A DNA stretch of 43,119 bases, from positions 1 to 43,119 of the forward strand of contig JAHHHI010000012.1 of assembly GCA_019359435.1 (NCBI GenBank), written 5' to 3'. The position numbers were made by a program, and so were the translations under genes. The notes under the pieces are model-generated. The model ran no database searches and was not told the DNA's origin. It worked only from the letters and a program-made list of their open reading frames with translations. The stretch's first letter is position 1; every line of letters begins with the position of its first letter. Positions 1-43,119 of this stretch are shown here, in pieces. The stretch comes from Kaiparowitsia implicata GSE-PSE-MK54-09C (GTDB lineage: Bacteria > Cyanobacteriota > Cyanobacteriia > Elainellales > Elainellaceae).

Positions 1-2
1 AG

Positions 3-131
3 AAGATTTGGGTCAAGTCGAGGCGCGCTAGACTCAAAGACATGGCTGAGGTGCTTAGAATTCAATACTTTGAGCGTAACCCTCAGCCTTTCTTTCAGCA
101 CTTCACTCGTTGTCGAACTCAGGTTAATTAA
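3..131 (+). CDS. Possible C-terminal end of a gene cut by the window edge
   Basis: A reading frame enters from the left edge and stays open for 42 codons before a TAA. Its composition is protein-like (basic and aromatic residues mixed, including the stretch RIQYFERNPQPFFQHF). I do not recognise the family, and a 42-codon open stretch can occur by chance. A second frame is also open across the same bases, which lowers confidence. Confidence 0.2.
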   Translation, partial: KIWVKSRRARLKDMAEVLRIQYFERNPQPFFQHFTRCRTQVN

Positions 132-367
132 TAGCTTCCACATAGTTGATTTTCTGGTTCAAGGTAAGACTGTAAGCCCCTAAAGATTAGGATGTGGCGA
201 AGCCTGGGGCATAGCTCTGAACTCAAACATGTTGATCTTCGGTCAGGTTAACCTGCTACTTCAATGCGTCGCTTGAGTCTTTGTTTGGGTCAATGGGTGG
301 AACCCTTTAGCCGTTTTGGTTTTATCGGTCAGGTTAGAGTCGCGAGTCTGGACAGGGTAGGGCGATT
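132..367. other. Intergenic region without a recognised gene
   Basis: No reading frame of convincing composition and no RNA gene is visible. The 12-mer TCGGTCAGGTTA occurs twice in direct orientation, at 239-250 and 325-336. The region lies downstream of the leftward DUF948 gene, so it may hold that operon's 3' end, but no clear hairpin with a T-run is seen. Confidence 0.4.
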
Positions 368-1054
368 CTAGAGCGATCGCCTCCCAGTTCCTACGTCCGT
401 TTCCGAATTCGACTCAGGTGATTGAGGCTGAGTACCTACGTCCGGGTTAGGGCTATTGTCCACATCGTAGACTGACAGATCATCCTCCTCGGCTTCTATC
501 CAATTCTCCTCAGGAATAGAGCCGCCTAGGTTGTCTGCAGTGTCTCGGTCAAACTCAAAGCTATCAGGGAGCAAATCAGGGCGATCGCGATACACCGCAA
601 ATCGCTGCTCCTCGATCGTATTGCCGGGGCGTGTGGGACTATAGGGGGGGCGTGAGGCTTGGGACAGCCGACTCGCGCGAGCGGATGGGGGTGGCTGCAT
701 TAGGTTTTGCCAGGCCGCACGTACTCCCACCACAACGCTGCGGGTCACTTTTTGCGCTTTCTTGGCCTGCTGTCGCACAGTTCCAATGCTTTGATCTACC
801 TGTTTCACAACGCGCCCCGCTTCTTGCACTCCTTCGCTCACGTCATCTGAGAGATCCGTCAGCTCTAAGCCTGTAAGGCGAATAGCTTCTAGGGTTGGCG
901 GCAGGTCACGGCTTAGAGTGTCAAACAACTTTTCAGCACTTCGAGCAGCGCGCGAAAGCTCTCTGAGGGCAGGCAATGCAGCGACGAGCACCGCTGTGAG
1001 CGATCCGGCCACCAGCAGTAAAGATAATCCCAACCAAAAGAGCGGATCTATCAC
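368..1054 (-). CDS. DUF948-type membrane-anchored protein
   Basis: The 228-residue product begins with one hydrophobic helix (about residues 5-28). A long helical stretch follows (about 30-115, with SAEKLFDTLSRDLPPTLEAI and repeated V/Q/K heptads) typical of DUF948 proteins, whose role is unknown. The C-terminal half is low in complexity, Pro/Ser/Asp-rich and probably disordered. The start is a GTG at 1054; no strong Shine-Dalgarno precedes it. It lies 20 bases after the YtxH gene on the same strand. YtxH and DUF948 genes are often adjacent in bacteria, which supports an operon and a shared envelope-associated role. Family assignment is by sequence character, so the exact function remains unknown. 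Confidence 0.75.
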   Translation of the reverse strand: MIDPLFWLGLSLLLVAGSLTAVLVAALPALRELSRAARSAEKLFDTLSRDLPPTLEAIRLTGLELTDLSDDVSEGVQEAGRVVKQVDQSIGTVRQQAKKAQKVTRSVVVGVRAAWQNLMQPPPSARASRLSQASRPPYSPTRPGNTIEEQRFAVYRDRPDLLPDSFEFDRDTADNLGGSIPEENWIEAEEDDLSVYDVDNSPNPDVGTQPQSPESNSETDVGTGRRSL

Positions 1055-1074
1055 AAGAATAGTTAGATCTATGA

Positions 1075-1434
1075 TCAGTGAGTATCAGCGGATTTCGCCT
1101 GAGACTCAGGCGGAGTCAAAGGTTCTGAGGAGATTGTGGCAGCGGACTCGTGTTGGCTGGCTTCAATGCCTGCAGCGATCGCCTCTTTTAACCGTCCCAG
1201 TGTGCCATCCCAGTTGCGGAGCGCAGTGCCCGACAGTTGCTCAGCCTTAAGCTGGGCAGTGGTTGACAAATCCCCCGCCAGTTCAGGCAGCGCATCTGCA
1301 GATTTTTTCAAGATTCGACGGGTTTCGCGACCAGAACGGGGCGCCAGCAACAGCCCCGTCACCACGCCTGCAGCAGCGCCAAGCACCATCCCCACTGCAA
1401 ACAATCCCCCCGAACCTGAGCGTTTATCTGTCAT
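1075..1434 (-). CDS. YtxH domain-containing protein
   Basis: The 119-residue product has a glycine-rich hydrophobic N-terminal segment (GLFAVGMVLGAAAGVVTGLL) followed directly by the LAPRSGRETRR motif. This is the YtxH hallmark: a transmembrane helix and then a charged, helical cytoplasmic tail. YtxH proteins are small membrane-anchored proteins tied to general stress in Firmicutes; the cyanobacterial role is not established. The start is ATG, preceded by GGGAG and a HIP1 octamer. The gene sits between a small hypothetical gene upstream and DUF948 downstream, all leftward. Confidence 0.85.
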   Translation of the reverse strand: MTDKRSGSGGLFAVGMVLGAAAGVVTGLLLAPRSGRETRRILKKSADALPELAGDLSTTAQLKAEQLSGTALRNWDGTLGRLKEAIAAGIEASQHESAATISSEPLTPPESQAKSADTH

Positions 1435-1516
1435 GCGATCGCTCCCTTATCGTTGAGCAACAATGGCTAGCGCATCAAGCTTAACATTTAGTTTCGCCTA
1501 GTTTCGACACAGAGGG

Positions 1517-1849
1517 CTAGCGGCTCCCTGGGAGACGACTGCGGGGCGATCGCCGCCGCCATCCCCCGCGCCACAGTGATAATCCTACGCTGACTAGGGC
1601 CAGCGCTTGCTGAGCCTGCTGAACCTGATATTGCAGCAGTCCATAGCGATCGCGCCACTGCTTTGCCCTTACCTGCTTCTCTAGCATCCCCGCTGGTGCC
1701 TGATGCAACACTCGATGGCAAGCCCGCTCTGCCTGCGTTAGCCAATCTGCGGTTCGTGCTAATCGCCGCCGCAGTGCCCACACCCACACCGCCACCCCAC
1801 AGAGGAACACGGCGATCATCAGATTTAGGGTCACGAGGATGGGGATCAT
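1517..1849 (-). CDS. Small membrane-anchored hypothetical protein
   Basis: The 110-residue product starts with a hydrophobic helix (MIPILVTLNLMIAVFLCGVA). A basic segment (WALRRRLAR) and an amphipathic helical region with many Gln/Ala residues (about 60-90) follow, and the end is arginine-rich. This points to one membrane helix with a cytoplasmic coiled-coil-like tail. No named family was recognised. It lies 82 bases upstream of the YtxH gene on the same strand and is probably the first gene of that cluster. An overlapping frame on the same strand (1488-1787) has poorer composition and was not chosen. Confidence 0.6.
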   Translation of the reverse strand: MIPILVTLNLMIAVFLCGVAVWVWALRRRLARTADWLTQAERACHRVLHQAPAGMLEKQVRAKQWRDRYGLLQYQVQQAQQALALVSVGLSLWRGGWRRRSPRSRLPGSR

Positions 1850-2632
1850 AAAAAAGAAGAAGGAATTAGGGATTTGGGAAAAATGGAGGAGGAACGGGTT
1901 AGCCCTGCATCAGGTATAGATAGAAACAGGGACTAGTGCACGATGTTGGTATCCAAAACTCAGCCTAAGCCTGGATGTCATCAGTCTCCAAATACTCTGT
2001 AAATAGGCTTTAGATCAGGAGATGTCTCGAAAAACCGTCTTCGCTTCTAGCGAATGCTGTTTGCCCCGACGGTATCACTGCTGGTTAACGTGGGATTTTC
2101 TTTGGCAGAAACCACTTATGTCTAATGCGAGTCAGGTGTCGAAAAAGAGAACATAAGAGAGAGCGAGAATTGCAGCATCTCTGTTAAGCCCCGGCCTTTT
2201 CTATGACTAGGATAAGCTTTCTCAGGGTAATAACCTGACCTTCGTTCCAGGTTGTATCATCAATTCCAACCACACGCCTGATGCTATGAGCGTTACTACG
2301 CCCGACCCACAAATCAGGCTAGGGGCTGTAACTGTTGATTTCTAAGATATCAGAGGCTAATTGATGACAGCCCCTAGTGAATGACTGGGATCAAAGATCG
2401 ATAAGCGTTTAGCCAATCGGTTGGATTTGCCGCTCTGTTTTCTGGCAGAACTCGTGAGGCGTGAGCCTCAGCGGTAGGGATAGATGCTGCTGATCGCTGC
2501 CCGCATAGTGGCGAATTGCTAAGTCTAGCCGCGTATGTCATCAACTCTCACCCTCCTATCCTTAAGAAAAACCGTGAAACCTCCTCATCTACCGTTAAAG
2601 TGAGAGATGGAGTGCTTTCCTCGCTGTTGTTC
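1850..2632. other. Intergenic region upstream of gun4
   Basis: The region separates the leftward YtxH cluster from gun4. It contains repeat R1 copy 1 (2257-2377), described separately. I see no further gene. A TTG-initiated extension of the gun4 frame to 2516 exists, but its residues look unlike coding sequence. Confidence 0.5.
2257..2377 (+). repeat. Intergenic repeat R1, copy 1
   Basis: This segment of about 121 bases is closely matched at 11497-11623 in the same orientation. It carries two inverted-repeat pairs in interleaved order. Arm A TCATCAATT (2257-2265) pairs with AATTGATGA (2359-2367). Arm B CTAGGGGCTGT (2319-2329) pairs with ACAGCCCCTAG (2367-2377). A-B-A'-B' is the topology of a pseudoknot or of two competing hairpins. 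It has no coding capacity and resembles a miniature dispersed element. It lies about 255 bases upstream of the gun4 ATG. Confidence 0.85.
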
Positions 2633-3397
2633 ATGGACGATGTGCAAACTAACCCAAACCCGTCTGTAGCAGACTCGGACGCCCCAGTGGTTTCCTCCCC
2701 TGCTGAGTTTATGGCAGATTTCTTGCTGCGTTTGCAATCTGAATCTGAGAAGAATCAGCTCAAGCTGGTGCAAGAACTGGCAAATAAAGGAGAATCAGGG
2801 CTTGAGGTGCTGATGAAATGGCTGCTAGAGCGTCGCAACGCTTCTCTAGTAGGTATTGTGGATGGTAAAGCCCACCAGCTACTGGTGGCGGCTGATACTC
2901 CTAAAACTCAAGAATTTTTGGCAACGCATTTGGACGAGGGACTTATTGCACTGCGATCGCCCCGCGATATAGATTACAGCGCTTTGGCGCACCACTTGGT
3001 TCGGCAAGAGTATCAAGAGGCCGATCGCCTGACGCTAGAAAAGCTGTGCGAGCTTGCTGGGGAAATGGCAACGCAACGCCGCTGGGTTTATTTCACCGAA
3101 GTGGATCAGCTCCCCTCTGACGACTTGCAGTTAATCAATAGATTGTGGCAACTTTACTCTGAGGGGCGGTTTGGCTTTTCGGTGCAGCGAGAGCTGTGGC
3201 TGGGGGCCGGTAAAAACTGGGAGCGCCTGTGGGGGATCATTGGCTGGAAGTCGGGCAATACCTGGACACGCTACCCGAATGAATTCACGTGGGATATGAC
3301 AGCACCCCGAGGGCATTTGCCGCTGTCGAACCAGCTGCGGGGAGTGAGGGCTATCTCTTCACTCCTCAACCACCCGGCATGGACTCGGCAAGATTAG
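2633..3397 (+). CDS. gun4: GUN4 tetrapyrrole-synthesis regulator
   Basis: GUN4 binds protoporphyrin IX and Mg-protoporphyrin and stimulates Mg-chelatase (ChlH/ChlI/ChlD) at the branch to chlorophyll. The 254-residue product has the N-terminal helical region seen in cyanobacterial GUN4 (about 25-110) and the porphyrin-binding GUN4 core (about 114-250). The core includes YSALAHHLVRQEYQEAD, RRWVYFTEVDQLPSDDL, YSEGRFGFSVQ, KNWERLW, WTRYPNEFTWD and APRGHLPLSNQLRGVR, all close to the family consensus. I chose the ATG at 2633; the frame runs upstream to a TTG at 2516, but those residues are not GUN4-like and the shorter form matches known lengths. It stands alone, with repeat R1 upstream and R2 just downstream. 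Confidence 0.95.
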   Translation: MDDVQTNPNPSVADSDAPVVSSPAEFMADFLLRLQSESEKNQLKLVQELANKGESGLEVLMKWLLERRNASLVGIVDGKAHQLLVAADTPKTQEFLATHLDEGLIALRSPRDIDYSALAHHLVRQEYQEADRLTLEKLCELAGEMATQRRWVYFTEVDQLPSDDLQLINRLWQLYSEGRFGFSVQRELWLGAGKNWERLWGIIGWKSGNTWTRYPNEFTWDMTAPRGHLPLSNQLRGVRAISSLLNHPAWTRQD

Positions 3398-3434
3398 GCA
3401 CGGCTTGCGCCAGCGCGACTAAGCTCGTTCAATT

Positions 3435-3557
3435 ATATCAATTCTCTAAATCAGAACGACGGATTGTTTGAGGAGGGGGGTGGGGAACTGCGTTCCCCAC
3501 AAGGGGGCAAAGCCCCCTTGCCCCCCCATTTGTAGCCCAAATTTTCGGAATTGATAT
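3435..3557 (+). repeat. Intergenic repeat R2, copy 1
   Basis: This segment of about 123 bases is nearly identical to 11665-11785. It is bounded by ATATCAATTC (3435-3444) and GAATTGATAT (3548-3557), a perfect 10-base terminal inverted repeat. Inside are two tight hairpins: GTGGGGAAC (3480-3488) with GTTCCCCAC (3492-3500), and AAGGGGGC (3501-3508) with GCCCCCTT (3512-3519). G-rich hairpin repeats of this style are common between genes in filamentous cyanobacteria. It lies between the convergent gun4 and REC-GGDEF-EAL genes, so it could also act as a transcription stop. Confidence 0.85.
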
Positions 3558-3566
3558 TAGATCCGT

Positions 3567-5294
3567 TTAAATCCGTTTGTCAGTCAGGAGCATCTCTTCT
3601 AAATCCCGTGCGCCTACAGACGGGCTAAACAAATTGCCCTGGACTGAGTAACAGCCAATTTGACGCAGAAGTGCGACCTGCTCGCGCGCTTCTACGCCCT
3701 CTGCGGTGGTGCGAATATGTAGGTTTTGGGCCATGGCTACAATTGCCCGCGCCACATTCAACGCTTTAGTACTGGTGACAATACCCCGAATAAAGGATGG
3801 GTCAATCTTGAGGTAGTGAATCGGCAACTGGTGCAGGTAGTTGAGTGACGATAGCCCAGTGCCAAAGTCATCGATGTTAATGCAAATGCCGACCTGTTTG
3901 AGCTGCTCTAGCGTGGAACGGCTAGTTTCCCAGTGATGCATTAGGGTTGATTCTGTTAAGTCGAGCATGAGCAGACTAGGGTTGAGGCTGCTCTGGGCTG
4001 TGGCATGGGCGATCGCCGTCACGAGTTGCGGATGGTGGAACTGCCGACTCGATAGATTAACGCCCACGTTGATGGGACTCTGAGCCGCCGCTTGCCAAGT
4101 CTCAGCCTGGCGACAGGCCGTTTGCAGAACCCATTCCCCAATGGGCACCAACACGCCAATATCATCGGCGACAGATAGAAATTGTGGTGGATAGAGCACC
4201 CCTCGCTGGGGATGTTGCCAACGCAACAGCGCCTCGGCTGCGATAATGCGCCCTGTCATGAGGTTGACCTGGGGCTGATATTCCAGAAAAAACTCCCGCT
4301 GGTCGAGGGCCCGATATAGCGCTTGCACGAGGGTCTCTTGCTGAGGGGCCTGTTTCTCTTGGGGTGGCGTATAGAGTTGAATTGAGCAGTCTTGCTGGGT
4401 TGCTAGATGGGCCGCAAGGCGTGCTTGATGCATCAATTCTTCGGCTTTGGTTCCGCTAAAGCTGTTGCAGGCAATGCCGAGGGCGCACGGCAGATGAATT
4501 GTGGTGGTTCCAATCTGATAGGGCTGGGTTAGGTGATGCTGAAGATACTGGGCAAAGTCCAGTAATGCTTGGGCAGAAGCCCTATTGGGGATCAGAACCC
4601 CAAAGGCATCGATGCCAGTTCGAGCAACGGTATAGTGCAACGGAAGACTGTGCACTAGGCGATCGCTCATTTGGCGCATCAGACGATCGCTCAGGTTAAA
4701 GCCATGCTGCTGGCTGAGCGCCGTCAACTGATCGAAGTGCAGACAGATGAACGCCACCGACGGGCAGGCTGGGCTATCTTGCAAGAGGGCTTGGCGCAGC
4801 TGATGCAGCAACACCGTGCGGTTATGTAAGTCTGTCAGCGGGTCGCAATAGGTACTCTGCGTCATGTGTTCAACCCTCTGGCGATAGGGTGCAGGGCCTG
4901 TGGTGGATGGGGATTCTAAAATTGTGGCGGGCTGGCTGAGCTGTCGGGCGATCGCCCGCAGCAGGCCATCGCGCGTAAACGGTTTGACCAATACATCATC
5001 GACTCCTGCGATCATTCCCCCTGGCAGCTCAGCATTGTTGTTTCGGGTTACGAGCACCAAAAACGGAATGGACTGGGTTCTTTCATTTGCCCGCAGCAGT
5101 TGCAAGACGCGATCGCCCGTCAACTCGGGCATCATGGCATCGCACACAATTAAGTCTGGCTCATGTTCCAGCGCCAAGCGCATTCCGGCTTCTCCGTCTG
5201 CAGCGCTGATGACTTCAAAATTTGCAGCTTGGAGAAACTTCATGATGGCGTTGCGAACAGACGCATCATCCTCGATAATCAGGATTTTTTGCAC
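3567..5294 (-). CDS. Response regulator with degenerate GGDEF and intact EAL domain
   Basis: The 575-residue product is a c-di-GMP-type regulator. The receiver domain (1-120) keeps the acid pocket D9/D10, phosphoacceptor D52, T83 and K104. The GGDEF-like domain (about 148-310) has GIDAF (227-231) where GGDEF is expected, so cyclase activity is unlikely; GTP binding is still possible. The EAL domain (about 325-570) has E354-A355-L356, N413, E448, D475-D476, K496, E532 and E535, the metal and catalytic set of active phosphodiesterases. The likely reaction is therefore hydrolysis of c-di-GMP to pGpG under control of a partner histidine kinase, which is not encoded nearby. The gene is monocistronic and faces gun4. 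Confidence 0.92.
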   Translation of the reverse strand: MQKILIIEDDASVRNAIMKFLQAANFEVISAADGEAGMRLALEHEPDLIVCDAMMPELTGDRVLQLLRANERTQSIPFLVLVTRNNNAELPGGMIAGVDDVLVKPFTRDGLLRAIARQLSQPATILESPSTTGPAPYRQRVEHMTQSTYCDPLTDLHNRTVLLHQLRQALLQDSPACPSVAFICLHFDQLTALSQQHGFNLSDRLMRQMSDRLVHSLPLHYTVARTGIDAFGVLIPNRASAQALLDFAQYLQHHLTQPYQIGTTTIHLPCALGIACNSFSGTKAEELMHQARLAAHLATQQDCSIQLYTPPQEKQAPQQETLVQALYRALDQREFFLEYQPQVNLMTGRIIAAEALLRWQHPQRGVLYPPQFLSVADDIGVLVPIGEWVLQTACRQAETWQAAAQSPINVGVNLSSRQFHHPQLVTAIAHATAQSSLNPSLLMLDLTESTLMHHWETSRSTLEQLKQVGICINIDDFGTGLSSLNYLHQLPIHYLKIDPSFIRGIVTSTKALNVARAIVAMAQNLHIRTTAEGVEAREQVALLRQIGCYSVQGNLFSPSVGARDLEEMLLTDKRI

Positions 5295-5779
5295 AACTTA
5301 CCTCATAAATTCCCTGCGGTGTGGCGTTCGTTAGGCGAACGACTTCAGGTATGGTGATGAAATGCTACAGGCTTCCCCAGCCTGACTTACCCAAAGCACG
5401 CCCAAACCATGGGCATATCCGCTGCAATTGGACATCAGCACAGGCTTTTAACTAAACCTACGCCCCAGAATGGGGGCATTTCAGGATATGGCTGCATGCT
5501 GGGGAGACCACTGGGTAACGTTACGCTTCTCTCAATCTGACCTCAGCGATGGCCCCGTTGATTAAAGTTGATTCCTGACGTATGAGTCATGCCTCTGCAC
5601 CAGTATTGACCGTAGGGTACCCGAACTGACTCGGCAGATCTGCTGATTTTAATTTGGCCATGGCGTAAATTTGCGGAGAATCCTAGACCGATAACCGCAA
5701 ATAACCGTAGATAGGCGGTTCTAGATTAATAGCCGTGGAAAAATAACCTGAGATTGGCAGAGCGTTATAGATAGATCCA
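5295..5779. other. Intergenic region between divergent genes
   Basis: The region should hold the promoters of the leftward REC-GGDEF-EAL gene and the rightward acetyltransferase gene. I found no clear -35/-10 pair. Small structures are CGTTCG-TTAGG-CGAACG near 5325-5340 and a tandem ATAACCG (5691-5697 and 5701-5707), followed by CGGTT at about 5716-5720 that could pair with it. No gene is seen. Confidence 0.4.
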
Positions 5780-6340
5780 ATGCGCACAACCTACCGCAAG
5801 ACCTACTGGGAATTTGAAATTCGAGACTGGCAGCCGGGCGATCGCCAGCCAGCCTTTGATCTGATTCAAACCGTGCTGGCAGAATATGGCCTCATCAGTG
5901 AACCAGACGGTGCAGACCAGGATGTGTGGCACGTAGAGACCGCGTATCTAGAGCGGGGTGGCGAGTTTTGGGTGATAGAACAGCAGGGTAAGCTCGTGGG
6001 CACCGCTGCCTACTATCCCGTTGACCGCGGGGAGCAGGCAGTAGAAATTCGCAAAATGTATCTGCTGCCGCAGGTGAGAGGGCTGGGGTTGGGGCGGTTT
6101 CTGTTGGGTATTCTAGAAGAGGCGATCGCCCAGCGGGGCTATCGCCAAATCTGGATTGAAACGGCTAGCGTGTTAACCGAAGCTGTTTATCTCTATGAGC
6201 GCACTGGCTATCTGCCAGCGACGGGAGTCGAAACGGCTCGGTGCGATCGGGTTTATCTAAAGCAGGTGTCACCTGCCGCCTCCAGTGCCAGTGTTTCAAT
6301 TGCAGATGCTGCCGCGACAGATGTTTCAACTACAGATTAA
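5780..6340 (+). CDS. GNAT family N-acetyltransferase
   Basis: The 186-residue product has the GNAT fold signature. A beta strand EIRKMYLLPQ leads into the acetyl-CoA pyrophosphate loop VRGLGLGRFLL (R/Q-x-x-G-x-G type), then an alpha helix (LEEAIAQRG) and the C-terminal strand YRQIWIETASVLTEAVYLYERTGY shortened around Y-E-R-T-G-Y. GNAT enzymes move an acetyl group from acetyl-CoA to an amine; the substrate cannot be told. The last 20 or so residues are Ala/Ser/Thr-rich and not part of the fold. The SRPBCC gene starts 27 bases later, so the two may be cotranscribed. Confidence 0.88.
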   Translation: MRTTYRKTYWEFEIRDWQPGDRQPAFDLIQTVLAEYGLISEPDGADQDVWHVETAYLERGGEFWVIEQQGKLVGTAAYYPVDRGEQAVEIRKMYLLPQVRGLGLGRFLLGILEEAIAQRGYRQIWIETASVLTEAVYLYERTGYLPATGVETARCDRVYLKQVSPAASSASVSIADAAATDVSTTD

Positions 6341-6367
6341 TTTGCTGCTCTATCCGTTAAATGAGCC

Positions 6368-6802
6368 ATGCCCACTCTCTACACCGAGATTACCATCCAC
6401 GCATCCCGATCCGCGGTGTGGCGATCGCTCATCCGCAAAGACCACTGGCTCAAATGGAACACGTTTTTGTACGATCTGTCTCCCGATCAGCCATTTCGGC
6501 AAGGCGATCGCGTCTTGCTATCGCTGAAGCGTGATTCCCGCGAAAGTGAAACCGAAATCGAACCCTATATCACCCTGCTCCAGCCAGAGGTGTGCTTGGG
6601 TTGGGTGTATAAAGCTCCCGGCTTTCAGAGTGATCATCGGTTTCAGCTCCAAGATATTGACCGCGATCGCACCCAATACACCCACCGCATCTCGTTCTCT
6701 GGGGCACTGTCTCCCGTTTTTCTGCCGTGGATTCGGCGGGATGAACAGCAAGGCATGCGACGCATGGCGCTGGGTTTAAAGCGGTTTGTGGAAGGGCATT
6801 GA
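6368..6802 (+). CDS. SRPBCC (START/Bet v1-like) family protein
   Basis: The 144-residue product begins with YTEITIHASRSAVWRSL, the first strand and helix of SRPBCC proteins. It continues with LKWNTFLYDLSPDQPFRQGDRV and a C-terminal helix DEQQGMRRMALGLKRFVE. This matches the polyketide-cyclase-like SRPBCC group, which binds hydrophobic ligands in a deep cavity; the ligand is unknown. It follows the acetyltransferase gene by 27 bases. A HIP1 site lies in its fifth strand. The stop codon overlaps the first bases of a possible but unlikely upstream start of the glycosyltransferase frame. Confidence 0.8.
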   Translation: MPTLYTEITIHASRSAVWRSLIRKDHWLKWNTFLYDLSPDQPFRQGDRVLLSLKRDSRESETEIEPYITLLQPEVCLGWVYKAPGFQSDHRFQLQDIDRDRTQYTHRISFSGALSPVFLPWIRRDEQQGMRRMALGLKRFVEGH

Positions 6803-6873
6803 TGCGTCAATGGGTGCATTCCCGGTTTGGGGTTTGGGGTTTGTGTCTTGGGCTTAGGGTTTATTATCAAGAG

Positions 6874-6889
6874 ACGCTTTATAAAGCGT
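6874..6889. repeat. Perfect 16-base palindrome upstream of the glycosyltransferase gene
   Basis: ACGCTTTATAAAGCGT reads the same on both strands. It is preceded by GAG and by low-complexity GGTTTGGGGTTT-type sequence (about 6831-6862). Short GAGACGC-type palindromes of this kind are dispersed between genes in many cyanobacteria. It lies 45 bases before the ATG at 6934, so an operator role is possible. Confidence 0.6.
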
Positions 6890-6933
6890 TCATCTACCCT
6901 GTTCATCTACACAGTCCCAGTGCTGCTATCCCC

Positions 6934-7965
6934 ATGACATCATTTGTGCAATCAAAGGCGCATCTCCCCCAGGCGCAGTCGGTCAATGGCGCAAACGGCG
7001 CGGCGCCCACCTGCAAGATTTCAATCGTGGTGCCCATCTACAACGAAGTAGAGAGTCTGCCCCGGTTGGTGGATGCGATCGCCCAAGCGTTGCAGCCCAC
7101 GGGGTTTAGCTACGAAATTGTGTGTGTAGATGATGGGTCTAGCGATGGCTCGGTGGATTTGCTGCGGCAGTTGGCAACAGCCCGAACTGACTTGAGAGCG
7201 GTGGTGTTGCGGCGCAACTATGGGCAAACGGCAGCCATGGCGGCTGGCTTTCACCATGCCCAGGGTGCTGTGGTGGTGACAATGGATGGCGATCTGCAGA
7301 ACGACCCAGCCGATATTCCCATTCTGGTGCAAGAGCTAGAAGATGGAGGCTATGACCTGGTGAGCGGCTGGCGCAAGCAGCGGCAAGATGATGCCCTCAC
7401 TCGGCTGCTGCCCTCTAAGCTGGCCAACCTGCTGATTGGCTCCGTCACTGGGGTAAAGCTGCATGACTATGGCTGCTCGCTCAAGGCCTACCGCGCTGAT
7501 TTAGTTAAGGATCTGAATCTGTATGGCGAACTGCATCGGTTCTTGCCAGCGCTAGCCTTTATTGAAGGCGCTCGAATTGCTGAGTTGCCCGTGCGCCATC
7601 ATGCGCGCCAGTTTGGTTGCAGCAAGTATGGGCTGGGGCGCACGTTTCGAGTGCTGATGGATTTGTCTACCATCGCCTTTATGAAAAAATTCCTCACCAA
7701 GCCTATGCATGTGTTTGGGCTATTTGGGTTGCTGTCGCTGTTTGCGGGCACTGCCTTAGGGCTTTACCTAACGTTCCTTAAGTTTGGGCTAGGTCAGGCC
7801 ATTGGCGATCGCCCCCTGTTGATTCTCGCGGTCGTGCTATTTATCACGGGCGTTCAGCTCTTTAGCTTTGGGCTGCTAGCAGAACTGCTGATGCGCACCT
7901 ACCATGAATCGCAAAACCGCCCCATCTACCGTATTCGTGAAGTGGTCGGCAGGGATGAGGACTGA
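6934..7965 (+). CDS. Family 2 glycosyltransferase, DPM1/GtrB type
   Basis: The 343-residue product has an N-terminal GT-A domain with ISIVVPIYNEVESLP, the nucleotide-sugar motif CVDDGSSDGS and the metal-binding loop VTMDGDLQNDP. A basic segment follows (RHHARQFGCSKYGLGRT). Two membrane helices sit at the end (about 245-270 and 285-315). This is the architecture of dolichyl/undecaprenyl-phosphate sugar transferases, which charge a lipid carrier with a sugar for later transfer outside the membrane. The sugar and acceptor cannot be assigned. I placed the start at the ATG at 6934; the frame is open further back to 6799 through low-complexity DNA and a palindrome, which does not look coding. It follows the SRPBCC gene by 131 bases. 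Confidence 0.9.
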   Translation: MTSFVQSKAHLPQAQSVNGANGAAPTCKISIVVPIYNEVESLPRLVDAIAQALQPTGFSYEIVCVDDGSSDGSVDLLRQLATARTDLRAVVLRRNYGQTAAMAAGFHHAQGAVVVTMDGDLQNDPADIPILVQELEDGGYDLVSGWRKQRQDDALTRLLPSKLANLLIGSVTGVKLHDYGCSLKAYRADLVKDLNLYGELHRFLPALAFIEGARIAELPVRHHARQFGCSKYGLGRTFRVLMDLSTIAFMKKFLTKPMHVFGLFGLLSLFAGTALGLYLTFLKFGLGQAIGDRPLLILAVVLFITGVQLFSFGLLAELLMRTYHESQNRPIYRIREVVGRDED

Positions 7966-8019
7966 GGCGTTGGGACGTAGGGATTGGAGATGGCGCTATC
8001 CGTCGTCAGCCGTTACCCG

Positions 8020-8694
8020 CTACTCGGCGGCGTTGGGGGTGGGGCGGTAGCCGCGTTCATAGGCATAGCGAATCAATTGAGAGCGATTTTCAAGATCTAG
8101 TTTGCCTAAAATGTTGCTGAGATGCGTTTGCACAGTGCGCGGGCTAATGAACAGGCGATCGCCAATTTGTTTATTGGTATAGCCCCGAATCACCTCCCAA
8201 AACACTTTTTCTTCTGCTGGGGTGAGCGGCAATGGCTCTCGAACCTCAGCTACACTCGGCTCCGCTGGAGCTGACGAAGAATTGGAGGTTTGCTGCATCA
8301 AGCGCACAATTTCAGAATTAATACGGCGCGATCGCTCTAACTGGGCTTCAATTTTAGCCACCAACTCCTCCATTGCAAAGGGCTTGACCAAATAATCGTC
8401 TGCTCCCATTTGATGCCCCTTCACCCGGTCATCTACATCCGACCGATTCGACAGAAAAATAAACGGAACGAGCTGCCCCAATCGCGTTTCGCGCAGTCTA
8501 CGACAAAATTCCATGCCATCCATCTCAGGCATCATCACATCCGATACCACCAAATCTGGCGGATTTTTGTCGAAGGCCTCTAGCCCTTCGTCGCCAGAGT
8601 TAGCCTGTTGAACCCCATAGCCCCGCGATTCTAAATATCGGGTCAACGCTGTTCGCAACGTCAAATCGTCATCAACAATCAAAACCCGCTTCAT
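8020..8694 (-). CDS. NarL/FixJ-family response regulator
   Basis: The 224-residue product has a receiver domain (1-120: D8-D10, phosphoacceptor D52, FLSNRSD with its switch Ser, K103-P-F region), a Ser/Pro linker, and a LuxR-type helix-turn-helix (about 157-216: LTPAEEKVFWEVIRGYTNKQ, FISPRTVQTHLSNIL). It binds DNA when phosphorylated by a histidine kinase, which is not encoded in this window. The start ATG is preceded by GGGAG nine bases upstream. A perfect palindrome TCAACATGTTGA lies at 8710-8721, only 16 bases before the start codon, where it could serve as an autoregulatory site. The target genes cannot be inferred. Confidence 0.93.
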   Translation of the reverse strand: MKRVLIVDDDLTLRTALTRYLESRGYGVQQANSGDEGLEAFDKNPPDLVVSDVMMPEMDGMEFCRRLRETRLGQLVPFIFLSNRSDVDDRVKGHQMGADDYLVKPFAMEELVAKIEAQLERSRRINSEIVRLMQQTSNSSSAPAEPSVAEVREPLPLTPAEEKVFWEVIRGYTNKQIGDRLFISPRTVQTHLSNILGKLDLENRSQLIRYAYERGYRPTPNAAE

Positions 8695-10016
8695 CTATTA
8701 TCTGCTCCCTCAACATGTTGACGCTCTAATAAAAAATCTTGCATTAGAAAACTCAAATCTCATAGTTATTGTTATTATTCCCAATCCATATCTAGCAACT
8801 GCCTATGGGTTGAGTAACTTAGTCGGCTGAGCGATCGCAAGGGTTAGATACTCTGAGTTGATCAAGCATTCCCAATAAGGCCTATAAAATCCGGCAAATG
8901 CCTTTATGCGTTCGCAATTCGAAGCCGCACAATTCTTATTCCTCTAGTATAAAAATATGCCTGATGCAATCAACTCGGCAATTTTCCAGTAAGCGGCTAC
9001 ACGGTTGTTTCAGACCGTGATTATGGGGATAGAGTATTTAAAGATGAACTGCTTTTGTTTATTAAGATGCATAAGCACAAAAAATAGTTATATGTGATTA
9101 TATATGAATAGCTAAGATAAGAAATCGCAATTCTGCTTGAGTGAAATTCTAAAAATTGAGGTGTGCAGCAAATCCATACGCGCTGAATAGTAGGAGTACG
9201 TCCTAGCTTTACAAGGTAGCCCATCTTGAAGGAAGAGCATAGTTATCTTATAAATAAACTATAAAATAAAGCACACCCGAGTTTAGGATTTATGTTCTAT
9301 ACCTAATATCCATACATACCCATACAGGTTATGGATTTAGAGAACGCATGACTCAAGCAACATTAGGGATAGTGAGGATTATTTTCATCTTGCTATCGCC
9401 AAAGCTGGCAATGTGACTTTTTACACCAGAGACGCCAGCAAAGATCGCAGCCTATCCTAAATAATCTGAGTCTTTATGTGGTTTGCATAAGGCAGTTTGT
9501 AGACCCCGTGCTACCAGAAATATTGACCTCATCTTGACTGGATGGTTTGGCTTTTGCCTATTACATCTTAATCTTTATCTCAAGGAAGTATTTAACAATA
9601 GCGCAACAGCGCAAGAAGTCTCAGGCTGAGCTTAAGTTTCTAAGCTGTGAGCCGTTCGTTCCGATGGGTTCTCGTGGGCAGAATTTTGTTGAGTAAGTGG
9701 GAGAAGGGCAGGCTTTTTGAGGAAGATACGTGCTCGCTAAAGGCCAAATCATGAAAGCCAGTCCCTGGATCAGGATTCGGTTTGTCCTCTATGAACAGTT
9801 ATGCCCCTTATCCTCTGCGAGAGTGAGCAGTTGTTTCAGCTCGGGATATGATGCCAGTTGCATCCTGCGTGCATCCTGCAGTATCGGAACTCATCAAGAA
9901 GCCAGAACTGATGCAGTCGGGCGACTTGGGACGGGCGCAGTTTGTCCCAAGCGCCTCCAAACCAAGCCATTGCATCTAAGGTGTGTCAGGTTTAAAACAA
10001 TTTATCGCTTAGGAGT
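8695..10016. other. AT-rich gene-poor region between regulator and icd
   Basis: About 1.3 kb carries no convincing gene. From about 8700 to 9620 the sequence is visibly AT-richer than its surroundings, and after the HIP1 octamer near 8830 none recurs until icd. One frame (9021-9224, minus) is AT-driven with implausible composition. Candidate small signals are the palindrome at 8710-8721, a loose inverted pair GAGTTGAT (8855-8862) with ATCAACTC (8969-8976), and AGCTTA-6-TAAGCT near 9638-9655. The 3' part (9700-10016) should contain the icd promoter. The only NtcA-like candidate, GTA-N10-TAC at 9499-9514, has the wrong spacing. Confidence 0.45.
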
Positions 10017-11447
10017 ATGGCGTATATGTATGAGAAGATCGTTGCCCCTAGTACTGGGTCGCGCATTACCTTTGTGGACGGCAAGCCGCAAGTTCCCGAC
10101 AACCCCATCATTCCCTTCATTCGGGGAGACGGGACGGGCGTTGATATTTGGCCTGCGGCTCAGGCTGTGTTTGATGCAGCCGTTGCCAAAGCCTATGGTG
10201 GCAAGCGCTCGATTGTTTGGTTTAGGGTCTATGCGGGTGACGAAGCATGTGATCTATATGGCACCTATCAATATCTGCCCGAAGACACCCTCAGCGCCAT
10301 TCGTGACTATCGCGTCGCGATTAAGGGCCCGCTGACCACGCCGATTGGCGGTGGCATTCGTTCGCTGAATGTGGCGCTGCGCCAGATCTTTGACCTCTAT
10401 GCTTGTGTGCGGCCCTGCACCTACTATGCAGGCACGCCCTCGCCCCACAAGTTTCCAGAAAAGCTGGATGTGATTGTCTATCGCGAGAATACTGAAGACA
10501 TCTATCTGGGTATTGAGTGGAAGCAGGGGAGTGAGGTGGGCGATCGCCTGATTAAGCTTTTGAATGAGGATCTGATTCCTGCCACGCCAGAACACGGCAA
10601 GAAGCGTATTCCCCTCGACTCAGGAATCGGCATTAAACCAATCAGCAAGCAGGGGTCGCAGCGGCTGGTGCGCCGCGCCATTAACCACGCATTGCGCCTG
10701 CCCAAAGCCAAACAAATGGTGACATTGGTGCACAAGGGCAACATTATGAAATATACCGAAGGCGCGTTTCGCGACTGGGGCTATGAGCTGGCTACCGCAG
10801 AGTTTCGGGAAGAATGCGTCACCGAACGCGAATCGTGGATTTTGGGCAATAGAGAGAAGACCCCCGATCTCAGCATTGAAGACAACGCTCGGATGCTGGA
10901 ACCTGGCTATGACAACCTGACCGCAGAGAAAAAGGCAGAAATCTGTGGGGAAGTATCTGCTGTGCTGGATGCCATCTGGGCCAGCCATGGAAACGGCCAG
11001 TGGAAAGAAAAGATCATGGTCAATGACCGCATTGCGGATAGCATCTTTCAGCAAATTCAGACTCGCCCTGATGAATACTCTATTTTGGCGACGATGAACC
11101 TCAATGGCGATTATTTGTCCGATGCGGCGGCGGCGATTGTGGGCGGGCTGGGCATGGGGCCAGGCGCCAATATTGGGGATGAGTGCGCTATTTTTGAAGC
11201 GACCCACGGCACTGCACCCAAACATGCCGGGTTAGATCGCATCAACCCAGGTTCTGTCATTCTGTCGGGTGTGATGATGCTGGAGTATATGGGCTGGCAA
11301 GAGGCAGCGGATCTAATCAAAAAAGGGATTGGCGCTGCCATCTCAAATCGTGAGGTGACTTACGATTTAGCGCGGCTAATGGAACCTCCGGTAGAGCCGC
11401 CGCTGAAATGTTCTGAGTTTGCTCAGGCCATCATTCAGCACTTCTAA
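10017..11447 (+). CDS. icd: NADP-dependent isocitrate dehydrogenase
   Basis: The enzyme converts isocitrate to 2-oxoglutarate and CO2 with reduction of NADP; in cyanobacteria this supplies the carbon skeleton for ammonia assimilation. The 476-residue product has [17 protein letters not shown], the substrate loop [18 protein letters not shown] (the Ser corresponds to the phosphorylated Ser113 of E. coli), [34 protein letters not shown], and the cofactor segment [11 protein letters not shown] with NPGSVILSG. It is about 60 residues longer than the E. coli enzyme because of a segment around [13 protein letters not shown] to NGQWKEK, as in other cyanobacteria. The start ATG follows TTAGGAGT, a good ribosome site. 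Confidence 0.97.
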
Positions 11448-11496
11448 TTCAGTGCTTCTAAAGATTTAGCGCTTTCAATTGAAGACTTAGGGCATG

Positions 11497-11623
11497 TTAT
11501 CAATTCCAACCAAACGACTGATGCTATGAGCGTTGCCACGCCCGACCCAAAAACCAAGCTAGGGGCTGTGACGGTTGATTTTTGGGATATCAGTATCAGA
11601 GGCTAATTGATGACAGCCCCTAG
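11497..11623 (+). repeat. Intergenic repeat R1, copy 2
   Basis: This is the second copy of the element at 2257-2377, same orientation, with scattered substitutions and a 6-base insertion near 11591. Arm A TTATCAATT (11497-11505) pairs with AATTGATGA (11605-11613); relative to copy 1 the C-to-T change turns a C-G pair into a U-G wobble, so pairing is kept. Arm B CTAGGGGCTGT (11559-11569) and ACAGCCCCTAG (11613-11623) are unchanged. It lies about 50 bases after the icd stop codon. Confidence 0.85.
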
Positions 11624-11664
11624 TTCTATAGCGCTTAGCGCAAGTCCCCTGATTGAAGTGTTTT

Positions 11665-11785
11665 ATACCAATTCTCTAAATCAGAACGACGGATTGGTTG
11701 AGGAGGGGGGTGGGGGGCTACGTTCCCCACAAGAGGGCTTTGCCCCCTTGCCCCCATTTGTAGACCAAATTTTCGGAATTGATAT
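11665..11785 (+). repeat. Intergenic repeat R2, copy 2
   Basis: This is the second copy of the element at 3435-3557 in the same orientation. The left end reads ATACCAATTC instead of ATATCAATTC, so one terminal pair is lost. The first inner hairpin is also weakened (GGGGGGCTACGTTCCCC), while AGGGC-TTT-GCCC keeps the second. It starts 41 bases after R1 copy 2 and is followed at once by another hairpin (11790-11823). Confidence 0.85.
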
Positions 11786-11789
11786 TATT

Positions 11790-11823
11790 GGTGTGAACTC
11801 CTGCCACGCAGGGAGTTCACACC
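11790..11823. terminator. Strong hairpin, possible bidirectional terminator
   Basis: GGTGTGAACTCC (11790-11801) pairs perfectly with GGAGTTCACACC (11812-11823) across a 10-base loop. It lies between the convergent icd and YbjQ genes. There is no long T-run on either side, so intrinsic termination is possible but not certain; it could instead be part of the repeat cluster. Confidence 0.45.
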
Positions 11824-11869
11824 AGTTGTCTTGATCACCCTATCGGTTGCAAGAGTTAGCGTTATCGAA

Positions 11870-12325
11870 TTATCGAATGCCAGTGCCGTAGGCGATGACC
11901 TCAATGGCAGTGATGGGATTGCGCCCGTCTTTGTTCAGTTCTGATGTCTCTAATCGTACGTTGAGAATTTGAGTGGCACCCCAGGCGATCGCCTGCTCTT
12001 TCATCCTCAGCACTGCTTCTCGCCGCCCCCGTTCTAGCAGCGTTTCAAACACGGTAAGCCGCCCCCCAAATAGGCTGATCAATGACCCAATAGTGCTTTT
12101 GAAATAGTCGCTAGAAATTACGACACTGCCGATAAACATCTGGGCTTCGACCGTGTCGGGAAGGGGGTGTTTGCAGCCAAAGTTAACCGTAGAAAGATGG
12201 CGGCTCTGCTGCTCGCGATTGTGCAAACTGGCAAAGTGTTGATTCTCAATCATGGAGCCTGCAGATAGCCCCAGTATAAGCAAGCCAATGAAAAGCCCAA
12301 CTTGAACAACAGTTTCCAGATCCAT
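11870..12325 (-). CDS. YbjQ/UPF0145-family protein with membrane anchor
   Basis: The 151-residue product starts with a hydrophobic helix (VVQVGLFIGLLILGLSAG). It then carries a YbjQ-like domain: IGSVVISSDYFKSTIGSLISLFGGRL, a helix LLERGRREAVLRMKEQA, and the strand GATQILNVRLETSEL...TAIEVIAYGTGI. YbjQ proteins form pentamers; some have been called heavy-metal-binding, but the role is not settled. It lies 5 bases after the stop of a second YbjQ gene, so translation is probably coupled. The extra helix distinguishes it from its soluble partner. Confidence 0.85.
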   Translation of the reverse strand: MDLETVVQVGLFIGLLILGLSAGSMIENQHFASLHNREQQSRHLSTVNFGCKHPLPDTVEAQMFIGSVVISSDYFKSTIGSLISLFGGRLTVFETLLERGRREAVLRMKEQAIAWGATQILNVRLETSELNKDGRNPITAIEVIAYGTGIR

Positions 12326-12330
12326 AGGGG

Positions 12331-12645
12331 TTATTCCACCACCACCGCAGTGCCATAGGCAAACAGCTCTGCCGCTCCCTGCGCCACCGATGACGTGGCG
12401 AATCGCACGTTCACAACGGCATTGGCACCCATTCGGGTGGCGTCTTTAATCATGCGATTCGTCGCCTCTTCACGAGCTTCCTGCAACAGTTCCGTATAGC
12501 CTTGGAGTTCGCCGCCCACTAGGTTTTGCAAACTCGCCATCAAATCACGGCCCACGTGTTTGGCGCGCACTGTGCTGCCCTGCACTAGACCAAAATGTCG
12601 CACAATTCTGCGCCCGGGCACACCCTCTAGCGTTGTCAAGATCAT
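12331..12645 (-). CDS. YbjQ/UPF0145-family protein
   Basis: The 104-residue product is a full-length YbjQ domain: MILTTLEGVPGRRIVRHFGLVQGSTV, the helix ELLQEAREEATNRMIKDA, and the strand pair GANAVVNVRFATSSV...AELFAYGTAVVV. The start ATG is preceded by CGGAG six bases upstream. It is the first gene of a two-gene unit with the membrane-anchored YbjQ gene. The pair may form mixed oligomers held at the membrane, but that is inference. Confidence 0.9.
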   Translation of the reverse strand: MILTTLEGVPGRRIVRHFGLVQGSTVRAKHVGRDLMASLQNLVGGELQGYTELLQEAREEATNRMIKDATRMGANAVVNVRFATSSVAQGAAELFAYGTAVVVE

Positions 12646-13148
12646 AAGAAACTCCGATAGGAAAAAAGTTTGCCCAGTTCATTGCCACTCACTCGTCATG
12701 CCCCCAGATGGGCCTGCGGGTGCTTACCCTGCAGTTCAGGGCGATAGTTAGGAACATGGCAATCGGCGTAGGATGAGCAAAATTGTAGCGATCGCCCCTC
12801 TTTTTAGCGGTACAGCTGCAACGTTTCTTCGCATAGCCGCTGTTCCACTGCTTAGGTTTAGGTTATAGAGGTTTCTACAGAGGTCTCTGCCCGAGACCCC
12901 ATATGCGCATTTTTGGGATGATCGTGCTCGTGGAGTGTAGGCGGCTGTATTGACGACTTTTCCGCAACCTGCTCAGGATTGCAGCCAATGCAGGATAATG
13001 TAAAGGTTTTTAAGATATTGGATTGGTGCGTGTTGGGTACTATTCTGCGCGGCTCAAGCCTTGGCCCGCAGGATGCAGTCCAACCGACTGCCCAATTGCG
13101 TAACCTCTTGACTGCCACCATGCCGTTCTATTACTGTCAATTGCTGCC
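12646..13148. other. Divergent promoter region between YbjQ pair and aspS
   Basis: About 500 bases separate the leftward YbjQ genes from the rightward aspS. It has one HIP1 site near 12790. Overlapping open frames on both strands (for example 12858-13121 minus) lack plausible composition. No T-box, riboswitch or clear -35/-10 pair was recognised. Confidence 0.4.
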
Positions 13149-14936
13149 ATGCGAAGCCATTACTGCGGTCACCTGCGCGCTGAACACATTGGAGAAACAG
13201 TTACCCTGTATGGCTGGGTCGATCGCCGTCGAGATCATGGCGGGGTGGTGTTTTTGGATGTGCGCGATCGCTCTGGCGTTGCCCAAATTGTCAGCGATCC
13301 CGAGCGAACACCCGCGTCCTATGCCGATGCCGACAAGCTCCGCAATGAGTATGTGGTGAAGGTGACGGGGCGAGTGACGGGGCGTCCGGCAGAGTCGCTC
13401 AACCCTAAGCTGCCCACTGGAGAGGTTGAAATCTATGCAGATCAAATTGAGCTGCTGAATGCAGTGCGAAAGCAACTGCCGTTTCAGGTGTCTACGGCTG
13501 AGCAAGAGCCCGTGCGCGAAGAGTTACGGCTGAAGTATCGCTATCTAGACCTACGGCGCGATCGCATGAGCCGCAATCTGCAGCTGCGCCACAACGTCAT
13601 CAAAGCGATCCGGCGCTTTTTGGAAGACCAAGAGCACTTTATGGAGGTAGAAACTCCAATACTTACCCGCTCCACTCCCGAGGGCGCGCGGGACTACTTA
13701 GTGCCTAGCCGCGTCAACCCGACGGAATTCTATGCGCTGCCCCAGTCGCCGCAGTTGTTTAAGCAAATTTTGATGGTGTCGGGGTGCGATCGCTACTACC
13801 AAATTGCTCGCTGCTTCCGCGATGAAGACCTGCGCGCCGACCGCCAGCCCGAATTCACTCAGCTCGACATGGAAATGAGTTTCATGTCTCAGGACGAGAT
13901 CCTCGAGCTAAACGAGCAGTTGGTGTGCCACGTATTCAACCAAATTAAGGGCCTAGACCTGCCGCGCCCCTTCCCTCGGCTAACCTATGCCGACGCCATG
14001 AACCGCTACGGCTCTGACAAGCCCGACACCCGCTATGGGTTAGAACTGGTGGATGTATCCGATATCGCGGCAACCAGTGGCTTTAAGGTGTTTGCCGATG
14101 CGGTGAAGCAGGGCGGGATTGTCAAGATTTTACCGATCCCCAACGGGAATGACGCGATTTCGAACGTTCGGATCAAGCCGGGTGGCGATTTGTTTAAGGA
14201 AGCCTCAGAGGCTGGTGCGCGCGGGTTGGCCTACATTCGCGTGCGTGACGGTGGCGAGATCGACACCATCGGCGCTATCAAAGATAACCTCAGCAACGAG
14301 CAGAAGCAGGAAATCCTCTCTCGCACAGGGGCACAGCCAGGGCACTTGCTGCTTTTTGGCGCGGGCGACACGGCGACGGTGAACAAAACACTTGATCGGT
14401 TGCGGCAGGTGGTCGCGCGCGAGCTAAACCTGATCCCGACAGGTCAGGTCAACCTGCTATGGATTACGGAGTTCCCCATGTTTGAGTGGAACGCCGACGA
14501 GAAGCGGCTAGAGGCGCTGCATCATCCCTTTACGGCTCCCTATCCCGATGATGCCCACGACCTAAAAACAGCTCGGGCTCAAGCCTATGACCTGGTTTAT
14601 AACGGGTTTGAGGTGGGCGGCGGCAGCCTGCGAATTTATCAGCCTGAGCTGCAACAGCAGGTGTTTGAAACCATTGGGTTGTCGGATGAGGAAGCCCAGA
14701 ACAAGTTTGGTTTTTTGCTCGAAGCGTTTGAGTATGGCACGCCACCCCACGGCGGCATCGCCTATGGGCTTGATCGGCTGGTGATGCTGCTAGCTGGTGA
14801 AGAGTCGATTCGCGATGCGATCGCCTTCCCCAAAACGCAGCAGGCCCGGTGTTTACTCACCAACGCCCCCAACGAGGTTGACACCAAGCAATTGAAAGAG
14901 CTCCACATCACCACAGTTGAAAAACCCAAGAGCTGA
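13149..14936 (+). CDS. aspS: Aspartate--tRNA ligase
   Basis: The enzyme charges tRNA-Asp with aspartate using ATP, in the cytoplasm. The 595-residue product has the bacterial layout. The N-terminal OB fold binds the anticodon (about 1-105: [39 protein letters not shown]). The class II catalytic core has motif 2 ([19 protein letters not shown]) and motif 3 ([17 protein letters not shown]), with the bacterial GAD insertion between them (about 290-420). The length is normal for the family. ATG at 13149 aligns with the usual MRSHYCG start. Whether it is discriminating or non-discriminating (also charging tRNA-Asn) cannot be decided here. Confidence 0.97.
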
Positions 14937-14963
14937 GGGCCGTTGGGGCCACTGACGGCTCTC
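14935..14963 (+). terminator. Possible terminator hairpin after aspS
   Basis: GAGGGCCGT (14935-14943) can pair with ACGGCTCTC (14955-14963), nine pairs with one G-U, starting inside the aspS stop codon. The downstream sequence is not T-rich, so termination strength is doubtful. Confidence 0.3.
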
Positions 14964-15042
14964 AACCTAATGCCTTTGCCGCATTGCGCTGTAGGGTGTG
15001 TGTTTGCGCTAACGTGGGATTGCTGAACTTACCACTGGTGCT

Positions 15043-16545
15043 ATGGCTGCCCGTCATTTTGTAACTCTGACGAGCCTGCTGCTAGCGGTGTCGCTGCCGT
15101 TGGGAGCTTGTTCTGGATTTTCGCGCGATGCGCTGGAGCAGGCGATCGCCCCTGATCCCACACTGCAAGAGGATGGAGCTGAGGTTCAGGCGCGCGCCAC
15201 ACTCCCGCCTGATTTTCCGACTGAGATTCCCCGCTATCCTGGTGCAGCCCTACAATCGGTGACCGTGGATGCGGCAAATGATGCAGTAGGCGATGCTGGT
15301 TCTGCCGCAGACCCAGCCGCAGACTCAGCGGCAGAACCAGCCTTGAACTCTGGCGATCCGATGTCTAATCTGGATAATGCAGAGGCCAATACAGACGTCG
15401 ATACAGACGCCCGCACAGACTTAACCTCGACTCAGCGAGTTGTCACTCGCTGGCAAACTCGCGATAGTGCTGACCAAGTGTGGCAGTATTACCAACAGCA
15501 GTTTCAGCAGGGGGACTGGCAAGTGCAGGCCTCTGACGAGTATGAACTATCGGTGGTGCAGGGTGATTTAGACGTGGAACTGATGGTGTCACCCAGTGGC
15601 TCGCGTGATGCAGCCGCCCCTGATCCCAGCCCTAGCCCCATCGCTGATCCCGATACGCCCGTTGCATCGGATGAGGCTTCTGATACTCTGGCGACCGAGG
15701 CAGGGTCGTCCGAGGCGGCAGCGTCCCCCATGTTGACCGAATTCATCTTGAGCTATCGGGTAGGCGCTAACGCGGATGAGGCGCTGGGATCGACGGCCTC
15801 ACCGGATTTGGCTGATAGCAATGCCACCGACTCAACGATAGACTCTGACTCCAATGGGACTGCAGGCGCTAGTGGGACTGCAGGCGCTAGACCCGCTCAA
15901 CGCTACACCGATCTGGCGGCGGCCCCTGAACCGTTGCGGCCCTATCTCACTGACTTGGCTAGGCTGGGCGTGTTAGACAGCGGCAGTGAGTTTCAGCCGA
16001 ATGAGCCCGTTACTCGCCGCGCCTATGCCCGCTGGCTGATGGCGGCAAACAATCGTATTCACAGCGCTCAGCCTGATAAGCAAATTCGCACTGCAGTGGG
16101 GTCGTCTCAACCCGCATTTCAGGATGTGCCTCCGTCTGACACTGACTTTGGCGCGATTCAGGGGCTAGCCAACGCGGGGATCATTCCCAGCCCGTTGTCG
16201 GGCAATACGACGACTGTGGCGTTTCGCCCGGATGCGCCGCTGACGCGAGAAGAGTTGGTGTTGTGGAAGATGCCGCTGGATCTGCGGCGATCGCTCCCCG
16301 AGGCCAGCATCGATGCGGTGGAGCAAACTTGGGGGTTTCAGGACACTGCCCAGATTGAGCCTCGAGCCCTCCGAGCCGTGTCGGCTGACTATCAAAACTC
16401 AGATTTGTCTAACATTCGCCGCGCATTTGGCTATACCACCCTGTTCCAGCCTAAGGCTGCTGTGACCCGTGCCGAGGCTGCTGCAACGCTGTGGCGGTTT
16501 GGGATGCAGGGTGAAGGCGTCACGGCCAAAGACGCCGCAGAGTAA
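15043..16545 (+). CDS. SLH-domain lipoprotein
   Basis: The 500-residue product has a lipoprotein signal peptide with the lipobox L20-G21-A22-C23. A long acidic Ala/Ser/Asp/Thr-rich region follows (about 30-290, probably disordered), with a globular island around TRWQTRDSADQVWQYYQQQF. Three SLH-like repeats end the protein: YTDLAAAPEPLRPYLTDLAR to RRAYARWLMAAN, FQDVPPSDTDFGAIQGLANA to TREELVLWKM, and FQDTAQIEPRALRAVSADYQ to TRAEAAATLWRF. SLH domains bind cell-wall polymers, so the protein likely tethers envelope layers. An 18-base tandem duplication (15855-15890, encoding GTAGAS-like residues) lies in the linker. It is not obviously linked to aspS or rsmG. Confidence 0.85.
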   Translation: MAARHFVTLTSLLLAVSLPLGACSGFSRDALEQAIAPDPTLQEDGAEVQARATLPPDFPTEIPRYPGAALQSVTVDAANDAVGDAGSAADPAADSAAEPALNSGDPMSNLDNAEANTDVDTDARTDLTSTQRVVTRWQTRDSADQVWQYYQQQFQQGDWQVQASDEYELSVVQGDLDVELMVSPSGSRDAAAPDPSPSPIADPDTPVASDEASDTLATEAGSSEAAASPMLTEFILSYRVGANADEALGSTASPDLADSNATDSTIDSDSNGTAGASGTAGARPAQRYTDLAAAPEPLRPYLTDLARLGVLDSGSEFQPNEPVTRRAYARWLMAANNRIHSAQPDKQIRTAVGSSQPAFQDVPPSDTDFGAIQGLANAGIIPSPLSGNTTTVAFRPDAPLTREELVLWKMPLDLRRSLPEASIDAVEQTWGFQDTAQIEPRALRAVSADYQNSDLSNIRRAFGYTTLFQPKAAVTRAEAAATLWRFGMQGEGVTAKDAAE

Positions 16546-16649
16546 CGGTGGGCGATCGCGCCTGACTCATTCTCGGGTGGGATGGGGCGGGATGGGGCAC
16601 AATCGTTAGGGTGCAATGATCCCAAATCGCGTCAGCGTTTGTAGTGCTG

Positions 16650-17594
16650 CTAACCCAGCGGCTTTTGGCTAGGAATGCCCGCCGACCGGGGGAACTGTTT
16701 GGGTGTGTTGACCAGCTTTTGCAGGTAAACGCAATGGCGCACGCTCTCGGTGAGGGGTGTAGTGAAGGCCTCTACCTGGGCGATCGCCCCGCCCAATTGC
16801 CCCATAACCTGGGTCAGTAGGGCATGTTCTTCATCACTCCACTGACCTCGATAGAGAATTGCAGTTCCGCCCAGCTTTAGCAGCGGCAGGGCATATTCTG
16901 CACAGACTACTGCTGGGGCGATCGCCCTTAAGGTGGCAAAGTCGTAACAGGCCCGATGGGCCGCATCTCGCCCCACAGTTTCCACTCGCTCAGCGAATCC
17001 GCTGGCATTGGGCAACTGCAGTTGTTCGCAAAGATCATCTAAAAAGGCAATTTTTTTGCGGGTGGCATCGAGTAGCGTCACCTGCATGTCAGGACGGGCG
17101 ATCGCAATGGGAATTCCTGGAAACCCAGCCCCTGTGCCAATGTCAATTACACGCAGAGACGAAGAAGGCACCTCTGGATCTAAGCTCCCATCTGCATCGA
17201 GCGCCGCATCAGAGTCAGAGGCAACTTTAAGGTTGGGATCAGATTTAAGGTCGGGGTCAGAGCTGGAATCATCGCTAGGGCTGACCGTTTCTGCGGGAGC
17301 CTCTTTTGCAGAAGCATCCTCAGTAGAGGCACCCTCTGCTGAGGATGTCAGACGAGGCTCAAGATACTGTTGAATACCGCTTAGGGAATCCCACAGGTGC
17401 TTTTCCCAAAACTCATTGGGATCAGTAATGCGGGTGAGATTGAGGCTGCGGTTGCCTAGGAGGATTTGCTCATAGAGCTGCTGAAACTGCTGCTGCTGGG
17501 TAACATTTGGCTGCCAGCCCAGAGTCGCTTGCCAGCGATCGCCCAGTAACGGCAAAGAGGGCACCGATGATAGTGATAGGGACGTAGGGCACAT
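16650..17594 (-). CDS. rsmG: 16S rRNA (guanine-527-N7)-methyltransferase RsmG
   Basis: RsmG methylates N7 of G527 in 16S rRNA with S-adenosylmethionine. The 314-residue product has the N-terminal helical part ending NRSLNLTRITDPNEFWEKHL. The SAM motif I is RVIDIGTGAGFPGIPIAI (148-165), followed by LLDATRKKIAFL and FATLRAIAPAVVCAEYALPL. Between residues about 82 and 145, just before motif I, lies a Ser/Asp/Ala/Glu-rich insertion of about 60 residues, which explains the length above the usual 210-250. The frame is intact through it, so it is an insertion and not a frameshift. The gene is leftward, convergent with the SLH lipoprotein gene. Confidence 0.93.
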   Translation of the reverse strand: MCPTSLSLSSVPSLPLLGDRWQATLGWQPNVTQQQQFQQLYEQILLGNRSLNLTRITDPNEFWEKHLWDSLSGIQQYLEPRLTSSAEGASTEDASAKEAPAETVSPSDDSSSDPDLKSDPNLKVASDSDAALDADGSLDPEVPSSSLRVIDIGTGAGFPGIPIAIARPDMQVTLLDATRKKIAFLDDLCEQLQLPNASGFAERVETVGRDAAHRACYDFATLRAIAPAVVCAEYALPLLKLGGTAILYRGQWSDEEHALLTQVMGQLGGAIAQVEAFTTPLTESVRHCVYLQKLVNTPKQFPRSAGIPSQKPLG

Positions 17595-17687
17595 GACGGC
17601 TTCTGAATAGTCCGTTTGGTGAGGACTGGCTGAGTTGGACGAGTTGAACGCAGAGTTGCACGATCTCCAGGTGGCCTAACGAGCGGC

Positions 17688-18350
17688 CTAATGAGCAGTA
17701 GAGGCAGGCAAGAGTTTTTTGGGATCTACCGATTCTAGAACACCGTGATGCAACGTCCAGCAGCGGTCGGCGATCGCCGCCAGTTCACCCGCATCATGAG
17801 ACACCACGAGCAAACTCCAATCGGCCTTGAGCCGCGTTAGCACGTTGACCAATTGCTGCCGCATCGACCAATCTAAGCCAGCCGTGGGTTCATCCAGCAA
17901 CAGCAAAAACGGCTGTCGAATCAGTTGCACCGCTAAGGCCAGCCGCCGCTGCTGCCCGCCACTTAGGGATCGGGGTGGCGTTTTAAGTGGCAAATGCCCC
18001 AGCCCCACATCCTCTAATGCCTGATCAATGCGGGCTTTGCTGAGTTCTGGATGCCCTAGCCGCAGCTCTTCTAAAATGGTGCTACCGCAAAAATGCCGCT
18101 CGGGAAACTGAAACACTAGCCCGCTCAGCTGCTGCAAATCATCTGGGGTGAGGTCTTGATCGCGCCAGCGAATAGTGCCCGATGTTTTCTTTGCTAACCC
18201 AGATAGAATCTCCAACAGCGTGCTTTTGCCCGAGCCGCTTGGCCCCACGACTAACCCCAACTGCTGGGGTGCCAATTCGAGCTGAATGGCATTGAGGATC
18301 GGATCGGGCGTAGCAGCGGGATGATAACTCAGATTGTGCAAATTTAGCAT
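17688..18350 (-). CDS. ABC transporter ATP-binding protein, ECF/CbiO-like
   Basis: The 220-residue product has Walker A (GPSGSGKST), a Q-loop in the context FQFPERHFCGSTI, signature LSGGQQRRLALA, Walker B (LLLLDEPTAGLD) and the switch His (VVSHD). The FPE-x-x-F after the Q-loop is typical of ECF (CbiO/EcfA) ATPases, which energise vitamin or metal uptake and also have chloroplast relatives. No transmembrane partner is encoded next to it, so the substrate is unknown. ATG at 18350 was preferred over the preceding in-frame TTG. It lies 93 bases upstream of rsmG on the same strand. Confidence 0.9.
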   Translation of the reverse strand: MLNLHNLSYHPAATPDPILNAIQLELAPQQLGLVVGPSGSGKSTLLEILSGLAKKTSGTIRWRDQDLTPDDLQQLSGLVFQFPERHFCGSTILEELRLGHPELSKARIDQALEDVGLGHLPLKTPPRSLSGGQQRRLALAVQLIRQPFLLLLDEPTAGLDWSMRQQLVNVLTRLKADWSLLVVSHDAGELAAIADRCWTLHHGVLESVDPKKLLPASTAH

Positions 18351-19165
18351 CAAGCAACAAGAAGAAAAGTCTTGACCCTCGCAGCGCTAACATTACGGCA
18401 TAGCGCTGCGCAAATCACTTCCATTGTGGCAAACTTCTGGCGGCAAGCGCCTCCGTTGGGCGAAACTTGCTGAGGGCTAACGTGCGGAACTCAATGGAGC
18501 ACACTGCGTCTAACTATGTAGCAATTGTCACATCAGCAAGTGCCTTCAGTAGGTATGACTGACTGAATCACGTCATCTATTATTCCCGAGTTGCCGTACT
18601 CCAGTTGCCGTACTAACAGTAGCGCAGCTATCAGTGCGTTGCAGCCCAAGTTGGGATTTGGCTCAAGGGCTGGAGCGGTTAACGCTCAAGTTAGAGTTGG
18701 CCTTCCTGTGCTGTCGCTAGGTTGTTGCTGAGTTAGGACTTACGCAATTGGACAATTTTAGTCTCTAAAATTGTCCAAGATTCCCAGGATGCCGCGCGAC
18801 ATGCGTAAGCCCTATGAGCTATGGGTGCAAATCACCCAGCATGGCGAGGGAGATCAGCGCCAACTATGGCACTCTAAAGGATGCAGCGATCGCCCGATAG
18901 TCCTTTGTGCAGGGGTGACAGGGGTTTGGAATCGCGAGAGCGCTGCATTTGGAGATCGGGATGGCGGTTGTTGACCTATATCCCGAGCCGTGGGTGAGGT
19001 GGTTTCGCCCGTGGGTGCCCCGTTTGTTTGCAGGGTTTAACGGGCAAGCTGTGAGGGCAGGGTGAAATAATCGATGGAGCCAATGGGCTATAGCCTTATC
19101 GCTGCATCGTTATATTGCTAATGTTGGTTCAGAATTATTGTTTGTGGGGGATTCGAGGTAAGTTT
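18351..19165. other. Long divergent intergenic region with several small repeats
   Basis: About 800 bases separate the leftward ABC ATPase from the rightward TPR gene. It contains a hairpin CGCAGCGCTA (18380-18389) with TAGCGCTGCG (18401-18410) in the ABC gene leader, and a direct repeat AGTTGCCGTACT (18589-18600 and 18603-18614, 14-base period). It also holds the nested palindrome at 18740-18808, described separately. A frame of about 58 codons starting at ATG 18801 overlaps that palindrome and has no recognised homology; I did not call it a gene. Confidence 0.45.
18740..18808. repeat. Nested palindromic repeat
   Basis: The inner part is a perfect 14-base hairpin: TTGGACAATTTTAG (18748-18761), a TCT loop, and CTAAAATTGTCCAA (18765-18778). 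Outside it, TTACGCA (18740-18746) faces TGCGTAA (18802-18808). GACTTACGCA-type ends are seen on small dispersed cyanobacterial elements, so this is probably a miniature element or its remnant. There is no T-run after the inner hairpin. Confidence 0.6.
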
Positions 19166-20194
19166 ATGCGTCATATGCGTCATGTGAATCAGTTGATTCA
19201 ACACTGTGTCCTTCATCGTCACAGTCTTGAGGGTCTTGAGGCTTCGGTGCAGTGTGGGGACTCAGGGCCGAGCCGGGGTCAGCAAGGATGGCAGAAAGCA
19301 GCAACTTCTGCCCTAGGCAGTGTGGCGATCGCCCTCAGCTTTTTTGCAGCCCCTGGTTTAGCTGATCCCTTCCGCAACTCCAGTCCCCGCCCGATTGATC
19401 CCCAGGCAGAAGCTGCGTTTGAGGCGTTGTTCAAGCAAGGCGACTATGTGACAGCGGCAGAACTGCTGCAAACGGCGTCGGAGGACGAGCCGCTTACCCA
19501 TGGCATGCGCGCATCGATTGCCTACCTCAATGGCGACAATGGCTCTTTGGGCACCCATGCGGCCCTCACCCGCGCGGCTGCCGAGCGTTTGCTAGAGCGC
19601 GATGCCTTGCGCGGCAATCTATATTTAGCCAGCGCCAATTTTCTGGAAGGGGCACAGGTGATTGAAGAACGCGGACTGGCCGCAGCTACACCCAGCGTGC
19701 TGGGCAAGCTGCAACAGGTGTTTACCCACCTGAGACGAGCCGAAGCCGAAGACCCCAATGATCCAGAACTAAACCTGCTGCGGGGCTTTATGGATTTGAT
19801 GCTGGCAGTCAATTTGCCCTTTTCAAATCCTAACCAGGCGATCGCCCGATTTCAGGAGAATGCCGCCCCCTCTTATCTGGTGAATCGAGGACTGGCGATC
19901 GCCTATCGCGATCTCGATCAACAAGAGTCTGCTCTAGAAGCCGTGGAGCAAGCCCTAGCTGAAACGCCCAACAACCCAGAAATGCTTTATCTCAAAGCTC
20001 AAATTCTGGTGCGTTTGGGTCGCCAAGAAGAAAGTTTGCCGCTGTTCAACCAAGCGCTAGAGTTGCGCGAGCAACTGCCCGTCAGCATCCGCAGGAATCT
20101 GGCTTGGGAAGGCTGCCGCACCACCAACCGAATAAACCGCATCCCCGATGAGCAAAGCCGCAACCAATGCCGCGTTGTTCGGCGGGAGGCCTGA
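19166..20194 (+). CDS. TPR protein of the Sll0314/Alr1548 type
   Basis: The 342-residue product has a hydrophobic segment followed by a likely signal-peptidase site (SALGSVAIALSFFAAPGLAD), which implies export to the periplasm or lumen. TPR-like helical repeats follow (EALFKQGDYVTAAELLQTA; LVNRGLAIAYRDLDQQESAL; EMLYLKAQILVRLGRQEESL). The order and the C-terminal SIRRNLAWEGCR agree with the cyanobacterial Sll0314/Alr1548 family of unknown function. The ATG at 19166 follows GAGGTA; an in-frame start at 19115 has no ribosome site. The region before the hydrophobic helix is unusually long (about 45 residues), so a later start is possible. Confidence 0.8.
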   Translation: MRHMRHVNQLIQHCVLHRHSLEGLEASVQCGDSGPSRGQQGWQKAATSALGSVAIALSFFAAPGLADPFRNSSPRPIDPQAEAAFEALFKQGDYVTAAELLQTASEDEPLTHGMRASIAYLNGDNGSLGTHAALTRAAAERLLERDALRGNLYLASANFLEGAQVIEERGLAAATPSVLGKLQQVFTHLRRAEAEDPNDPELNLLRGFMDLMLAVNLPFSNPNQAIARFQENAAPSYLVNRGLAIAYRDLDQQESALEAVEQALAETPNNPEMLYLKAQILVRLGRQEESLPLFNQALELREQLPVSIRRNLAWEGCRTTNRINRIPDEQSRNQCRVVRREA

Positions 20195-20266
20195 TGCAGT
20201 TGGCTGAGCCACGGGATGTAAAGATTTAAGTAGGCGATCGCGTATTTCTGCAGTGCAGATTTCAGA

Positions 20267-20440
20267 ATGCAAGTAAGAGAATTGCGTGAGTTCGTCTTAA
20301 ATCTGTTTGAACGTTGCACCGGTGTGCTGCATCAAGTTGATGAGTGCACCGGCGGCGGCATCTTCTACTTGGCGACGCCCACTGATCCGGCTCAATGCAT
20401 ATGGATAATATTCAACGCAGGCTTAATCGACAGCGAGTGA
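20267..20440 (+). CDS. Possible small protein overlapping the next gene
   Basis: A 57-codon frame begins at ATG 20267 and ends at TGA 20438-20440, overlapping the next gene in a different frame by 46 bases. The residues look protein-like (ELREFVLNLFERCTGVLHQV, GGIFYLATPTDPAQCIW). No Shine-Dalgarno is seen and I do not recognise a family. It may be a genuine small gene or an old 5' extension lost by frameshift. Confidence 0.35.
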   Translation: MQVRELREFVLNLFERCTGVLHQVDECTGGGIFYLATPTDPAQCIWIIFNAGLIDSE

Positions 20441-20760
20441 AGCACATCGTCATGAGCTATGGGCTAGAAGGCGATGACTCCGATTCCTGCCAGATTTATC
20501 TCACCCAGTTACTCGATCAATATCCAGCGCCATTGGTGGAACTAGCTCTGGTGGAAACCTTGGTGGATCATTGGCTCAATACGCCCATGCTCCGAGGAAC
20601 GCAGTTTTTTGCCCAGGCGCATCGCAAGCTCCGAATTTGGGAGGTAGATGCCATCAGCAGTACGATTACTCCCGCTCAGTTTCAGCAGATTACGGGGCTA
20701 GACCCCACGCCGGTTTTTGGGTCTGCAGAGACGCTGCCTCCGCACCCCATTCATCGTTAG
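20395..20760 (+). CDS. Conserved-looking hypothetical protein
   Basis: The product has 121 residues (119 if started at the second ATG, 20401). It is all-helical in character: QRVKHIVMSYGLEGDDSDSC, IYLTQLLDQYPAPLVELALV, ETLVDHWLNTPMLRGTQFF, FAQAHRKLRIWE. The tail is Pro-rich. It has no membrane helix and no signal peptide. I do not recognise a named family. It lies 86 bases before the convergent comF gene and 200 bases after the TPR gene. Confidence 0.65.
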   Translation: MHMDNIQRRLNRQRVKHIVMSYGLEGDDSDSCQIYLTQLLDQYPAPLVELALVETLVDHWLNTPMLRGTQFFAQAHRKLRIWEVDAISSTITPAQFQQITGLDPTPVFGSAETLPPHPIHR

Positions 20761-20845
20761 GCTCTTCTATCGCGCTATACAGACCGAGGGGTCTCTAGTG
20801 TTGTGTGGGTACTCCAATCGGTTCTACTGCGATCGCCACCCCACC

Positions 20846-21565
20846 TCATCTCGGTTTGATCAGCGAAGTGGATGCCGGTTGATGCGCTTTGATAGCGCGG
20901 GCGATCGCCACCATGCCCAACACGGGCACCCCAGCTTTGCGGAGTATCTGACAGGTGGCTCGGGCAGTCGCGCCTGTGGTGTAGATATCATCGAGCAGCA
21001 ACACTGGGCGATCGCCCACTTGACGTGAGAACCCTGGCGCTACGGCAAACGCACTCGCCACATTGTGCTCTCGCGCTGCGGTGGATAAGCCGAATTGAGC
21101 GGCTGTCATTTGGGTGCGCACCAATGCCTGCGGCATCATCCGCAGGCCCGTACGTTGGCAAAAGGCTTGGGCCAGTAGCTCGGCTTGATTGAACCCGCGC
21201 GTGCTGAGTTTGTCTGCATGCAGGGGAATCGGCACCACGACTGGATTGCGGGGAATGCCTACACGCTGCTTTTTTGACGCTTGCCAGCGGTCAGCCAGCC
21301 AGACCCCCAAGGGCTGTGCCAATTCTGGATGGTTGTGATATTTCAACGTGGCGATCGCCCGTCGAAGGGTGCCATCATAGCGCCCCGCGGCGAACAGCGG
21401 CATCTCCCCTGCCCACGATTGTTGCTCAAGCGTCAGTTGGCATTCCTGCACCTGCTGCCAACAAGCATCGCAGCAGTCTGTCGCTGCCGTGCGCTGGCAG
21501 AGCGGGCAGGTGGGTTTGAGCACCAAAGAGAATACTGAGCGCAGCCACATCGGATGGGTCGCCAT
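20846..21565 (-). CDS. comF: ComF-family phosphoribosyltransferase-like protein
   Basis: The 239-residue product has the N-terminal zinc-ribbon cysteines (CPLC about residue 20 and CCDAC about 31). It continues with FAAGRYDGTLRRAIATLKYH, VVVPIPLHADKLSTRGFNQAE and the PRPP-binding loop VLLLDDIYTTGATARA. ComF proteins help take up or process single-stranded DNA during natural transformation, and comF is needed for competence in cyanobacteria that have been tested. The full-length domain order suggests a functional gene. It is monocistronic and leftward. Confidence 0.92.
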   Translation of the reverse strand: MATHPMWLRSVFSLVLKPTCPLCQRTAATDCCDACWQQVQECQLTLEQQSWAGEMPLFAAGRYDGTLRRAIATLKYHNHPELAQPLGVWLADRWQASKKQRVGIPRNPVVVPIPLHADKLSTRGFNQAELLAQAFCQRTGLRMMPQALVRTQMTAAQFGLSTAAREHNVASAFAVAPGFSRQVGDRPVLLLDDIYTTGATARATCQILRKAGVPVLGMVAIARAIKAHQPASTSLIKPR

Positions 21566-21988
21566 TTTTAAGTTGCCGTGTAGTGCAGAATCGGGTCACG
21601 CCATCTAACCTTGCGCCGACACCGTCTTAGCTGGAACCAGATTAGACTTTAAGGGTTTGCCAGAGCGAGATTGAGGGCGATCGCCCCAAACTAATTTTTA
21701 ATCAATCTATAATTCCGCACTTGTTGCAGGATTTAACATAGGCCTAGTTTTTAATGCTCTTTGTTAGTCGTGTGTTAGTTGTGTTCGTTAGGCACGCCCC
21801 AAACGGTCTGGGCATAGCCTGGATATGGCAATGGGGCCAGTCGCCAACGGTAAGATTTATTAAAGACGCAGTTCCGATCCACAGCAAACTTTTCTAACCT
21901 GAAAAAAGACCGTAGGATGGCGATCGCCCCTCCTGGTTTGTATCGGGCTTTGTGGTTTTTGGCTGTATGCCTTATTGATGTTTGATCT
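21566..21988. other. Divergent promoter region between comF and xdhA
   Basis: The region contains TATAAT at about 21708 within AATCTATAATTCC, a good -10 box, but no matching -35 at 16-18 bases. HIP1 sites lie near 21678 and 21921. No gene is seen; the minus-strand open frame across it extends into xdhA and is a shadow. Confidence 0.4.
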
Positions 21989-23425
21989 ATGCCCCAATCT
22001 TCTCCCCCTCCGTCGTCCCCTACTCTAAGCTTTACCCTCAATGGCAAACCCGTGCGACTGCGGCAAGAGTCGCCCACGACCACCCTGCTGCACTACCTCA
22101 ACCAAAGCGGCAGCACCGGCACGAAGGAGGGCTGCGGCGACGGTGACTGTGGCGCGTGCACCGTGGTGATTGTCGGCGAAGGTGCCGATGGCCAGCCCCA
22201 GTATCAGGCGGTGAATAGCTGCCTCATTCCCCTGGGGTCGCTAGCGGGGCGCGAGGTCATTACCGTAGAAGGCGTAGCCAATGGAGCCCTGCATCCGGTG
22301 CAGGCGGCCATGGTTGAAACGGGTGGGTCTCAATGCGGGTATTGCACGCCGGGTTTCATTATGAGCCTGTTCGCTGCTTACTATGACGGCGTGGTGGATG
22401 ATGCGTCTGTGGAAGGCAACCTCTGCCGCTGCACAGGCTATCTGCCGATTCGTCGTGCTGCGCAGCAGGTGACGGGGGTTCAGCCCTGCGATGCCTTTGC
22501 ATCGCAGTTGAGCCAGTCAAGCCCCAGGTTAGAGCCTTGGAGTTTGATTCAAGCGGAGCAGTCGTTCTTTCGGCCTGGCGATGTGCGATCGCTCCTCAAC
22601 TTGATGGCGGGGCACCCCACCGCCACCCTAATTGCAGGCGGCACCGACCTGGGGCTAGAACTCAGCCACAAGCGACGGTTGTATCCGGTGATGATTTCGC
22701 TAGAAGCGGTGGCAGAATTGCAGGGCATTTCCCAAACGCCCGATGCCGTAACCATTGGCGCAGCGGTGCCCCTAAGCCAGATCGAGCAGACCCTAACGGG
22801 CGTGTTTCCTAGCTTGGATACGATGCTCTATTGGTTTGCGGCGCGGCAGGTGCGGAATCGCGCCACCATGGGCGGCAACCTGGGCACCGCGTCACCCATT
22901 GGCGATTTGCCGCCTGTGCTGCTGTCGTTAGATGCCACGTTGACACTGGTCAGCCAGCCTGACCCTGAAGAGGCTCTGCACGAACGAACCCTGCCCGTAG
23001 CGGACTTTTTTACCGGCTACCGAGAGACGGTGCTGCAACCCGGCGAGGTTATTCGTCATGTCACCCTGCCCCACACCTTGTCGGCTGGAGCGGTGCGCCG
23101 CCTCAGCCAGTCCTATAAGGTGGGCAAGCGGGGCACCGACGATATTAGCATTGTGGCGGCAGCCTTTACGGTGGATTTGGATGGTGAAGACCGCGTGGTG
23201 CAGGCGCGGCTGGGCTATGGCGGGGTAGCCGCAACCCCAGCGCGGGCGATCGCCGTGGAGGATGCCCTCATCGGCCAGCCCTGGAGTGGGGAGACGGTGC
23301 GATCGCTCAAGCCCATGCTGCATGATGCGTTTACCCCTTTATCTGATCTGCGGGGCAGCGCCAGCTATCGGCGGCGGTTGGTGGCTAACTTATTTGAAAA
23401 GTTTTTTCAGGAGAGCCAGTCATGA
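21989..23425 (+). CDS. xdhA: Xanthine dehydrogenase, iron-sulfur/FAD subunit
   Basis: With XdhB this subunit oxidises hypoxanthine and xanthine to urate and passes electrons through two [2Fe-2S] clusters and FAD to NAD. The 478-residue product has the plant-ferredoxin-type cluster ligands C49, C54, C57 and C78, then the second cluster C116-x2-C119 and C146-x-C148. The FAD domain follows with LIAGGTDLGLEL and RNRATMGGNLGTASPIGDLP, and a CO-dehydrogenase-flavoprotein C-terminal domain closes the chain. It ends with ATGA, overlapping the xdhB start by 4 bases, so the two are translationally coupled. Confidence 0.93.
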   Translation: MPQSSPPPSSPTLSFTLNGKPVRLRQESPTTTLLHYLNQSGSTGTKEGCGDGDCGACTVVIVGEGADGQPQYQAVNSCLIPLGSLAGREVITVEGVANGALHPVQAAMVETGGSQCGYCTPGFIMSLFAAYYDGVVDDASVEGNLCRCTGYLPIRRAAQQVTGVQPCDAFASQLSQSSPRLEPWSLIQAEQSFFRPGDVRSLLNLMAGHPTATLIAGGTDLGLELSHKRRLYPVMISLEAVAELQGISQTPDAVTIGAAVPLSQIEQTLTGVFPSLDTMLYWFAARQVRNRATMGGNLGTASPIGDLPPVLLSLDATLTLVSQPDPEEALHERTLPVADFFTGYRETVLQPGEVIRHVTLPHTLSAGAVRRLSQSYKVGKRGTDDISIVAAAFTVDLDGEDRVVQARLGYGGVAATPARAIAVEDALIGQPWSGETVRSLKPMLHDAFTPLSDLRGSASYRRRLVANLFEKFFQESQS

Positions 23426-25758
23426 GTGCAGTCGGCACCCGCAAGAGCCACGAGAGCGCGGAAGGACATGTGACTGGGCGCGCCGTTTATACCGATGAGC
23501 AGCGGCAACCCGCAGGAATGCTGTCGCTATGGCCGGTGATGGCTCCCCATGCCCATGCCCGCATCATCCGCATTGACCCGAGTCCCGCCTACGAGATCGA
23601 GGGGTTGGTGACGGTGCTCACCACTGACGATATTCCTGGAGAGAACGACACTGGCACGATTGTCTGGGATGAGGCCCTGTTTCCCACTGAGTTTGTCAAG
23701 TTTTGGGGTATGCCGGTGGTCTGGACTGTGGGCGAAACAGAAGACGCGGCGAGGATTGCGGCATCTAAGGTGATTGTGGAGTATGAGCCCTTAGAGCCGA
23801 TTCTCTCGATTCAAGCAGCGATCGCCCAAGACAGCTTCTTGGGGTTTCCGGTCACGGTGGAGCGGGGGGATGCCCAAGCCGCTCTCGCCGACGCGCCCCA
23901 CACGCTAGAGGGCGAGCTAGAGATGAAAGGGCAAGATCATTTTTATCTAGAAACCCATACCAGTTGGGTGGTTCCCGATAGGGAAGGGAACTACCAGGTC
24001 TACGCTTCAACGCAGCATCCGACAGAAACCCAGGTGGTGATTGCGCGGCTGTTGGGGGTGCCCAGCAATCGCGTGGTGGTCACTTGCCTGCGCATGGGCG
24101 GTGGCTTTGGAGGCAAAGAAACCCAGGCAAACCCCTATGCGGCCGTCGCGGCGATCGCCGCCTATAAAACCGGGCGTCCGGTGCGCGTTAAGCTCAAGCG
24201 TGATCACGACATGATAACCTCGGGCAAGCGCCACGGTTTCTTGGGGCAGTACCGCATCGGCTACACCGATGAGGGGCTGATTACGGCGGTGGACATGGAT
24301 CTTTGCTCCGACGGCGGCTGGAGTGTGGACTTGTCCCCACCTGTGCTGTTGCGGGCGGTGCTCCATGCCGATAATGCCTACTATGTTCCTCACATGACGG
24401 TGCGGGGGCGCATTGCCAAAACCAATAAGGTCTCAAATACGGCCTTTCGCGGCTTTGGCGGCCCTCAGGGGATGCTGGTGATTGAGGATGCGGTGGATCG
24501 GGTGGCGCGGGCACTGAGGCTGCCGCCGGAGCTAGTGCGAGAGCGCAATTTTTATCGAGGCGACGGCGAAACCAACACCACCCACTATGGGCAAGAGGTG
24601 GTCGATAATCGGCTAGCTCGCATTTGGAGCGAGGCGATCGCCAGTGCCAACTTCGCAGAACGGCAGGGGGCGATCGCCCAATTCAACGAAGCGCATCCCC
24701 ACCGCAAACGCGCGCTGGCGATTACCCCAGTTAAGTTCGGCATTTCCTTTAACAAAAAAGTCTATAACCAGGCAGGGGCGCTAGTGCTGATCTATGCCGA
24801 TGGCAGCATTCAGCTCAACCACGGCGGCACCGAAATGGGGCAAGGGCTGCACACCAAAATGCTGCAGGTGGCGGCGCACACCTTAGGCGTTAGGGGCGAT
24901 CGCGTTCGAATCATGCCCACCAGCACCGACAAGGTGCCCAACACCTCTGCCACAGCGGCCTCCAGTGGCTCTGACCTGAATGGGCAAGCGGTCAAGGATG
25001 CCTGCTCGACCCTGTTGACGCGACTGGCCCCAGTCGCCGCCAAACTGCTAGAGCTAGACGGCCCTGAAGAAATTGACTTTATCGACGACTGGGCCATATG
25101 CCGCACCTATCCCAGCCGCCGCGTGCGGTTTGAAGCCGTGGCGCAGCAAGCCTATGACGACCGAGTGCCGCTCTCTGCTACCGGCTTCTACCGCACGCCC
25201 AACATTTATTGGGACTATGAGACCAATCGGGGGCGCCCCTTCTATTACTTTGCGTATGGTGCAGCGGTGAGCGAGGTGGAGGTGGATGGCTTCACCGGCT
25301 GCTTTAAGCTGCGTCAGGTGGATATCGTTCACGATGTGGGCGAGTCGCTAAACCCCTTGGTCGATCGCGGGCAGATCGAGGGTGGTTTTGTGCAGGGCAT
25401 GGGCTGGCTAACGATGGAAGACCTAGTGTGGGATGAGCAGGGCCGCCTGCGCACCGTTGCCCCTAGCACCTACAAGATCCCCACAATCGGCGAAATTCCG
25501 GAGCAGTTTGAGGTGCATTTATTAGAACGTGCCGCTCAGGAGGGCGTGATCTACGGCAGCAAAGCCGTGGGGGAACCTCCGTTGATGCTGGCGATGTCAG
25601 TACGAGAAGCAATTCGGGGGGCGATCGCCGCCTTTGGTCAGGCTTCCGCCGTTCCCCTCGCCTCGCCTGCGACTCCAGAAGCCATCCTCGACGCCATCGA
25701 AGGGGTGCAGGCTGCAACATCCGCTGCCGAAACCCGCCAACCTGTGCTGTTTGATTAG
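23422..25758 (+). CDS. xdhB: Xanthine dehydrogenase, molybdopterin-binding subunit
   Basis: The 778-residue product is the catalytic subunit with the molybdenum cofactor. It keeps the purine-specific active-site residues: Glu in GGGFGGKETQ (Glu802 of the bovine enzyme), Arg in NTAFRGFGGPQG (Arg880) and the base Glu in KAVGEPPLM (Glu1261). It also has GKRHGF and TEMGQGLHTK. Aldehyde oxidases change the first two, so xanthine is the most likely substrate. The length is normal for a separate large subunit. No xdhC-type maturation gene, urate oxidase or purine permease follows; instead a broken transposase begins about 80 bases later. Confidence 0.94.
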   Translation: MSAVGTRKSHESAEGHVTGRAVYTDEQRQPAGMLSLWPVMAPHAHARIIRIDPSPAYEIEGLVTVLTTDDIPGENDTGTIVWDEALFPTEFVKFWGMPVVWTVGETEDAARIAASKVIVEYEPLEPILSIQAAIAQDSFLGFPVTVERGDAQAALADAPHTLEGELEMKGQDHFYLETHTSWVVPDREGNYQVYASTQHPTETQVVIARLLGVPSNRVVVTCLRMGGGFGGKETQANPYAAVAAIAAYKTGRPVRVKLKRDHDMITSGKRHGFLGQYRIGYTDEGLITAVDMDLCSDGGWSVDLSPPVLLRAVLHADNAYYVPHMTVRGRIAKTNKVSNTAFRGFGGPQGMLVIEDAVDRVARALRLPPELVRERNFYRGDGETNTTHYGQEVVDNRLARIWSEAIASANFAERQGAIAQFNEAHPHRKRALAITPVKFGISFNKKVYNQAGALVLIYADGSIQLNHGGTEMGQGLHTKMLQVAAHTLGVRGDRVRIMPTSTDKVPNTSATAASSGSDLNGQAVKDACSTLLTRLAPVAAKLLELDGPEEIDFIDDWAICRTYPSRRVRFEAVAQQAYDDRVPLSATGFYRTPNIYWDYETNRGRPFYYFAYGAAVSEVEVDGFTGCFKLRQVDIVHDVGESLNPLVDRGQIEGGFVQGMGWLTMEDLVWDEQGRLRTVAPSTYKIPTIGEIPEQFEVHLLERAAQEGVIYGSKAVGEPPLMLAMSVREAIRGAIAAFGQASAVPLASPATPEAILDAIEGVQAATSAAETRQPVLFD

Positions 25759-25836
25759 AGTCTTATCGGTTGCACTCACTGAATAAACCTTATCGGAAAT
25801 TGAGCCTGTAGAATCAATAGCGGGAGCAGAGACCAG

Positions 25837-26250
25837 GTGCATCCGATGAAAATGACCTATGCCGGGTTGCGAACGAAGTCTGGGATTCTATGCAGTTTGC
25901 CAGGACTGAAGGTTCAAGAGTTTGAGGCGCTGTTGCCCAGCTTTGCTATGGACTGGAACACCTTCATTCAAGAGACCTTCCAGCGTGAGGGGCGCAAACG
26001 GGCGATAGGAGCCGGCCGCAACGCACACCTGATGCTGTTTATCCTGATGTATTTTCGGCTCTATCCCACCCAGACGGTGCGGGCGTACCTCTTTGAGATG
26101 AGTCAGGCCTAGGCGGATGAATGGATTCATTGCTTGACCCGAGTGCTGAACCAGGCGTTAGGGTACGAACGGCAGTTACCGGAGCGAGACCCGGCTAACC
26201 TGGAGACGGTTCTCGTAGCACCATTCGATAGCGCGCCCGATCGCTGCTAA
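25837..26250 (+). pseudogene. Remnant of an IS5-type transposase
   Basis: The frame (first ATG 25846) encodes the N-terminal part of a DDE transposase of the IS5/HTH_Tnp_4 kind: LKVQEFEALLPSFAMDWNTF and HLMLFILMYFRLYPTQTV. At 26110-26112 a TAG interrupts SQA-stop-ADEWIHCL, where CAG (Gln) would fit; the same frame then stays readable to a TAA at 26248-26250. The catalytic DDE core is absent. The element is therefore dead by a nonsense mutation and a 3' deletion. From 26251 to 26509 there is no gene, only the leader of the next one. Confidence 0.75.
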
Positions 26251-26509
26251 CCGTTCTTAGCCTCCCCCAGCCCCGACTCAGCCCCTTGGCACTCTATTTG
26301 TCTCCACCTAGATAGAGAGGCCTATGCCCTTACCTTTGTTATGTTGAGTGAAACTCTTTGACTTTGGGTAGACTTAAGGGGCATCGACAAAACCTAATCA
26401 CCCTTGGCCTAATCACCAGACCTATCTAGCCCAATCTTACCTACAGCGCTTGGGCAATTTTTAGGCACCTACTTAATTTTTGGGCACTCTTCATTTCAAG
26501 GACGATAAT

Positions 26510-27094
<585 letters not shown>

Positions 27095-27142
27095 GTTCAA
27101 CGTCCGGTGGCTTAGAAACATTAACGCACTGCAAATCTAGAG

Positions 27143-27174
27143 CGTGGGGCACTGCTGAAAAGCAGTGCCCCACG
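27143..27174. terminator. Very stable hairpin between convergent genes
   Basis: CGTGGGGCACTGCT (27143-27156) pairs perfectly with AGCAGTGCCCCACG (27161-27174) across a GAAA loop, which is a stable GNRA tetraloop. It sits 48 bases after the Pro/Ala-rich gene stop and just beyond the alcohol dehydrogenase relic. Only a weak T-rich tail follows on the plus strand. It probably stops transcription of the plus-strand gene. Confidence 0.6.
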
Positions 27175-27175
27175 G

Positions 27176-27271
27176 TTATGTTGTAGTGACGCGATCGCCT
27201 ACCGCCGCCACCGTACCCACCACCTCATGGCCTGGAATCAGCGGACATGGGTCATGTTGCTCATTTTGCAA
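27176..27271 (-). pseudogene. Relic of a zinc-dependent alcohol dehydrogenase
   Basis: On the minus strand 31 codons read LQNEQHDPCPLIPGHEVVGT followed by VAAVGDRVTT and a TAA. PLIPGHEVVGTVAAVGDRV is the highly conserved zinc-ligand segment of medium-chain alcohol dehydrogenases (the GHE Glu and His). The frame upstream is closed by TGA, although the bases before it still vaguely resemble the preceding CHSDL motif. Nothing of the remaining 300 or so residues is present. It is a short fossil squeezed between cobI and the hairpin at 27143-27174. Confidence 0.7.
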
Positions 27272-27296
27272 TCATCATGAACAATGCAGGTTAGGA

Positions 27297-28013
27297 TTAA
27301 GGGTGCCATTTGCTGGGGATAGAAATCAGGGCAAAGTAGGGCACCGTGCTGGGATCAACCTCATGGATCGGCACAATGCGCTGGTTGGGCATTGTGGCCC
27401 GCTCAATGTAGTGGGCGCGGTCCGCCAGCCCTAGCTGTTGCAGCACGCCATACACCTTGGGGAAATGTCGCCCCAGCTTGAGAATGACTGCCGCATCCGC
27501 GACTGCCAGACGCTCTGCCAAGTCTGCTGCCGGGAGAATGGCAGATAGCACCATAAACGCATCATTCCGATAGGTGAGCGGCGTGCCCAACACCGAGGCA
27601 TGGGCCATCACACACGAGACGCCCGGAACCACCTCAGTCGGAAAGCGATCGCTCAATCGCGTGTATAGATACATGAATGTGCCAAAGAAAAAGGGATCGC
27701 CCTCGCACAGCACGACCACATCTCGACCGGCGCGGAGGTGATCGGCGAGCGCCTCGGCGGCTTCGTCATAGTAGGGCTGAGACGACTGCTCAAGCTTGAA
27801 GGGGTACCACAGCGGCACTTCAATTTGCTCGGGGCGTAAGTAGTCTGCCACAATCGAGCGCGACAGGCTTTTTCCGCCGTCGGATACTGGATAGGCCACC
27901 ACAGGCGCGGCTTGCAGGTGACGCAGCGCTTTGACGGTGAGGAGTTCGGGGTCGCCGGGGCCAACACCGATGCCGTAGAGGTGGCCGGGTTGAGGGGTTG
28001 GGGATTGGGTCAT
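27297..28013 (-). CDS. cobI: Precorrin-2 C20-methyltransferase
   Basis: The enzyme adds a SAM-derived methyl group at C20 of precorrin-2 in cobalamin synthesis. The 238-residue product shows the tetrapyrrole methylase fold: HLYGIGVGPGDPELLTVKAL, AYPVSDGGKSLSRSIV, VVVLCEGDPFFFGTFMYLY, VVPGVSCVMAHASVLGTPL and AVILKLGRHFPKV. LYGIGVGPGDPELLTVKA with the (L)WYPF segment points to the C20 enzyme over other Cob/Cbi methylases. It is on the same strand as cobH and cobG but separated from cobH by about 200 bases. Confidence 0.92.
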   Translation of the reverse strand: MTQSPTPQPGHLYGIGVGPGDPELLTVKALRHLQAAPVVAYPVSDGGKSLSRSIVADYLRPEQIEVPLWYPFKLEQSSQPYYDEAAEALADHLRAGRDVVVLCEGDPFFFGTFMYLYTRLSDRFPTEVVPGVSCVMAHASVLGTPLTYRNDAFMVLSAILPAADLAERLAVADAAVILKLGRHFPKVYGVLQQLGLADRAHYIERATMPNQRIVPIHEVDPSTVPYFALISIPSKWHP

Positions 28014-28060
28014 GGGTTTTAGAGGTTAGGAGGGTTGAGAGCTGAGGAGCGAGGAGAAGG

Positions 28061-28092
28061 GTTAGGGCCAAGAGAAGAGTTAGGGCCAAGAG
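28061..28092. repeat. 18-base-period direct repeat between cobH and cobI
   Basis: GTTAGGGCCAAGAG occurs at 28061-28074 and again at 28079-28092. It lies in the 200-base spacer between cobH and cobI, within purine-rich low-complexity DNA (GAGGAG, GGGTTAGG). No gene or promoter was recognised there. Confidence 0.5.
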
Positions 28093-28214
28093 GACGGCAG
28101 CGATACGGGCTGATGAGAGGGGGTATGCGTTAGGACTGAGATGGGAACGGTAAGAGGAGTTTGTGTCTCAAATTCCCCTCCCCTTGTCTAGTTCCTCATT
28201 CCTACCCTTAATCC

Positions 28215-28844
28215 CTAAACCTCGTGGGGTTGGGCGAGGGCGTTGATGGCGGCGGCGGCGAGGGCGCTACCGCCACGGCGACCCTGAAGGGTAATAAAAG
28301 GAACCCCTCGGCTGTCAGCGGCGAGGGCGGCTTTCGATTCGGCAGCACCAATGAAGCCAACCGGAAAGCCTAATATCAGCGCGGGTTTGGGCCAGCCATC
28401 ATCCAGCAGTTCTAATAACCGGAACAGCGCGGTAGGGGCATTGCCAATGGCGACGACGGCTCCCTCTAGGTGCGATCGCCACAGCTCTAGAGCAGCGGCG
28501 GATCGGGTATTGCCCAGCGTTTGGGCCAATGCAGGCACCTCGGGCGCATTCAGGGTACAGAGGATCGGATTTTGTGCAGGCAGACGGCGCTGAGTGATGC
28601 CTGCGGCGACCATCTGCGCATCGCAGAGAATCGGGCATCCGGCGATGAGGGCAGCGCGTCCTAAGGCACCCGCCTGGGGAGATGCGGTCAGGTCATCCAC
28701 TACGTCCACCATGCCGCAGGTATGGATCAGTCGCACTGCCACCAGTTCCAGATCCGGCGGAATTTGCGCCAGGTTGGCCTCGGCGCGGATGGTGGCAAAG
28801 GAGCGGCGGTAAATTTCGCCGCCGTCGCGCAGATACTCCAGCAT
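28215..28844 (-). CDS. cobH: Precorrin-8X methylmutase
   Basis: CobH moves a methyl group from C11 to C12 to make hydrogenobyrinate. The 209-residue product has VRLIHTCGMVDVVDDL with the catalytic His, GCPILCDAQMVAAGITQRRL, AVVAIGNAPTALFRLLELLD and GFPVGFIGAAESKAAL, all family hallmarks. The ATG start is 3 bases after the cobG stop codon, so the genes are transcribed together and probably translationally coupled. The length is normal. Confidence 0.94.
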   Translation of the reverse strand: MLEYLRDGGEIYRRSFATIRAEANLAQIPPDLELVAVRLIHTCGMVDVVDDLTASPQAGALGRAALIAGCPILCDAQMVAAGITQRRLPAQNPILCTLNAPEVPALAQTLGNTRSAAALELWRSHLEGAVVAIGNAPTALFRLLELLDDGWPKPALILGFPVGFIGAAESKAALAADSRGVPFITLQGRRGGSALAAAAINALAQPHEV

Positions 28845-28847
28845 GGG

Positions 28848-30425
28848 CTAGCGACCTCCAGCGCTAGGGCGCGAGACGGCTGAGGTGTAACGGGGGCTAT
28901 CTCGACTCTGCTGCGCCCACTGCACTGCCCGCTGCGGCGCGTCGTCGGGAGAAAGCATGGTCTGCACCCGCTTCCCCCATGTGGCCCTACCGCCCGCGCC
29001 TGCGGTTGACTCAGTGGCCTGCCGGGATGCCAGCTTCGGTGCCACATACAGCTCATACCCGTTGGGGGTGCCGATCAGCGTGACATCACTGGCGTTGTGG
29101 TGGGCGCAGGATTTAGCGCAGCCACTTACATGAATGATGAATGGATGGTCAAGCCCGCTTTGGTTTTGGAATGCTTGGGCGATCGCCCGAGCATCGCGTT
29201 GCGTATCGGTAAACGACGCGGCGCAGCCTGTGGTGCCTGAACAGGCAATCAGCCCACCCCACACGCTGTCGGTCTGGCTATCAAGCTGCAAAGCCGTGAG
29301 CAGGGCTTGCACCCTAGCGACCTGCTCTTGCGGCACATCCGGCAGCAGCAGTCCACGCCAAGGGGTTAGCCGCAGCGTGCTGCTGCCGACCGCATCGGCT
29401 AGGTCTGCGAGGCCCCGACCTTGCGCTGCCGTCAGCCGCCCCAGAGGCAGCGCAAGCCCGATATACGTCAGCGTCGGTTGGTATTGATTCTGAAAACCGA
29501 GGAGGCGAGACGGGGGGGAGTGATCCGAGAGAGACGGGGGGGGAGGAACTGGGAGATGTGTAGAAAAGGGTCGGAGGCACTCGTTCACCCGTTCATGGCC
29601 AAGGGCGAGTAGAACCGTTTTGAGGCGTGGGCGGCGGGCGGCGGGGTCCACCAGATTGTCTAGATGATCTAGATATTCTAGATAGAGGTGGGCGATCGCC
29701 CCTACTACGGCCACACAATCTTGAGGCGCAATCCACCATCCCAACAAGTCGTCTACCCCTGCCAATTGCAGCCACAGGGCAACATCGCCTAGGGGGTCCA
29801 AAGGTGCCCTACGCCCTAGAGACGAATCCAACCGCACTGCCGAGAATCGCACATCGTTGGGTAGTGAGCGAATTGAGACGTGCTCACCCCCCGCCAAACC
29901 AATGCTAAATTTTGGCGATAGGTTGGCCAGTTCTAAATGGGTTGAGAGAAACGCATCGATCTCAGCCGCCAAGGGCCGCATATCCATCACCTGAGCAGGG
30001 TCAATGCCTGCGGTGGGGCTAGCCATCACATTCCGCAATGGGTCAACGCGGGGATGGGCCGCCAACCCTAGGGCCTGCATCTGTGCCAAATGCTCAGCAG
30101 AGAGCGGAGCCGCCAGACTGCGAAGCTGCACGTTGGCGCGATTCGTAATATCAATATGGGCATCCCCAACAGATTCGCTCAGGGTTGTGAGCAGACGCAT
30201 CTGAGCGCTGTGCACGATACCCGCAGGCACGCGTACCCGTGCCAGCCACCCATCTTGAGCGGGGGTGGGGCGAAACAAACCAGGGCAGCGCGGCGCAGCA
30301 GAACGCGAAGCGCGGCGTTCTTTCGCCAGCTCAGGCCTGATCGAGTTCATCGAGTCAGGGGGTAACGGATCATCTATGGCCGACGGCTGGCAATGCAGGC
30401 CATCGGCTCCATCCAAAACAGACAC
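28848..30425 (-). CDS. cobG: Precorrin-3B synthase (CobG-type)
   Basis: CobG hydroxylates precorrin-3A with O2 and triggers the ring contraction step of the aerobic cobalamin route. The 525-residue product is related to sulfite/nitrite reductases. It has an N-terminal half with CPGLFRPTPAQDGWLARVRV and NRANVQLRSL, a second half with ARRPRLKTVLLALGHERVNE and LRLTPWRGLLLPDV, and the 4Fe-4S/siroheme-type cysteines in CSGTTGCAASFTDT and HVSGCAKSCAHHNAS. I placed the start at the GTG at 30425, which follows AAGGAG by 7 bases; the frame is open a further 17 codons. A later ATG (…PPDSMNSIRPE) is a weaker option. Confidence 0.88.
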   Translation of the reverse strand: MSVLDGADGLHCQPSAIDDPLPPDSMNSIRPELAKERRASRSAAPRCPGLFRPTPAQDGWLARVRVPAGIVHSAQMRLLTTLSESVGDAHIDITNRANVQLRSLAAPLSAEHLAQMQALGLAAHPRVDPLRNVMASPTAGIDPAQVMDMRPLAAEIDAFLSTHLELANLSPKFSIGLAGGEHVSIRSLPNDVRFSAVRLDSSLGRRAPLDPLGDVALWLQLAGVDDLLGWWIAPQDCVAVVGAIAHLYLEYLDHLDNLVDPAARRPRLKTVLLALGHERVNECLRPFSTHLPVPPPPSLSDHSPPSRLLGFQNQYQPTLTYIGLALPLGRLTAAQGRGLADLADAVGSSTLRLTPWRGLLLPDVPQEQVARVQALLTALQLDSQTDSVWGGLIACSGTTGCAASFTDTQRDARAIAQAFQNQSGLDHPFIIHVSGCAKSCAHHNASDVTLIGTPNGYELYVAPKLASRQATESTAGAGGRATWGKRVQTMLSPDDAPQRAVQWAQQSRDSPRYTSAVSRPSAGGR

Positions 30426-30798
30426 GTCGGCACTCCTTCCCTGTGCAACGCAGGGATGTGAGAGATTACACTTCAACGCTCAAGCCAGCGTTCTGACTAG
30501 AGACGCGGAGCGCCCCATCACAGTTGCGGCACAGTCCTGGTTTCGCACCAGAGTTTCCTGACATTGAGCCTATTGAGACTACCATATTGCGTTTATTGGC
30601 AGGGCGATCGCCCCATCATTCTTAGCATCTGTAGAGTGAATCCCGGCTTAAATTACGGCTTAGACCACGGCCTAAGGCTTAACTTTTCTATCTATCAACC
30701 GTGCATCTGGCCTAGGGCAGCCTCAAACTTGGGGACTACTCTAAATTAAAGAGAACCCGCCTATGATGAGCTAGGCGCAGACGCAGGAGCAAAACGGA
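30426..30798. other. Divergent region between cobG and the antiporter gene
   Basis: I looked here on the minus strand for a cobalamin riboswitch upstream of cobG and saw no B12-box (CAGTGGC in plus orientation). A small hairpin CCCTG-7-CAGGG lies just before the cobG ribosome site. TATGAT at 30762-30767 could be a -10 box for the antiporter gene, without a good -35. The motif GGCTTA/GGCCTA repeats around 30645-30680. No gene is seen. Confidence 0.4.
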
Positions 30799-32868
30799 AT
30801 GAATGGAGCACAGTTGACGGAATGGATCATGGCGTTTGGGCGATCGCTGGTTAATTTTGTGTCTTCTCCCGTTACTGATCCAGTAGGGGTGTTTCTCGTC
30901 ATCATGGCGATCATGCTGGTGGCTCCCCTCTTGTTTGAGCGGTTTCGACTACCGGGCATTGTGGGGCTGATTCTGGCAGGCGTGCTGGTGGGGCCAAACG
31001 GGCTGGGCGTGCTGCAGCGCGACAGCACCATTGAGCTATTGGGCACGGTCGGGCTCCTGTTCTTAATGTTTATGGCCGGGTTAGAAACGAGCCTAGATGA
31101 TCTGAAACTGAATGCCGACAAAGCCATCATTTTTGGGGGGGCCACCTTCGGGATTCCCATGATTATGGGCATTGCTGCATTTGTGCTGTTGGACTATAGC
31201 TGGCTGGCGTCAATCCTTGTGGCGTCGTGCTTTGCCTCACATACGCTGCTGGCGCTGCCCGTCGTGAGCAAATTGGGAATTATGCGATCGCGCGTTGTGA
31301 CCGTGACCCTAGGCGGCACGCTGATTACGAATGTGTTGGCGTTGCTGGTGTTGGCCGTGGTGGTGAGGGCCCACCAGGGCGACCTAACGCTGGGCTTTTG
31401 GCTCTTTTTGATTCCCTCCCTGACGATTTATACTTTTGCGACCCTATGGGGTGTGCCGCGAGTAGGGCGGTGGTTTTTTCGGCGGTTTGGGCATGACGAA
31501 GGAGCCGAGTTTTTGTTTGTAGTCGCCACTCTATTTGTGGTGTCCTATGCAGCTCGGCAGATTGAAGTGGAGCCGATCATTGGCGCATTTTTGGCGGGTA
31601 TTGCGATTACGCAGCTAATTCCCCAGCTCAGCCCGTTGATGAATCGGATTCAGTTTATTGGCAACACGTTGTTTGTGCCGTTCTTTTTAATTTCAGTTGG
31701 GATGTTGGTTAACCCTGCTATTTTGATTCAGCAGCCGCAATCACTCCTGGTTGCAGGGGTCATGGTAACCGTCGCGATTTTGGCCAAGCTCATTCCCGCG
31801 TGGGGCTGCGGTAAACTGTTTGGCTATGGGATGCCTAGCATCATGACGATGTTTGGGCTGTCGGTGGCGCAGGCCGCGTCTACTCTGGCAGCAATTACAG
31901 TCGCCTACAACATTGAGCTGGTTGATCAGGCCACCGTGAACGGCACCATTGTCATGATTTTGGTGACGTGCCTGCTCTCCCCTTGGGTGACTGACCGCTG
32001 GGGACGCAAAGTGAAGACGACTGCCGCAGAACCTCAGACGAACTCGCGCCAAACCGCAAATGCACCCGATCAGCCGGCTAAGTATCGCATTTTGGTGCCT
32101 GTGGCAAACCCGAGCACCGAAGATAATCTCTTGCAGTTGGGTGTGCTGTTAGCCAAGCAAAGTGAAGGGATGCTGCTGCCGCTGCATGTGCTGATAGATC
32201 AGGCCGGGCCGATTTCTGCAGATGAGCAGCTGCGTCAAGAGCAACTGCTGGCAACAGCCGAAGATATTGCCCATGCGGCGGTGACCCCGGTTCATACGAT
32301 TGGCCGGGTGGATGATTCCATTGACAAGGGCATTTTGCGAGCCGCCCAAGAAAACCATGCCAGCTTAATTATTTGTGGCTGGAAAGGGCATTCCAACTAT
32401 CGCGATAACTTTTTTGGCAGCGTGATTGATACTGTGGTGCGGCGATCGCCCATACCAGTGTTGGTGAGCCGATTTACTAACCCGATCAAAACCACCAAAC
32501 GGGTGCTGCTGGCGATCGCCGATACCGGCTATGACCATCGCTACATTAAAGAAACCTTGGCCCTCACCAACACTCTCGCCACCGAGCTAAAGGCACCGCT
32601 AGAACTGGTGCAGGTCACCCCTAGCAACTATCGCTCTCCCAGTTCTATCGATATCCCCGAAGCCTTTGACGACATTGCGGTTCAGCAAGTGCGCGGCAAC
32701 TTTGTCGGGCGCATTTTGCAAATGGTCAGCACCGATGACCTGCTGGTGCTGGTGGCCGAGTCCGACCGCGACTTTCCAGGCTTACCAGTTTTGGGCAGCA
32801 TCCCCGAGGCGATCGCCCGAAACTCCAAAAAAGCCTCGATCCTGATCATTCACTATCCCCCGGGTTAG
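30799..32868 (+). CDS. CPA2-type cation/proton antiporter with universal-stress domains
   Basis: The 689-residue product has about 12 membrane helices (residues about 15-410) of the CPA2/KefB-NapA fold: LLFERFRLPGIVGLILAGVL, VGLLFLMFMAGLETSLDDLK, ASCFASHTLLALPVVSKLG, PIIGAFLAGIAITQLIPQ. The cytoplasmic tail holds two universal-stress-protein-like domains (about 436-555 and 565-689) with RILVPVANPST and LIICGWKGHSNYRDNFFGSV. It exchanges Na+ or K+ for H+ across the plasma or thylakoid membrane; the tail may bind nucleotides and gate it. The ATG follows AGGAG nine bases upstream. It is monocistronic. Confidence 0.92.
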   Translation: MNGAQLTEWIMAFGRSLVNFVSSPVTDPVGVFLVIMAIMLVAPLLFERFRLPGIVGLILAGVLVGPNGLGVLQRDSTIELLGTVGLLFLMFMAGLETSLDDLKLNADKAIIFGGATFGIPMIMGIAAFVLLDYSWLASILVASCFASHTLLALPVVSKLGIMRSRVVTVTLGGTLITNVLALLVLAVVVRAHQGDLTLGFWLFLIPSLTIYTFATLWGVPRVGRWFFRRFGHDEGAEFLFVVATLFVVSYAARQIEVEPIIGAFLAGIAITQLIPQLSPLMNRIQFIGNTLFVPFFLISVGMLVNPAILIQQPQSLLVAGVMVTVAILAKLIPAWGCGKLFGYGMPSIMTMFGLSVAQAASTLAAITVAYNIELVDQATVNGTIVMILVTCLLSPWVTDRWGRKVKTTAAEPQTNSRQTANAPDQPAKYRILVPVANPSTEDNLLQLGVLLAKQSEGMLLPLHVLIDQAGPISADEQLRQEQLLATAEDIAHAAVTPVHTIGRVDDSIDKGILRAAQENHASLIICGWKGHSNYRDNFFGSVIDTVVRRSPIPVLVSRFTNPIKTTKRVLLAIADTGYDHRYIKETLALTNTLATELKAPLELVQVTPSNYRSPSSIDIPEAFDDIAVQQVRGNFVGRILQMVSTDDLLVLVAESDRDFPGLPVLGSIPEAIARNSKKASILIIHYPPG

Positions 32869-32942
32869 GCTCCTGCGTTCGGGATATGCTCAGACCCTTG
32901 ATATTTATTAGTGCGTGTGACTTGTAGTGCGTGTCCCCAGTT

Positions 32943-32971
32943 TTGTCAAGCTCAAAGGGGGGGAATATTAA
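32943..32971 (+). promoter_or_regulatory. Sigma70-type promoter for the 55-aa protein gene
   Basis: TTGTCA (32943-32948) and TATTAA (32966-32971) are separated by 17 bases, each matching its consensus at 5 of 6 positions. Transcription would begin near 32978 and leave a leader of about 120 bases before the ATG at 33097. No other gene in the region needs a rightward promoter here. Confidence 0.55.
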
Positions 32972-33096
32972 CCTGCGTATCTAAATCTAAATGTACATTA
33001 CAAAATCCGGGGAGACTGAGTGTGTTCTGCACTGCAAATGGTAGGTTGATATGTATTGAATAGCACACAAACCTCACGTCACCGAGTTTAATACGC

Positions 33097-33264
33097 ATGT
33101 ACAAAAACACTGGTAAAGATTGGGTCGGCGCTGCTGTAACGGCCACCTTGGGCGCAGGCGCTGTCACCACATTTGCCATTAGCCAGGGACAACATCCGTT
33201 GATGGCGTTGGGCATTACCGCCTTTGCAGTATCAGCCGCGCTAATCGTCGATCATTTTGCCTAA
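33097..33264 (+). CDS. Small two-helix membrane protein (55 aa)
   Basis: The frame encodes MYKNTGKDWVGAAVTATLGA followed by a small-residue-rich hydrophobic stretch (GAVTTFAISQ), a short polar turn QGQHP, and a second hydrophobic stretch (LMALGITAFAVSAALIVDHF). It probably forms a helical hairpin in the membrane. The gene has a good promoter 120 bases upstream and a strong terminator 127 bases downstream, so it is an independent unit. No clear Shine-Dalgarno is seen. I do not recognise the family. The long 3' untranslated part (33265-33390) could carry a regulatory RNA, but no known one was recognised. Confidence 0.7.
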   Translation: MYKNTGKDWVGAAVTATLGAGAVTTFAISQGQHPLMALGITAFAVSAALIVDHFA

Positions 33265-33390
33265 CTCGGTTTAGGATCTGCGTTGCTGCGGGCAAGGATG
33301 CCCACTGAACGCACAAAAATGGTTCAATCCGTTGTGTTGTAGGGTTCTGGTTAGTTCCTTTACAGATTTAAGTCTGTTCTCTGCTGCATT

Positions 33391-33426
33391 GTGGTGCTAA
33401 GTATGTATACTTAGCACCACTTTTTT
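33391..33426 (+). terminator. Intrinsic terminator
   Basis: GTGGTGCTAAGTAT (33391-33404) pairs perfectly with ATACTTAGCACCAC (33407-33420), followed at once by six T residues (33421-33426). It is a classic Rho-independent terminator for the 55-aa protein transcript. Confidence 0.9.
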
Positions 33427-33534
33427 ATAGTAGTAGCGTCGCTCACTAGCCTTCGGTAAACTGACACCCGTCCGAGATCCTCAAGACGCTGCTCCCGGCG
33501 TCATACTAGAACTAGTGAATTCAGTATTGAGCAT

Positions 33535-33915
33535 ATGGCAAGGCGCACAATTTGGCTAAGCGGTTTAATTCTTTTAGTCATCATGCTGACGGGATGCGGC
33601 CTCAGCCTGCTGACTCCAGTCCCGCCCTCGGCACCCCCCAATTCAGTTGCAAGCGGCACCATCTCTAAGGCGGCAGCAGAATCGGCTCGACAATATGCCG
33701 CCGGGCAACTGGGCCTCTCACCGCAGATGGTTGAAGTCACGGCTATGGAGCCAGCCCAGTGGAGTGACGCTTGCTTGGGTGCCGCCCAGCCCGGTGAAAT
33801 GTGCGCCCAAATGGTCACGTCTGGCTATCGTGCGACACTCAGCACCCCTCAAGGCCCTGTGCGGGTGCATATGGATCAAACCGGGCGATCGCTCCGATTG
33901 GCATCGACTCCCTAA
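33535..33915 (+). CDS. Small lipoprotein of unknown function
   Basis: The 126-residue product has a signal peptide ending in the lipobox L18-T19-G20-C21. A Pro/Ser linker and a compact domain follow, with ISKAAAESARQYAAGQLGLS, VEVTAMEPAQWSDACLGAAQ and MCAQMVTSGYRATLS. The pattern W-x-D-A-C-L-G ... C-A-Q-x-x-T-x-G-Y-R recurs in exported cyanobacterial proteins; the two Cys probably form a disulfide. It should be anchored to a membrane on its outer face. It is convergent with the membrane-protein gene at 33958. Confidence 0.8.
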   Translation: MARRTIWLSGLILLVIMLTGCGLSLLTPVPPSAPPNSVASGTISKAAAESARQYAAGQLGLSPQMVEVTAMEPAQWSDACLGAAQPGEMCAQMVTSGYRATLSTPQGPVRVHMDQTGRSLRLASTP

Positions 33916-33957
33916 ACGCTGAAGCCCAGAGACCCAGGGCAACTCAGGGCTTAGAAT

Positions 33958-34641
33958 TCAGGAAATAGAATTCGCTTTGAGATCAGCAGTGTCGTCCTGC
34001 GGGCGGTCTGGGGCGGCGTTTGGTTGGATGCGAGGACGCAGCGCTAGATAGGCGATCGCCCCGAGATAGGGCAGCACCGCCACCCCCCAAAACCGCCAGT
34101 CTGCTTTCATGCCGCGCCGTGTCATATCATCTGCCAACACAGCGGGGAACAGCAGCGCCAAGGCGCAAAAATCCAAGCTCATCACGTGGATAAACTTGCT
34201 GGTACGCCATTGGGCGATAAAGTCACTCCAGTCTCCAGCGGTGACACCATACACCAAGAGGGCAAGCCCTCCTAGGGCGATCGCCCTGCCAGTCCAGCGG
34301 CTATCTAGCAACGCCAGCAGAGAACCTTTCTCCCCCACGAAGGTGGGGTTAGAGCGGCGCAGCCCTAGGTAGGGCAGTAGCGCAAAGGCCCCCACGCCAA
34401 ACGATGCCGTCACAAACGGCCAAGCGGGCACGCGCTGCCCCCGCCCATCCGCCAGCAGCACGCTGGCATACACCAGTGGCCAAATGCCCATAATGTTGAA
34501 CAGAGCCACAATCAACGGGTTGATGCCCTGCCACTGCCCTGTTGCCAATTGGCGAATCAGCATCAGCGTGTTGGGATCATCTGGGGGAGCAAGAAGGGCC
34601 GCATAGCTAATGAAACCGAGCCAGAGTAGGAAGAATGGCAT
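33958..34641 (-). CDS. Conserved integral membrane protein (DUF2834-like)
   Basis: The 227-residue product has about six hydrophobic segments, starting FFLLWLGFISYAALLAPP and including LIVALFNIMGIWPLVYASVL, VTASFGVGAFALLPYLGLRR, ALGGLALLVYGVTAGDW and WGVAVLPYLGAIAYLALRP. FIHVMSLDFCALALLFPAVL followed by ADDMTRRGM resembles DUF2834-type proteins of cyanobacteria and plants, of unknown function. It follows the CLC gene by 32 bases on the same strand, so the two are probably cotranscribed. Confidence 0.75.
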   Translation of the reverse strand: MPFFLLWLGFISYAALLAPPDDPNTLMLIRQLATGQWQGINPLIVALFNIMGIWPLVYASVLLADGRGQRVPAWPFVTASFGVGAFALLPYLGLRRSNPTFVGEKGSLLALLDSRWTGRAIALGGLALLVYGVTAGDWSDFIAQWRTSKFIHVMSLDFCALALLFPAVLADDMTRRGMKADWRFWGVAVLPYLGAIAYLALRPRIQPNAAPDRPQDDTADLKANSIS

Positions 34642-34673
34642 GGGATTGAGGGTTGGAGATTAAGGGGTAGGGA

Positions 34674-36527
34674 TCAAGAGTTGGGGATCAAGGATTGAGC
34701 CGTCGAATCGGGGAGAGCCGCTTGGGTGCGGGCGATCGCGACAGCCAAGTCAATGCTGGGTTCAGTTAGTAAGCCTAGAACCTTATGAGGTAACTCAGGC
34801 GAGAGCACCGGAATTTGGTGCAGTCCGCGCGTGGTCATGCGGGCGATCGCCTCGTGCAAGGGTTCCTGAGGGTAGGCAAACACTAGCTTAGTAGTGCAGA
34901 CAGACCCGATGGTCTGCATCAGCACAGCCTGCTCGGGATGGCTGCTGGCTTTTGCCAGGAACCGATTCATGTCGTTCAGCGTGACAATGCCCATCAGGTG
35001 TTGCTCATCATCCAGCACGAGAGCGCAATGGCTGCGGTGCTGCACCATGCGCTGGCCCGTTGCCTCTACCGACAAAGTGGCAGGCACCGTGAGCGGGTGC
35101 GGCTGAACGGCATCGGCCACCTGCAACGTATCCGGCACATCGCGGGTTTCAGGCCGATCTTGCTGCTCCCCATCCGAGTCCATTAGGGTTGGTTGCAGGG
35201 TCTCCACAGCCCAACTGCTGAGGCTTACCGCCGCCATTAGCGGCAGCACAATGCGATAGTCGTGCGTGAGTTCAAACAGCAGCAGAATTGCGGTGAGTGG
35301 CGCTCGCACACTACCCGCCAGCACAGCCGCCATCCCCACCATGGCATAGGCCGGGGGCGATGCCATGACTGGATGCAAGATGGGAAGGGCGATCGCCATC
35401 ATCTTGCCATACACAGACCCCAACGCCGCCCCCAAAAAGAGCGCTGGCGCAAACACCCCCCCCACAAAGCCGCTGCCAAAGCTAATAGCCGTCATCACCA
35501 GCTTAGCCACGAGCAGCGTGGCCACCAGCAGCAGCGGCAACTTCACATCTTGCAGAATAGATTCGACCGTCTCATAACCCACGCCCAGAATTTGGGGGAA
35601 CTGGAGCGCCACCGACCCCACCAGCACCCCGCCAATCACTGGATGCAGCGGCTCGGGCACCCGACCCATCCAGGCAAATCCCGCCACCTGCCCTTGAAAA
35701 AACTGCTGGGTAAAACCCATGGCTCCTTTAAAGCCAATAGAGACTAGACTGGCTAGCAGCCCCAACCCAATATACAGCGGCAGTTCCAGCAAACTGCGGA
35801 CTTCGTAAGCGGGCAACTCGAAGGCTGGCTTCGACCCCAGCCCAATCTGGGCTATCCAGGCGGCGATGACTGCTGCGGTCACTACGACGCTGACCGATGA
35901 CCGAACCACTTGCGACCGAATGACCACTTCGAGCGCAAAGAAAACTGCCGCGATGGGCGCGTTAAAGCCTGCGGCAACCCCCGCCGCCGCCCCGGCCCCC
36001 AGCAACAGCCGCTGGCGATCGCGCGATACCTGCATCACCCGCCCTACCAGCAAACTTAAGTTAGCCCCAATTTCTACACTCGGCCCCTCTGGCCCCAGCG
36101 ATGCGCCACTGCCCAGCGATGTCGCCGCCGCCACCATTTTGGTAATGGGTTTGAGCGGCATCAAGTCGCGACCGCCCTGCACCACCTCAATCAGCGCTGA
36201 TAAACCTGGCCCAAAGTCTTTGACGGCCCAGCGCAACCCCCCGACAACCAAACCGCCCAACAAGGGAATCAGCGCTAGCGTCCAATGCCCCCAAATGGAG
36301 AGCGCCCCCGACACATTCCCCAGCATAAACTGGCTGATGAGCTGAATCAGGTAGCGAAACAGCACCACCCCGGCTCCGGTACCCGCGCCAATGCCCAGCG
36401 CCAACCCCAACAGAACGGTATCGGGGGCAGGCCGCAGCCATCCCAGGGGCGGGGTGGGGGAAGCCAGATCTACCGTTGCAATCGAGGGGGGGGTGAGTAG
36501 CGGTGATGAGTCAGACGACAGCGGCAT
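34674..36527 (-). CDS. CLC-family chloride channel/antiporter with CBS pair
   Basis: The 617-residue product has the CLC membrane domain (about 35-435) and two CBS motifs at the C-terminus (about 475-600: HPLTVPATLSVEATGQRMVQ and LVFAYPQEPLHEAIARMTTR), which usually bind adenine nucleotides. Hallmarks are G106-P107-G108, the gating Glu E147 in LGPEGPSVEIG, NAPIAAVFFALEVV (E200, V201) and GFVGGVFAPALFLGAALG. The central Ser of GSGIP is Pro107, and the proton-glutamate position is Val201 by hand alignment with E. coli ClC-ec1. It is the first gene of a likely two-gene unit. Confidence 0.92.
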   Translation of the reverse strand: MPLSSDSSPLLTPPSIATVDLASPTPPLGWLRPAPDTVLLGLALGIGAGTGAGVVLFRYLIQLISQFMLGNVSGALSIWGHWTLALIPLLGGLVVGGLRWAVKDFGPGLSALIEVVQGGRDLMPLKPITKMVAAATSLGSGASLGPEGPSVEIGANLSLLVGRVMQVSRDRQRLLLGAGAAAGVAAGFNAPIAAVFFALEVVIRSQVVRSSVSVVVTAAVIAAWIAQIGLGSKPAFELPAYEVRSLLELPLYIGLGLLASLVSIGFKGAMGFTQQFFQGQVAGFAWMGRVPEPLHPVIGGVLVGSVALQFPQILGVGYETVESILQDVKLPLLLVATLLVAKLVMTAISFGSGFVGGVFAPALFLGAALGSVYGKMMAIALPILHPVMASPPAYAMVGMAAVLAGSVRAPLTAILLLFELTHDYRIVLPLMAAVSLSSWAVETLQPTLMDSDGEQQDRPETRDVPDTLQVADAVQPHPLTVPATLSVEATGQRMVQHRSHCALVLDDEQHLMGIVTLNDMNRFLAKASSHPEQAVLMQTIGSVCTTKLVFAYPQEPLHEAIARMTTRGLHQIPVLSPELPHKVLGLLTEPSIDLAVAIARTQAALPDSTAQSLIPNS

Positions 36528-36957
36528 GGGAAAATTCAGACCGATAGGAAACGAAACACGAACGCAGAAACCAATACAGGCTAAGGAAGATGCGTGAAGC
36601 GCGAGTTAATGCGTTCATTGGAGTAGAACAGGTGCGGGACTGAGTTTGCCCTGCGGCTGAGCGCAGCCTCCACGAGTGCAAGCAAAGCGCTAAGACGACG
36701 ATCGCCCTCCTACAGATTCCGCTCACAATCCCCTGATCTCATCAGCCCGACTCGCCTGCAAAGGCAAAGGCATGGGTTGAGCAAAAACTAAGGTGACGGC
36801 AGACGATTTAACCATTCGGTTTAGACATCGTTAAGGTGCCTAACAACACTGACTGCTATCATCACATTGTCATTCATATAAAGCCGTTCTAGCCCAAAGA
36901 ACTGCTGCATTCTCCCAAGCTTGCAAGATGTATTGTTGAGCACTATAGGTTGTTGAT
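36528..36957. other. Intergenic region between CLC and a membrane-protein gene
   Basis: The region lies between divergent genes and should contain both promoters. I see no strong -35/-10 pair, repeat or RNA gene. A leftward open frame (36511-36726) has arginine/cysteine-rich, non-coding character. Confidence 0.4.
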
Positions 36958-37395
36958 ATGGTCGGTGCGATCGCTTGCTTGCTAGTTAGCGTTATTTTGT
37001 GCTGGGCTATAGGCATATTTTTAGTATTGCCTGCCGGATCACCTGGCTGGGCGATCGCCCTCCTCTTTATTGCCTGGGCGTCAGTCATGAGCTGGGTTGT
37101 TGCGGTGGCACGGGTAGGGCGATCGCTTCTAGGTTGGGCTGCAGGACTTATTCTGTTTGCTGCGGTCAGTATCACGATTGCCGATCTTGTAGAGCTTATT
37201 GATCTGGAAGCAGGCTACATTCCTTTTGCCGTGGGCAATACGCTTGCAATACTGCTGGTGATGTTGGGTGAGGCTGAGATCCGACTGCTTCAACGAATCT
37301 CTTCAAATCGGGCTGTTGCGGTTGTTACGGGAGTGGCGATCGCCAGCCTAACCCTCGGATGGGTTGTAGGAGTTACCCATGCCATACGTCAGTAA
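36958..37395 (+). CDS. Four-helix membrane protein of unknown function
   Basis: The 145-residue product is almost entirely hydrophobic, with four likely membrane helices (about 2-27, 31-52, 56-78 and 118-142) and an acidic segment DLVELIDLEAGYI. No family was recognised. HIP1 sites lie in it (near 37052, 37118 and 37338), so it looks native, unlike the nuclease gene that follows. Upstream is the 430-base divergent region; downstream are 150 bases before the HNH gene. The start ATG has no clear ribosome site. Confidence 0.65.
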   Translation: MVGAIACLLVSVILCWAIGIFLVLPAGSPGWAIALLFIAWASVMSWVVAVARVGRSLLGWAAGLILFAAVSITIADLVELIDLEAGYIPFAVGNTLAILLVMLGEAEIRLLQRISSNRAVAVVTGVAIASLTLGWVVGVTHAIRQ

Positions 37396-37545
37396 ACAGA
37401 AGTAACGCGCTGGCATCTTGCCCAGCAACAATGTGTGGGATGTTTGCCCTAAAAAGCATGGTTAGGTGGTGGACGCGATACCCACTCAGAATATAAAGCT
37501 CTTCAACGTTGACTTTCTGCTAGTTCTTTGTTCAGGAACATAAAC

Positions 37546-38676
37546 GTGAACTCAGTCAAAGAGACAGAATTTTCACCACTTGTCGAAGCATTCCAAATAG
37601 GACTTGCTGAACAAAGCCTTTTCGCTATTAAAGACACGCGTAAGCGTGCTGATCAACTTCAAGAACTGCTTGTCCCTAAGCTCAAGATCCTTCTCAACTA
37701 TACTTGTGATCTGATTCGCGAAGCTTACGGTTCAGACTCTCTCTTAGCTTGTCGAATAACGACTACACCTGCTCATCGTACCGAAGCAAAAAATACCAAA
37801 GCGTTTGAAGCGGCAACTGCGGGCTTAGCTATAAAAGGGCAAGCATGGTTTTTTCAACTAAGGTTTGAATGTACGTTTGACAAATTGTATGCAACTTTTT
37901 TTGGACTCAGAGGATTAGAAGGTAACCCAATCGTCCAAGTCTTAAAGACATATCCAGAAAGTGTCATCAAGTTACTAACTCAAGGTGACTGTAAGGTCTA
38001 TTCTGAAACAATTAAGCGATTACATAACACTAAGCAACTGAATCTCAGTAAGTTCATTGACAAGCTGCAATTGGTTCCCGAACGAGATTGGTATCGAACT
38101 TCTCTTGAAGGAAGATATCATATGATTCCTATCGAAGATCTTGATGCGGCGCTTCCCGTAATTAATGAATTTGTCACTCTTTCCCCGGTTTTTCGTGCCG
38201 CTGCAGACGTACTTTGTGGTGAGAATGATTGTTTTGAGAATTATGTGAAACGCTTTTGGAATTGGCAAAATGGACTCCAGATTCAGGAATCTGTAGCTAC
38301 TACTCACTTTTCCCCTGACGAAGTAGACTCAGCGGAAAAATTTGTTGAGGGCGCAGCGAAACGAGTGTTGGTCAACGCCTATGAACGAGATCCTAAAGCT
38401 CGACAAAAACGTCTCGATTACTACGGCTTAGATTGCTCGGCTTGCGGCTTCAACTTTGGCAAAGTTTTTAGGGAATTGGGCGAAGGGTTTATTCATGTTC
38501 ATCACGTACGACCTATTTCTCAGATTGCAGAAGAGTATGAGGTTGATCCTGTGAAAGATCTGCGTCCTGTCTGCCCAAACTGTCATGCCATGATTCACCG
38601 CCGTTCTCCTCCATTAAGTATTGAGGAAATTAAAAAGTTATTGAATGCTTCTGAAAATGAAGAGTGGACTACCTAA
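37546..38676 (+). CDS. HNH endonuclease with uncharacterised N-terminal domain
   Basis: The 376-residue product ends in an HNH (McrA-like) nuclease: C297-x2-C300, the catalytic HVHHVRPIS (about 317-325), KDLRPVCPNCHAMIH with C343/C346 and H351. The four Cys likely bind structural zinc. The N-terminal 290 residues (QLQELLVPKLKILLNYTCDL, FFQLRFECTFDKLYATFFGL) match no domain I recognise. Similar layouts occur in stand-alone restriction enzymes such as 5-methylcytosine-specific McrA types. The GTG at 37546 follows AGGA by 8 bases; a TTG lies 18 bases upstream. The gene is AT-richer than its neighbours and has no HIP1 octamer in 1.1 kb. No methylase is adjacent. Confidence 0.85.
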   Translation: MNSVKETEFSPLVEAFQIGLAEQSLFAIKDTRKRADQLQELLVPKLKILLNYTCDLIREAYGSDSLLACRITTTPAHRTEAKNTKAFEAATAGLAIKGQAWFFQLRFECTFDKLYATFFGLRGLEGNPIVQVLKTYPESVIKLLTQGDCKVYSETIKRLHNTKQLNLSKFIDKLQLVPERDWYRTSLEGRYHMIPIEDLDAALPVINEFVTLSPVFRAAADVLCGENDCFENYVKRFWNWQNGLQIQESVATTHFSPDEVDSAEKFVEGAAKRVLVNAYERDPKARQKRLDYYGLDCSACGFNFGKVFRELGEGFIHVHHVRPISQIAEEYEVDPVKDLRPVCPNCHAMIHRRSPPLSIEEIKKLLNASENEEWTT

Positions 38677-38785
38677 CAACTCGCTCGGAGCCGACTGACG
38701 AGAGATTTTGATGCATTGTGAGAATTGTTCGCAGTTGCTCAAGCGAACCGTTGTGCAGGATGCGGATCACGTTCCGTTACGGTCA

Positions 38786-39385
38786 TTAAAACGATGAGCC
38801 GGGCTGCTTTAGAAATTCTGCTTCTGCTATTGTGGTTTCGCGGTTGAGAATGCGATTGCGGTGGGGAAAGCGACCAAACTGCGCAATCACGTCGCGATGG
38901 CGCAGCGCGTAGTCATAGGCATCTGCAAGCTTGGGGTCCAGATCCACCAGAGGCCGAATCAAGTCCACAGCTTGGTGCTGGTGAGCAAGATTCTCGCTGT
39001 GCTCTAAAGGCAGGTAGAGAAACAGCCGCTCACTGGGGGTAAGAAATTGCTCTAAGCCATGAGTAATTGTGTGTTGGGCGATCGCCCGTGCCTGATCATC
39101 CGTAGCAAAGGCCCGAGGGGTATCTCGAAACATATTGCGAGGAAACTGATCGAGCAGCAGCACTAACGCCAGAGATCCCCCTGCTGAGGCGTTCCAATCG
39201 TCTAGATGGCTCTGAGCCGCCTGCTCATGCAGTGATAAAAAGCGATCGCGAATGACCGCATCAGTCTCTGCACTTTTGCGAAACCAGAGCGATCGCCGCT
39301 GTTCATAGATCCCATCAGCAGCCGGATCATCCCCAAACCAAAACTGCAATACCTGGGCATACGGGGGCTGTGGAGGGTAGCTCAC
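38786..39385 (-). CDS. DUF924 family protein
   Basis: The 199-residue product begins QVLQFWFGDDPAADGIYEQR and contains LWFRKSAETDAVIRDRF, LALVLLLDQFPRNMFRDTP, RLFLYLPLEHSENLAHQHQA and the C-terminal GRFPHRNRILNRETTIAEAE. These are the DUF924 (YPO3767-type) signatures: an all-helical, TPR-like fold of unknown function. The length and order are normal. It is convergent with the HNH gene; the 110 bases between them contain a short CxxC-rich frame that I did not call. Confidence 0.92.
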   Translation of the reverse strand: MSYPPQPPYAQVLQFWFGDDPAADGIYEQRRSLWFRKSAETDAVIRDRFLSLHEQAAQSHLDDWNASAGGSLALVLLLDQFPRNMFRDTPRAFATDDQARAIAQHTITHGLEQFLTPSERLFLYLPLEHSENLAHQHQAVDLIRPLVDLDPKLADAYDYALRHRDVIAQFGRFPHRNRILNRETTIAEAEFLKQPGSSF

Positions 39386-39560
39386 GGGTACCTCGCGGTC
39401 AGATTCAAAGAGTTGAGGATGGCTGAGATTGAGTAGACTGGCCGGTTGGCTCTGGCTTTGAGATGCACATCACTGGGCAGAGCATTCCTCAGAACCATAG
39501 TCAGAAGAGTCGAGAGAAGGTTTCTAAACAGCCTCATCCTCTTGACGAAGGAATTTTTTG

Positions 39561-39983
39561 CTACTCGCTAATAGTCGGTGCAGCATCATCGCCAGACTGG
39601 GGTTCTACCACAGGGGTTTGGCGCTGCTGTTCCAGTAAATCGAGCTGTTGCTGGCGAAATAAATCTGCCTGATTGCGAATGCCTTCGCGCTGGTCTTGCT
39701 GAAAATCGCTCAGAGTGCGCCCGTTAGAGGTTTGGATGCGGTGAAGCAACTCAAACAAGGAACTGCTGTTGGCATTATTAGGCGAGAACAGGTCTGAGCT
39801 GCGGTCAGGATCGTTAAGCGCGGCATTGGGATCGGCATCTGGCGAGGCGTAAATCTGTGCCGCCGCAGGACGAGCTTGGATGGCGAGCAATAATCCGGCG
39901 ATCGCCACTAGACCCAATCCACTGCGCCAGCGATGCAGTCTACACCACGGGTTCATTTGAGAGCCTGTCTTCTGATTCGTCAT
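39561..39983 (-). CDS. Exported hypothetical protein
   Basis: The 140-residue product has a basic N-terminus, a hydrophobic core (GLGLVAIAGLLLAIQ) and a likely signal-peptidase site RPAAAQ-IYAS, so it is exported. The mature part is polar, with an Asn/Asp/Ser-rich stretch and a Gln-rich helix (IRNQADLFRQQQLDLLEQQR). ATG at 39983 was chosen because GAGGTA lies just before it; the frame extends 9 codons upstream. No family was recognised. Confidence 0.7.
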   Translation of the reverse strand: MTNQKTGSQMNPWCRLHRWRSGLGLVAIAGLLLAIQARPAAAQIYASPDADPNAALNDPDRSSDLFSPNNANSSSLFELLHRIQTSNGRTLSDFQQDQREGIRNQADLFRQQQLDLLEQQRQTPVVEPQSGDDAAPTISE

Positions 39984-40326
39984 GATTACCTCACAATCCC
40001 TTATATTCATACAGCGCTAATTGACTCGATACGACAGGCGGTAGCGGTTATCGAATCATCCCGACTTGCTCCGCCTCAGAGCCTGCAAGACCCCTTAACT
40101 TTTTAGTAAAAACTCTGTCCTGATGGTATCTGACAGACTATCTCTAAACAAGAGGAGAGCCTAAGTGAAACGGTTCACCGTCTATTACGGGTCTATTCCG
40201 GGACAGATACAGGACATCGTTAACTACTCCAAGTTAACCACTCCAGCATTCAATAAACCATCCGACCCTCATCTTTAATGATTCTCTGGGTGGAAATTTG
40301 TTCCTGCGGCTAGGCCAGTGCGGCAG
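39984..40326. other. Intergenic region with a direct repeat
   Basis: The region contains GTTAACTACTCCA (40219-40231) and GTTAACCACTCCA (40233-40245), a 14-base-period direct repeat, and a near-palindrome GTGAAACGGTTCAC at about 40165-40178. Both lie upstream of the exported-protein gene (leftward) and could be protein-binding sites. No gene is seen. Confidence 0.4.
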
Positions 40327-41211
40327 TTAGGCAAAGTTGCGGCGGAGGAGCGATCGCACGGCTAAAAGGGCGATCGCATCAAACGCGATCAGCACCCACA
40401 GCGCCGTACCTAGTGTAATGTTGGCGAATGGTGCCTGCATCACTACACTACCCAAGGTCCAATCGCTGTGCAAATAAATATAGCGGATAGGCTCGATGGC
40501 GTAGCTGAGGGGGTTGAGGCTGGCAATGGTTTGCAGCCAGGTGGGCATAAAGCTGAGGGGAGCCAGCGCCGTACTCGCAAACAACAGCGGCAAATTGGTG
40601 ACAAAAATCACGGCAATTAGCTCAATATGTCCCGGCAGGGCAAAGGCTAAGCCTAGGCTCAACGCCGTGACCCCGAGCACCAGCGTGAGCACTATGCCAA
40701 ACACCACCGCTAAACCTAGGGGATCAGGCAATCCTGCGCCTAATACAGCACTGACAGCAACAATAGCAGCCGTTTGCAGCAGGCTCAGCGTGGCAATGAA
40801 AACCGCAGACGCCAGCACAATGGAAAAGCGCGACACCAAGGGGGCGACCAGCAGCCGATTCAAAAACCCAAACTCTCGATCAAACATGACGGGCAGCCCA
40901 GCATTAAGCGCGCCGCCGAAGGCCGTAAACACCATGACCCCTGCGCCCAGAAACTGCCCATAGTTGGCACTCTCGCCAAACAAGCCTTGGGGCACGTTCT
41001 GAAACAGCGCCCCAAACAGCACCAGCCACATGACAGGCTGAACCAACCCTGCAATGAGCGTGGTTGGACGGCGCTGAAGCTGAATAAATAAACGCTTAGT
41101 GAGAGCGGTCGTTTCCTGTAAAAACTCACCAAAACCGAGTGAGTCTGAGGCGATCGCCCCAGACTTGGGGGTTGTGAGCGTTGCCGGAGTGGGGGTCACA
41201 GTCTGGCTCAT
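40327..41211 (-). CDS. ABC-2 type transporter permease
   Basis: The 294-residue product has a cytoplasmic N-terminus with EFLQETTALTKRLFIQLQRR followed by PTTLIAGLVQPVMWLVLFGA, then six membrane helices of the ABC-2 fold. These include GAGVMVFTAFGGALNAGLPV, FDREFGFLNRLLVAPLVSR and the late motif LNPLSYAIEPIRYI. It belongs to the DrrB-like exporters and resembles the plastid Ycf38 permeases. It should export a lipid, polysaccharide or drug with a partner ATPase. No ATPase gene lies on either side: upstream is a divergent gene and downstream the exported hypothetical. The partner must be elsewhere. Confidence 0.9.
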   Translation of the reverse strand: MSQTVTPTPATLTTPKSGAIASDSLGFGEFLQETTALTKRLFIQLQRRPTTLIAGLVQPVMWLVLFGALFQNVPQGLFGESANYGQFLGAGVMVFTAFGGALNAGLPVMFDREFGFLNRLLVAPLVSRFSIVLASAVFIATLSLLQTAAIVAVSAVLGAGLPDPLGLAVVFGIVLTLVLGVTALSLGLAFALPGHIELIAVIFVTNLPLLFASTALAPLSFMPTWLQTIASLNPLSYAIEPIRYIYLHSDWTLGSVVMQAPFANITLGTALWVLIAFDAIALLAVRSLLRRNFA

Positions 41212-41646
41212 ACGAAATCCTTGTGTGAAATTCTGGTCTGATAGCTGTTTTTAGCTCACTGCAATCACTAAGTGCAGTATTTCAGTGCAGTATTAAGTAT
41301 TAGTAGTGCAGTAATTTACTATCTATCCATTACTTAGCCTAACGTATCTTATCCCGAGCGATCGCCCCTGCAAAAACGTACTACCATAGCTCTAGAAGAG
41401 ATCTGAAAGCGGTATCCTCTGGGGATTAGGTCGGGTAGAGATCCGGGTGAGTAGGTGTGGGTAAGAGCTAATGGTACGAAACGCCCGTATGCACATCAGA
41501 TATAGTCGCAGAACTACCTATATTGAGATGTACTCTCTAGGGTGCTAGGGACACATGCTATTAACCTCATTCTGGTTCGACTCTAGCTTTTGGTCGTTTG
41601 TCCTAGCCATTCTTGTAAATTAATCATTTCACTTACTTGGTTCACA
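41212..41646. other. Divergent promoter region with three direct repeats
   Basis: The 435 bases contain AGTGCAGTA three times in direct orientation (41271, 41284 and 41305), followed by the palindrome-like AGTAATTTACT (41310-41320 region). These lie 60-100 bases upstream of the ABC permease start. The rest holds no gene; the region from 41390 to 41580 is unremarkable. Confidence 0.45.
41271..41314. promoter_or_regulatory. Candidate operator: three AGTGCAGTA repeats
   Basis: AGTGCAGTAT (41271-41280), AGTGCAGTAT (41284-41293) and AGTGCAGTAA (41305-41314) are direct repeats with start-to-start distances of 13 and 21 bases. The distance of 21 is two helical turns. They precede the leftward ABC-2 permease gene and may bind a regulator; this is inference from position only. 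Confidence 0.4.
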
Positions 41647-42504
41647 GTGGCGCAAGTGTCTTCTCAGGTTTGGCAGTTGGTAAGTTGGCTAGAGACGGTG
41701 TCTCAGGACTCGTCTTACCGAGGCTTGCGCCGCCAATTGCATCGCTACACGCGCCCTAGTTGGCTTCTTGGTGGCACCGTAGTTGTGTGGCTGCTGCTGC
41801 TAGATTGGCGTCTGGTGGTCACGTCTGGAATGGGTTTGGCCGCAGCATTTTGGCTCTACGCCCTCTATACTGGAAAATGGCAACTGCCCAAACGCTGGCG
41901 ATCGCTCACCACCCGATCTCAGCGGCAAGGGCTATTGGCGATTGCCGGAGGCGTGACGGCAGCCGTCTCTAGCGGATCTGCGATCGCCCTTTGGGGAAGC
42001 GACCACAACTTAGCGCTGGTCGGAGGGGTGCTGCTTCAGGGCGCAATGGCATTGCTGATATTGGGATGGGTGGGTGCCCCTGCATCCCCGCGTCCCCGCG
42101 TCCGCCAGACTCCAACTGAAGACCTGTCTACAATCCTCAATGCTTTATCCCACCCTAATCCTCTAAAACGCCGAGTGGCGCTGCACCAAGTCACTCTACT
42201 AGCCTTGACAGAGCCAGCCGGCAAGCATCATCGAGCGATTCAGGATGTGGTCACCCACTGTTTGCAACTGATGCTATCGCATGAAACAGAGCCTGCAATC
42301 CGCCAAGCTATTCTTCACAGCCTGCATCAGCTTGAAAATGAGATGCTAGCGGGCGATCGCCCCATTCACCAATTGCCCCTAGGGGTCAATCCGTTTGTGA
42401 TGCCGCTGGGCAACCTGTGGCAACCAGAACCCCAATTAAGCCCACGTTCTAATGGATTCGCTGACGCTGAAAATCGTCAAGCTAGTTCCAGCGCAAACGG
42501 TTAG
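41647..42504 (+). CDS. Membrane protein with C-terminal ARM-like helical domain
   Basis: The 285-residue product (from GTG 41647) has a soluble start VAQVSSQVWQLVSWLETVSQ. About four membrane helices follow (near residues 42-80 and 105-150: LLGGTVVVWLLLLDWRLVV, LALVGGVLLQGAMALLILG). The helical C-terminal part has armadillo/HEAT-like character (LSTILNALSHPNPLKRRVAL, LMLSHETEPAIRQAILHSLH). Such proteins occur widely in cyanobacteria without known function. The frame is open back to a TTG at 41590, but the extra residues look non-coding. The final Gly codon and the TAG stop lie inside a 16-base tandem repeat. Confidence 0.75.
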   Translation: MAQVSSQVWQLVSWLETVSQDSSYRGLRRQLHRYTRPSWLLGGTVVVWLLLLDWRLVVTSGMGLAAAFWLYALYTGKWQLPKRWRSLTTRSQRQGLLAIAGGVTAAVSSGSAIALWGSDHNLALVGGVLLQGAMALLILGWVGAPASPRPRVRQTPTEDLSTILNALSHPNPLKRRVALHQVTLLALTEPAGKHHRAIQDVVTHCLQLMLSHETEPAIRQAILHSLHQLENEMLAGDRPIHQLPLGVNPFVMPLGNLWQPEPQLSPRSNGFADAENRQASSSANG

Positions 42505-42546
42505 CGCAGAAGCTGGTTAGCGCAGAAACTGGTTAGCGCAGAAGCT
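42499..42546 (+). repeat. 16-base tandem repeat over a stop codon
   Basis: Three contiguous units GGTTAGCGCAGAAGCT (42499-42514), GGTTAGCGCAGAAACT (42515-42530) and GGTTAGCGCAGAAGCT (42531-42546). The first unit supplies the last Gly codon and the TAG stop of the ARM-like gene. Slippage here would not alter the protein, because each unit begins GGT-TAG in the same register only for the first copy. Confidence 0.85.
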
Positions 42547-42593
42547 GTAGCAATAGCTGAACCGAACAACTATCCTGTTCACAAACCTAGAGC

Positions 42594-42621
42594 TGCAAAA
42601 TTCACATTGCAAAATTCACAT
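42594..42621 (+). repeat. 14-base perfect tandem repeat at a promoter
   Basis: TGCAAAATTCACAT occurs twice in a row (42594-42607 and 42608-42621). The first copy contains the likely -35 hexamer and the second fills the spacer before the -10 box. A repeated site at this place suggests a regulator acting on the promoter of the 45-aa gene. Confidence 0.75.
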
Positions 42622-42630
42622 AGATATAAT
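42601..42630 (+). promoter_or_regulatory. Sigma70-type promoter for the 45-aa protein gene
   Basis: TTCACA (42601-42606, 5 of 6 to TTGACA) and a perfect TATAAT (42625-42630) are 18 bases apart. The start of transcription would be near 42637, about 95 bases before the ATG at 42733. Confidence 0.65.
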
Positions 42631-42732
42631 TCAGCTAGATTGCGGATGCTCCATATTTTCAAAAAAACCTGCGAAAATTCAAGTATCGCGATCTGTTAGT
42701 GTGCGATCGCCCGACGAATTTGGCTCCGTCTC

Positions 42733-42870
42733 ATGCCTAAACCAAACCCCACCGACCTAGATAAGCAAGCCGAAAAGAACCTCGTCAAAATAGATGCCAC
42801 CACAGTCGTAGTGATCGTGGTGGTGGCCCTGCTGGTGCCGCTTCTGCTCGCCGGTTTTCTATATCAGTAG
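42733..42870 (+). CDS. Single-helix small membrane protein (45 aa)
   Basis: The frame encodes a charged, soluble N-terminus (MPKPNPTDLDKQAEKNLVKI) followed by one membrane helix (TTVVVIVVVALLVPLLLAGF) and the short end LYQ. Small single-pass proteins of this shape are common subunits or assembly factors of photosynthetic complexes, but I do not recognise this one. It has a clear promoter upstream and no strong Shine-Dalgarno, as is common in cyanobacteria. It lies about 120 bases before the probable end of an insertion sequence. Confidence 0.65.
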   Translation: MPKPNPTDLDKQAEKNLVKIDATTVVVIVVVALLVPLLLAGFLYQ

Positions 42871-42987
42871 ACTGGAGTTCAGTAGGCTAGCAGTTGGAGC
42901 GATCGCGCGTTCAAACGGCGAAACATACTGGTGCCTTTCTGCATTGCGAATCAAAACATTAGCAGCATATAGGCCATAAATTCGCTT

Positions 42988-43119
42988 AGAAGCTGTTTTA
43001 AAAGCCTGAGAGACAGTAAAAAAGCTCACACGGTATAGGCTGTAGTACAAATCCTCAAGCCCCGTGAGAGCTATGACTAAAGAATACTCCAGCAACCTGA
43101 GCTATGACCAGTTCGCGTT
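42988..43119 (+). mobile_element. Left end of an IS5-type insertion sequence
   Basis: The element is recognised by its transposase start at 43073. The sequence AGAAGCTGTTTTAAAAGCC at 42988-43006 resembles the GAGGCTGTTTCAAAAG-type terminal repeats of IS5-group elements, so the left border is placed there tentatively. The right end is outside the window. Confidence 0.45.
43073..43119 (+). CDS. IS5-type transposase, N-terminal fragment cut by the window
   Basis: Fifteen complete codons read MTKEYSSNLSYDQFA. This is the typical start of cyanobacterial IS5-family (DUF4096) transposases, in which Y-S-S-N-L-S/T-Y-D-Q-F leads into an I-E-P-L-x-P motif. The ATG is preceded by GTGAGAG. Whether the element is intact cannot be seen from this window. 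Confidence 0.7.
   Translation, partial: MTKEYSSNLSYDQFA

Follow-up and report, generated by a model that had tools for sequence, protein, structure and literature searches.

Genomic context and layout of R1

The window, a stretch of 43,119 nucleotides of a Kaiparowitsia implicata contig, carries two copies of a dispersed repeat that we call R1. Copy 1 is followed, about 140 bases on, by the start of the open reading frame of a GUN4-family gene (PF05419; 2516-3397, + strand). Copy 2 sits between the 3' ends of two convergent genes, one for an isocitrate/isopropylmalate dehydrogenase (PF00180; 10017-11447, + strand) and one for a YbjQ_1 protein (PF01906; 11870-12325, - strand). The window also contains two copies of a second dispersed repeat of 93 bases (3433-3525 and 11663-11755; 90% alike), which is rich in G runs and in CCCC/GGGG inverted repeats. 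The second copy of this repeat is located some 40 bases downstream of R1 copy 2, and 17 matches of at least 70 bases, the window's own counted, occur in 1.83 Mb of the K. implicata genome (here, the home genome).

A sequence-only reading had described in both R1 copies an interleaved, pseudoknot-type pairing of two stems in the order A-B-A'-B'. The pairing is there, in copy 1 as TCATCAATT, CTAGGGGCTGT, AATTGATGA, and ACAGCCCCTAG, with base 2367 common to the last two, and in copy 2 as TTATCAATT, CTAGGGGCTGT, AATTGATGA, and ACAGCCCCTAG (Table 1). Also present as described are the C-to-T change in stem A of copy 2, which makes a wobble pair, and the 6-base insertion TATCAG in that copy. Perfect stems of 9 and 11 pairs in this order arose in 0 of 20,000 dinucleotide-preserving shuffles of 2257-2377.

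R1 is a MITE of about 125 bp, and this interleaved pairing is part of a larger design. Both copies reach 7 bases further left than had been supposed, to about the bounds given in Table 1, and these 7 bases, which lie outside the earlier stem A (element positions 4 to 10), face an internal CRCGCCC. The full stem order is A-B-A'-C-B'-C', in which the left end GGGCGYG pairs with CRCGCCC (left arm), the inner halves of the terminal inverted repeat (TIR) pair with each other, and CTAGGGGCTG pairs with the right end, GGGGCTG with CAGCCCC (right arm). The earlier stem A corresponds to the inner TIR halves; the two stems noticed earlier are the second and third of the three, and the left-end stem had been missed. 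This extra stem is decayed in copy 1 (GGTTGTA versus TACGCCC) and has one mismatch in copy 2 (GGGCATG versus CACGCCC). An alignment of 31 copies from a search that used sequence alone has CTAGGGCGTGTCATCAATT on its left side and AATTGATGACAGCCCCTAG on its right side, with CACGCCC and CTAGGGGCTGT between them. From here on, A, B, and C denote the left arm, the TIR stem, and the right arm.

Table 1. Coordinates of R1 and its parts in the window; element ends are placed by the TA duplication of the family
Feature	Position	Strand	Remark
Copy 1, whole element	2250-2374	+	Covariance model match 2247-2377
Copy 1, flanking TA	2248-2249 and 2375-2376		Left decayed to CA; right intact
Copy 1, left outer end GGTTGTA	2250-2256	+	Decayed from GGGCGTG
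Copy 1, inner TIR half, 5' side, TCATCAATT	2257-2265	+	Stem A of the earlier reading
Copy 1, left-end inner partner TACGCCC	2297-2303	+	Consensus CACGCCC
Copy 1, right-end inner partner CTAGGGGCTGT	2319-2329	+	Earlier stem B, 5' side
Copy 1, inner TIR half, 3' side, AATTGATGA	2359-2367	+	
Copy 1, right outer end ACAGCCCC plus target TAG	2367-2377	+	Earlier B', ACAGCCCCTAG
Copy 2, whole element	11490-11620	+	Covariance model match 11487-11623
Copy 2, flanking TA	11488-11489 and 11621-11622		
Copy 2, left outer end GGGCATG	11490-11496	+	
Copy 2, inner TIR half, 5' side, TTATCAATT	11497-11505	+	
Copy 2, left-end inner partner CACGCCC	11537-11543	+	
Copy 2, right-end inner partner CTAGGGGCTGT	11559-11569	+	
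Copy 2, insertion TATCAG	about 11594-11599	+	Repeats the preceding six bases
Copy 2, inner TIR half, 3' side, AATTGATGA	11605-11613	+	
Copy 2, right outer end ACAGCCCC plus target TAG	11613-11623	+	ACAGCCCCTAG

Copy number, target site, and distribution

Among the identities offered for R1 from its sequence was a miniature element, and both its copy number and the existence of empty sites with a TA duplication confirm this. R1 is short, multicopy, and without a transposase gene of its own. The covariance model finds at least 150 matches in the home genome, every one over the full 131 model positions, and all 40 of the BLAST candidates that were scored (the best 40 of 195) are long matches. At two paralogous empty sites, TTAG and CTAG stand against the filled forms T-TA-element-TA-G and C-TA-element-TA-A, and from these comparisons we conclude that R1 duplicates TA inside YTAR. 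The flanks of the best 150 home copies read CTAG (113) or TTAG (20) on the left and CTAG (124) on the right.

R1 moves as one unit. In 1.83 Mb of the home genome, the four motifs occur in order in 134 clusters, and three head-to-tail dimers were found (C98:8058-8315, C70:36725-36983, and C82 near 51537), each with one CTAG common to both units, as expected if one copy had inserted into the TA that borders another. Independent half-elements were considered and rejected: with up to 2 mismatches per motif, the same 1.83 Mb held neither a left end with its partner alone nor an inner right motif with the right end alone. Two right-half clusters with 3 mismatches in at least one motif did appear; one of the two is an R1 copy from the set of 150 home copies, with a diverged left end. 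Lone single R1 ends do occur in this sequence.

Relatives of R1 (E <= 0.001) are present in 62 of 388 genomes sampled from the class (53 of the 334 good-quality ones) and in 26 of 160 genera. They include the cultured strains Nodosilinea nodulosa PCC 7104 and Leptolyngbya sp. PCC 6406, so that our reading of R1 is open to testing. Among the matches listed for the core pattern in named records, 73 of 74 are cyanobacterial by title (Nodosilinea, Leptolyngbya, Stenomitos, Lyngbya, Halomicronema, and others); the one Streptomyces record listed is without both element ends, and we took it as a chance match. Carriage by viruses or plasmids was also considered and set aside, as 0 viral contigs had the exact core pattern and the two R1 members compared with plasmids gave no match. 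Small elements with a similar TIR and a different middle, which contains the palindrome CAAGGGGCTTAAGCCCCTTG, lie at three loci of relatives (L059, 1377-1525; L256; L257).

Conservation and covariation of the pairings

We analyzed conservation in an alignment of 114 copies under 45 genome labels, which remained after 7 of 121 extracted copies had been dropped as reversed, misplaced, or of another MITE type; 3 loci yielded no copy. On the tree of these copies, stem columns took 4.3 to 5.1 substitutions each, versus 17.7 for other columns. Pairing stands at 95.5% in the left arm, 92.3% in the TIR, and 92.2% in the right arm, versus 31 to 52% for slid partners, in a set of copies most of which were found by a covariance model into which stems A and C had been built. 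The outer ends, set against each other, pair in 61.4% of cells; at least 2 mismatches separate them in every one of the 114 copies, so none has fully matching outer ends.

The sequence-only reading had looked to two properties of the stems in many copies, intact pairing and covariation, and each was found in part. The left arm is fully paired in 85 of the 114 copies, the TIR stem in 58, and the right arm, within the element, in 56; single broken pairs are common, as is expected of old copies. Covariation was detected at one pair of the left arm, 9/52, which covaries best of all column pairs when compared with 60 alignments simulated along this tree (E = 0.1; next, 16.7). An E of 0.1 does not reach significance in an open search; it does so only because 9/52 is among the 27 pairs specified in advance. 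The remaining specified pairs had E >= 53, mostly because their columns hardly vary. Pair 9/52 is C-G in 60 copies, T-A in 40, and unpaired in 12. Elsewhere, double changes are seen at 79/125 (G-C to C-G, in 4 copies from genomes G047 and G092) and at 77/127 (G-C to A-T, in 2 copies). The right-end counterpart of 9/52, the homologous pair 81/123, stays T-A in 109 of 114 copies and does not vary together with 9/52. Columns 74 and 75, in the CTA before GGGGCTG, have 1 substitution each.

Further copies were collected with a pattern left free at positions 9 and 52, which gave 74 places, 65 of them with both ends; 48 of these 65 were new. The new copies read CG in 20 cases, TA in 20, TG in 4, CA in 0, and others in 4 (Fisher test, 6e-9; this test ignores relatedness, and many of the copies come from genomes already sampled).

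Timing of the constraint

Changes in the home genome can be divided into those on terminal branches, which followed insertion, and those on internal branches, which were passed on by transposition. After insertion, stems changed about as often as loops, both at G/C sites (4.4 versus 5.3; p = 0.32) and at A/T sites (2.3 versus 2.9 per site; p = 0.24), in a sample made up of the 150 best-scoring home copies, in which decayed copies are therefore under-sampled, with a bias against seeing stem changes. On internal branches, stems changed far less than loops at G/C sites (0.52 versus 1.70; p = 4e-5) and at A/T sites (0.33 versus 1.00; p = 0.0096). Terminal-branch substitutions are few in the inner right motif as well (2.55 versus 3.92 per loop site), and a small in-situ effect may act there. 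Changes in the arms from a paired state to G-U were not in excess over those to A-C, either on the 114-copy tree (37 versus 33; p = 0.72) or on the 150-copy home-genome tree (58 versus 42; p = 0.13).

Because inherited changes avoid the stems, postinsertion changes do not, and there is no bias toward G-U, we place the constraint in mobility and not in an RNA made by resident copies. The folding pattern of the arms seems to matter during the spread of R1 and not after landing, and a DNA-level requirement for movement fits better than a resident RNA. The proposal of selection on structure therefore stands for the pairing itself, which is conserved and is no decaying palindrome, and falls for resident copies or a transcript. 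For the same reason, the C-to-T change in copy 2, which had been offered as a sign of selection, is no such sign on its own: it lies in a resident copy, and in resident copies stem changes are about as frequent as loop changes.

Partner insertion sequences and possible origin of R1

The 19-bp TIR of R1 is common to IS5-type insertion sequences (ISs) of about 0.84 kb, and the 19-bp end of R1 is identical to one end of an IS in genome G048. This IS has two open reading frames, of which the first matches DUF4096 and transpos_IS5_3 (135 bits versus a cut-off of 110) and the second matches DDE_Tnp_1, with transpos_IS5_3 just below the cut-off (108 versus 110 bits). Complete elements of 829 to 897 bp with R1-type ends were found at 21 of 28 transposase loci. 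The draft assembly of the home genome holds 15 matches to the partner transposase family. Two of these are intact proteins of 264 amino acids without R1-type ends nearby, and the rest are partial, one of them adjoining an end with 2 mismatches and two a more diverged end; none of the matches in this draft assembly is an intact partner IS that carries matching ends. At one locus of another genome (L321, in G328), an R1-type MITE starting at 935 abuts a like-ended IS starting at 1063, with CTAG common to both.

Unequal outer ends occur in 9 of the 21 ISs as well as in the MITE. The arms are absent from most partner IS ends: the best 7-base complement at 40 to 65 bases reached 7/7, wobbles allowed, at 4 of 42 IS ends, and the same measure gave 2.9% for shuffles and 89 of 114 for MITE left ends. 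The exception is an IS of G328, present in two copies, in which CGCGCCC lies at 50 from the left end; one of the copies also has GGGGCTG as its right end, with CAGCCCA at 51. This IS may be near the ancestor of R1, or it may be a recombinant.

Nucleotide alignment of the MITE loops with the IS ends gave no support for homology (z = -0.1 left, -0.2 right), so that descent of R1 from an IS through internal deletion is no more than a suggestion. When read in the frame of the transposase, the left arm weakly resembles the C terminus of the protein (15 of 1,000 permutations were as good, in a test that took in the 37 of 44 loops that have 31 bases), and other frames and offsets score lower.

Folding, proposed mechanism, and rival readings

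For 65 nonredundant copies, RNAalifold prefers the two arms (-51.6) to the TIR stem (-46.9), and single RNA folds show the TIR stem in 9 of 10 cases. Five sequences folded as DNA did better than their own shuffles (z = -2.5 to -4.7); one formed both arms, copy 1 formed the right arm, and three formed the TIR stem. When each state was enforced, with energies that exclude loop-loop contact, the values for DNA were -20.5 with the arms and -19.3 with the TIR, the arm state being the lower one in 65 of 114 copies, and those for RNA were -41.5 and -44.3 (arms lower in 34, TIR preferred in 80). The long hairpin and the two local hairpins of R1 are predicted to be close in energy.

We propose that an IS5-type DDE transposase (NCBIfam transpos_IS5_3, Pfam DUF4096) would move R1 in trans, inserting it at YTAR and duplicating TA. 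In the left arm, GGGCGYG would pair with the CRCGCCC some 40 bases inward, and in the right arm, CAGCCCC (+ strand) would pair with the GGGGCTG some 38 bases inward, which would place the inner TIR halves TCATCAATT and AATTGATGA in the loops of the two arms. Single-stranded or extruded R1 DNA could then form two hairpins with touching loops (A-B-A'-C-B'-C') or, alternatively, one long TIR hairpin, which the conserved mismatch of 2 to 3 bases between the ends would weaken, tilting the choice toward the arms. The two-hairpin fold may aid recognition of the ends, or it may spare the element the long-hairpin form. We think it somewhat probable that R1 is a MITE with paired arms whose fold serves one of these ends. 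The more specific proposal, that an IS5-type MITE evolved a single-strand folding step independently of REPINs, with its ends recognized or shielded and the mismatch blocking the long hairpin, we put forward only tentatively. Against folding stand the single convincing covarying pair, the preference of single RNAs for the TIR, and the absence of a one-strand wobble signature.

The main rival is a tuned MITE without folding, in which the inner motifs are extra inverted binding sites in duplex DNA, read by the same protein that reads the ends. It would account for a constraint tied to movement and for the missing strand bias, and also for the inner right motif, which keeps CTA before GGGGCTG though its partner at that point is target DNA; CTA plus GGGGCTG resembles a copy of an end with its target. 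Internal sequences are reported to affect movement in eukaryotic MITEs (PMC9921582). Yet the left end and its partner change together, as C-G or T-A, while the right pair stays, and a joint change of the left pair alone is not what a single protein that reads four similar sites would predict; moreover, most partner IS ends have no inner motif (the 7/7 complement at 4 of 42). We consider this reading rather unlikely, and more so the possibility that the arms are functionless products of mutation. Template switching in imperfect palindromes (quasipalindrome correction) would copy arm onto arm and could give compensatory-looking pairs in inverted repeats 38 to 40 bases apart. Against this, the terminal branches of the home genome show 2 compensated double changes (A 1, C 1, B 0) versus 154 changes that turned a pair into G-U, A-C, or another broken state (A 55, B 48, C 63 over all; arms alone 118), and the avoidance of stems on internal branches would go unexplained, which makes such an origin improbable.

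Movement of a REPIN-like element by an HuH transposase (Y1, RAYT type) through single-stranded DNA would fit the pair of hairpins, the two alternative folds, and the spread of the element as a unit, all proposed for REPINs (PMC3116915), and the home genome has three Y1_Tnp matches. The TA duplication, a TIR common to IS5-type elements, and a YTAG instead of a GTAG tag point elsewhere, and the loci of the three Y1_Tnp matches hold no match to the R1 model at E <= 0.1; we regard HuH movement as very improbable and discarded it on the TA duplication and the lack of R1 at these loci. We give the least credence, very little indeed, to a structured noncoding RNA or riboswitch-like element in host transcripts, for which the pseudoknot-type topology speaks; a structured RNA had been among the identities offered from the sequence. 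Copies do lie between convergent genes more often than random intergenic points (37 of 147 classified copies versus 18%), by crude gene calls that break a gene at an insertion and therefore cannot reveal intragenic insertions. This candidate was abandoned: stems are nearly as free to change as loops after insertion, G-U is not preferred over A-C, the element has transposon ends and a target duplication, and Rfam 15 gave 0 matches at the gathering score in the window.

Comparison with known systems

Folds of bacterial MITEs are often predicted but rarely tested against evolution, and for R1 the many diverged copies allow selection that acts during movement to be told apart from selection on copies in place. 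They point to the paired arms as a cis requirement for spread. Should the arms act by folding, a single-strand stage of the kind proposed for REPINs would extend to MITEs of DDE transposons; should they act as duplex sites, R1 would be a bacterial case of a MITE tuned to the transposase that moves it.

In the literature searched, in which subscription journals are thinly covered, we found no description of a MITE with paired arms. Two cyanobacterial MITEs are similar to R1 by description. Group 1 of the Anabaena sp. 90 MITEs is depicted with inverted repeats in three sets, labeled A, B, and C, and is possibly of the same kind; the same paper (PMC3542288) classes the MITEs of this strain as type II, without similarity to the IS ends of that genome. 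Nezha, as cited in PMC3049150, is proposed to be moved by an ISNpu3-like IS and so resembles R1 as a cyanobacterial MITE with an IS as its proposed mover.

R1 is like IS5-type MITEs (NCBIfam NF033580, transpos_IS5_3) in being short and noncoding, in having the TIR of an IS and a target duplication, and in its high copy number; it is unlike them in its two arms, in which either end is matched by an inner partner of its own, and in outer ends that never fully match (0/114). For RAYT elements, the authors of the REPIN study proposed both a stable long hairpin and a "clover," and in that study (PMC3116915), REPINs share with R1 the alternative of one long or two local hairpins, compensatory changes, and dispersal as a unit. 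The REPIN tag at the foot of the hairpin is GTAG or CGTC (PMC3733652); the ends of R1 are mostly CTAG, with some TTAG on the left. R1 further differs from REPINs in its IS5-type TIR, its TA duplication, its YTAG/CTAR ends, its arm loops of about 40 bases, and the absence of a Y1 transposase nearby. Taken together, these comparisons lead us to regard R1 as a MITE of the IS5 type whose ends have a REPIN-like, two-fold architecture, in which the folding step is one that we infer.
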